From a bacterium (GTDB lineage: Bacteria > Joyebacterota > Joyebacteria > Joyebacterales > Joyebacteraceae), in contig JALGWI010000057.1 of NCBI GenBank assembly GCA_025774245.1, positions 1 through 36,565 on the forward strand: DNA of 36,565 bases, read 5' to 3'. Positions 1 through 36,565 of the stretch are shown here, one piece after another; position 1 is the first letter of the stretch; each line of letters opens with the position of its first letter. Made by a program: the position numbers and the translations under genes. The notes under the pieces are model-generated. The model ran no database searches. It saw only the letters and a list, made by a program, of their open reading frames with translations, and was not told where the DNA came from.

Positions 1-1490
1 TCGAACGTGAACGAACACGTGCTCTCGCACCCGTTCCCGTCGGTCACGGTCAGGTCGAAGTCGTGCGAACCGGCCGCGAGACCGTCCATGGAGATGCACT
101 GTGTGGTTTCGCCACCGGGCGACCACAGGTACGCGGCCACGCCGTCGGAGCCGCAGAGCGTGTAGCCGGTCTCTCCCAGGCACATCGCATCCGCGGGATC
201 CGCGGTGATGTCGCACGACGGAAGGTCGTAGACCTCGAGATCATGGGAGCACGTATCGCTGCAGCACCCCGTCACCTCATCCTCCACCGACAGGTAGTAC
301 GTGCCCGCCTCGCTCACGTCGATGCACATGCCACCGTCGATCGAGCCGCCCGGGCCCTCCCAGAGGTAGTTGTAGCTCACGCCTTCAGGAGCCTCCGGGC
401 CGCACAGCGTCGCCTCGCCCTCCCCGCAGATCGCGTCGGGACCGGTGATCCCGCACACCGGCGTCTGCAGGATGGGGAACGACGACATGCCGAAGTCCTT
501 GAGCTCGGACGAGAACGAGGGAGACGAGCGGGTCTTGAACATGAGCGTCGACGTCGGGCTGCAGAGATCGGCGTTGTCGAAGCCGATCGATGTCAGATCG
601 ATTGCCATCTCCACGAACTGGAGCGCGACGACCGTCGTGTCCGGATCTCCGCTGGTGTCCGTGGCCCCCCACGGAGGCGCCGGTATGTCCACGTCGTTGG
701 TGCAGACGAAGTAGTCTCCGGCCGCTGGGGTCCACTCGACCCACTCGTACGTGCCGGGATCCGTCTCGGTCCACCTGCGTGCCTCGATGCCGGGAACACT
801 TCCACCCGTCTCGTACACAACGCTCAAGATGAAATCCGATCCCACCGTCCTGCCGTCGTGAGGACCCAGTCCCCAGATCTCGTCGTCGCCGTCGTTGTCG
901 AGGTCGGACTGCACGAGGCCCGCGGCGTTCCACTCGAAGTCCAGGTAGCTCGCCCCGTTCGTGGCGCGGGTGAGACCGCCAAGGATCAGCCAGACGTGCG
1001 CCGTGTCGCCCTCCCCGATGGCGCGCACGTGCGAGTAGAGCTCCGTGAGGTCGTTCTTCTGCGGACCGCTGCCGTTGCCCACGTCCCATCCGCCCTGATT
1101 GGCAAGGTAGTCAGCGGGATCGAGACTGGCGAAGTTCTTGTTCGATCCGGCGAACGTGCTCGGGTCGACGTTGCTGCCGGCCCAGTTGGCGTCCTGCTGG
1201 AAGAGAGCGGGCTCGAAAGCAGGGACGGCGATGCCCGAGTCATCGAGCACGCCGGAGTACGTCGCGCCCTGAGCCCAGTCATCCGCGTTCGTCCCGGAGT
1301 AGAACCGGCCTCCGATCTGGAAACCGTCGGCTCCCCCGTCGTCCGCGGCGATTCCGCACACGCCCACGGCGTGAGCGACGGAATCCGTTCCGATCACGTC
1401 GAGCGCCGGCGTCAGGAGCAACGCGAGCGCGATCATGCCGACGACGGTCCCACCGACCAGCCGCCGGGATCTGTTGGCAGTGCTTCTCAT
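1..1490 (-). CDS. Secreted protein with cysteine-rich Ig/PKD-like repeats, C-terminus beyond window
   Basis: An open frame runs without a stop from ATG at 1490 to the left edge, giving 496 codons; the C-terminus is missing. GAGGAGGTGG lies just upstream of the ATG as ribosome binding site. A basic N-terminus (RSTANRSRR) and a hydrophobic stretch (about residues 12-28) form a signal peptide. Residues 35-330 are an extracellular-looking domain rich in Asp, Gly and Trp, with a P-Q-K-N-D-L segment and a later L-D-F-E-W segment; this resembles uncharacterised secreted proteins but I cannot name the family. From about residue 340 two or more Ig/PKD-like repeats follow, each with C-x-I-T-G/A-x-P-x-A-x-C and L-C-G motifs and paired cysteines. 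The organisation suggests a surface or adhesive protein, possibly with a C-terminal sorting module outside the window. The function is unknown. Transcription probably starts from the promoter at 1648-1676. Confidence 0.85.
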   Translation of the reverse strand, partial: MRSTANRSRRLVGGTVVGMIALALLLTPALDVIGTDSVAHAVGVCGIAADDGGADGFQIGGRFYSGTNADDWAQGATYSGVLDDSGIAVPAFEPALFQQDANWAGSNVDPSTFAGSNKNFASLDPADYLANQGGWDVGNGSGPQKNDLTELYSHVRAIGEGDTAHVWLILGGLTRATNGASYLDFEWNAAGLVQSDLDNDGDDEIWGLGPHDGRTVGSDFILSVVYETGGSVPGIEARRWTETDPGTYEWVEWTPAAGDYFVCTNDVDIPAPPWGATDTSGDPDTTVVALQFVEMAIDLTSIGFDNADLCSPTSTLMFKTRSSPSFSSELKDFGMSSFPILQTPVCGITGPDAICGEGEATLCGPEAPEGVSYNYLWEGPGGSIDGGMCIDVSEAGTYYLSVEDEVTGCCSDTCSHDLEVYDLPSCDITADPADAMCLGETGYTLCGSDGVAAYLWSPGGETTQCISMDGLAAGSHDFDLTVTDGNGCESTCSFTF

Positions 1491-1647
1491 TGTCCCACCT
1501 CCTCGGTCCATGCCGCTCCACGGCGCACGGGCTGACCCCAGTGCCGGACCCTGCGCCCACAAATACAGCCGGCCGCCGGATGCGACCGTGGCAGTCCACC
1601 CCCGCGCGTCCAGTCACTTGCCAGACGGTAGAAGTGGTGCAATTCCC

Positions 1648-1676
1648 AGAATATCACAGATACAGCAAGTTATCAA
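1648..1676 (-). promoter_or_regulatory. Promoter for the secreted Ig-like repeat protein
   Basis: On the minus strand TTGATA (1676-1671) is followed after exactly 17 bp by TATTCT (1653-1648). A TGA precedes the -10, giving an extended -10 (TGaTATTCT). This would give a leader of about 150 nt before the ATG at 1490. It is one of the best sigma-70-like matches in the window. Confidence 0.6.
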
Positions 1677-1745
1677 GAGTCATGACAGAGAGCCCCTCTT
1701 TCCCCCCTACGGCGGGGCCTTGCATGCGCGACGGGAGGGCACCGG

Positions 1746-1774
1746 TTGACTCCATGGGTCGGGATCAGTACGTT
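1746..1774 (+). promoter_or_regulatory. Candidate promoter of pyruvate kinase
   Basis: TTGACT (1746-1751) is separated by 17 bp from TACGTT (1769-1774), about 40 bp before the ATG at 1817. The -35 box is strong and the -10 is only half-matching. If real, it excludes translation from the in-frame ATG at 1754, which would lie upstream of the transcription start. Confidence 0.4.
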
Positions 1775-1816
1775 CGGAGAGAGCCACTCCCCCGCACGAA
1801 CGAGGAGCACAGACGC

Positions 1817-3259
1817 ATGGGCGCAGCGGAGACCCGCACCACATTCCCAAGTCGCAAAACGAAGATCGTCGCGACGATCGGTCCGGCCTCCGAGCACCAG
1901 GAGACCCTCGAGCACCTCATCCTGGCCGGGGTGGACGTCGCGCGCCTCAACTTCTCGCACGGCAGTTTCGAGAGCCACGGTCGCGTCATCGAGAGGATCC
2001 GAGCGGCATCGGCGGCAACAAATCGCCCCGTCGCCATCATGGCCGACCTGCCGGGCCCCAAGCTCCGCATCGGCAGCCTCGAGTCGGAGCCGATCATCCT
2101 CACGACCGACGCCAGCTTCGTCCTTACGACCGAGGAACTCATCGGCGGGCCCGAGCGCGTCTCGGTGAGTTTCCCTCGCCTGATGAAGGTCGTGAAGCCG
2201 GGCGACACGCTCTTCCTCAACGACGGCTACATCCAGCTCGAGGTCGCCGCCGTCGGTCGGGACAGCGTGGACTGCGTCGTGAAGGTCGGGGGCGAGCTGA
2301 GATCGCGAAACGGCCTGAGCCTTCCGGGCATCGATCTCGGTACCGGCGCGTTCACCGAGCGCGATCGGGAGTGCCTGACGTTTGCCCTCGAGCACGGCGT
2401 CGACGCGGTGAGCCAGTCGTTCGTCGAGAGCGCGGCGGACGTCCACGCCGCGCGCGAGGCGGCGCGGAAGCTCGGTCACGATCCGTTTCTCATTGCGAAG
2501 ATCGAGCGCTCGCGCGCAGTGAAGCACATCGGTGAGATTCTGGAAGCTGCCGACGGCATCATGATCGCCCGAGGAGATCTCGGGGTCGAGATACCCATCG
2601 AGACCATCGCCGTCGTCCAGAAGAAGCTGATGCGGCGCGCGAACCAGTTCGGCAAGCCGGTCATCACCGCGACCCAGATGCTCGAGTCCATGATTCGGAA
2701 TCCCCGCCCGACCAGGGCCGAGGTGACCGACGTGTCGAACGCGATCCTCGACGGGACCGACTGCGTGATGCTCTCGGGCGAGTCCGCCCTGGGCAGCTAC
2801 CCGGTCGAGTCCGTGGAGATGCTCGCGAGGATCGCCGAGGCAGTCGAGCCGACGCGCCCGCCCGTCTCCGTTCGGGAGATGTTCGCCGGCGTCGATTTCG
2901 AGAAGAGGATCCTGCCCGAGCACCTGATCGCCATCAGCGTCGAGACGAGTCTGGAGTACCTCAAGCCGGCCGCGGTCTTCTCGCTCGCCGAGCGCGGGGT
3001 CATGGCCGCACGGCTGGCGTCGTTCCACCTGCCGACCTGGATCGTTGCCGTTGGTCCCGCCAGGAAGACCTGCCAGAATCTGCTCTTCTCCTACGGCGTG
3101 ATCCCCGTGCACGAGCCCTCGCCGCCGGCGCTCTGGAACAGCTACGTGAAGGAGTGGCTCGGCCGCCACGCAGCGCCGGGCGGATTCGCCATCCTGATCC
3201 AGCGGCCGTCGCCGGACGACCCCGAATCGAACCACCGCATGGAGATCATCGAACTCTGA
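1817..3259 (+). CDS. pyk: Pyruvate kinase
   Basis: This 480-residue protein catalyses phosphoenolpyruvate + ADP to pyruvate + ATP in the last step of glycolysis. The family signatures appear in order: KTKIVATIGPAS at the N-terminus (about residue 13), NFSHG, the segment DLPGPKLRIG, the catalytic-lysine strand IAKIER, GIMIARGDLGVE, KPVITATQMLESM and the PTRAEVTDVSNAILDG-x-D block with MLSGESALG. The order and length match a normal bacterial enzyme. DLPGPKLR replaces the commoner DTKGPEIR motif; this variant occurs in a subset of bacterial and plastid enzymes. I chose ATG 1817 because GAGGAG (1802-1807) sits about 9 nt upstream and the length fits; an in-frame ATG at 1754 would add 21 residues. 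The gene stands alone between divergent and co-directional secreted-protein genes. Confidence 0.97.
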   Translation: MGAAETRTTFPSRKTKIVATIGPASEHQETLEHLILAGVDVARLNFSHGSFESHGRVIERIRAASAATNRPVAIMADLPGPKLRIGSLESEPIILTTDASFVLTTEELIGGPERVSVSFPRLMKVVKPGDTLFLNDGYIQLEVAAVGRDSVDCVVKVGGELRSRNGLSLPGIDLGTGAFTERDRECLTFALEHGVDAVSQSFVESAADVHAAREAARKLGHDPFLIAKIERSRAVKHIGEILEAADGIMIARGDLGVEIPIETIAVVQKKLMRRANQFGKPVITATQMLESMIRNPRPTRAEVTDVSNAILDGTDCVMLSGESALGSYPVESVEMLARIAEAVEPTRPPVSVREMFAGVDFEKRILPEHLIAISVETSLEYLKPAAVFSLAERGVMAARLASFHLPTWIVAVGPARKTCQNLLFSYGVIPVHEPSPPALWNSYVKEWLGRHAAPGGFAILIQRPSPDDPESNHRMEIIEL

Positions 3260-3326
3260 GCGCGGCCCCCTCTGTCCCTCCCCCCGCTCCTTCCCTGAAA
3301 GCCGCGGGTCACATCGGATGATGGCG

Positions 3327-3349
3327 GGGTGCGCAACAACTGCGCGCCC
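3327..3349 (+). terminator. Possible hairpin downstream of pyruvate kinase
   Basis: GGGTGCGCA (3327-3335) can pair with TGCGCGCCC (3341-3349), including one wobble, around a 5-nt loop. It lies about 70 nt after the pyk stop. There is no real T tract, so a terminator role is only possible. No gene is evident in the rest of 3260-3569. Confidence 0.3.
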
Positions 3350-3480
3350 TATCGTCGTTCGGGGCCCGGTTCGGGAACATCCTGCGCACCGGGTCGAGGA
3401 GATCGGTTCGAAGTCTCGCGTCGCGGGCACCGCAACGTGTTGGCGAAAGGGCGATTACGAACCTGTGGAGAGCGACGAGC

Positions 3481-3509
3481 TTCGTCCGCCCCGGGGCACG
3501 TGGTATGCT
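3481..3509 (+). promoter_or_regulatory. Candidate extended -10 promoter of the DUF1566 protein
   Basis: The -10 TATGCT (3504-3509) is preceded by TGG, giving TGgTATGCT. The -35 at 17 bp is a poor TTCGTC. It sits about 60 bp before the ATG at 3570, as expected for a promoter that relies on the extended -10. Confidence 0.4.
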
Positions 3510-3569
3510 TGATATGGGAGGAGAGAGACCGCGAGATCTGTTGAGCACGACCCTTCGGAGGAAGACACC

Positions 3570-5135
3570 ATGAACGCATCGCCCGTATCGGGAAAGGACC
3601 GGCTGCTCGGATTCGGAGCAGTCCTCGCTCTTCTCCTCTTCCTGTCCTCCGGCACCGCAGCCGCTGACGCCGCCGGCCCGGACCGCGATCCGGGCGACTA
3701 CCCGATCGTGGACACCGGCCAGACCCTCTGCTACGACGACATCGACGAGATCGTGCCCCCTTCCGAGGGTGCCCCTTACCACGGCCAGGACGCCCAGTAC
3801 GATGGCCGCCAGCCGAGCTACGTCGACAACGGCGACGGCACCGTCACCGATCTCGTCACCGGTCTCATGTGGCAGCAGGATCACGGGACCACGTACACGT
3901 TCGACGAGGCGGTCGCGAACGCCGAGACGTTCGAACTCGCCGGCTACGACGACTGGCGGCTCCCGAGTATCAAGGAGCTCTACTCGCTCATCGACTTCAG
4001 CGGCATCGACCCGAGCGGCTGGAACGGGAACGACCCGTCGGAGCTCACGCCGTTCATCGACACGGCCTACTTCGGTTTCGAGTACGGAGACCCGGACTCG
4101 AGGCGCATCATCGACGCCCAGTACTGGTCGAGCACCGAGTACGACGGAACGACGATCGCCGGTGCCGAAACGGCTTTCGGCGTCAACTTCGCGGACGGCC
4201 GCATCAAGGGTTACCCGTCGGAACCCGTCGGCCCCCCTGGACAGCAGTTCGAGAAGGAGTCGTACGTCCGTCACGTCCGCGGCAATCCGGAGTACGGTGA
4301 GAACCTCCTCGTCGACAACGGCGACGGGACGATCACAGACACCGCTACCGCGCTCATGTGGATGCAGGACGACAGCGGAGTCGGGTACGACTGGGAGGAC
4401 GCGCTCGACTACGCGGAGAGTCTCTTCTACGCCGGGCACAATGACTGGCGCCTCCCGAACGCGAAGGAGCTTCAGAGCATCGTCGACTACACGCGCGGGC
4501 CGCAGTCGAGCGGAACCGCGGCCATCGATCCTCTGTTCAACGTCACCCCGATCACCGACGAGGGTGGCGGAACGAACTACCCCTTCTACTGGACGAGCAC
4601 GACGCACGCGAGCTGGGTCGACCCGCCTGGCGAGTGGGGCGCCTACGTCGCGTTCGGTGAGGCGCTCGGGTACATGCCGCCAACGGGAGAGCTGATGGAC
4701 GTCCACGGGGCTGGCGCGCAGAGGAGCGACCCGAAGAGCGGCGACCCGGCGAACTGGCCTGACGGCCACGGCCCGCAGGGCGACGTCGTCCGCATCTACA
4801 ACTACGTCCGGTGCGTGCGCGACACTGGCGGTACGGGCGTCGACGGCGAGTCGCACTCCTCGGTCTCGCTCACGCCTTCACCGAACCCGTTTTCGGACTC
4901 GACGGTGCTGTCGCTTCGTCTGCCGGACGGCGGAGCGAGCGCAACGTGTGTGATCTACGATGTAGGCGGGAGGGTCGTCACGACGCTCACGGAGACGGCG
5001 GACCCCGGAGGGAACGCCCGGTTCGAGTGGGACGGGACCTCGAGAGACGGCGACCGCGTCGCGACGGGCATCTACTTCGCATCGGTCGAGACCCCGACGA
5101 TAGAGTCGCGCGCGAGGCTCGTGATGCTCAGGTGA
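3570..5135 (+). CDS. Secreted double-DUF1566 protein with C-terminal FlgD-like sorting module
   Basis: A 521-residue exported protein. GGAGGA lies 8-14 nt before the ATG. The signal peptide spans about residues 10-35 (hydrophobic core around LLGFGAVLALLLFLSS, cleavage near AAADA). Two copies of the DUF1566 (Lcl C-terminal) domain follow, at about residues 85-240 and 245-420. Each has D-N-G-D-G-T-V/I-T-D at the start, then T-G/A-L-M-W, D-D/N-W-R-L-P-x-x-K-E-L, Y-W-S/T-S-T and a closing V-R-H/C-V-R. The last 90 residues are the FlgD-Ig-like module, with SPNPFSDST, a V-I-Y-D-x-G-G-R strand and WDGTSRDGD. DUF1566 domains occur in surface proteins and resemble C-type-lectin-like folds; ligand and role here are unknown. 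The gene converges on the beta-helix genes and is separated from them by a strong hairpin. Confidence 0.93.
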   Translation: MNASPVSGKDRLLGFGAVLALLLFLSSGTAAADAAGPDRDPGDYPIVDTGQTLCYDDIDEIVPPSEGAPYHGQDAQYDGRQPSYVDNGDGTVTDLVTGLMWQQDHGTTYTFDEAVANAETFELAGYDDWRLPSIKELYSLIDFSGIDPSGWNGNDPSELTPFIDTAYFGFEYGDPDSRRIIDAQYWSSTEYDGTTIAGAETAFGVNFADGRIKGYPSEPVGPPGQQFEKESYVRHVRGNPEYGENLLVDNGDGTITDTATALMWMQDDSGVGYDWEDALDYAESLFYAGHNDWRLPNAKELQSIVDYTRGPQSSGTAAIDPLFNVTPITDEGGGTNYPFYWTSTTHASWVDPPGEWGAYVAFGEALGYMPPTGELMDVHGAGAQRSDPKSGDPANWPDGHGPQGDVVRIYNYVRCVRDTGGTGVDGESHSSVSLTPSPNPFSDSTVLSLRLPDGGASATCVIYDVGGRVVTTLTETADPGGNARFEWDGTSRDGDRVATGIYFASVETPTIESRARLVMLR

Positions 5136-5162
5136 CCCACGGGCCCGCGTTCCCCGAATCGA

Positions 5163-5194
5163 AAGAAGCCCGGGCCAAGCGGCCCGGGCTTCTT
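5163..5194. terminator. Bidirectional terminator between convergent genes
   Basis: A perfect 14-bp stem, AAGAAGCCCGGGCC (5163-5176) pairing with GGCCCGGGCTTCTT (5181-5194), encloses the tetraloop AAGC. A/T-rich ends lie on both sides of the GC core. It sits between the stop at 5135 (+) and the stop at 5223 (-), so it can serve both transcripts. Confidence 0.85.
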
Positions 5195-5222
5195 CGTGCT
5201 GGTTCGGTCGGCTGAGCGGCTC

Positions 5223-6302
5223 CTACTTCAGAAGCAGCATCCTCCCGGTCACCATCTCGCCGTTCGCTTCCAGACGGCAGAAGTAGACCCCGGACGCCAC
5301 CCGGCGCCCGTTGTCGTCCCGGCCGTCCCACGGCACCGAGTGAGCGCCGGGTCGCCGGGCAAGATCGTCAGCCAGAACGCGCACGAGCCGCCCTGTGGCG
5401 TCGTAGACGCGGAGGCTCACGTCGGCCGTCTCCGGAAGGCCGAACCGGATCTCCGTCTGAGGATTGAAGGGGTTCGGAACCGCCCCGTGGAGGACCAGGT
5501 CGGTCGGGACGAGCTCCTCCTCCACTCCCGTCGGGTAGACCCAGATGCTGATCGGGATCAGGACTTCCGGGTTGTTCTGCGCGTTGCTCAAGATCAGGAG
5601 CGCGGCGTCGTAGACGTTCCATGGCTCGAGGGTCTCAGAACTGACGCACACCTCGACCTCCTGCACCCCACCGGGCGGGAGGATGCCGCTCGTCGGAAAG
5701 GCACTGATGTAGTTGAGCTCTCCCAGCTCGATTCTCACGGCCAGCCCGTCGTGGAGATAGGGCGCGTTGTACACGACCTCGAGCCCGGTCGTCCCGTCGC
5801 CGTCCTCGATCCCGACGGTCGCGCTGTTGAGCTCTCCCTCCAGCTCGAGATACTGATAGAGGATCGAGCCGTCCCCCTTCAGGATCACCTCGAAGGTGTA
5901 CAGGCCGTTGACTCCGCCTCCGGAGTAGCGCGGCATGTCCGTGTACTGGATGACCAGCTCGCTGTTGTTGAAGTCGTAGTAGATGAAGATCACGCCGCCC
6001 GAGGAGGGATCGAGGTTGTCCCAGAAGGGGGCGATGAAGTCGTTGGGGTCGTTCGGGTCGGGCACGGGGTCGTTCGACAGGTCGGTCCAGTCGGAGCCGA
6101 AGGTCAGGTATCCGTTGGAGGAGATCCAGACCGCCGAGCGGTCGGTTCCATAGAAGGGGAACGCGAACGGCAGGTCCAGATAGAAGCCATCATCGTCTCC
6201 GAGCAGGACCGGGAAGCCCACCGTCGTGATGTCGCGCCATTGGAAGGTCGGGCCGTCCGGGTCGTCGCTGTCGATCCAGCGGTAGCCGAACGCGTCAGGA
6301 AC
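5223..6302 (-). CDS. C-terminal part of frameshifted beta-helix protein (nidogen-like region plus sorting module)
   Basis: This frame continues the beta-helix protein that begins at 7672 and has no credible start of its own. It picks up at PDAFGYRWIDSDDPDG. The next part, with L-P-F-x-F-P-F-Y-G, S-S-N-G-Y-L-T-F-G and an F-W-D-N-L segment, is a nidogen/tectonin-like outer domain often found in secreted proteins of these phyla. A beta-sandwich segment (GILPPGGVQEVEV...) follows. The protein ends in a complete FlgD-like sorting module (AVPNPFNPQTEIRF, VYDATGRLV, WDGRDDNGRRVASGVYF). Restoring one base in the GGAA run at 6298-6301 joins the frames as DAELF-PDAFGYRW. The break could therefore be a sequencing or assembly error, or a genuine recent frameshift. 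Confidence 0.8.
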   Translation of the reverse strand, partial: VPDAFGYRWIDSDDPDGPTFQWRDITTVGFPVLLGDDDGFYLDLPFAFPFYGTDRSAVWISSNGYLTFGSDWTDLSNDPVPDPNDPNDFIAPFWDNLDPSSGGVIFIYYDFNNSELVIQYTDMPRYSGGGVNGLYTFEVILKGDGSILYQYLELEGELNSATVGIEDGDGTTGLEVVYNAPYLHDGLAVRIELGELNYISAFPTSGILPPGGVQEVEVCVSSETLEPWNVYDAALLILSNAQNNPEVLIPISIWVYPTGVEEELVPTDLVLHGAVPNPFNPQTEIRFGLPETADVSLRVYDATGRLVRVLADDLARRPGAHSVPWDGRDDNGRRVASGVYFCRLEANGEMVTGRMLLLK

Positions 6303-7672
6303 AGCTCGGCGTCGTCCTCGCGCGCGCGCCGCCCGAGCTGCGTCAGCTCGAGATCCCAGACGAGATCCATCTGGCCGATGTTCTCGAAGACGAACGGCTG
6401 GCAGAGCATGTCGTCGGGGCCGAGGATGTACTCGAGCAACTCGCTGTAGATCTCGATGAACGGGAAGACGAGACAGCCGGCCGGCCAGGCGCCGATCTGC
6501 CCGCACGCCGGGTTGTTCGCCTCCGCGCAGGGGGACTCGAACCGGAGCCTGTACGGTTCGGACGGGTTCCCGTCTCCGCAGAATAGCGGATCCTCCGCGA
6601 TGTTGTTGTCCATGCCGATGAGACCGGCGACCGCCCCCGGGCCGCCTGCGTTCCCGTACACGTCGCAGCAGGTCATCGCCACAGGCGGCTGCCAGTAGAC
6701 GGCTTCACCCTCGATGCTGAAGGCGATGATCGTGTTCTCGAGGGTGAGGTCGGCGTTCGGGTAGCAGTAGATCGCGCCGCCGTTGCCCGTGCCGCCGTAA
6801 CCCCCATCCGCCTGGTTGTAGGCGAACGTGCAACCCCCGATCAGGACGTCACCACTGGTGAGGTAAACGGCGCCACCGCTGCCGCTAAAGTCCTCGAAGG
6901 GATGCGCAACATTCTGGGAGAACGTGCAGCCTGAGAGCGTGAGCGACTCGGCGCCGCTCGAGATGGCGCCGCCGTGGTAGCCCGAGTTCGTTGTGAAGAC
7001 GCACCCGTCGACCATGACGGACGGTCCAGAGACACTCACTGCGCCTCCACTGATGAACGCCCAGTTGTCCTCGAAGAGGCAGTCGGTGAGCACGAGTGTG
7101 GCGGGGCTGTAGGAAGCCACCGCTCCGCCCTCCGAACTGAGGTCGCTCCACGCCCGGTTCGAGCGAAACTCGCACGCGGTCACGGTGACGGAAGAGGATC
7201 CTTCGCAGGACATCCCTCCGCCGTAGTAGGTGACCTCGTTGGCGAGGAACACACACTCAAGGAAATCGACGGTGGCGTTCGAGCACAGCACTCCGCCGCC
7301 GTGCTCGGAGTGCTTCCCCTCGAGCAGTGTGAAGCCCTCGATGGCGGTTCCCGCCCCGACGTTGACGCAGTTGATCAAGCGGGTCAGCTCGTTGCCGTCG
7401 ATGACCGTGGACGCCGGTCCATACTGGCTCCTCAGGATGATCCCCCCGCGCATCACGATCGGGAACGTCTCCCCCGTCGCGGTCGAGTAGGTTCCGGGCG
7501 AGACCATCACGATCGTGCCAGGCCCGTACTCGACGGCGAGATCGAGGCCATCCTGGATCGTCATGTTGAAGGGGCCGGGCACGTAGATCGTTGTTCGATC
7601 GGCCGAGGCGGGAGAAGCAACCAGGGCTGCTGTCACGGCAACAGCGAGCGCGAGCGTCATCGCACGGCGCAT
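6104..7672 (-). CDS. Right-handed parallel beta-helix protein, N-terminal part, frameshifted near 6300
   Basis: The ATG at 7672 follows GGAAGGAGG by a few nt. A signal peptide (about residues 1-24, ending SPASA) is followed by a pectate-lyase-like start (I-Y-V-P-G-P-F-N-M-T-I-Q-D-G, then PGTYSTATGE) and a long beta-helix (about residues 30-385). The helix has repeated G-G-G/A and N-x-A motifs and short repeats of the C-x-F-x-x-N type, as in polymorphic-membrane-protein-like repeats. From about residue 395 an Ig-like domain starts (FVFENIGQMDLVWDLELTQLG). True sequence ends near residue 457; the remainder to 6104 is read in the wrong frame. The intact gene would run 7672 to 5223, about 816 residues. 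It lies 72 bp downstream of a paralogue on the same strand and may be co-transcribed with it. Substrate or ligand is unknown; such helices bind or cleave polysaccharides or mediate adhesion. Confidence 0.85.
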   Translation of the reverse strand: MRRAMTLALAVAVTAALVASPASADRTTIYVPGPFNMTIQDGLDLAVEYGPGTIVMVSPGTYSTATGETFPIVMRGGIILRSQYGPASTVIDGNELTRLINCVNVGAGTAIEGFTLLEGKHSEHGGGVLCSNATVDFLECVFLANEVTYYGGGMSCEGSSSVTVTACEFRSNRAWSDLSSEGGAVASYSPATLVLTDCLFEDNWAFISGGAVSVSGPSVMVDGCVFTTNSGYHGGAISSGAESLTLSGCTFSQNVAHPFEDFSGSGGAVYLTSGDVLIGGCTFAYNQADGGYGGTGNGGAIYCYPNADLTLENTIIAFSIEGEAVYWQPPVAMTCCDVYGNAGGPGAVAGLIGMDNNIAEDPLFCGDGNPSEPYRLRFESPCAEANNPACGQIGAWPAGCLVFPFIEIYSELLEYILGPDDMLCQPFVFENIGQMDLVWDLELTQLGRRAREDDAELFLTRSATAGSTATTRTARPSNGATSRRWASRSCSETMMASIWTCRSRSPSMEPTARRSGSPPTDT

Positions 7673-7686
7673 ACCGAACCTCCTTC

Positions 7687-7705
7687 CCCCGCCGAAGCGG
7701 CGGGG
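7687..7705 (-). other. Intercistronic hairpin next to a ribosome binding site
   Basis: CCCCGCCG and CGGCGGGG form an 8-bp stem with a 3-nt loop, ending a few bases before the GGAAGGAGG of the downstream beta-helix gene. There is no T tract. It could be an attenuator, an mRNA-processing or stability element, or a structure affecting translation between the two paralogous genes. Confidence 0.5.
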
Positions 7706-7744
7706 ATCGTCTCCTCGTCCATCAACCGAATGCTGCCACGTTTC

Positions 7745-9001
7745 CTAGCGATAGAGTCCCTTGATGTGTCCCCAGCTTGTCGCCTCGACCGGAGAACCAC
7801 CGCAGCCGACCTCCCAGGCGCCGATCAATCCGCAGCCCGCCGGGCTGTTCGCGGCGGTGCAGGGCGAATCGAACTTCAGCGCGTACGGGGTGGATGGCGC
7901 GTCGTCACGACAGAACAGAGGATCGTCCGCGAAGTTCCCGTTCGTGCCGATCTGGTCACCCGCGGAACCGGGACCGCCGGCGTTCCCGAAGATGTCGCTG
8001 CACGACATGACGGGCACGCCCCAGTAGACCGCTTCCCCGGAGGTGCAGAACGCGATGATCGTGTTCGTGAGGGTGAGGGTGGCGTTCGGGTAGCAGTAGA
8101 TCGCGCCGCCCCTCGCCGTGCCCGAGCCGGCGCTCGCCCAGTTGTCGGCGAACGTGCAGTTCTCGATGTCCACGAGGCCGGAGCTCAGGTACATCGCGCC
8201 TCCGGAGCCGCCGAACATCTCGTACGTCGTGGCGTAATTCCCGTAGAACGTGCACCCGGTCGCCGTGAACGAGTCGGAACTTGTCGTGATGGCGCCGCCG
8301 TGATTCGCGCGGTTGCCCCAGAAGATGCACCCGTCGAGCGTAGCGGAGGGTCCGCTGACGGAGATGGCACCACCTCCGACGTACGCGTAGTTGTCGAAGA
8401 ACGTGCAGTCGGTGAGCTCACAGGTTGCCGGATCGACGCAGTGCAGCGCTCCGCCCTCAGAACCGATGTCGCTCCACGCCTTGTTACCCTCAAGGTGACA
8501 CTCCACCATCTCCAGGAACGAGGACCCCGTGCAGCTCAGACCACCGCCGTAGTCCCAAGGAGTCTCGTTGCTGAGGAAAACGCACTGGAGGAACAGGACG
8601 GACGAGTCCTCGCACAGAACGCCGGCGCCTGGACCGAGGTTCTCTCCGTCTTGGAGTGTGAAGCCCTCGACCTGAGTTCCGGCGGCCGTTCCTGTCAGGG
8701 TCATCACCCTCTCTTCTTCGTTAGCGTCGATGATCGTGAAGTCGGCCCCGCTCTCGCTTCTGAGGATGACGCCCGACTTCATGACGATCGGGAACGCCTC
8801 CCCGGTCGCCGTGGAGTACGTCCCGGCCGCGACCATCACGATCGATCCGGCTCCGGCGGCGAACGCCTGGTCGATGCCCTCCTGAATCGTGATGCTCCCG
8901 GGGCCGGGCACGTGGATCGTGTCCCGCCCCGCCGAGGCGGGAGAAGAGAGAAGGACGGCGGCCGTTCCGACGACGAGCACCAGCAATAGCACGCGACGCA
9001 T
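7745..9001 (-). CDS. Secreted right-handed parallel beta-helix protein
   Basis: A 418-residue paralogue of the protein starting at 7672. The ATG at 9001 follows AAAGGAGG. It has a signal peptide ending SPASA, then the same opening blocks (I-H-V-P-G-P-x-S-I-T-I-Q-E-G, then AGTYSTATGE). A beta-helix of about 340 residues follows, with turns such as GGGAISVSGPSATLDGC, GGAIYCYPNATLTLTN and AVYWGVPVMSC. The DPLFC and SPCTAAN-S blocks close the helix. Unlike its neighbour it lacks the Ig-like and FlgD-like modules and ends in a short S-W-G-H-I-K-G-L-Y-R tail. The pair looks like a tandem duplication followed by gain or loss of C-terminal modules. It has its own extended -10 promoter. Confidence 0.93.
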   Translation of the reverse strand: MRRVLLLVLVVGTAAVLLSSPASAGRDTIHVPGPGSITIQEGIDQAFAAGAGSIVMVAAGTYSTATGEAFPIVMKSGVILRSESGADFTIIDANEEERVMTLTGTAAGTQVEGFTLQDGENLGPGAGVLCEDSSVLFLQCVFLSNETPWDYGGGLSCTGSSFLEMVECHLEGNKAWSDIGSEGGALHCVDPATCELTDCTFFDNYAYVGGGAISVSGPSATLDGCIFWGNRANHGGAITTSSDSFTATGCTFYGNYATTYEMFGGSGGAMYLSSGLVDIENCTFADNWASAGSGTARGGAIYCYPNATLTLTNTIIAFCTSGEAVYWGVPVMSCSDIFGNAGGPGSAGDQIGTNGNFADDPLFCRDDAPSTPYALKFDSPCTAANSPAGCGLIGAWEVGCGGSPVEATSWGHIKGLYR

Positions 9002-9066
9002 GACGAGCCTCCTTTCGAGGCAGCACGCTCCATGTCAGCGGGACTTCGCGCCCGCACAGCGTACGG

Positions 9067-9095
9067 AGTATAGCATGTTTGCTGCTCTGATTCCA
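9067..9095 (-). promoter_or_regulatory. Extended -10 promoter of the beta-helix gene pair
   Basis: On the minus strand TATACT (9072-9067) is preceded by TGC, giving TGcTATACT. The -35 at 17 bp is a weak TGGAAT. The leader to the ATG at 9001 would be about 60 nt. Confidence 0.5.
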
Positions 9096-9211
9096 CCTTC
9101 CAGCAGCCGGAGGCAGCATGTCAGAAGTGAATCAGTGATCAACTAGGACCGTAAGGAGCCGCGGAGGGGGCGGCACCGGGCGGTTCGCCGCGTCTCCCTA
9201 TATAAGGAGAG

Positions 9212-9235
9212 CCCCCGGAGACTACTCTCCGGGGG
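9212..9235 (-). terminator. Terminator of the double beta-lactamase-like gene
   Basis: CCCCCGGAGA (9212-9221) pairs with TCTCCGGGGG (9226-9235), a 10-bp stem with loop CTAC. On the minus strand it is followed by a pyrimidine-rich CTCTCCTTATATA stretch. It lies 38 bp after the stop at 9273 and before the promoter of the next gene. Confidence 0.75.
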
Positions 9236-9272
9236 TCGTCAGGACCGCTTGCGTTTGGGCTCGCGGCGCTCG

Positions 9273-11795
9273 CTACTCCAGCCGCGCCTCGATCAGCTCG
9301 GCCACGATCTCGAAGGCGACGCGGTCGTCGACAAGCTCGGCCGTCCCCGCGTACGTGTTGGAGAAGTGGACGACGACGGTGTTGAGCTCGGGGATGACGT
9401 GGAGATACTGGGAGCCGAATCCCGCCGCATGGTACATCCCCGCCGGCCACTGCTTCCCCAGGGCGTCCTGCGCGAGCGTCCACCACATGTAGCCGTAGCC
9501 GAGGCCGGGCTGCTCCTCCAACTCGGAGTACGTGCGCGTGCTCTCCCGGACCCACTTGGCCGGGATCACCTCCCGCCCGCCCCACTCCCCCTCTTGAAGG
9601 AAGAGCTGTCCGTAGCGTGCGAAGTCGCGGGCCGACATACGGAACGCGTAGCGCGGATGCACCGTGCTCCCGCGACCGTAGGTGTAGGTCACGTCGTCGG
9701 GCTCGAAGTGCTCCATGCCGATCGGCTGAGCGATCCTCCGATCGAAGGCGTCGCCGATCTCCTCGCCGGTCTCACGGACGAAGATCGTCCCGAGCACGTT
9801 GAAATCCCAGTTGTTGTAGTACCAGAACGTCCCGGGCTCGTGGCTCCCCCGCTCCGGACGCCGTTCGGCCATGCCCGGCGTCTCACCGAGCGCCGGGATG
9901 TAGACGCCAGACCGCGCCATGAGCAGGTGGACGAGCTTCGCGGATTCCTCGGTCTCCGTCAGCGGCGGAGAATCCACGATCCCGAGATCGCCGAGCGTCG
10001 CGTCGCGCGCCATGACGCCCTCGTGGATGTACACCCCGTAGAGCCCGCTCAGGATGCTCTTCCGCGCCGAGTGGCAGCGGAACGGGTAGCTCGTCGTCCC
10101 GTACTCGTAGACGAGCTTGCCGTCTGTGGCGACGAGGAACGCGGCACTCCCGGCGCGCTTCAGCATCGCCGTCACCGTGTCGAGCCCCGCGGCCGACCAT
10201 CCGAGAGCTCCCGGGTCGGTTGCGCGCTCCCACGTCGTCGCGTCGACCAACTCGCCGGGACCGTCGTCCCACACAGCCGCGCCCCAGAAACCATCGTTCG
10301 GCGGGATCCCGTTCCAGCTCCCGAAGGCGTGCGAGTCGTCCGCGCGGAACCTGAGAGCGTATCTTCCGGCAGGAAGCACAAGAGACACGTCGATCTTGCG
10401 GTTCTTCTCCGAACCGCCCGCGTGCTCGGTCTCGGGCTCGTTCATGAACCAGACGCGTCCGCCCGTGGCGGTGTCCTCGATCCACGCGTAGTCGTACATC
10501 GTCCCGGTGATCGCCTCACCCACGGCGTAGACCCGCATCCGTCGCGGTGCGCCGAGTACGAAGACCTCGCTCGCAAGCTCGTCGTTCCCGACCTTCTCGA
10601 CGAGCGCGACGAGCGGCAGATCGACAGTCGGGACGAACGGTTCCGTCCACGCTTCGTCGGCAACGCCACAGAGCTCCTCCGGGGTCCGGCCGGGCAGCGC
10701 TCCGATGGCCGCCACGAAGGCCGCGGTGCCGAGCTCGCGGCTCAGAAGCTCCCGTTCGATCGAATCGGTGGCGGCGGAGAGCGTCTCGGCCATGGAGTCG
10801 AGTGGCGCGTTCCAGTCGAGCACGATCGGATCGCCCGGCGGCGCGAAGACGAGGTGCCGCAGGAATAGAACAGCGGCCGGCGACGAGAGCGGGTCGCCCG
10901 TCATGCCGATGCCGGGTGCCGCGCGGCTCAAGGCATTGGTGTTCGCGAGGAGGACGAACGTGATCCCGTCCTCCGGCACCTTGACGATGAGCGACGAGGC
11001 ACAGTCCCAGTAGCCGTAGTGCCACAGGAGTTTCTTCCCGGCGAAGCGATGCACGAACCACCCGAATCCGTACAGAAGCGTGTCGCCGTCGGCGGAGATC
11101 GTCGGCTCGAACGCGAGGTCCTGTGTGCTTCGCCGGACGAGGAGGTTCCAGTCGAGCGCCGCGTCGAATCGAGCAAGGTCGACCGCAGAGCTCAGGATCC
11201 CGGCGGCCGCGCTGTTGTTCGGGCTGTAGCGGCCCGATGTCAGATCGAGGCTGTCGTCGAGGGCGTAGGGCCGTGCGATCCGGGACTGCGCGTCCCCGAA
11301 CCGCGCCTGGCTCGCCCAGAACGCGGCGAAGCTCTCGAGCGACCCCTCGTCCACAGGCAACGGCGGGACCCGGCGGAAGTTGTAGAGGGCGGTGTCGGCG
11401 ACCGACGCCACGAGAGTCTCGAGCGCGCCGACCGTCGTCTCGACGTGCGGATCGTCGTCCCGGAACTCGCCGAACTCGTACTCGGTTCCGTCGGGCGCGA
11501 GGACCGCCCTCGGCTCGCCGCGCGATTCGCGGAAGTCGAGGAACTCCTCGAGCATCGCCCCTTCGAACGGCCCGAAGGTCGTATCGGTGAATCCGAGCGG
11601 CTCGATGATCCGCTCGGTCGCCAGCGCGCGGAACGACTGCCCCGTCATCGATTCGAGCACGTGGTCCAGCTCGGAGTACCGATCGCCGCTGTAGTGGTAG
11701 ACGGCGCCCGGCCAGTAGGCGGACGTGTGCGACAGGAGGTGGCGCACGCGGATCGTCCCGGGGCTCGCGATCTCGACGCCGTGATCCGCGATGGG
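9273..11795 (-). CDS. Tandem serine beta-lactamase-like hydrolase, main part after a frame break
   Basis: This frame continues the lipoprotein starting at 12193. It holds the rest of a first serine-hydrolase domain (S12/class C beta-lactamase fold): S-P-G-T-I-R-V-R-H-L-L-S-H-T-S, a Y-S-G-D in the place of the usual Y-S-N motif, and WHYGYWD as the H-x-G motif. A middle beta-sandwich follows (TGTMYDYAWIED, EHAGGSEKNRKID, LPAGRYALRFRADDSHAFG-x-WN), of a type attached to such hydrolases in other bacteria. A second complete serine-hydrolase domain has S-A-R-K (the S-x-x-K nucleophile motif), Y-Y-N-N (Y-x-N) and H-A-A-G-F-G-S-Q (H/K-x-G). Such proteins cleave or transpeptidate peptide, ester or beta-lactam substrates; the real substrate is unknown. 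The second domain retains every motif. The frame has no convincing start of its own. Confidence 0.85.
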   Translation of the reverse strand, partial: PIADHGVEIASPGTIRVRHLLSHTSAYWPGAVYHYSGDRYSELDHVLESMTGQSFRALATERIIEPLGFTDTTFGPFEGAMLEEFLDFRESRGEPRAVLAPDGTEYEFGEFRDDDPHVETTVGALETLVASVADTALYNFRRVPPLPVDEGSLESFAAFWASQARFGDAQSRIARPYALDDSLDLTSGRYSPNNSAAAGILSSAVDLARFDAALDWNLLVRRSTQDLAFEPTISADGDTLLYGFGWFVHRFAGKKLLWHYGYWDCASSLIVKVPEDGITFVLLANTNALSRAAPGIGMTGDPLSSPAAVLFLRHLVFAPPGDPIVLDWNAPLDSMAETLSAATDSIERELLSRELGTAAFVAAIGALPGRTPEELCGVADEAWTEPFVPTVDLPLVALVEKVGNDELASEVFVLGAPRRMRVYAVGEAITGTMYDYAWIEDTATGGRVWFMNEPETEHAGGSEKNRKIDVSLVLPAGRYALRFRADDSHAFGSWNGIPPNDGFWGAAVWDDGPGELVDATTWERATDPGALGWSAAGLDTVTAMLKRAGSAAFLVATDGKLVYEYGTTSYPFRCHSARKSILSGLYGVYIHEGVMARDATLGDLGIVDSPPLTETEESAKLVHLLMARSGVYIPALGETPGMAERRPERGSHEPGTFWYYNNWDFNVLGTIFVRETGEEIGDAFDRRIAQPIGMEHFEPDDVTYTYGRGSTVHPRYAFRMSARDFARYGQLFLQEGEWGGREVIPAKWVRESTRTYSELEEQPGLGYGYMWWTLAQDALGKQWPAGMYHAAGFGSQYLHVIPELNTVVVHFSNTYAGTAELVDDRVAFEIVAELIEARLE

Positions 11796-12193
11796 GCGAA
11801 CGGCTTCGTGAGGGACGCCAGGCAGTACGGCGTGCTCGGGGCCGCTGGAACGCCGTGCTCGATGTCGGCGTGGCCGAAGCCCTTCGCCCACACGAGCTCC
11901 TGGTCCTTCACGACGGCCGCCGTCATGCCGGCGATCCGGAGGTTCCCTCTGAGCATCTCGAGAGCGGAGCCCAAGGCATCGAGGCGCTCTCCTTCCTCGG
12001 TGGTGAGCGCTGCCGATCGGAACTCCGTGAGAGACGGGTCTTCCGCCGCCGCGGCGTCATACTCGGCGGTCACGGTCGAGACGTCGCTCGTCGTCCTCGA
12101 ACAGCCTCCGATGACGCCGCACGCGAGAACGACAAGACAGCTCGCGGCAGCGAGAAGCGCTCTGCCGCGTCCTTCGGTACGCACCTTGAACAT
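11645..12193 (-). CDS. N-terminal part of the tandem beta-lactamase-like lipoprotein, broken near 11795
   Basis: The ATG at 12193 starts a lipoprotein signal peptide: basic MFKVRTEGRGR, a hydrophobic core, and VIGGC with the lipidated Cys at about residue 31. The mature part enters a class C beta-lactamase-like domain (GMTAAVVKDQELVWAKGFGHAD) and reaches the S-L-T-K nucleophile motif (Ser127, Lys130) in ASLTKPFA. True sequence stops there, at about 11795; codons down to 11645 are off frame. The downstream frame resumes with PIADHGVEIASPG. Family members normally have about 16-20 residues between these blocks, so a stretch of roughly 50 nt, not a multiple of three, is missing. This differs from a simple one-base error. 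Confidence 0.75.
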   Translation of the reverse strand: MFKVRTEGRGRALLAAASCLVVLACGVIGGCSRTTSDVSTVTAEYDAAAAEDPSLTEFRSAALTTEEGERLDALGSALEMLRGNLRIAGMTAAVVKDQELVWAKGFGHADIEHGVPAAPSTPYCLASLTKPFAPSRITASRSRAPGRSACATSCRTRPPTGRAPSTTTAAIGTPSWTTCSNR

Positions 12194-12329
12194 ATGGAAC
12201 CCCCGACGTTGGCTGGAGAACCGAATCCCAGGGAGGACGCGGTTCCCCCACGGTTCGAAAGGAGCGGCCCAGGCCGGAGCACGCTCCTTCGCGGATCGTT
12301 CGTTCAGTCTAACCAGACGCGCTATGACG

Positions 12330-12358
12330 AGGATAGGTTGAAGAACGGGTTGAGACAA
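12330..12358 (-). promoter_or_regulatory. Promoter of the tandem beta-lactamase-like gene
   Basis: On the minus strand TTGTCT (12358-12353) and TATCCT (12335-12330) are 17 bp apart. The leader to the ATG at 12193 would be about 130 nt. It lies back-to-back with a promoter candidate on the plus strand at 12383-12411. Confidence 0.45.
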
Positions 12359-12382
12359 GAGATCGGGGCCGGGGGAGTCTCC

Positions 12383-12411
12383 TTGCTCCCGGCGATCATC
12401 TGACGTAGCAT
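12383..12411 (+). promoter_or_regulatory. Candidate promoter of the SBBP propeller gene
   Basis: TTGCTC (12383-12388) and TAGCAT (12406-12411) are separated by 17 bp, about 80 bp before the ATG at 12494. Both boxes match only moderately. Confidence 0.35.
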
Positions 12412-12493
12412 CGTCGATGAGCGGGGCGCCCCTCCCCGCAGACGCTGCCGATCCAAAGAACAGATGGTGACACCCTCACAAGGAGATCACGCG

Positions 12494-14404
12494 ATGAGAT
12501 CGGCGACGGCTACTCTTCTTGCCGCGATCGTCGTCCTTTGTGCCGGCCCCGCATCCGGCGACGCGATCGAGGACTGGGTGAACGTGTACAACGGCCCGGG
12601 CGGAAGCCACGACTACGGACGCGCGATCGCTCTCGACGACAGTGGCAACATCTACGTCGCCGGCGCCAGCAGTGTCGGCTTCGACGGCGACATCACGACG
12701 ATCAAATACGATCCGGAGGGCGACGAGCGGTGGCTCGAGACCCACACGGATCCGGCCGGGGGACACAACTCGGCTCGGGACATCGCGTTCTTCGGCGGCT
12801 ATGTCTACGTCCTCGCGCAGATCGAGGGCGCGACCACAGACGACGACTACGTGACGATCAAGTACACGCGGGGCGGAGCGGAAGAGTGGGCGGAGCGATA
12901 CAACGGTCCCGCAGATGGCCGTGACGTGCCGCGGGCTCTCGCCGTCGACGACAGCGGTAACGTCTACGTGACAGGCGCCAGCCAGGGCGGCGTCACCGGC
13001 TATGACATCGCCACGCTCAAGTACCGCGCGGATGGACAGCTCCAGTGGGAAAGACAATATGACGGCTATGCCGGCTTCTACGATTCCGGTCTGGACATCG
13101 CCCTGGACGAGCAGGCGAACGTCTACGTCTCCGGCTACAGCGACAGCAGCCGGCTCGACACCGACATCGTCGTGCTGAAGTACAGCCGGGGAGGCGTGCT
13201 CCAGTGGGACGTCGGATTCGATGGCTCGGACGATGAGGACCATCAGTACTGCGGAATCGCCGTGACGCCGGACGGCTACTCCTGCGTGACGGCCCCGCAG
13301 GCGGAAGCGGGAACACCGTGGGACTACTTCGTCGTCAGGCTCACGCCCGGTGGCGGTGAGGACTGGAGGGCGACGTACGACGGCGACGGCGGAGAAGACA
13401 TGCCGACGGCGATCGCGCTCGACGACAGCGCGTGTGTCTACGTGACGGGCCGGAGCCACGGCGCCACATCCTCGGCCGACTACGCCACCGTCAAGTTCGG
13501 GCCGGACGGCGTGCAGCGTTGGGCCATGAGATACAACGGTGACGGGAACGCCTGGGACGGCGCCCGGGCGCTCGCGCTCGACGCCGACGGGAACGCATAC
13601 GTGACCGGGGAGAGCGACCAGGGCGCCACCGGCCGCGATTGCGTCACCATCAGGTACAGCCGCGCCCGCGGTGAGGACTGGGTCATGAAGTACGAAGGAG
13701 GAGCTTCGGAAGGCGACTACGGGGACGCGATCATCGTGGACGGCGACGGCAACGTGTGTGTCACGGGATCGACCCGGGCCAGTTACCTGCACTCGGACTT
13801 CACCACGATCAAGTACTCGCAGACGTCGCCCGTCGAGGGCGCCTTCTACGCCGTCGTGACGAATGACGGCGCTGTGGTCCTGCGCTGGACCGTGGGATCG
13901 CTGGCAGGGATCGAAGGGTTCAACGTCTACCGGGCGCTTCGGCCGGACGGGCCGTTCGCGCGAGTCAGCGAGGATCCGATCGCCCCGTCGTCGCCGGGCG
14001 AGTTCGAGGACGCGACGGTCTGGCCGGGGACGACGTTCTGGTACGAGCTCCGGGCGCTCCTCTGGGACGGCACCGAGGACGTGGTCGGCCCGGCCCTCGC
14101 CTCCGCGACGACGGGCGGAGCACTCTCGCTCAGGCTCTTCCCCGTTCGCCCCAACCCGACTGCCGCGGCGTCGCAGCTCCTGTTCGACGTCCCGAACACG
14201 ACCGGCCCGGTGAGGCTCGCCGTCTACAACGTGCGAGGCGAGCTCGTGAAGACGCTCCTGGACGGGCACGTCGAGCGCGGGCGCCACGAGACGAGCTGGG
14301 ACGGAACGGATCGGAGCGGAAGCGCGGTGTCGGCTGGAGTCTACCTCGTGAGGCTCGAGGCCGAAGGACAGGTGAGAACGGCGAAGACACTCCTCGTGCG
14401 GTAG
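12494..14404 (+). CDS. Secreted SBBP beta-propeller protein with Fn3-like domain and FlgD-like sorting module
   Basis: A 636-residue exported protein. The ATG at 12494 follows AGGAG (12481-12485) by 8 nt; a frame ATG ten codons earlier lacks such a site. The signal peptide is about residues 1-23. Residues 30-445 hold eight SBBP-type repeats of about 52 residues. Each carries an A-I/L-A-L/V-D-D-S-G-N-x-Y-V-T-G block, then D-Y/I-x-T-x-K-Y and a Trp (E-D/E-W or Q-W), expected to form a beta-propeller. A fibronectin-III-like segment follows (FYAVVTNDGAVVLRW, GIEGFNVYRA, FWYELRA). The FlgD-like module closes the protein (RPNPTAAASQLLF, VYNVRGELVKTLLDG, WDGTDRSGSAVSAGVYL). A surface binding role is likely; the ligand is unknown. 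Confidence 0.92.
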   Translation: MRSATATLLAAIVVLCAGPASGDAIEDWVNVYNGPGGSHDYGRAIALDDSGNIYVAGASSVGFDGDITTIKYDPEGDERWLETHTDPAGGHNSARDIAFFGGYVYVLAQIEGATTDDDYVTIKYTRGGAEEWAERYNGPADGRDVPRALAVDDSGNVYVTGASQGGVTGYDIATLKYRADGQLQWERQYDGYAGFYDSGLDIALDEQANVYVSGYSDSSRLDTDIVVLKYSRGGVLQWDVGFDGSDDEDHQYCGIAVTPDGYSCVTAPQAEAGTPWDYFVVRLTPGGGEDWRATYDGDGGEDMPTAIALDDSACVYVTGRSHGATSSADYATVKFGPDGVQRWAMRYNGDGNAWDGARALALDADGNAYVTGESDQGATGRDCVTIRYSRARGEDWVMKYEGGASEGDYGDAIIVDGDGNVCVTGSTRASYLHSDFTTIKYSQTSPVEGAFYAVVTNDGAVVLRWTVGSLAGIEGFNVYRALRPDGPFARVSEDPIAPSSPGEFEDATVWPGTTFWYELRALLWDGTEDVVGPALASATTGGALSLRLFPVRPNPTAAASQLLFDVPNTTGPVRLAVYNVRGELVKTLLDGHVERGRHETSWDGTDRSGSAVSAGVYLVRLEAEGQVRTAKTLLVR

Positions 14405-14460
14405 TCCGGGACGTGGTCCAGGACTTCGCGGGGTCCGCGTTCCGGTCCCCAATCGAGCAG

Positions 14461-14488
14461 AACCCCCGGGGTGAGCCCCCCGGGGGTT
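14461..14488. terminator. Bidirectional terminator between convergent genes
   Basis: AACCCCCGGGG (14461-14471) pairs over 11 bp with CCCCGGGGGTT (14478-14488) around a TGAGCC loop, followed by CGTTTCG. It separates the stop at 14404 (+) from the stop at 14515 (-). Confidence 0.8.
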
Positions 14489-14514
14489 CGTTTCGATTCG
14501 CAGCTCTCGGCCGG

Positions 14515-15168
14515 CTACTCCCCCGTCGCCTTCTCGAGCGAGATGGCCAGGGCCTCCGTGTAGGTCATGAGCGCCTTGTCACCGATCTTGAGCATCTCCA
14601 GCCGCTTCGGATCGACGACGTCGATGATGAGGTAGTTCCCGAGCGGCCCCTTGATCGTGACCGTCTGCGTCGGGCGGTCGATCTCCTCGACCGTCACGAC
14701 GGCCTGGATCATCGTGAGAGCACCGACTCCGGGCGGCGCCGAGGCCGGCGCCCTGACTTCCGTGTCGAGCACGACGAACGGCGTCGCCTCTTCCTCGGGC
14801 GTCGGCTCGCGAACGTCAGCCGCGAGCGACACGAAGTAGTCGACCACGATCTTGTCGCCGACCTCGACCTCGTCGAGCCGCTCGACCTGCTCATCGGCGG
14901 TCATGACGACCACGTTCCCAGCCGGCCCGCGGACCGCCAGCTCGCGCGACCCGAGGTTGACCGACTCGACGACGCCCGTGATCGTGATGGTCTGCCAGCG
15001 CTCGACGGGCTCGAAGACATCTTCGGGGACCGGCGCAACGGCGGCTTCCGTGGCCGTATCTGCCACGGTCTCTGCCATCTCCGTCTCGTCCGAACTGCAG
15101 CCCGCGAGCACGATCAGCAGCGCCGTCAGCCCGAGCGCCCCAACAAGTACCACTTTCGACTTCTTCAT
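14515..15168 (-). CDS. Small lipoprotein of unknown function
   Basis: A 217-residue protein. I chose the ATG at 15168 because it follows GAGGAG at 6-nt spacing and starts a classical lipoprotein signal peptide, MKKSKVV followed by a hydrophobic core and the lipobox VLAGC (Cys at about 24). An Ala/Glu/Thr-rich linker follows to about residue 50. The mature part has two similar strand-rich blocks: TITITGVVESVNLGSRELAVRGPAGN with a later VGDKIVVDYF, and AVVTVEEIDRPTQTVTIKGPLGN with IGDKALMTYTEAL. This suggests a duplicated small beta-barrel (OB-like) fold in the periplasm or on a membrane. The catalytic role, if any, is not visible. The gene has its own promoter, though it lies downstream of the outer-membrane protein gene on the same strand. 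Confidence 0.9.
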   Translation of the reverse strand: MKKSKVVLVGALGLTALLIVLAGCSSDETEMAETVADTATEAAVAPVPEDVFEPVERWQTITITGVVESVNLGSRELAVRGPAGNVVVMTADEQVERLDEVEVGDKIVVDYFVSLAADVREPTPEEEATPFVVLDTEVRAPASAPPGVGALTMIQAVVTVEEIDRPTQTVTIKGPLGNYLIIDVVDPKRLEMLKIGDKALMTYTEALAISLEKATGE

Positions 15169-15244
15169 GTCCGACTCCTCCCTCTTTCCGGAGATCCCAA
15201 CTCCCGCGCCGGCCACCACGTCGCCGACGCTCATGTCAGCGGAG

Positions 15245-15273
15245 AATGTACCGAGACAGCGTGCCTCGGGCAA
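15245..15273 (-). promoter_or_regulatory. Promoter of the small lipoprotein
   Basis: On the minus strand TTGCCC (15273-15268) and TACATT (15250-15245) are 17 bp apart, each matching four of six consensus positions. The leader to the ATG at 15168 would be about 70 nt. Confidence 0.45.
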
Positions 15274-15346
15274 GGCCTAAATCTGATCGGTTCCGAGCGC
15301 GCCGGGCTGCCGTCCGGTCGCGCGGCCGACGAGCCGCTGCCGTGCG

Positions 15347-16228
15347 TCAGAACGCGACCGAGACCCCCAGGGTAAGGTAGAACCCGCTGAAGTCGAGGCC
15401 GATGTTCTCGCCCGCGCGAGTCGAGAACCCGACGAGATCGCTCCACTTCAGAGTGCCACCCTTCACGACCTCGGGGTCGTCCGGATCTCCGGCCATCCAC
15501 TCGGTGACGCTGTCGACCTTGAGCTCGTCGACCGACGCATACCTGTAGGCCACATCGCCGGTCAGGAAGAAGCGCTCGCCGATTCCGTACTCGATACCGA
15601 GCAGCCCGTGGAGCGCGAAACTGGAACCGGAAGCTCTCAGCCGTTCGGTGCCCTGCTCCATCGGCCGTCCACCCGCCGAGCGCGCGTAACCGTAGTCGAG
15701 GTACCAGCGATCGGTGAGCTCGAACTGCGCTCCGAGGGCCATCCCCAAACCTCCCCCGAGTCGGAGGGCCGCCCTTGACTCCCCGAGCGGCACGCGGTAG
15801 ATCGCGAAGAGCGATAGCAGGTTCGCACCGGTCTTGAACTCGAATTCCTCCTCGACAGCCCAGTAGTCACGCATCTCCGAGTCGTATCCCTCCCACGAGA
15901 AGCGCCCTTCGCCCGAGACTCGCGCGTACTCCAGTCCGATGCCCAGCTTCTCGGAGACCCTGTACTCGGCGCTCGCGCCGAACACTACTCCGCCGGTGAT
16001 CTTGTCGCTGCCGCTCGTGATGTAATCCCAATCGTCTTCGTCCACGATGTAGTCCTCATCGTAGAGTTCGATGACCTTGTTGATGTCCTCCTGCTCCAAC
16101 AGACCGTAGCCAATGAAACCCGAGATCCGGATCTTCCCTGCCGAAGATGGATCCTGCGCCGAGACGGACCCCGTGAGTAACTGGATGGCAATCACGGCCG
16201 CGATGAAGCCGACGAACGGCCTCTTCAT
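15347..16228 (-). CDS. Outer-membrane beta-barrel protein
   Basis: A 293-residue protein with a signal peptide (about residues 1-24, ending GSVSA-QD). The rest alternates hydrophobic and polar residues in strands typical of an opacity/OmpW-like barrel: IRISGFIGYGLLEQE, VVFGASAEYRVSEKLGIGLEYARV, LLSLFAIYRVPL, LRLGGGLGMALG and FALHGLLGIEYG. The last strand is GFYLTLGVSVAF, and a terminal Phe is the usual signal for barrel assembly. It supports a Gram-negative envelope. The ATG at 16228 follows a GGGGGG tract. It is divergent from the C45 hydrolase gene. Pore or binding function cannot be told. Confidence 0.88.
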   Translation of the reverse strand: MKRPFVGFIAAVIAIQLLTGSVSAQDPSSAGKIRISGFIGYGLLEQEDINKVIELYDEDYIVDEDDWDYITSGSDKITGGVVFGASAEYRVSEKLGIGLEYARVSGEGRFSWEGYDSEMRDYWAVEEEFEFKTGANLLSLFAIYRVPLGESRAALRLGGGLGMALGAQFELTDRWYLDYGYARSAGGRPMEQGTERLRASGSSFALHGLLGIEYGIGERFFLTGDVAYRYASVDELKVDSVTEWMAGDPDDPEVVKGGTLKWSDLVGFSTRAGENIGLDFSGFYLTLGVSVAF

Positions 16229-16350
16229 CCCGTCCCCCCTTCTGGCTCAGAACCTCCGCGCCGCGCCAACGCCCGGACGGCACCGGTCGGCGGCAACGGA
16301 GTCACCAAGAGACGTCCCTCAGGGCCAACTCCCTGTAGTGGAATGAGAAG

Positions 16351-16379
16351 AGAATAGCACGGCAACTCCCGAGCACGAA
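16351..16379 (-). promoter_or_regulatory. Extended -10 promoter of the outer-membrane protein gene
   Basis: On the minus strand TATTCT (16356-16351) is preceded by TGC, giving TGcTATTCT. The -35 at 17 bp is a weak TTCGTG. The leader to the ATG at 16228 would be about 115 nt. Confidence 0.45.
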
Positions 16380-16495
16380 GGGGCGTTTCGCTATCGGCGC
16401 CGTCATGCTTGGACGCTGCGCCGGTGCCTGCCGCGTCCCAAGCGCGCCTCGGCCGTCTCGGCCGCCGCGCCCGGCACCGACCGCCCGTCGCCTCC

Positions 16496-16524
16496 TTGAG
16501 GAAGTGTGTCTCCTGTGGTACACT
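16496..16524 (+). promoter_or_regulatory. Promoter of the C45-type hydrolase
   Basis: TTGAGG (16496-16501) is 17 bp from TACACT (16519-16524), and TGG precedes the -10 (TGgTACACT). It lies about 75 bp before the ATG at 16602. It forms a divergent pair with the outer-membrane protein promoter at 16351-16379. Confidence 0.55.
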
Positions 16525-16601
16525 GACGTATCGGGCGCGCCAGCATGGGGAGACCGTTTCGGCGCGCTGCAAACCACCCCCCTACCACGGAGACCCAGCC
16601 G

Positions 16602-18134
16602 ATGAAGACACTCTCGTTCGCCTCCGCCGTCCTTGCCGTGCTGCTCCTCTGCGCGGCGACCGCTCCCTGCCAGGTCAACGGAACCCTCGAGGTCGTCGAC
16701 GAAAAACCGATCCTCACGGTGTGGGGAACACACGCCGAGAGGGGACACGCCCAGGGCTATCTCCAGGGGGAAGAGGGGAAGGAGATTTTCGAGGACTACA
16801 TCGTCGGCTACATCTGCAGCGGATCCTCGTTCATCTACGCCTACGTCCGGAGCCACTACCTCGGGAATTACACGGTCGATGCGAAGTACGTGGAGGAGGC
16901 CGAGGGGATGATCGGAGGCATGGTCGACGCCGGGATCAGCCTCTACAGCGGCGCGCTCGGACGCAACATCGACGCCACGGACATGCTCGTCTCGAACGCG
17001 ATCGTCGATCTCTCCACCCTGTCGCTGGCAGGGGCCTTCGGGTGCTCGAGCACATCGAGCTGGGGGGCGAGCACGATCGCCGATCCGCTCATCGCGGGAC
17101 ACCTCGTGATCACGCGGCATCTCGACTGGACGAAGCACCCGGTGCTCACCGACAACCCGCTCCTCGTCGTGCACCTGCCTGCCGAAAGCGACGAGCAGCC
17201 CTGGATCTCCATCGGGTACGCGGGGCTCTTCGGAGTGCTCTCGGGCGTGAGCGAGTCGGGAGTCTCCGCGTTTCTGAACATGGGGAACTACGACCTCGGC
17301 GCGACCGGGAGCCCGTTCCATCCGATCCTGCTGTCGGTTCGAAACGGGGTGGAGGCCGCCGACTACGACGGCGACGGCGAGCACGCGCCGGCCGACATCG
17401 TCGCGGCGATCGAGGACAGGACCCGTTCGGTCGGGACGATCGTCCACGCGACGACGGACGGCGTCGCCGGTCCCTCGCCCGTCATCATCGAATCGAACAA
17501 CGAGAACGGTGTGGTGGTGAGGACCCAGGCGGACAACGCGATGGTCCCGGGCGACAACCTCGCCGCGACGAACCACTTCCGCGTGCTCTACCCGCCGGTC
17601 TACTGCAACCGGTACGAGGCGATCGCCGACTCGCTCACCGCGAACGCGGACATATCGTGCGCGAGGAGCTGGTCGTTCATGGCCGGCGCGGCCGGGTCGT
17701 TCACGTCGAACGTGCAGTGCATCCAGTACGTGGAGTCCGAAGGGATCCTGCGCTGGGCGATGGACACCTACACCGAGCCCGCCTACGATCAGCGCTGGAC
17801 CGAGTTCGACGTGGCGGATCTGTTCGACCACCCGATGGGCATCGAGGAGCGACCCGCACGTCCCGTCCTCGAGCAGAACTACCCGAATCCGTTCAATCCC
17901 ACGACGCGGATCCGCTTCGCGCTTGCGACCCCGGGCCGCGTTCGCCTCGCCGTGCACGACGTCTCCGGCCGCCTTGTCGCCGTTGTCGAGGACGGCCACC
18001 GCGACGCCGGACTTCACGAGATCCCGTGGGACGGCCGCGACGGGAGCGGCCGACAGGTCGCCTCGGGCGTCTACTTCTGCCGGCTCGAGTCCGAAGGCGA
18101 GGTGCACAGCAGGCCGATGGTCCTTCTCAAGTAG
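16602..18134 (+). CDS. Secreted C45-type Ntn hydrolase/acyltransferase with FlgD-like sorting module
   Basis: A 510-residue exported protein with a signal peptide (about residues 1-23). It resembles peptidase family C45 (acyl-CoA:6-aminopenicillanate acyltransferase-like and phospholipase B-like proteins), which mature by self-cleavage before a Cys that becomes the N-terminal nucleophile. The candidate is Cys148 in AFGCSSTSSWG. It is followed by LIAGHLVITRHLDW, the family's G-x-x-x-x-x-R-x-L/F-D-W block, and by GYAGLFGVLSGVSESGVSAFLN. A later N-H-F-R-V-L-Y segment also fits. Likely chemistry is amide hydrolysis or acyl transfer on an unknown substrate. The last 85 residues are the FlgD-like module (EQNYPNPFNPTTRIRF, VHDVSGRLV, WDGRDGSGRQVASGVYF). 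I chose ATG 16602 because the signal peptide starts there; GGAG lies about 10 nt upstream. Confidence 0.9.
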   Translation: MKTLSFASAVLAVLLLCAATAPCQVNGTLEVVDEKPILTVWGTHAERGHAQGYLQGEEGKEIFEDYIVGYICSGSSFIYAYVRSHYLGNYTVDAKYVEEAEGMIGGMVDAGISLYSGALGRNIDATDMLVSNAIVDLSTLSLAGAFGCSSTSSWGASTIADPLIAGHLVITRHLDWTKHPVLTDNPLLVVHLPAESDEQPWISIGYAGLFGVLSGVSESGVSAFLNMGNYDLGATGSPFHPILLSVRNGVEAADYDGDGEHAPADIVAAIEDRTRSVGTIVHATTDGVAGPSPVIIESNNENGVVVRTQADNAMVPGDNLAATNHFRVLYPPVYCNRYEAIADSLTANADISCARSWSFMAGAAGSFTSNVQCIQYVESEGILRWAMDTYTEPAYDQRWTEFDVADLFDHPMGIEERPARPVLEQNYPNPFNPTTRIRFALATPGRVRLAVHDVSGRLVAVVEDGHRDAGLHEIPWDGRDGSGRQVASGVYFCRLESEGEVHSRPMVLLK

Positions 18135-18548
18135 TCCCGTCGATCCCTCCCTATCGGAAGCTCCTCCGGTCGCCGCAGCGAGGCAGTGCGTCTCTCACGG
18201 GCCGGCCCGGGTGTCTGCCGGCTTCTCCCGTCGCGAGTGCTCGACGTCAACGAGTTCTCTCGCCGCGTTGCGTCGGCCGCGCACTCTCCCGGACGGAGCG
18301 ACAGCCCGCGGTATCTTTCCTGAGCCAGTAGTCACATCGCCCACTCCTGTCCAGGCGAACTCCCTCGTTGCCGCTCGCCGCATTTGTTGACTCATCGTCG
18401 ATAATCTGGCACGTCGCTTGCTTATAGGAACCGAGCACACGCCTTGGCAGCGAAAGCATGTCATGACGTGTCAGCCACAGACGAGATGTTGCCCTCTTAG
18501 CCAAACCGTCCGGCCGCCGCGACGCGCGGCCGCCCCGGGGAGCAGACG
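18135..18548 (+). promoter_or_regulatory. Long intergenic leader of the histidine kinase
   Basis: This 414-bp stretch has no convincing gene. It contains the sigma-54 promoter at 18406-18423. Downstream of it are an 8-bp palindrome GTCATGAC (18460-18467) and a GC-rich inverted repeat (GGCCGC/GCGGCC) ending just before the GGGGAG ribosome site of the kinase. I found no clear activator-binding repeat upstream. Confidence 0.4.
18406..18423 (+). promoter_or_regulatory. Consensus sigma-54 (RpoN) promoter
   Basis: CTGGCACGTCGCTTGCTT matches the sigma-54 consensus YTGGCACGnnnnTTGCW at every defined position, with the GG (-24) and GC (-12) dinucleotides correctly spaced. Transcription would start near 18433, about 115 nt before the kinase ATG. 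Sigma-54 promoters need an enhancer-binding ATPase, which is not in this window. Confidence 0.7.
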
Positions 18549-20738
18549 ATGAGAAGACTCCGACGTAGCGCGACGGCTCTCGGATCAGAACACCGCATCA
18601 TCATCCTCGGCGTCTTCGCGGCGATGTTCGCCTGGGCCATGTGGGCCGGGCTCGATCTCTTCTTCTACCCCGACAAGTCCTACCAGGAGCTTCTGTTCCA
18701 GGATCTGCCTCTTCGCGAGATCATCAGCAGGGCGGCCATCGCGGCCTCCTTTCTGCTCGCTGCCGTGATTGTCTCGAGAACCGTCCGCAAGCTGGCCTCC
18801 GCGGAGACGCGGGCCAAACGGCTCGATACGTGCATCCGCTCGGTTCGCGCCGTCAACCAGTTGATCACGAGGGAGACCGACAGGGACACGCTCTGTCGGA
18901 GGGTCTGCGAGGTGCTCGTCGAACGGCTCGGATACGCGAGGGTTGAGATCATGCTCGACGGCGCGGCGCGCGGACTTGCGGAGTCCACGGAGCCGTCGGT
19001 GATACGTCGAGAGACCGGTCCGGACGAGCCCGTCGCCGTGCCAGTCGAATGCGCGGGCGAGACGCTGGGAGAGCTTCGGGTAACGCTCGGCGAGCTGCCA
19101 ACGTGGGACGACGACGAGCGCGATCTCCTCGTGGAGCTCGCCGAGGACATCGCATTCGGCGTCAGGAATATAGGCATGTCGGAGAACCTGGCCCAGCAGC
19201 GGGAGGAACTCCAGACGATCCTCGATTCCATCTCCGCGTACATCTCCTATGCGGACAGCGACTGCCGCTACCTCAGCGTGAACAAAGCGCTCGCCGATCT
19301 CGTGGGGATCCGGCAGAGCGCCTGGATCGGGAAGAGTCGTCGGGAGCTCTTCCCAGATGCGTCCGCGGAGAGCCTGTCCATGCACGCTGAGGTCATCGCC
19401 TCCGGAATGCCTCGGAGGAACATCACGGAGAAGCTCGAGCTCCCCTCGGGCACACGCTGGGTGCAGACGGACAGGATCCCGTACAGAGACGGGGACGGCA
19501 ACACCATCGGTGTTATCGAACTCTCGATCGACGTGACGGAACAGAAGGATGCCGAGGCAGCGCTCGTCAGGAAGGAAGCGGAACTAAGACAGGCGCAGAA
19601 GATGGAGGCGATCGGACACCTCGCCGGCGGCATCGCACACGACTTCAACAACCTCCTGACCGCCATCTCCGGCTACGCCGAGCTTGCGGAGCGGCGCGCC
19701 GTCGAGACCGATCCGATCGTCGAGGACCTAGCGGCCATAACCCAGGCTTCGAACAAGGCGGCCGCGCTCACGCACCAGCTCTTGGCGTTCAGCCGAAGAC
19801 AGCCGCTCAAGCTGGCCGTACAGGACCCGAACGCCATCGTGCACGAACTATGCGGGATGCTCCAGCGGCTGATCGGGGAAGACATCGAACTCCAGACGTC
19901 TCTCGATCCAGACGTCGGGAAGATCGAAGCAGACGCCTCGCAGATCGAGCAGGTGCTCCTCAACCTCGCGGTCAACGCGCGTGACGCGATGCCCGAAGGG
20001 GGCAGCCTCACGATCTCGACGGCCAGCGCGGCGGAGACCGAGCAGCCGTCCGAGGGGTGGTCTGACTCCAAGGGGGGTCCGTCCGTCCGCTTCTCCATCA
20101 CCGACACGGGGGTGGGCATGGACGAGAGGACCCTGAGCCACATGTTTGAGCCCTTCTACACCACGAAGAGCCCTGGTTCGGGCCCTGGTTCGGGCACGGG
20201 TCTCGGTCTCTCAGTAGTTCACGGCATCGTCAAGCAGCACGGCGGGTGGATTCGCACGGAGACTATACCAGGAAGAGGGACGACGTTCCGCGTCTACCTT
20301 CCCCTCTGCCCCGTCAAGGCCGCGGACTCCCTTGCGTCCGACGGAGAGAGTGAGATCAACGAGGAGGATCTAAGAGGCAACGGGGCACGGGTCCTCCTGA
20401 TCGAGGACGAGGAGATGGTCCGGACGTTCGCGGCCCACGCCCTACGCGACTCGGGTTACGAGATCGTCGATGTCGGCACCGCCGAGGAGGCGCTCGAGAT
20501 CCTCGACGCCGAGCAGTTCGATGTCGTCTTCAGCGACATCGTACTGCCAGGGAAGAGCGGCGTCCAACTGGCCGAGGAACTTACGACCCTCCGTCCCGAC
20601 GTCAGAATGCTCCTCTCGAGCGGGTATCCCAACAGGGAGTCTCACGGACTCCAGCCTCGTGAGTGGGGATTCGCCCTGCTCGACAAGCCCTATTCCGTCA
20701 AGGGGCTCCTCGAGGCGCTCCACAGGGTCCGGAACTGA
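18549..20738 (+). CDS. Membrane hybrid histidine kinase (GAF-PAS-HisKA-HATPase-REC)
   Basis: A 729-residue sensor kinase. GGGGAG precedes the ATG at 18549. Two membrane segments lie at about residues 18-38 and 58-77, with only a short loop between them, so sensing is probably cytoplasmic or in the membrane. A GAF-like domain (about 95-215) and a PAS domain (about 220-335, ending [17 protein letters not shown]) follow. The HisKA domain has [15 protein letters not shown] with His364 as phosphoacceptor. The ATPase domain has the N box ([16 protein letters not shown]), DTGVGM and FEPFYTTK. The receiver domain (about 615-729) has the acidic pair in LLIEDEE, Asp663 in [11 protein letters not shown], and LLSSGY and KPY. 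The H box is of the NtrB-like class that often pairs with sigma-54 regulators. The glycine lid carries a 4-residue duplication (PGSG-PGSG) from a 12-bp tandem repeat. No separate response regulator is adjacent. Confidence 0.95.
20171..20194 (+). repeat. Perfect 12-bp tandem duplication in the kinase ATP lid
   Basis: CCCTGGTTCGGG occurs twice head to tail (20171-20182 and 20183-20194). It is in frame and adds P-G-S-G between the F-box (FYTTK) and the G box (GTGLGLS) of the ATPase domain. Confidence 0.9.
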
Positions 20739-20767
20739 CGCCCCACAGCCACGAGGAGTAGCGTGTG

Positions 20768-20797
20768 ACGAGGCCGCTGCGATCGCAGCGGCCTCGT
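20768..20797 (+). terminator. Terminator of the histidine kinase
   Basis: ACGAGGCCGCTGC pairs perfectly over 13 bp with GCAGCGGCCTCGT around a GATC loop, followed by TCTCTC. It lies 30 bp after the stop at 20738. A second hairpin, CCGCATGCC/GGCATGCGG, follows at 20809-20831. Confidence 0.8.
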
Positions 20798-20808
20798 TCT
20801 CTCCCGAT

Positions 20809-20831
20809 CCGCATGCCGGCGAGGCATGCGG
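20809..20831 (+). terminator. Second hairpin between kinase and EF-G genes
   Basis: CCGCATGCC (20809-20817) and GGCATGCGG (20823-20831) form a 9-bp stem with a GGCGA loop. No T tract follows. It may back up the preceding terminator or insulate the fusA promoter that begins 22 bp later. Confidence 0.45.
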
Positions 20832-20852
20832 CATTCGCGATCAGCCGTCCGC

Positions 20853-20881
20853 TTGACAGCGCGCCTCCCCCCGGTTAGCCT
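20853..20881 (+). promoter_or_regulatory. Promoter of the EF-G gene
   Basis: A perfect -35 TTGACA (20853-20858) is separated by 17 bp from TAGCCT (20876-20881), about 45 bp before the ATG at 20928. This indicates an independent transcript. Confidence 0.6.
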
Positions 20882-20927
20882 TCGGTCGACACGCGATCGC
20901 GGCCTTCTCACGGGCAGGGGGAAGACG

Positions 20928-23021
20928 ATGCCTCGAGACGTCGATATCAGCAAGGTCCGAAACGTCGGCCTCACGGCGCACATCGACGCCGGCAAGACCA
21001 CGGTGACCGAGCGCATCCTCTACTTCGCGGGGAAGACGCACCGCCTGGGTGAGGTCCACGACGGCGAGGCCAAGATGGACTGGATGCCCCAGGAGCGGGA
21101 GCGGGGCATCACGATCACGTCCGCCGCCACCACGGCCTACTGGAAGGACCACCGGATCAACATCATCGACACGCCGGGTCACGTCGACTTCACCGCGGAG
21201 GTCGAGCGGTCGCTCCGCGTGCTCGACGGGACGGTGGCGCTCTTCTGCGCGGTCGGGGGGGTCCAGCCGCAATCCGAGACGGTCTGGCGCCAGGCGGAGA
21301 AGTACCGCGTGCCGCGCCTCGCCTTCATCAACAAGATGGACCGCGTCGGGGCGGATTTCGAGGGCGTCGTCGCGAGCATCCGCGCCGAGCTCGGTGCGAA
21401 CGCAGTCCCCGTCGTCCTGCCCATCGGCGTCGAGGACGCCTTCGAGGGCATCATCGACCTCGTCGACATGAAGGCCGTCTACTTCGACGAGGTGGACAAG
21501 CGTATCGCCATCCGCGAGGAGCCCATTCCGGACGCGCTCATCGAGACGGCGCGAGCCGCCGAAGCGATGATGATCGAGAAGATCAGCGAGCAGGACGACC
21601 GCCTCATGGAGAAGTTCCTCGAGGGCGAGACGCCGGGCCGCGACGAGTGCATCGCCGCGATGCGCGCCGCCACGATCGCTGGCGACATCATCCCCGTTCT
21701 CTGCGGAGCGGCGTTCAAGAACAAGGGGGTCAGGCGTCTCATGGACGCGATCATCGACTATCTCCCCTCCCCGCTCGACCTCCCGCCGATCATCGGGACG
21801 CGAAAGGAGGGAAACGCGGAGATCGTCAGGCAGCCCAACGACGACAGCCCGCTAGCGGCGCTCGCGTTCAAGATCCAGGCGGACAAGCACATGGGGAAGC
21901 TCACCTATGTCCGCGTCTACTCGGGCGTGCTCGGAGCGGGCGAGGTCGTCTACAACTCGACGCGCGAGAAGAAGCAGCGGGTCGGCCGGCTCTTCGAGAT
22001 GCACGCCGGCGACCGTCAGACGATCGAGAAGCTGCACGCGGGAGAGGTCGGAGCCGTCGTGGGGCTTGGCGATACGCGAACAGGAGACACGATCACGAGC
22101 GAGAAGCACCCGATCGTCCTCGAGGCGATCGAATTCCCGACGCCCGTGATCGGGATGGCCGTGACGCCGCAGAGCAATGTCGACCGCGACAACCTCCAGA
22201 AGGGGCTCATACGCCTCGCCGAGGAAGACCCGACCTTCACGGTGGCCACCAACGAGGAGACGGGCGACGTCGTGATCTCCGGCATGGGCGAGCTCCACCT
22301 CGAGATCATCGTCGACCGGCTCAGGCGGGAGTTTAACGTCGCGACCGAGGTCGGGAACCCTCAGGTCGCTTACCGCGAGACCATCGTCGGGACGGTCGAC
22401 CACGAGAACAAGCTGGTCAAGCAGACCGGAGGGCACGGGCAGTACGCCCACGTGAAGATGCACATCGAGCCGGCCGAGCCCGGCTCCGGGCTCCACTTCA
22501 AGGACAGCGTCGTCGGAGGGCGGATCCCCCGGGAGTACATCCCCGCGGTCGAACGCGGCGTGGTCGACGCGATGGTCGAGGGACCTTACGCCGGGTACCC
22601 GCTGGTCGACGTCTGGGTGGAGCTCCTCGACGGCTCGTCGCACGACGTCGACTCGTCGGAGATGGCCTTTCGCATCTGCGCGGCCCGCGGCTTCCGCGAA
22701 GCCTGCCGGAAAGCGGGGCTCCAGCTCCTCGAGCCCGTGATGTGTGTGGAGGTGACCGCGTCGGAGGATCACACCGGCGCCGTGACGGCGAGCCTCTGCA
22801 GCAAGCGCGGCCAGATCGTCGACATGGAGTCTCGCGGGAAGGCGAGCATCATTCGCGCCCGCGTGCCGCTTGCGGAGATGTTCGGCTACGCCTCCGAGAT
22901 TCGGAACATCACGAGCGGGCGCGGCGAGTTCACGATGCAGTTCGAGCGCTACGAGGCCGTGCCGTTCGCGCTCGCCGAGGAGATCGTGAAGGCGCGACGG
23001 GAGGCGAAGGGAAAGAAGTAG
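20928..23021 (+). CDS. fusA: Elongation factor G (stand-alone)
   Basis: A 697-residue translational GTPase that drives ribosomal translocation. The ATG at 20928 follows AGGGGGAAG and begins [20 protein letters not shown]; an upstream in-frame ATG at 20826 lies before the promoter. The GTPase motifs are AHIDAGKTT (P loop), [11 protein letters not shown] (switch I), DTPGHVDF (G3), NKMD (G4) and a CGAAFKN-type G5 segment. Domains II-V follow with normal blocks ([43 protein letters not shown]). It has no S12, S7 or EF-Tu neighbours, so it is outside the usual str operon. The switch region [12 protein letters not shown] resembles the second EF-G found in deltaproteobacteria; it could be a paralogue rather than the only EF-G. 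This is inference. Confidence 0.95.
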
Positions 23022-23067
23022 AGCCTCGACATCGCGGCGCGGGGATCGTGATCGCAACCGAACGACT

Positions 23068-23091
23068 GAGGCGCGCCGCCGGGCGCGCCTC
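23068..23091 (+). terminator. Terminator of the EF-G gene
   Basis: GAGGCGCGCC (23068-23077) pairs with GGCGCGCCTC (23082-23091), a 10-bp stem with loop GCCG. It is followed by TCTTTATCTTC, a reasonable T-rich tail. It separates fusA from the convergent FG-GAP gene. Confidence 0.85.
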
Positions 23092-23117
23092 TCTTTATCT
23101 TCGTGTGCCGAGGGAGA

Positions 23118-25589
23118 TCACCTGAGGAGGACAGCCTTCCTCGTCTCCGTCCGACCGTCGATCTCGAGGCGACAGAGGTAAACGCCGCACGCGACGCGTC
23201 TCCCCGACCGGTCGCGCCCGTCCCACACCACCTGCCGCTCCCCCACCTCCGGCCCGGCCCAGCTCCACCGTCGCACCAGCCTGCCGCTGACTCCGTAGAC
23301 TGAGAGGACCGCCGACTCCGAGTCCGCAGGAACGACGAACGAAAGTCTGGTCGACGGGCCGAACGGATTCGGCGCGTTCCGGAGAGACAGGCGCTTCTCG
23401 GGCTGAGCCGCGACCGGCGCCTCGATGACCCCGACACCGACTCCCTCACCGAAGATGATGCTCACGACGTGGTGGCTCTCGTTCGCGATCGCCAGATCGG
23501 CGACCCCGTCATCATCGAAGTCGCCCGCCACGACCGAACGCGCCCTCGACCGCCCCCCGTAGTGCTCGGCCGCCGAGAACAGTCCCGTGCTGTCGTTCAG
23601 GAAGACGGAAACGTCACCGCTCAACCGATTCGCGGCTACCAGATCGGCGTGGCCGTCGCCGTCGATGTCGTGGACCTCGATGTCGAGCGGCGAGCGGTGG
23701 GCCTCGTGGAACGCCGGCGGACCGAACGCACCGGCGCCGTCACCGAGCAGGACGGCGACGTGTTGCGCCGCGGCCAGTGCCAGGTCCGCGTGGGCGTCTC
23801 CGTTTAGATCGTGCACCGCGATGTCCCAGGTGGATCCGTCGACGGGACAGCTCCACGCCTGCGCGAATCCCCCGAGACCGTCACCAAGGAAGAGGACGAG
23901 GACGGTGTCGAGCGTGCTCGTGTCCTCGGTCCCCGCCAGAATGTCCTCGAAGCCGTCCTCGTTGAAGTCCCCCACAGCCACGCAGCGGCAGTGCTCCTCG
24001 ACGGGGCAGTCCGTCGGGCCGCCGAACGACCCGTCGCCCGCTCCGAACCACACGCGAACGGCAAAACCGTAGAGCACCGCGACCGCCAGGTCGACGTGAT
24101 CATCCTTGTTGAAGTCGCCCGTCACGATGTCCGCGGGCATGTCCCCCGTGGCGAAGCTCGAGGGAGGTCCGAGTGTTCCGTTTCCGTTCCCGAGGAGGAT
24201 CGAGACGGTGTCGCCGTCCCAATCGGCCACCGCGACGTCTACCTCTCCGTCCTCGTCGAAGTCCGCGACCGCGATCGCCCACGGACCGTCTCCCGCGGAC
24301 CAGCTGCCGGCGAGGTCGAACGACCCGTCGGCCGCGCCGAGAAGAACCGTGACGTCGTCCGAATCGCGATTGCCCACGACGATGTCTTCCCTGCCGTCGT
24401 CGTCGAAATCACCAAGGGCGATCGCCGCCGGCGTCCAGCCGACCTCGTACTCCTCCGAGTCGCGGAAGCTCCCGTCGCCACGCCCGCGGACGACCGAGAA
24501 GCCGTAGGCCGCGTAGTCGCCGGTGACGATGTCCTCGTTCCCGTCTCCGTCGAAGTCCCCGACGGCGAACGAGTACGGGCAGTTCCCGGAATCGCAGAGC
24601 ATGGCCTCACGGAAGCCGCCGTCTCCGTTTCCGACGAACACGAAGATCCGGTCGTAGAACGAGGCAGGGGCAACGAGATCGGTGTGCTCGTCGCCATTGA
24701 AGTCACCGGTCGCCAGGACGTACGGGGAACCATCGCATTCGAGCCCGGCGGGGAGCACGACGAAGCCGCCCTCGCCGTCGCCGAGAAGCACGGTGAGATC
24801 GTCGGTCCAGACGTTCGCGGTGGCCAGGTCCGCGTGTCCGTCCTCGTTGAAGTCGTCGACGACCACGCAGTGCGGCCACTCCCCCACGAGGTATGTCACG
24901 CCCGTCGATGTGAATCCGCCCGCTCCGTCTCCGAGGAGGATCGAGACCGCGTCGGTCTCGGTGTCCGTGACCGCGAGGTCCGCGTGGTCATCCTCGTCGA
25001 AATCGCCGACCGCCACCCAGGTGGGTCGCTCCGCGACGCCGAACCCGACGGCCTCCTCGAAGGTACCGTCGCCGGCACCGAGGAGCACCATGACCTCGTT
25101 CGTGTATTCGCTGGCCGCGACGAGATCCTCGTGGCCGTCCTCGTTGAAGTCGCCGACCGCGACGGACTCCGTGCTGTTGCCCGCGGCGTAGGACGTGGAA
25201 GAGGTGAAGCCGCCCGCGCCGTCTCCCAGGATGACCGTCACGCAGTCGTCGAGCCTGCAGGCAGCGACGACATCGGCGTGGCCGTCCTCGTTGAAGTCGC
25301 CTGAGGCGAGACGACGGGGGCCGTCGCCCACGGAGATCTCGCCCTCACGCTTGAATGTGGCATCGCCGTTCCCGAGGAACGCGATGACCTTCTCGTGGTT
25401 CGTGTCGACGACCGCGAGATCCAGGACTTCGTCGCCATCGAGATCGACCGCCACGACCCCGTGGACGGACCCTTCCACCACGTAGGCCCTGCGGGACTCG
25501 AAGAGATACCCGCTCTCGAGCACCGCGGGCGCCGCGAGGATCAGCGCGGTGACCGGGATGATGATCGGAACGGCGAACCGTCGTGGCAT
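23118..25589 (-). CDS. Secreted FG-GAP/VCBS repeat protein (14 repeats) with FlgD-like sorting module
   Basis: An 823-residue exported protein. The ATG at 25589 follows GGAGGGAG. The signal peptide is about residues 1-22. From about residue 45 to 715 there are 14 repeats of about 48 residues, each centred on a G-D-F-N/D-x-D-G/D-x-x-D-L/I-x-x-A/G block with a D-x-D/N-x-D calcium-binding pattern, followed by V-L-L-G-x-G-D/G-G-x-F. Fourteen is twice the seven blades of an integrin-alpha-like propeller, so two propellers in a row are likely. The last 90 residues are the FlgD-like module (NAPNPFGPSTRLSF, VYGVSGRLVRRW, WDGRDRSGRRVACGVYL). It starts 41 bp after the transglutaminase-like gene on the same strand, so the two are probably one operon. 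Confidence 0.93.
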   Translation of the reverse strand: MPRRFAVPIIIPVTALILAAPAVLESGYLFESRRAYVVEGSVHGVVAVDLDGDEVLDLAVVDTNHEKVIAFLGNGDATFKREGEISVGDGPRRLASGDFNEDGHADVVAACRLDDCVTVILGDGAGGFTSSTSYAAGNSTESVAVGDFNEDGHEDLVAASEYTNEVMVLLGAGDGTFEEAVGFGVAERPTWVAVGDFDEDDHADLAVTDTETDAVSILLGDGAGGFTSTGVTYLVGEWPHCVVVDDFNEDGHADLATANVWTDDLTVLLGDGEGGFVVLPAGLECDGSPYVLATGDFNGDEHTDLVAPASFYDRIFVFVGNGDGGFREAMLCDSGNCPYSFAVGDFDGDGNEDIVTGDYAAYGFSVVRGRGDGSFRDSEEYEVGWTPAAIALGDFDDDGREDIVVGNRDSDDVTVLLGAADGSFDLAGSWSAGDGPWAIAVADFDEDGEVDVAVADWDGDTVSILLGNGNGTLGPPSSFATGDMPADIVTGDFNKDDHVDLAVAVLYGFAVRVWFGAGDGSFGGPTDCPVEEHCRCVAVGDFNEDGFEDILAGTEDTSTLDTVLVLFLGDGLGGFAQAWSCPVDGSTWDIAVHDLNGDAHADLALAAAQHVAVLLGDGAGAFGPPAFHEAHRSPLDIEVHDIDGDGHADLVAANRLSGDVSVFLNDSTGLFSAAEHYGGRSRARSVVAGDFDDDGVADLAIANESHHVVSIIFGEGVGVGVIEAPVAAQPEKRLSLRNAPNPFGPSTRLSFVVPADSESAVLSVYGVSGRLVRRWSWAGPEVGERQVVWDGRDRSGRRVACGVYLCRLEIDGRTETRKAVLLR

Positions 25590-25630
25590 CGTCGGCTCCC
25601 TCCGTCAGTTCGGCATCGAGCGTGCGCTGC

Positions 25631-27060
25631 CTATCTCAGAAGCACGAGCTTCCGGCTCTCGACGTCGCCGGCAGCCACCATCCGCGCGAAGTAGACGCCG
25701 CTCGCCACCGGATGCCCCGACCGGTCGCGGCCGTCCCACGCGCGCTCGTGGGCGCCAGGCTCGACGATCCCGTCCTCGAGGACCCTCACCAGCGCTCCGC
25801 GCACGTCGTAGACGGCGAGCGTCACGCTCCCCTCGCGCGCGAGGGTGAACGCCAGACGAGCGCCCGGCGTGAACGGGTTCGGGAACGGCTGTGCGAGCGA
25901 CGTCACGGCCACGTCCGCCCCCTCGGGCACGCCGACGGTGTCGTTCAGCCAGAGCCGCGCCTTGACGTTCGCGAGCGTCGCGACGCCGTGGTGTGCGCCG
26001 CCGGAGAGAACAACGGAGAAGTCCTCGGTCGAGGGAACGTGGAACTGCACGTGGTTGCTCGTCAGTCCGTGGGCGACTTCGTAGGCGTCGAACGGGTTCC
26101 CGAACAGATAGTAGCGGACGAAGTTGAACGGGCTCACGATGAAGAACTCGAGCTGGCCCTCGGGGAGATTCACTGCGTACCAGTCCGTGGGGTTCCCGTA
26201 GTAGATGGACCCGTTCAGGACGTCGTACGGCAGGTCGTACTCGACCTCGATGACGTACGGGGCGTCCGTCACGGGCGGAAGCTCGGTGACGTCGAGACTC
26301 GGCACCGGCTCCGGCGCCGTCCAGCTCCAGTAGTAGTGCTCGCCGGGCACGCTCTCGGAGATGACAAGACCGTAGCCGGTCTCCGGGTAGGTCCCCATCG
26401 AAGTGGTGACCTGGATGAAGTAGTTCTGCGCGTCGCCGAGCACGAACTCGATCGTGCCGTCCCGGTCGGTCTCGCCCCAGGTGCCGCGCCCGAGCGCGTA
26501 CGGCGCGTAGTAGGACTCGCTCGCGATCACGACGGCCGCGTTGTCGACCGGGAGCCCGTTCGGGTCGTCGACGTGGACGCTCAGCGTGCAGACCTGCGAG
26601 TAGCGCGACACGACGTCGTAGGTGTACCCGTCGTTCCGCCAGCTCCAGATGCACGAGACGTTCTTGCCGCCACCGTAGTCGCTGTCGTAAGCGATGCCAG
26701 GGTTGGCGATGTGCGTCGGTCCTCCGCCGAGATCGATCTGGTACGGGTACCAGTCTTCGAGCCACATCTCGCACCAGACGTGATCCTCGAGGATGTCCAT
26801 GGCGCACGCGCAGGGGATGAGACACGTCCGCGCCGCGGCACAGAGGAGGTCCTGCAGCTCGCCGCAGTTCCCGTTGTGCTCGTGGGCGATCTGGCTCGGC
26901 TGGATCGGGCGGTTGCCCGAGGCGGCAGACGGTACCGTCTTCGAGCACCAGTTCCCGATCGCGTCCACGGCGAGCATCGAGTCAGTGAACGCGCGACTGC
27001 CCGACCAGTCGTGCCGGCCCCCATCCCACAGCACCTCGAGCGGTGCCATGATCGTCGTGC
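25631..27060 (-). CDS. C-terminal part of frameshifted transglutaminase-like protein, with sorting module
   Basis: This frame continues the protein that starts at 27884; an internal ATG at 27049 exists but has no ribosome site and falls in mid-domain. It carries the transglutaminase-like core: the nucleophile Cys in HNGNCGELQDLL, then DHVWCEMWLEDWYPYQIDLG, which supplies the His and Asp of the C-H-D triad. A carboxypeptidase-regulatory-like segment follows (LSVHVDDPNGLPVDNAAVVIAS, TDRDGTIEFVLGDAQNYFIQV), then a strand-rich region. The FlgD-like module ends it (AQPFPNPFTPGARLAF, VYDVRGALV, WDGRDRSGHPVASGVYF). Such enzymes act as cysteine peptidases or cross-link/deamidate proteins; the substrate is unknown. 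Joining the two frames needs removal of one base near 27050-27062. Confidence 0.8.
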
Positions 27061-27884
27061 TCGTAGTAGAGGTACTCCCGCCAGAACATGTCGTAGACCG
27101 ACGCGTTCATCAGTGTCATCTCGTCCGAGACCTTCGGCATCGCGACCCACCAGTAGTAAATCTCGGAGGGGATCTCGATCTCCACGGTGTCGCCCGCGAC
27201 GACCGTGCGGTACCGCGTCGTCGAGTAGGAGTCCTCGCCGAGGTCGTAGTCGACGATCTCGACGAACGCAAGCTCCGGGTCGATCTGGTACATGAGCTCA
27301 GCGTTGATCTCGAGAAGCTCGGGCTGGAAGTCGCCGTGGGTGAGAACCGCCTTCGAGAGATGCGCCATTGCGAAGGCGACCTCGTCGACCGTTCGGGGAT
27401 CGCCGAGCCCGAGAAGGAGCTCGCCGAGCCCGTCCTGCTTCACCGCCGAGAGCGACCGGATGTTCTGCTCGAGATCGAGGCGCAGCCACGCGGGGGCGAC
27501 CTCGATGCCCGCGCGCATCGTCGGCGTCAGCGTGTACGGCAGGAGCGTGTCGTTCAATGCCTGCCGACCCTGCTCGAACCGGATGACGTACTCCTCCCCC
27601 GCGCCGACGAAGATGGTGCTCTCGAGTGAGTCGGCGAGCACGTAGCCGGCCGGACGATCGAGGCGCCGCGGCGTCGCCGGCTCCGCGTGCGGAACGGCGA
27701 ACGGCACGGTCGTGACCTGGTGGCGGAGATCGGCCGTGCAGCGGACCGGATCGCCAGGATCGACGGTCGCGCCGCGCTGTTCGGGCGTCTCGGCGGGAGA
27801 GCCGGTGACGAGGACCGCCACGAGGGCGGCGGCGAGGACGATGGCGGGCACGGCGGCCCGGACTGAGCGGGTGAGGCTGGGCAT
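26982..27884 (-). CDS. N-terminal part of frameshifted transglutaminase-like protein
   Basis: The ATG at 27884 follows GGAGGATCTC. A signal peptide covers about residues 1-32 (TRSVRAAVPAIVLAAALVAVLV, cleaved near SPAE). Residues 40-275 form a mostly beta N-terminal domain, with LESTIFVGAGEEYVIRF and DTVEIEIPSEIYYWWVAMP, typical of regions preceding bacterial transglutaminase cores. Genuine sequence ends at about residue 278 (WREYLYYEHDD). The remainder to 26982 overlaps the true downstream frame and is spurious. The intact gene would span 27884 to 25631, about 750 residues. Confidence 0.8.
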   Translation of the reverse strand: MPSLTRSVRAAVPAIVLAAALVAVLVTGSPAETPEQRGATVDPGDPVRCTADLRHQVTTVPFAVPHAEPATPRRLDRPAGYVLADSLESTIFVGAGEEYVIRFEQGRQALNDTLLPYTLTPTMRAGIEVAPAWLRLDLEQNIRSLSAVKQDGLGELLLGLGDPRTVDEVAFAMAHLSKAVLTHGDFQPELLEINAELMYQIDPELAFVEIVDYDLGEDSYSTTRYRTVVAGDTVEIEIPSEIYYWWVAMPKVSDEMTLMNASVYDMFWREYLYYEHDDHGTARGAVGWGPARLVGQSRVH

Positions 27885-27969
27885 GAGATCCTCCGGCGAT
27901 TCGGGGGCGCTGGATTCGGGGCGCCGCGAGGGGCGCTGCGCGGGGCCCTGCTCCTCCGGTCTTCAAGCC

Positions 27970-27998
27970 ATTCTACCACGTTTGTGGGGCCGGGTCGA
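27970..27998 (-). promoter_or_regulatory. Extended -10 promoter of the transglutaminase/FG-GAP operon
   Basis: On the minus strand TCGACC (27998-27993) and TAGAAT (27975-27970) are 17 bp apart, with TGG before the -10 (TGgTAGAAT). The leader to the ATG at 27884 is about 80 nt. Confidence 0.55.
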
Positions 27999-28037
27999 TT
28001 GCGGGATCGAGCGGACCGACACCCCGTCGTTTCTCCC

Positions 28038-28066
28038 TTGACGGCGGCGGCCCAGTGAGATAACGT
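28038..28066 (+). promoter_or_regulatory. Candidate promoter of the MoxR operon leader
   Basis: TTGACG (28038-28043) is 17 bp from TAACGT (28061-28066). The MoxR start is about 500 bp downstream, so a long leader would be transcribed. Confidence 0.4.
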
Positions 28067-28125
28067 ACCTTGTCCGTCGAGTCACGCGACCCGGCGGGCT
28101 CTTCTCTACCCAGAGCGGGCCGCCT

Positions 28126-28328
28126 GCGCGGGGCCCGCGCGTAGACGTCAGTTCACAGGCAAAGGCAGCCAATGCGGGTGCCGGCCGGCCCCGGCCGGGA
28201 CCGCAACAGGGAGGACCCCATGCGGCTACAGAAACGTCCTGTTGAAGGGAATGAACGTTAGCTGCGGGTGATCCCTAGCTGAACGGAAGACGCCCCTCCC
28301 GGGCGGACGCTCCCGAGCGCATCGGGAG
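28126..28328 (+). other. Structured leader region upstream of MoxR, unclassified
   Basis: Several hairpins are clustered here. GCGCGG/CCGCGC pairs at 28126-28140. A long stem at 28174-28204 has core CCGGCCG/CGGCCGG and loop GCCC. CAACAGG (28204-28210) pairs with CCTGTTG (28238-28244). GTTCA (28151-28155) and TGAAC (28252-28256) can close the whole as a multibranch structure. CTCCCGA/TCGGGAG forms a further hairpin at 28310-28328. I compared it mentally with c-di-GMP, cobalamin, TPP, SAM, glycine, ykkC and RNase P patterns and saw no match. It may be an unassigned leader RNA or just GC-rich self-pairing. Confidence 0.3.
28220..28261 (+). CDS. Possible 13-residue leader peptide
   Basis: ATG at 28220 is preceded by AGGGAGGA with a 4-nt gap and reads MRLQKRPVEGNER before TAG. 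It lies inside the structured leader and one of its stems (CCTGTTG) overlaps the coding part. A translated leader controlling the downstream operon is conceivable, but a frame this short can arise by chance. Confidence 0.2.
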   Translation: MRLQKRPVEGNER

Positions 28329-28573
28329 CCTCGTCCTGGAGAACCCGCGCCTTTCCGCTGCCTCCTGCCCTTCCCCGGCGCACACAGGTATCCCCGCAGG
28401 CACAGAGGTCGTGTCGAAGGCTCCATGCGTTCGGTGCCGTCGGCACGTCCGAACGCGCGCGGACGCGCGTGGCGTGCCGTCGTGAGCCGCGTCCCCCTGA
28501 GGTCAGCAGGGCGGTCGGAAGGCAACGGCGGATCGCTCCGCGCTCCCGCACACAGCCTGGAAGGAGCGGGGAT

Positions 28574-29638
28574 TTGAACACCGCCGTTACCGTCAGTCAG
28601 AAGGAGCTCTTCGACTTCCTTCTGAACGTTGCCGTCGCGAGGCCGGTCTTCATCTGGGGACCGCCCGGGGTCGGGAAGTCGGCCATCGTCGAGCAGTTCG
28701 CGGACGAGCTCGAGATGACCTGCGTCTCCCTCCTCGGGAGCCAGCTCGCGCCGGAGGACATCGTTGGCGTGCCCCAGATCATCGACGGCCGCAGCCGGTT
28801 CTGCCCGCCCACGATGATCGCGCGGGAGGAGCCGTACTGCCTCTTCCTGGACGAGCTGAACGCCTGTTCCCACGAGGTGCAGAAGGCGTTCTACAGCCTG
28901 ATCCACGAGAGGCGGCTCGGGGAGTACCGGCTCCCCGAGGGCTCGATCGTGATCGGGGCCGGGAACCGCGCCCAGGACAGCGCGATCGTGAAGACGATGT
29001 CCTCGGCGCTCATCAACCGGATGGTGCACGTCCACCTGAAGGCGTCGCACCGGGACTGGCTCGAGTGGGCCTACGGGAACGCCATCCACCACCTCGTCCT
29101 CCAGTACATCGAGACGCGCCCGGACCACCTGTGGGTCGAACCCCCCAAGCACGAGGAGCCGTTCTCGTCCCCGCGCGCCTGGCACATGCTGAGCGACACG
29201 CTCAAGGAGTTCGGCGAGGGGGTCACGAACGAGCAGCTCTCGATCCTCGCGTTCGGCTGCCTCTCGCCTCAGCACGCCGGGCAGTTCAAGGCGTTCGTGA
29301 AGCACATCCGCGGCAAGTACCGCTTGTCGGCGATCATGGACGGCGAGATCTCCTGGCCGCGCCAGCCGGAGGACCGCGACCTTCTCTACTTCCTCGCGCA
29401 GTCGTTCCGCGCGCAGCTCATCAAGGAGCTTCCGTCCAAGAAGGAGTCCGGAGGAAACGGCGCCCGCAAGCTCGCCCACAAGGCGAAGGCGCACATCAAG
29501 ACGCTCGCGAACATCAACCTCGAGGTCGCGCAGATGGTCGTCGCCGAACAGGAGGACGGCAACACGCTCCCGGGCTGGTTCATGGTCGACATCGTCCGCG
29601 ACCTCCCGCGTCTCGTGGACAGGAGGAAGAATGGCTAA
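28574..29638 (+). CDS. MoxR-family AAA+ ATPase
   Basis: A 354-residue AAA+ ATPase of the MoxR group. Such proteins act as chaperone-like motors that load metals or remodel protein complexes, typically together with a vWA-domain partner. I place the start at TTG 28574, which follows AAGGAG (28561-28566) by 7 nt and begins NTAVTVSQKELFDFLL. The longer frame from ATG 28469 adds an Arg/Pro-rich tail unlike the family and has no ribosome site. Walker A is GPPGVGKS (Lys35), Walker B is CLFLDELN (Asp93, Glu94), and a sensor-1 Asn lies in VIGAGNR. Further blocks match MoxR-like ATPases (QLAPEDIVGVPQ, ALINRMVHVHL). Its stop overlaps the ATG of the next gene by 8 bp, so translation is coupled. Confidence 0.92.
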   Translation: MNTAVTVSQKELFDFLLNVAVARPVFIWGPPGVGKSAIVEQFADELEMTCVSLLGSQLAPEDIVGVPQIIDGRSRFCPPTMIAREEPYCLFLDELNACSHEVQKAFYSLIHERRLGEYRLPEGSIVIGAGNRAQDSAIVKTMSSALINRMVHVHLKASHRDWLEWAYGNAIHHLVLQYIETRPDHLWVEPPKHEEPFSSPRAWHMLSDTLKEFGEGVTNEQLSILAFGCLSPQHAGQFKAFVKHIRGKYRLSAIMDGEISWPRQPEDRDLLYFLAQSFRAQLIKELPSKKESGGNGARKLAHKAKAHIKTLANINLEVAQMVVAEQEDGNTLPGWFMVDIVRDLPRLVDRRKNG

Positions 29639-31463
29639 AGGCAAGAAGGGAAAGGGCGGGAAGAAGGGGAAGAAGTCCAAGGAGGCACTGGCGGAGGAGA
29701 ACTGGGAGCTCGGCAGCTGGGAGGTGTTCCATCACCCCATGTTCAACAGCTTCCACTACGAGGTGTCCACCCGGGACACGGGGGGCGTCCACTGCCCGGA
29801 CGACGGCTGGCTCGTCGGGACTTCGACCGGCAGGATCGCCGTGAACGACACGCGGCTCTGCGATCCCGATGAGTGGACCTACGTGCTCGCGCACGCGCTT
29901 CTCCACCTTGGGTTCGGTCACTACCAGAAGAGGGAGAGGCCCTGGGAGTGGAACGCCGCCTGCGACGTCGTCGTCGCCAGGTTCCTCTCGGAGCTCAAGC
30001 TCGGGCGCCCGCCGGCTGAGCTCCGTATCGCGGGAGGGTTCCCCCCGCAGAACGAGGAGGCGCTCTACCGCGAGTTCTGCGTCTCCGGCATCCCCGACCA
30101 TCTCCAGGACCTTGGGACGGCGGGGCGCGGGAGTCGGGACATGCTCTTCCGGTCGGGCCCGCCGGTCCTGGACAGGAAGTACGCGAAGGACTACGAGACC
30201 GTCCTCAGCATCGGACTCGCGCGGGCTGTCCGGAACGCCGTGAACGTGGCGGGCGGAGCGAAGCCGTGGACGGGACAGGACCCGAGGCTGACCGTGGCCG
30301 AGCGCGCCCGCCGCTGGTTCGTGAACCACTACCCCCTCCTGGGCGCGCTCGCCGCATCGTTCAAGATCATCACCGATCATGAGGCCTGCCGCCGGCTCGA
30401 CATCAGGATCGCGGCCGTCCACGACGGGATGAAGGAGATCTACGTCAACGAGTTCGCCGACCTGAACGAGGAGGAGTGCCGCTTCGTGATGGGCCACGAG
30501 CTCCTGCACGCCGGGCTCAGGCACGGCGCCCGCGGCCAGGGCCGCGATCCGTATCTCTGGAACGTCGCCTGCGATTTCGTGGTGAACGGCTGGCTCGTGG
30601 AGATGGGGATCGGGGACATCCCCAGGTGCGGCGGGCTCTTCGACCCGGAGCTCAAGGGTGAGTCGGCCGAGTCGGTCTACGACCGAATCGTTCAGGACAT
30701 CAGGCGCTTCAAGAAGCTCGCGACCTTCCGGGGGGTAGGCGCCCCCGACATCCTTCCCGAGGCCGCGAGGCCGGGCGCCTCAGCGGGCGACGGCATCAAC
30801 CTCGACGAGTTCTACAGGAGCTGCCTCGAGCAGGGGCTCGCCTACCACCAGGAGCAGGGTCGCGGGCTCCTGCCCGCCGGCCTCATCGAGGAGATCCGCG
30901 CGCTCTCGGTGCCTCCCATCCCCTGGGACGTCGAGCTCGCGCGGTGGTTCGACGAGCACTTCAGGCCGATCGAGAAGGTGAGGACCTACGCCCGGCCGAG
31001 CAGACGCCAGTCGTCGACACCCGACATCCCGCGACCGCGACTGGTGGTGCCCGACGAGGCCCGCGAGACCAGAACGTACGGCGTCGTCCTCGACACGTCG
31101 GGCTCGATGGACAGGATGCTCCTCGCAAAGGCCCTGGGCGCGATCGCGAGCTACAGCGTGTCGCGCGACGTCCCCGCGGCGCGGGTCGTCTTCTGCGACG
31201 CCGTCGCGTACGACCAGGGCTACATGGCGCCCGAGGAGATCGCGGGAAGGGTCAAGGTGAAGGGCAGGGGCGGCACGGTGCTCCAGCCCGGCGTGAGGCT
31301 TCTCGAGAAAGCGCTCGACTTCCCCAAGGACGCGCCGATCCTCATCATCACCGATGGCTGGTGCGACGAGGTCCGGACGAGGCGCGACCACGCGTTCCTG
31401 CTGCCGAAAGGCCAGTCGCTCCCGTTCGTTCCGAAGGGCAAGGTCTTCCGGATCTGCGAGTGA
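29631..31463 (+). CDS. Dual metallopeptidase-like (DUF2201) and vWA protein, MoxR partner
   Basis: A 610-residue cytoplasmic protein. The first 16 residues are Lys/Gly-rich (KGKKGKGGKKGKK). Two metallopeptidase-like domains of the DUF2201 type follow. The first (about residues 30-180) has H-A-L-L-H (His88, His92) and His97, with Ala in place of the catalytic Glu. The second (about 205-350) has a full H-E-L-L-H (His289, Glu290, His293) and His298. Both are followed by a W-N-x-A-C-D block. The C-terminal vWA domain (about 480-610) has the metal-site motif D-T-S-G-S (Asp488, Ser490, Ser492), the Thr in GRGGTVLQPG and the Asp in ILIITDG. It is translationally coupled to the MoxR ATPase, and the two are expected to work together. 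Target and pathway are unknown. There is no signal peptide. Confidence 0.9.
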   Translation: MAKGKKGKGGKKGKKSKEALAEENWELGSWEVFHHPMFNSFHYEVSTRDTGGVHCPDDGWLVGTSTGRIAVNDTRLCDPDEWTYVLAHALLHLGFGHYQKRERPWEWNAACDVVVARFLSELKLGRPPAELRIAGGFPPQNEEALYREFCVSGIPDHLQDLGTAGRGSRDMLFRSGPPVLDRKYAKDYETVLSIGLARAVRNAVNVAGGAKPWTGQDPRLTVAERARRWFVNHYPLLGALAASFKIITDHEACRRLDIRIAAVHDGMKEIYVNEFADLNEEECRFVMGHELLHAGLRHGARGQGRDPYLWNVACDFVVNGWLVEMGIGDIPRCGGLFDPELKGESAESVYDRIVQDIRRFKKLATFRGVGAPDILPEAARPGASAGDGINLDEFYRSCLEQGLAYHQEQGRGLLPAGLIEEIRALSVPPIPWDVELARWFDEHFRPIEKVRTYARPSRRQSSTPDIPRPRLVVPDEARETRTYGVVLDTSGSMDRMLLAKALGAIASYSVSRDVPAARVVFCDAVAYDQGYMAPEEIAGRVKVKGRGGTVLQPGVRLLEKALDFPKDAPILIITDGWCDEVRTRRDHAFLLPKGQSLPFVPKGKVFRICE

Positions 31464-31490
31464 TAGCGCGATCGGACACACGCTTCTCCC

Positions 31491-32771
31491 CTACCCCTCG
31501 AGGTCCGTCACCCTTCCCATGAAGAGGATCGCGCCGGTCGCCGTGTCGCGGATCAGGAAGAGGAACGGACGGTCCGCGCGGAAGACGGTCGGCTCCTGGA
31601 AGGACGCCTTGAGAGTAACGACGGCGGTCGCCGCGGCGGCCTCCGTCCCCTCCTCGTTCACCTCGACGAAGGCCTTGTGGAGCACGTTGCTCACGAAGAG
31701 CGTCTTCGTGCCGTCCATGCCGGAGAGGTCGGCAGCGTCGCCGCGGAACACGTCGTGCATCCCGAGCGCGATCAGGTCGTCCCGGAGCTCCGCGGTCCCC
31801 CACGTCATCTCGAATCTGGGAAGGTGGACGGTGACCTCCTGCTTCCCGAGCCCCTTCGACCACTCGTCGAGCCTCTCGGAAGTGAGCGCCTTCTCGACCG
31901 TCGCCAGACCGCCGGCCAGGTTCTCCCTCGGCAGCACGACGACCATCGAAGCCCCGTCCCCCTGGTACGGCAGCTCGATGACCTGGAGGTCCTCCGTCTC
32001 GAGATAGCGATAGTCGTCCTTCCTCCGCATGAGAGACACGCTCGTCTCGGCGCGCTCGCCGTGGAAAGGCGCGACCTCGGTCGCCTTCGTATCGAACTGG
32101 ATCTCCCAGAGCCCCTTGAAGTAGATCGCGTTCGTGAGGACGAGGGTCGTCGCGGGCCCGAGGACGCCGGGGGGAATGAGGTCCTTGATCTTCTCCCTCG
32201 TCCGGTCCTCGACCCAGGCGTTGATCTCACCCCTCGCACCCTCGGCGTTCGTCACGAAGTCCACGCGGTTCATGCCCGCGCCGTAGTGCTTCTCGAGATC
32301 GCTGAGAAACGTCTCGAGGAAGGGATACTCCTTCTGTCCCCAGAGGCTGTTGGCGACGTGGAGCTCGTAGCCCCGCGTCTTCGGGTCAGCGGCGATGCTC
32401 TTCTCCGTCGCGGCAAATGCAGCGGCGACGCGATCGTGCCCCCAGACGGCCGCGGTCTCCGACGCGTCACGGGGCAGATGGAGGACCGCCGCCATCTCCG
32501 TCTCGGTGTTCGCGCGGGCGCCCGCGTACGTCATCGCGAGCGCGCTCGAGATGCTATACGGCGAGAAGAAGAGATTGCCCTGCCCGGCCAGCCGGGCGTA
32601 GAGGTCGAGCGCGAAGCGCGTGTTCCCCGCGACCACGGCGCTGACGTCACCCTCTTCGATTGCGATGTCGGAGTGCACCGGCTCCTCCTCACCCCCACAT
32701 GTCGCCGTCAGAAACAGGACAGCCAGGAGCGCTCCCGCGAGCGTCTCTCTGTGTCGGATCGCCTTCCTCAT
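31491..32771 (-). CDS. Serpin (serine protease inhibitor), exported, probable lipoprotein
   Basis: A 426-residue serpin. The ATG at 32771 is preferred because it follows GAGGGGG and starts an export signal (MRKAIRHRETLAGALLAVLFLTATC); the Cys at about 25 may be lipidated, though the lipobox is imperfect. The longer frame to 32897 is unlikely. Family blocks are NLFFSPYSISSALAMTYAGA, LTNAIYFKGLWEIQF, and the hinge EEGTEAAAATAVV of an inhibitory reactive loop. FRADRPFLFLIRD and GRVTDLEG close the fold. Small Ala/Thr hinge residues predict an inhibitor. Counting from the hinge puts the scissile bond at Ala-Ser (after TLKA). Counting back from FRADRPF puts Lys at P1. The gene is divergent from the caspase-like protein and converges, 28 bp away, on the MoxR-vWA operon. 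Confidence 0.95.
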   Translation of the reverse strand: MRKAIRHRETLAGALLAVLFLTATCGGEEEPVHSDIAIEEGDVSAVVAGNTRFALDLYARLAGQGNLFFSPYSISSALAMTYAGARANTETEMAAVLHLPRDASETAAVWGHDRVAAAFAATEKSIAADPKTRGYELHVANSLWGQKEYPFLETFLSDLEKHYGAGMNRVDFVTNAEGARGEINAWVEDRTREKIKDLIPPGVLGPATTLVLTNAIYFKGLWEIQFDTKATEVAPFHGERAETSVSLMRRKDDYRYLETEDLQVIELPYQGDGASMVVVLPRENLAGGLATVEKALTSERLDEWSKGLGKQEVTVHLPRFEMTWGTAELRDDLIALGMHDVFRGDAADLSGMDGTKTLFVSNVLHKAFVEVNEEGTEAAAATAVVTLKASFQEPTVFRADRPFLFLIRDTATGAILFMGRVTDLEG

Positions 32772-32887
32772 CTTCGGCCCCCTCTTCTCTGGGTCCCTGG
32801 GTCGGGCGGGAATCACCTTCGGCCCCCGATCTTCGATCCCTGATGGACTCGACACCCGCGACGCAGGCCGAGTTGTCGCAGGCCCGT

Positions 32888-32896
32888 ATGATACCA
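32888..32896 (-). promoter_or_regulatory. Extended -10 element of the serpin promoter
   Basis: TATCAT (minus strand, 32893-32888) is preceded by TGG, giving TGgTATCAT, about 110 bp before the serpin ATG. No good -35 box is seen at 16-18 bp. Confidence 0.4.
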
Positions 32897-32970
32897 CGGC
32901 GCACCGCGGACGGCACCGCGGTCACACGCCCGATCGGGCCGCGGCCGGGTGACCTCAACCAAGAAATACC

Positions 32971-32999
32971 TTGACCGCACCACTTTGGTCTGATATCAT
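32971..32999 (+). promoter_or_regulatory. Strong promoter of the caspase-like protein gene
   Basis: TTGACC (32971-32976) is 17 bp from TATCAT (32994-32999), with TGA before the -10. It is the best overall match to sigma-70 in the window. Transcription would start near 33006, leaving a 240-nt leader with hairpins before the ATG at 33247. Confidence 0.65.
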
Positions 33000-33061
33000 C
33001 TCGTCGGAGTGGAAGCAAGCTAGAACTCGCTGTCCAAGCTGGTGAGGTCATGTTCAGAAGC

Positions 33062-33122
33062 GCGATCCCATCGAGAGCGGATCGCCGACGCTAACCAAGC
33101 GCCTGTGGATACCTGCAGGCGC
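33062..33122 (+). other. Two hairpins in the leader of the caspase-like protein gene
   Basis: GCGATCC (33062-33068) pairs with GGATCGC (33079-33085). GCGCCTG (33099-33105) pairs with CAGGCGC (33116-33122), flanked by CAAG and CTTG that can extend the second stem. TTCTTGTGCTTC follows. This could be an attenuator or a small RNA end; no known riboswitch class was recognised. I see no gene in 32999-33246. Confidence 0.35.
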
Positions 33123-33246
33123 GTTCTTGTGCTTCACGCAGTGGCTGGTAGTCACCCTCCACCGCTCGCGGGTCTCCCTGACCTGCCCCCGCGTCACCTC
33201 GAGCCTCCACCGCTACGTGCGCACCCATGAGGAAGGGAGGACACCC

Positions 33247-36200
33247 ATGCGAGCACGCTCGTTCAGCAGCTGGCTCGTTGTCCTGACGTTGCTGTCAGTC
33301 GCATGCGCCGCCGGCACGGCCGGCGCCGCCTCCAGCGCAGAGCTGACCTCGGAGCAGAGCAGTGTCGCCGTCCCTGCCGACGGCACCACGGCCGTGCAGC
33401 CGGACATGGATGAGACGAAGGTGGAGGAAGGCATCCCCGCGTTCGACTTCGGCCTGCAGGAGGCCGTCGTCGACCCGCTGCGGTTCATCGACTCCGCGCG
33501 GCGCCCCGAGACCGAGCTTCGCGCCGCCGTCGACGGCGATCCGGAGACGGATCTCGTACTGATCCCCGGAAGCACGTTCGAGATCGACTTCGTCGGCGCC
33601 CAGCGGTGGATCGACCGCGTCGAGATTACCGCTTCCGGCGGTCCGATCGAGGTGCTCGTCCGCGACTGGCACCACGAGGAGATCCCGGTCGGCACGACGG
33701 ATCCCGCGAGCCGCGCGCCCGCGGAGTTCTTCCTCGACCCGCTTCAGGCAGAGGGGATCATCCTCCGGGTGCCCGGGGACTCGACTCCGGCGTGGGTGTC
33801 GGGCGTCTCCGGCACGTTCGACATCAGAGACCCGGATGACTTCGGGGGCGAGTTGCCGCGCGGCGGCGGTACGCGCGACAGCTATCGAGAGGTCCTCATC
33901 GAATGGATCAACAACTACCCGGGCAGCAGCAGCGACCGCACGATCGGTGACGACGAGCGGAACGGTCTCTGGAACGCGCTCCCCTCGAGCTGGTACAAGT
34001 ACAGCTACGGCAATCACAGCGTCTGGGAGGATGACTTCAAGCGTTCCGGGAGCGGTGGCCAGGAGTACAAATACATCGACAAGCGCGATCTGGTCTACTT
34101 CTCGGGACACGGAACCCTGAAGTGGGACTGGTACTTCGGAGGCAGCAAGCGCTCCATCTACGTCGAGAACAAGTACCACGATGACCGTTACGTCGTGCCC
34201 GGCGAGGCTCGTGACGCGTGGGGTGACGGCGACATGGAGTGGATCGGGCTCTCCTGCTGCAGCCTCCTGGCTCACGACCCTCAGTGGGCCAGAGCCCTCG
34301 ACGGGCTGCACCTGATCTGCGGCTGGAAGACCCACTCGCACCAGTCGAACCGCGCGAAGAAGTGGGGCCAGTACATGGTGAGTTCCGGCTCCTACGATCC
34401 CGCCTGGAAGGTCAAGCAGGCCTGGTTCCAGATGTCCGACGACACCCACAGCCCCGGACACGTGACGCGCGTGATCGGCGAGAACTCGAACATGGGGAAG
34501 GACTACATCTGGGGACAGGGCACCGTGCAGTCGGATCCCCCCGTCAACAACTACTACTACAAGTGGACACACACAACGACGAAGGGACGCTCGAGCGAAG
34601 GCGAAGGCCGCGAAGGCGAGCGCCACGTCTTCCCCGGGGAGCGGCCGGTCCGCGCGCCGAGCCCGTCCTCCGTCCGCGTCCCGGCGCGCACGCCGCGCGG
34701 ATACAAGATCATCTACGACCCGGATCTGCTCACGAGGTCTCGGGACTTGATGCCGCGCTTCGAGGTTGAGCACGAGATCGTCGACGAATCGTACGTTCAG
34801 CAGATCGCCGATGAGCTGTGCGCCGAGCACGGACGCATGTGCACCGGCGACATCGGCCCCGACGAAGACGGCAACCTGTGGATGGTCGACGGGCCGGACC
34901 GGCTCTGTGTGAGCCTGGAGACCGGTGCTGCCACCCTCATGAACGCTGAGACCTGGCTCGCGGAGAGGATGGAGGACGCCGCCATTCCTCCGACGGCCTG
35001 GGACGCCTACGATGAAGCCGAGGCGTTCCTCTTCAGCATCGGGCAGTCGGCAGGGAACCTCTGGGAGGTCTCCTACCTCCACGGAGAAGAGGTCGAGCGG
35101 GAGAGCGGCGTGATCGAGGACGACGTCGTCTGCAACGTCCAGGTCGACTTCATCATGGAGGGAGCGTCAGGGCAGTTCTTCGTCGGACCCGGGTCGAGGT
35201 CGTCGGTAACGATCGGTGACGGCTACCAGATTGAGCGCTGGTCCGAAGGGGGTAACCGGCAGTTCTTCGCCTGGGAGTACGTCGACATCCTCGACTTCAC
35301 CGACGTGGTGGACATCCTGGCGACGCACGGCTGCGACGGAACGATCGACGGGATCGGTGTCCCCGTCGACTCGATGTACGTCAACAGCTACGCGACGGGC
35401 TGGTACATGCACGACCGATGGACCCACCAGGACTACGCCGACCCCACGTACATCTTCGACGTCGACGTCTACTTCGACAATGAGGACGATCCGGCGCCGG
35501 ATCCGACGCCGCTCACCTTCTGCGTGAACGGGTATCGCTGGCCTCCGCTGGGTTCGATCGACGCCCCCAGCACCGGCGGGTGGTACGACGAAGGCACCCC
35601 GATCACGTTCCAGGGATCCGCCACCGGCGGAACGCCCCCGTACACGCTCTACTGGTCGAGCGACATCGACGGAGACCTCGGGATCGGTGGCTCGATCACA
35701 ACCCCGCTCTCGGTCGCATACGTGGATTCCGTCGTGGTGCCGCAGGCGGTCTCCCTGCGCGTGACGGACTCGGAAGGCATGACAACGACGACGTCGATCG
35801 AGGTCGGCATCAACAGCCTCACCGAGTACGCGACGCACAACGTCGGAGAGGTCGCACTGACCGTCACGAACCAGGGGATCCTCGGGTTCACGGATGACTC
35901 CGGTGCCACGGGCTCCGGGTTCGTTTACGGCGGCGAGAACATGCTCTTCATCGGCAGCCCGTGGCTCGGGAACTCCCCGACCTACGTCGCGAACCGCGAG
36001 TACTCCGCGGAGCCCGATCAGGACTGGGTCGTGTCGAGCGATCCCGAGGGATATCTCCTGTTCGGCGACACGCTCTACTCCGATCAGGACGGCTTCGCGA
36101 TCTTCGACGACTCCGGTCATCCTTCGCCGAGAGGAATCCTCGTGGAGCAGCGCTCGTGGGCGTTCATGGTCCGCGATCCCGCCATTGCCGAGCAGCGGGG

Positions 36201-36565
36201 AATCATCCTCTTCTACAGCATGGACGTCCCCACTCCGGCGAACGAGCACTTCGGGCTCTTCATGGACTTCGACATGGGCACGGCCGCGCAGAACGAGGGC
36301 GAGGTGAACGAGCTCGAAGGGTATGCGTCGATGTGGTTCGACACCGGGCCGTACGCCGGCGTTTCGCTCATCGATCCGATCGTTCCGGTGAACATGTCGA
36401 TGGTCCACAACCCGACGTACGTCTACCCGCTTGCGTACATGACGGACGAGGACAAGTACCTCTTCCTGTCGGGAGGCGATCCGGCTCACACAGTGCTCAC
36501 GACGGACGCGCCCGACGACTGGAGCGTGATCGTCTCGGCGACTCCGCCCGTCATTCCTCCCCCCG
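33247..36565 (+). CDS. Large secreted protein with caspase/gingipain-like (DUF6345-like) and PKD domains, C-terminus beyond window
   Basis: The frame is open from ATG 33247 to the right edge: 1106 codons, C-terminus missing. GGGAGG precedes the ATG by about 7 nt. The signal peptide is about residues 1-28. Residues 60-190 are a beta-sandwich, perhaps discoidin-like (AVDGDPETDLVL, RVEITASGGPIEVLVRD). Residues 210-440 resemble DUF6345: LVYFSGHG (His288) and WIGLSCCSLL (Cys337/Cys338) are in the order of the His-Cys dyad of clan CD peptidases such as caspases and gingipains. A charged linker follows (about 445-490). A PKD-like domain lies near residues 775-865 (DEGTPITFQGSATGGTPPYTLYW). After it comes a region common in secreted proteins of these phyla (YATHNVGEVALTVTNQGILGF). 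Peptidase activity is inference. It is divergent from the serpin. Confidence 0.88.
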   Translation, partial: MRARSFSSWLVVLTLLSVACAAGTAGAASSAELTSEQSSVAVPADGTTAVQPDMDETKVEEGIPAFDFGLQEAVVDPLRFIDSARRPETELRAAVDGDPETDLVLIPGSTFEIDFVGAQRWIDRVEITASGGPIEVLVRDWHHEEIPVGTTDPASRAPAEFFLDPLQAEGIILRVPGDSTPAWVSGVSGTFDIRDPDDFGGELPRGGGTRDSYREVLIEWINNYPGSSSDRTIGDDERNGLWNALPSSWYKYSYGNHSVWEDDFKRSGSGGQEYKYIDKRDLVYFSGHGTLKWDWYFGGSKRSIYVENKYHDDRYVVPGEARDAWGDGDMEWIGLSCCSLLAHDPQWARALDGLHLICGWKTHSHQSNRAKKWGQYMVSSGSYDPAWKVKQAWFQMSDDTHSPGHVTRVIGENSNMGKDYIWGQGTVQSDPPVNNYYYKWTHTTTKGRSSEGEGREGERHVFPGERPVRAPSPSSVRVPARTPRGYKIIYDPDLLTRSRDLMPRFEVEHEIVDESYVQQIADELCAEHGRMCTGDIGPDEDGNLWMVDGPDRLCVSLETGAATLMNAETWLAERMEDAAIPPTAWDAYDEAEAFLFSIGQSAGNLWEVSYLHGEEVERESGVIEDDVVCNVQVDFIMEGASGQFFVGPGSRSSVTIGDGYQIERWSEGGNRQFFAWEYVDILDFTDVVDILATHGCDGTIDGIGVPVDSMYVNSYATGWYMHDRWTHQDYADPTYIFDVDVYFDNEDDPAPDPTPLTFCVNGYRWPPLGSIDAPSTGGWYDEGTPITFQGSATGGTPPYTLYWSSDIDGDLGIGGSITTPLSVAYVDSVVVPQAVSLRVTDSEGMTTTTSIEVGINSLTEYATHNVGEVALTVTNQGILGFTDDSGATGSGFVYGGENMLFIGSPWLGNSPTYVANREYSAEPDQDWVVSSDPEGYLLFGDTLYSDQDGFAIFDDSGHPSPRGILVEQRSWAFMVRDPAIAEQRGIILFYSMDVPTPANEHFGLFMDFDMGTAAQNEGEVNELEGYASMWFDTGPYAGVSLIDPIVPVNMSMVHNPTYVYPLAYMTDEDKYLFLSGGDPAHTVLTTDAPDDWSVIVSATPPVIPPP

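Follow-up and report, generated by a model that had tools for sequence, protein, structure and literature searches.

A serpin gene and a divergent DUF6345 gene on a bacterial contig: probable chance neighbours, one with a predicted clan-CD peptidase fold

The window, that is, the whole stretch of DNA analyzed here, is the entire contig C90 (36565 bp). Near its right end, two real genes diverge from each other (Table 1), one for a serpin and the other for a multidomain protein that carries a DUF6345 domain. The distance between their starts (32771 to 33247) confirmed the shared 475-bp region that an earlier note on this DNA had described between a serpin gene and a caspase-like gene. An in-frame GTG at 32897 is a possible serpin start, less likely than the ATG given in Table 1. 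Because the DUF6345 reading frame runs past the contig end, the C-terminus of this protein is missing. Both products had been proposed to be exported and, judged by eye, their N-termini fit: that of the serpin (MRKAIRHRETLAGALLAVLFLTATC) is lipoprotein-like, and that of the DUF6345 protein (MRARSFSSWLVVLTLLSVACAAGTAGA) would likewise be suited to export. Just left of the serpin gene (28469-31460) lies a pair encoding a MoxR-type AAA ATPase and a DUF2201 VWA protein. Within the family, one other genome (G008) had a match to the VWA protein, and its MoxR/VWA site contains neither serpin nor DUF6345. A transglutaminase-like protein with an FlgD-type C-terminal domain is encoded at 25634-27884 and overlaps an unassigned upstream ORF.

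Table 1. Positions of genes, domains and predicted sites in the window
Feature	Position	Strand	Basis or remark
Serpin gene	31491..32771	-	ATG start 32771, stop 31491-31493; PF00079 profile match
Serpin hinge and reactive-centre loop, EEGTEAAAATAVVTLKA / SFQEPTVF	31581..31655	-	Alignment to SERPINB1/B3; canonical P1 Ala, P2 Lys
Extended -10-like TGGTATCAT upstream of serpin	about 32888..32896	-	Readable in sequence
Sigma-70-like promoter TTGACC-17-TATCAT, TG before -10	32971..32999	+	Upstream of DUF6345 gene
Hairpin in DUF6345 leader, 10 pairs	33099..33122	+	Terminator-like, poor T tail
Gene for DUF6345 multidomain protein, predicted exported	33247..36565, open at contig end	+	At least 1106 aa
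Discoidin-like (F5/8 type C) N-terminal domain	33544..33816	+	Foldseek 2kd7, 3nng with full-length model
DUF6345 domain, predicted clan-CD cysteine peptidase fold	33898..34566	+	PF19872, AlphaFold2, Foldseek
His288, predicted catalytic	34108..34110	+	Invariant in 44/44 homologues; 40/40 in second alignment
Cys338, second Cys of SCC, predicted nucleophile	34258..34260	+	Invariant in 44/44 homologues
YycI/YycH-like domain pair	34705..35472	+	Foldseek 5coz E 1.4e-8, 2o3o YycI E 1.4e-6
PKD-like domain	35548..35814	+	Foldseek collagenase PKD 4tn9 TMt 0.82; weak Ig-like sequence matches

Back-to-back extended -10 promoters had been described for the intergenic region, which held for one strand. A promoter scan found one promoter-like site on the plus strand against 0.1 expected in shuffles. 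On the minus strand, the extended -10-like element can be read upstream of the serpin, but a two-hexamer scan gave no scored promoter there, so that the serpin-side promoter is weaker than previously described. The hairpin sits between the promoter-like site of the DUF6345 gene and its start codon. A riboswitch in this leader was rejected, as an Rfam search of it returned no family and its fold was not significant (z -1.7).

The serpin identity read from the sequence was borne out by a full-length match to the family profile (PF00079, MEROPS I4; E 1.2e-116), which covers residues 52-426 and profile positions 2-369 of 370. Sequence search matched 207 PDB serpin chains, with SERPINB3 and B4 at the top (about 5e-86; best E 4.5e-86). 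The hinge, which had been called inhibitory in type, reads EEGTEAAAA; it fits the P17-P9 pattern ExGTEAAAA and corresponds to the inhibitory consensus (PMC8233489). The closest solved relatives by sequence, SERPINB1 and B3 of vertebrate clade B, have the same hinge, and the close similarity of group-B serpins to prokaryote serpins is known (PMC8233489). These vertebrate proteins are intracellular, whereas the window serpin has a predicted export signal. Miropin, the group T serpin of Tannerella forsythia, is likewise bacterial and exported and has an inhibitory hinge; the window serpin differs from it in coming from an environmental phylum without host link and in its loop sequence. The window serpin is probably an ordinary inhibitory-type serpin, anchored by a lipid.

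The reactive-centre loop reads NEEGTEAAAATAVVTLKASFQEPTVF. To place P1, 17 residues were counted off from the hinge, and the P8' Phe was used as an anchor as in SERPINB1; either way, P1 is Ala and P2 is Lys. Either Lys or Ala had been suggested for P1; Ala is the canonical choice, and Lys requires a one-residue shift. Such a shift is biologically possible, since miropin uses bonds outside P1-P1' to inhibit gingipain K along with several other enzymes (PMC8201313), and the two alignments therefore need not be mutually exclusive. By hand count, Lys or Arg was present at P2 (11) or P1 (2) in 13 of 13 readable loops of serpins from the phylum; of 16 serpins from outside it, 6 had such a residue at one of the two positions. 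A loop with Lys at P2 and Ala at P1 would most likely suit secreted proteases with a preference for cleavage after Lys/Arg or after small residues.

Serpins occurred in 14 of the 20 genomes of the phylum, the window genome included, and genome searches found none in either of the two congeners. In the serpin tree, the window serpin fell into one clade with others from its phylum (support 97/90), which indicates that this lineage exists without DUF6345; one phylum serpin, from G003, was placed elsewhere. On these sequence relationships, the serpin has a long history in the phylum. What lies beside it differs among relatives. Genus g4 and a single g8 genome have an S9 peptidase upstream, the remaining genera show different neighbours, and a conserved protease partner was thus rejected. 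The window genome (G000) contained a second serpin on contig C108 (L092, G000:C108:1-4367). Along its full 4367 bp, this contig shares 99.45% identity with one from G008, which belongs to another genus, and it was dropped as evidence because it is probably bin contamination.

The product of the other gene matched PF19872 over residues 218-439 (E 3e-39). Pfam names DUF6345 only as a family of unknown function, and our literature search found no paper that mentions it. The earlier note had guessed at a clan-CD peptidase from SGHG and SCC motifs in clan-CD order, which indeed lie at residues 286-289 and 336-338, and had proposed structure prediction as a check. The SGHG of DUF6345 resembles the metacaspase motif. 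An AlphaFold2 model of the domain, built from an alignment of 40 homologous domains from genome contigs, had a mean pLDDT of 91.3 and a pTM of 0.90. When it was compared with PDB by Foldseek, the top match was the CHAT protease of the SAVED-CHAT filament (8tl0; E 3.8e-6, probability 1.00), followed by caspases, metacaspases, the C11 peptidase iotapain, MALT1 and separase. Matches to caspases and metacaspases had E values of 1e-3 to 1e-5, nearly all of the 50 PDB matches listed were clan-CD enzymes, and caspase and metacaspase proteins were also matched among viral models. The guess was upheld by this confident model, which predicts the alpha/beta caspase/gingipain-type fold of clan CD with the residues of a His-Cys dyad in the order of the clan, His288 (in HG) preceding Cys338. 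Asp278, Asp281 and Glu331 are invariant in the 44 homologues as well. Conservation in the homologues does not extend to the first Cys of SCC, and Cys338 is therefore the predicted nucleophile.

A domain with such a fold might still be an adhesin or binding protein and no peptidase, in which case the serpin would have nothing to inhibit. TM-scores to clan-CD enzymes were only 0.4-0.5, binding-type domains are present in the same protein, and the lack of any paper on the family fits this view too; we nevertheless consider it unlikely, because the His and the Cys never vary among 44 diverse homologues with 23-44% identity to the window domain. Loss of enzyme activity usually relaxes the conservation of catalytic residues. 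The DUF6345 domain is probably an active cysteine peptidase with a His288/Cys338 dyad, as judged from the model and the alignment.

A PDB sequence search with DUF6345 gave no match. The CHAT protease is the best fold match, but identity is 12-17% and TMq is below 0.5; moreover, CHAT is a cytoplasmic defence effector, whereas DUF6345 occurs in predicted exported proteins. With C25 gingipains, DUF6345 shares the order of the HG and C motifs, but the sequence match is not significant: PF01364 did not match the window domain, hhalign gave a probability of 1% (although the two His residues align, as do Cys338 and the C25 Cys), and one DUF6345 member of 40 was hit by the C25 profile at E 0.0096. C14 caspases and metacaspases match in fold, but PF00656 matched neither the window domain (E up to 1) nor the 40 members (E up to 10), and no sign of caspase Asp-specificity was seen. 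Assignment to C25 or C14 by sequence was thus rejected, and on the predicted structure DUF6345 is best treated as a family of its own that has a clan-CD fold.

The full-length model, whose confidence was moderate and below that of the DUF6345 domain model, suggests discoidin-like, YycI/YycH-like and PKD-like accessory domains. The YycI/YycH-like pair was positioned by secondary structure, since the match list had no query coordinates. A matching N-terminal region is present at three other loci (L039, L050 and L069), and relatives of the protein terminate in dockerin or FlgD-type domains. The place of DUF6345 varies between lineages: it is C-terminal in some (L055, L059, L063 and L067) and N-terminal in others (the window, L036 and L041), and by eye the accessory domains of the two types look alike, in swapped order.

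The claim that the two genes form an inhibitor/protease pair fared differently. The earlier note had itself named the lack of a conserved neighbourhood in related genomes as one of two findings that would speak against it, and no such neighbourhood could be identified. In the phylum, DUF6345 was found in 1 of 20 genomes, that of the window; it was absent from the other 19, 13 of which have a serpin. None of 46 DUF6345 loci from other organisms, examined up to 10 kb on each side, had an adjacent serpin. One of the 46 (L039) showed a serpin-like match about 9 kb off, and a genome-wide search revealed a second case, on the L066 contig, in which serpin and DUF6345 are about 10 kb apart; the genes in between are unrelated in both cases. 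These two cases come from a Zixiibacteriota genome (L134; partial match, about 9 kb) and a Dehalococcoidales genome (L133; 10 kb). A serpin within about 10 kb in 2 of 18 genomes with serpin and DUF6345 compares with roughly 0.2 expected by a crude estimate. Genome-wide, a serpin was detected in 19 of 43 DUF6345 genomes. Counting the 18 above the curated cut-off, this exceeded the frequency in the other sampled genomes (7 of 41; Fisher p 0.017, uncorrected for phylogeny and genome type); being uncorrected for phylogeny, this excess speaks weakly for co-occurrence and does not speak for pairing.

A dedicated system, in which the neighbouring DUF6345 peptidase is caught by the serpin, at the cell surface or in the periplasm, so that the cell is shielded from its own enzyme, would agree with this weak co-occurrence, with the adjacency of the genes across a divergent region from which co-regulation is possible, and with the plausible clan-CD nature of DUF6345, given that serpins can inhibit clan-CD enzymes, as CrmA does caspases (PMC7863939) and miropin gingipain K (PMC8201313). 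However, the neighbourhood is conserved neither in the phylum nor at the 46 loci elsewhere, the phylum serpins keep their Lys/Arg loop type without any DUF6345, and the segment itself is lineage-specific. We therefore regard such a system as very unlikely.

The segment deserves further comment. The EF-G of the window shares 88-89% identity with that of the congeners, so the contig belongs to the genus, and the first 12.4 kb together with EF-G are syntenic in congener G001; on these grounds, the idea that the window is contamination was rejected. Positions 23.1-36.5 kb, within which the serpin and DUF6345 genes lie, have no counterpart in G001, and a search across that genome found neither gene. 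Since the pair sits in a lineage-specific segment, adjacency could easily arise by chance, which on the comparative sequence data appears most likely. We thus favor, with a probability of about 0.75, the explanation that the serpin and the DUF6345 peptidase are independently acquired exported neighbours and not a dedicated inhibitor/target system. That a serpin of the phylum was recruited beside a newly acquired DUF6345 peptidase and traps it, as self-protection specific to this lineage, seems improbable; if true, it would be the first natural serpin/peptidase gene pair of its kind in a free-living bacterium.

Other candidate targets are present in the window genome (3.2 Mb), which has 22 matches to C25, the gingipain family (about 20 peptidases), and 7 to S8. 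The C25 expansion extends through the phylum, with 8-27 matches in each of 20 genomes. The basic residues of the loop and the miropin precedent favor C25 or other trypsin-like proteases over the DUF6345 neighbour as targets, and we infer that they are the better candidates. Both congeners have 22-26 C25 matches and no serpin, so the serpin is dispensable and not essential for self-protection. Outside the phylum, a serpin was found in 4 of 15 genomes with C25 and in 3 of 26 without it, which gave no clear link. The absence from C25-rich congeners would also fit a serpin that is non-inhibitory or is directed solely at foreign proteases, for instance from predators, competitors or hosts. This is possible, though doubtful; the hinge follows the inhibitory consensus (PMC8233489), which argues against a non-inhibitory serpin and has no bearing on foreign targets.

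It is well established that a protease attacking a serpin cuts the exposed loop, which then enters beta-sheet A, and that the protease becomes locked as an acyl or thioacyl complex. If the neighbours are independent, the loop of the window serpin would be cleaved in this way and insert into beta-sheet A, dragging the protease along and holding it as an acyl (or thioacyl) complex. Its best targets within the genome would be the roughly 20 C25 peptidases and the S8 subtilases, or else proteases of other organisms. The DUF6345 protein would be a multidomain exported neighbour that acts as a cysteine peptidase through His288/Cys338 and is no dedicated target of the serpin.

These results raise the question of whether bacteria with about 20 gingipain-type peptidases protect themselves by a serpin with a Lys/Arg loop. 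The serpin joins a known family, and DUF6345 is probably a new family of a known clan. The main useful outcome is that DUF6345 emerges as a probable, uncharacterised clan-CD peptidase family of bacteria and archaea, for which the predicted fold and the invariant His/Cys dyad suggest a testable activity in many lineages of both domains.
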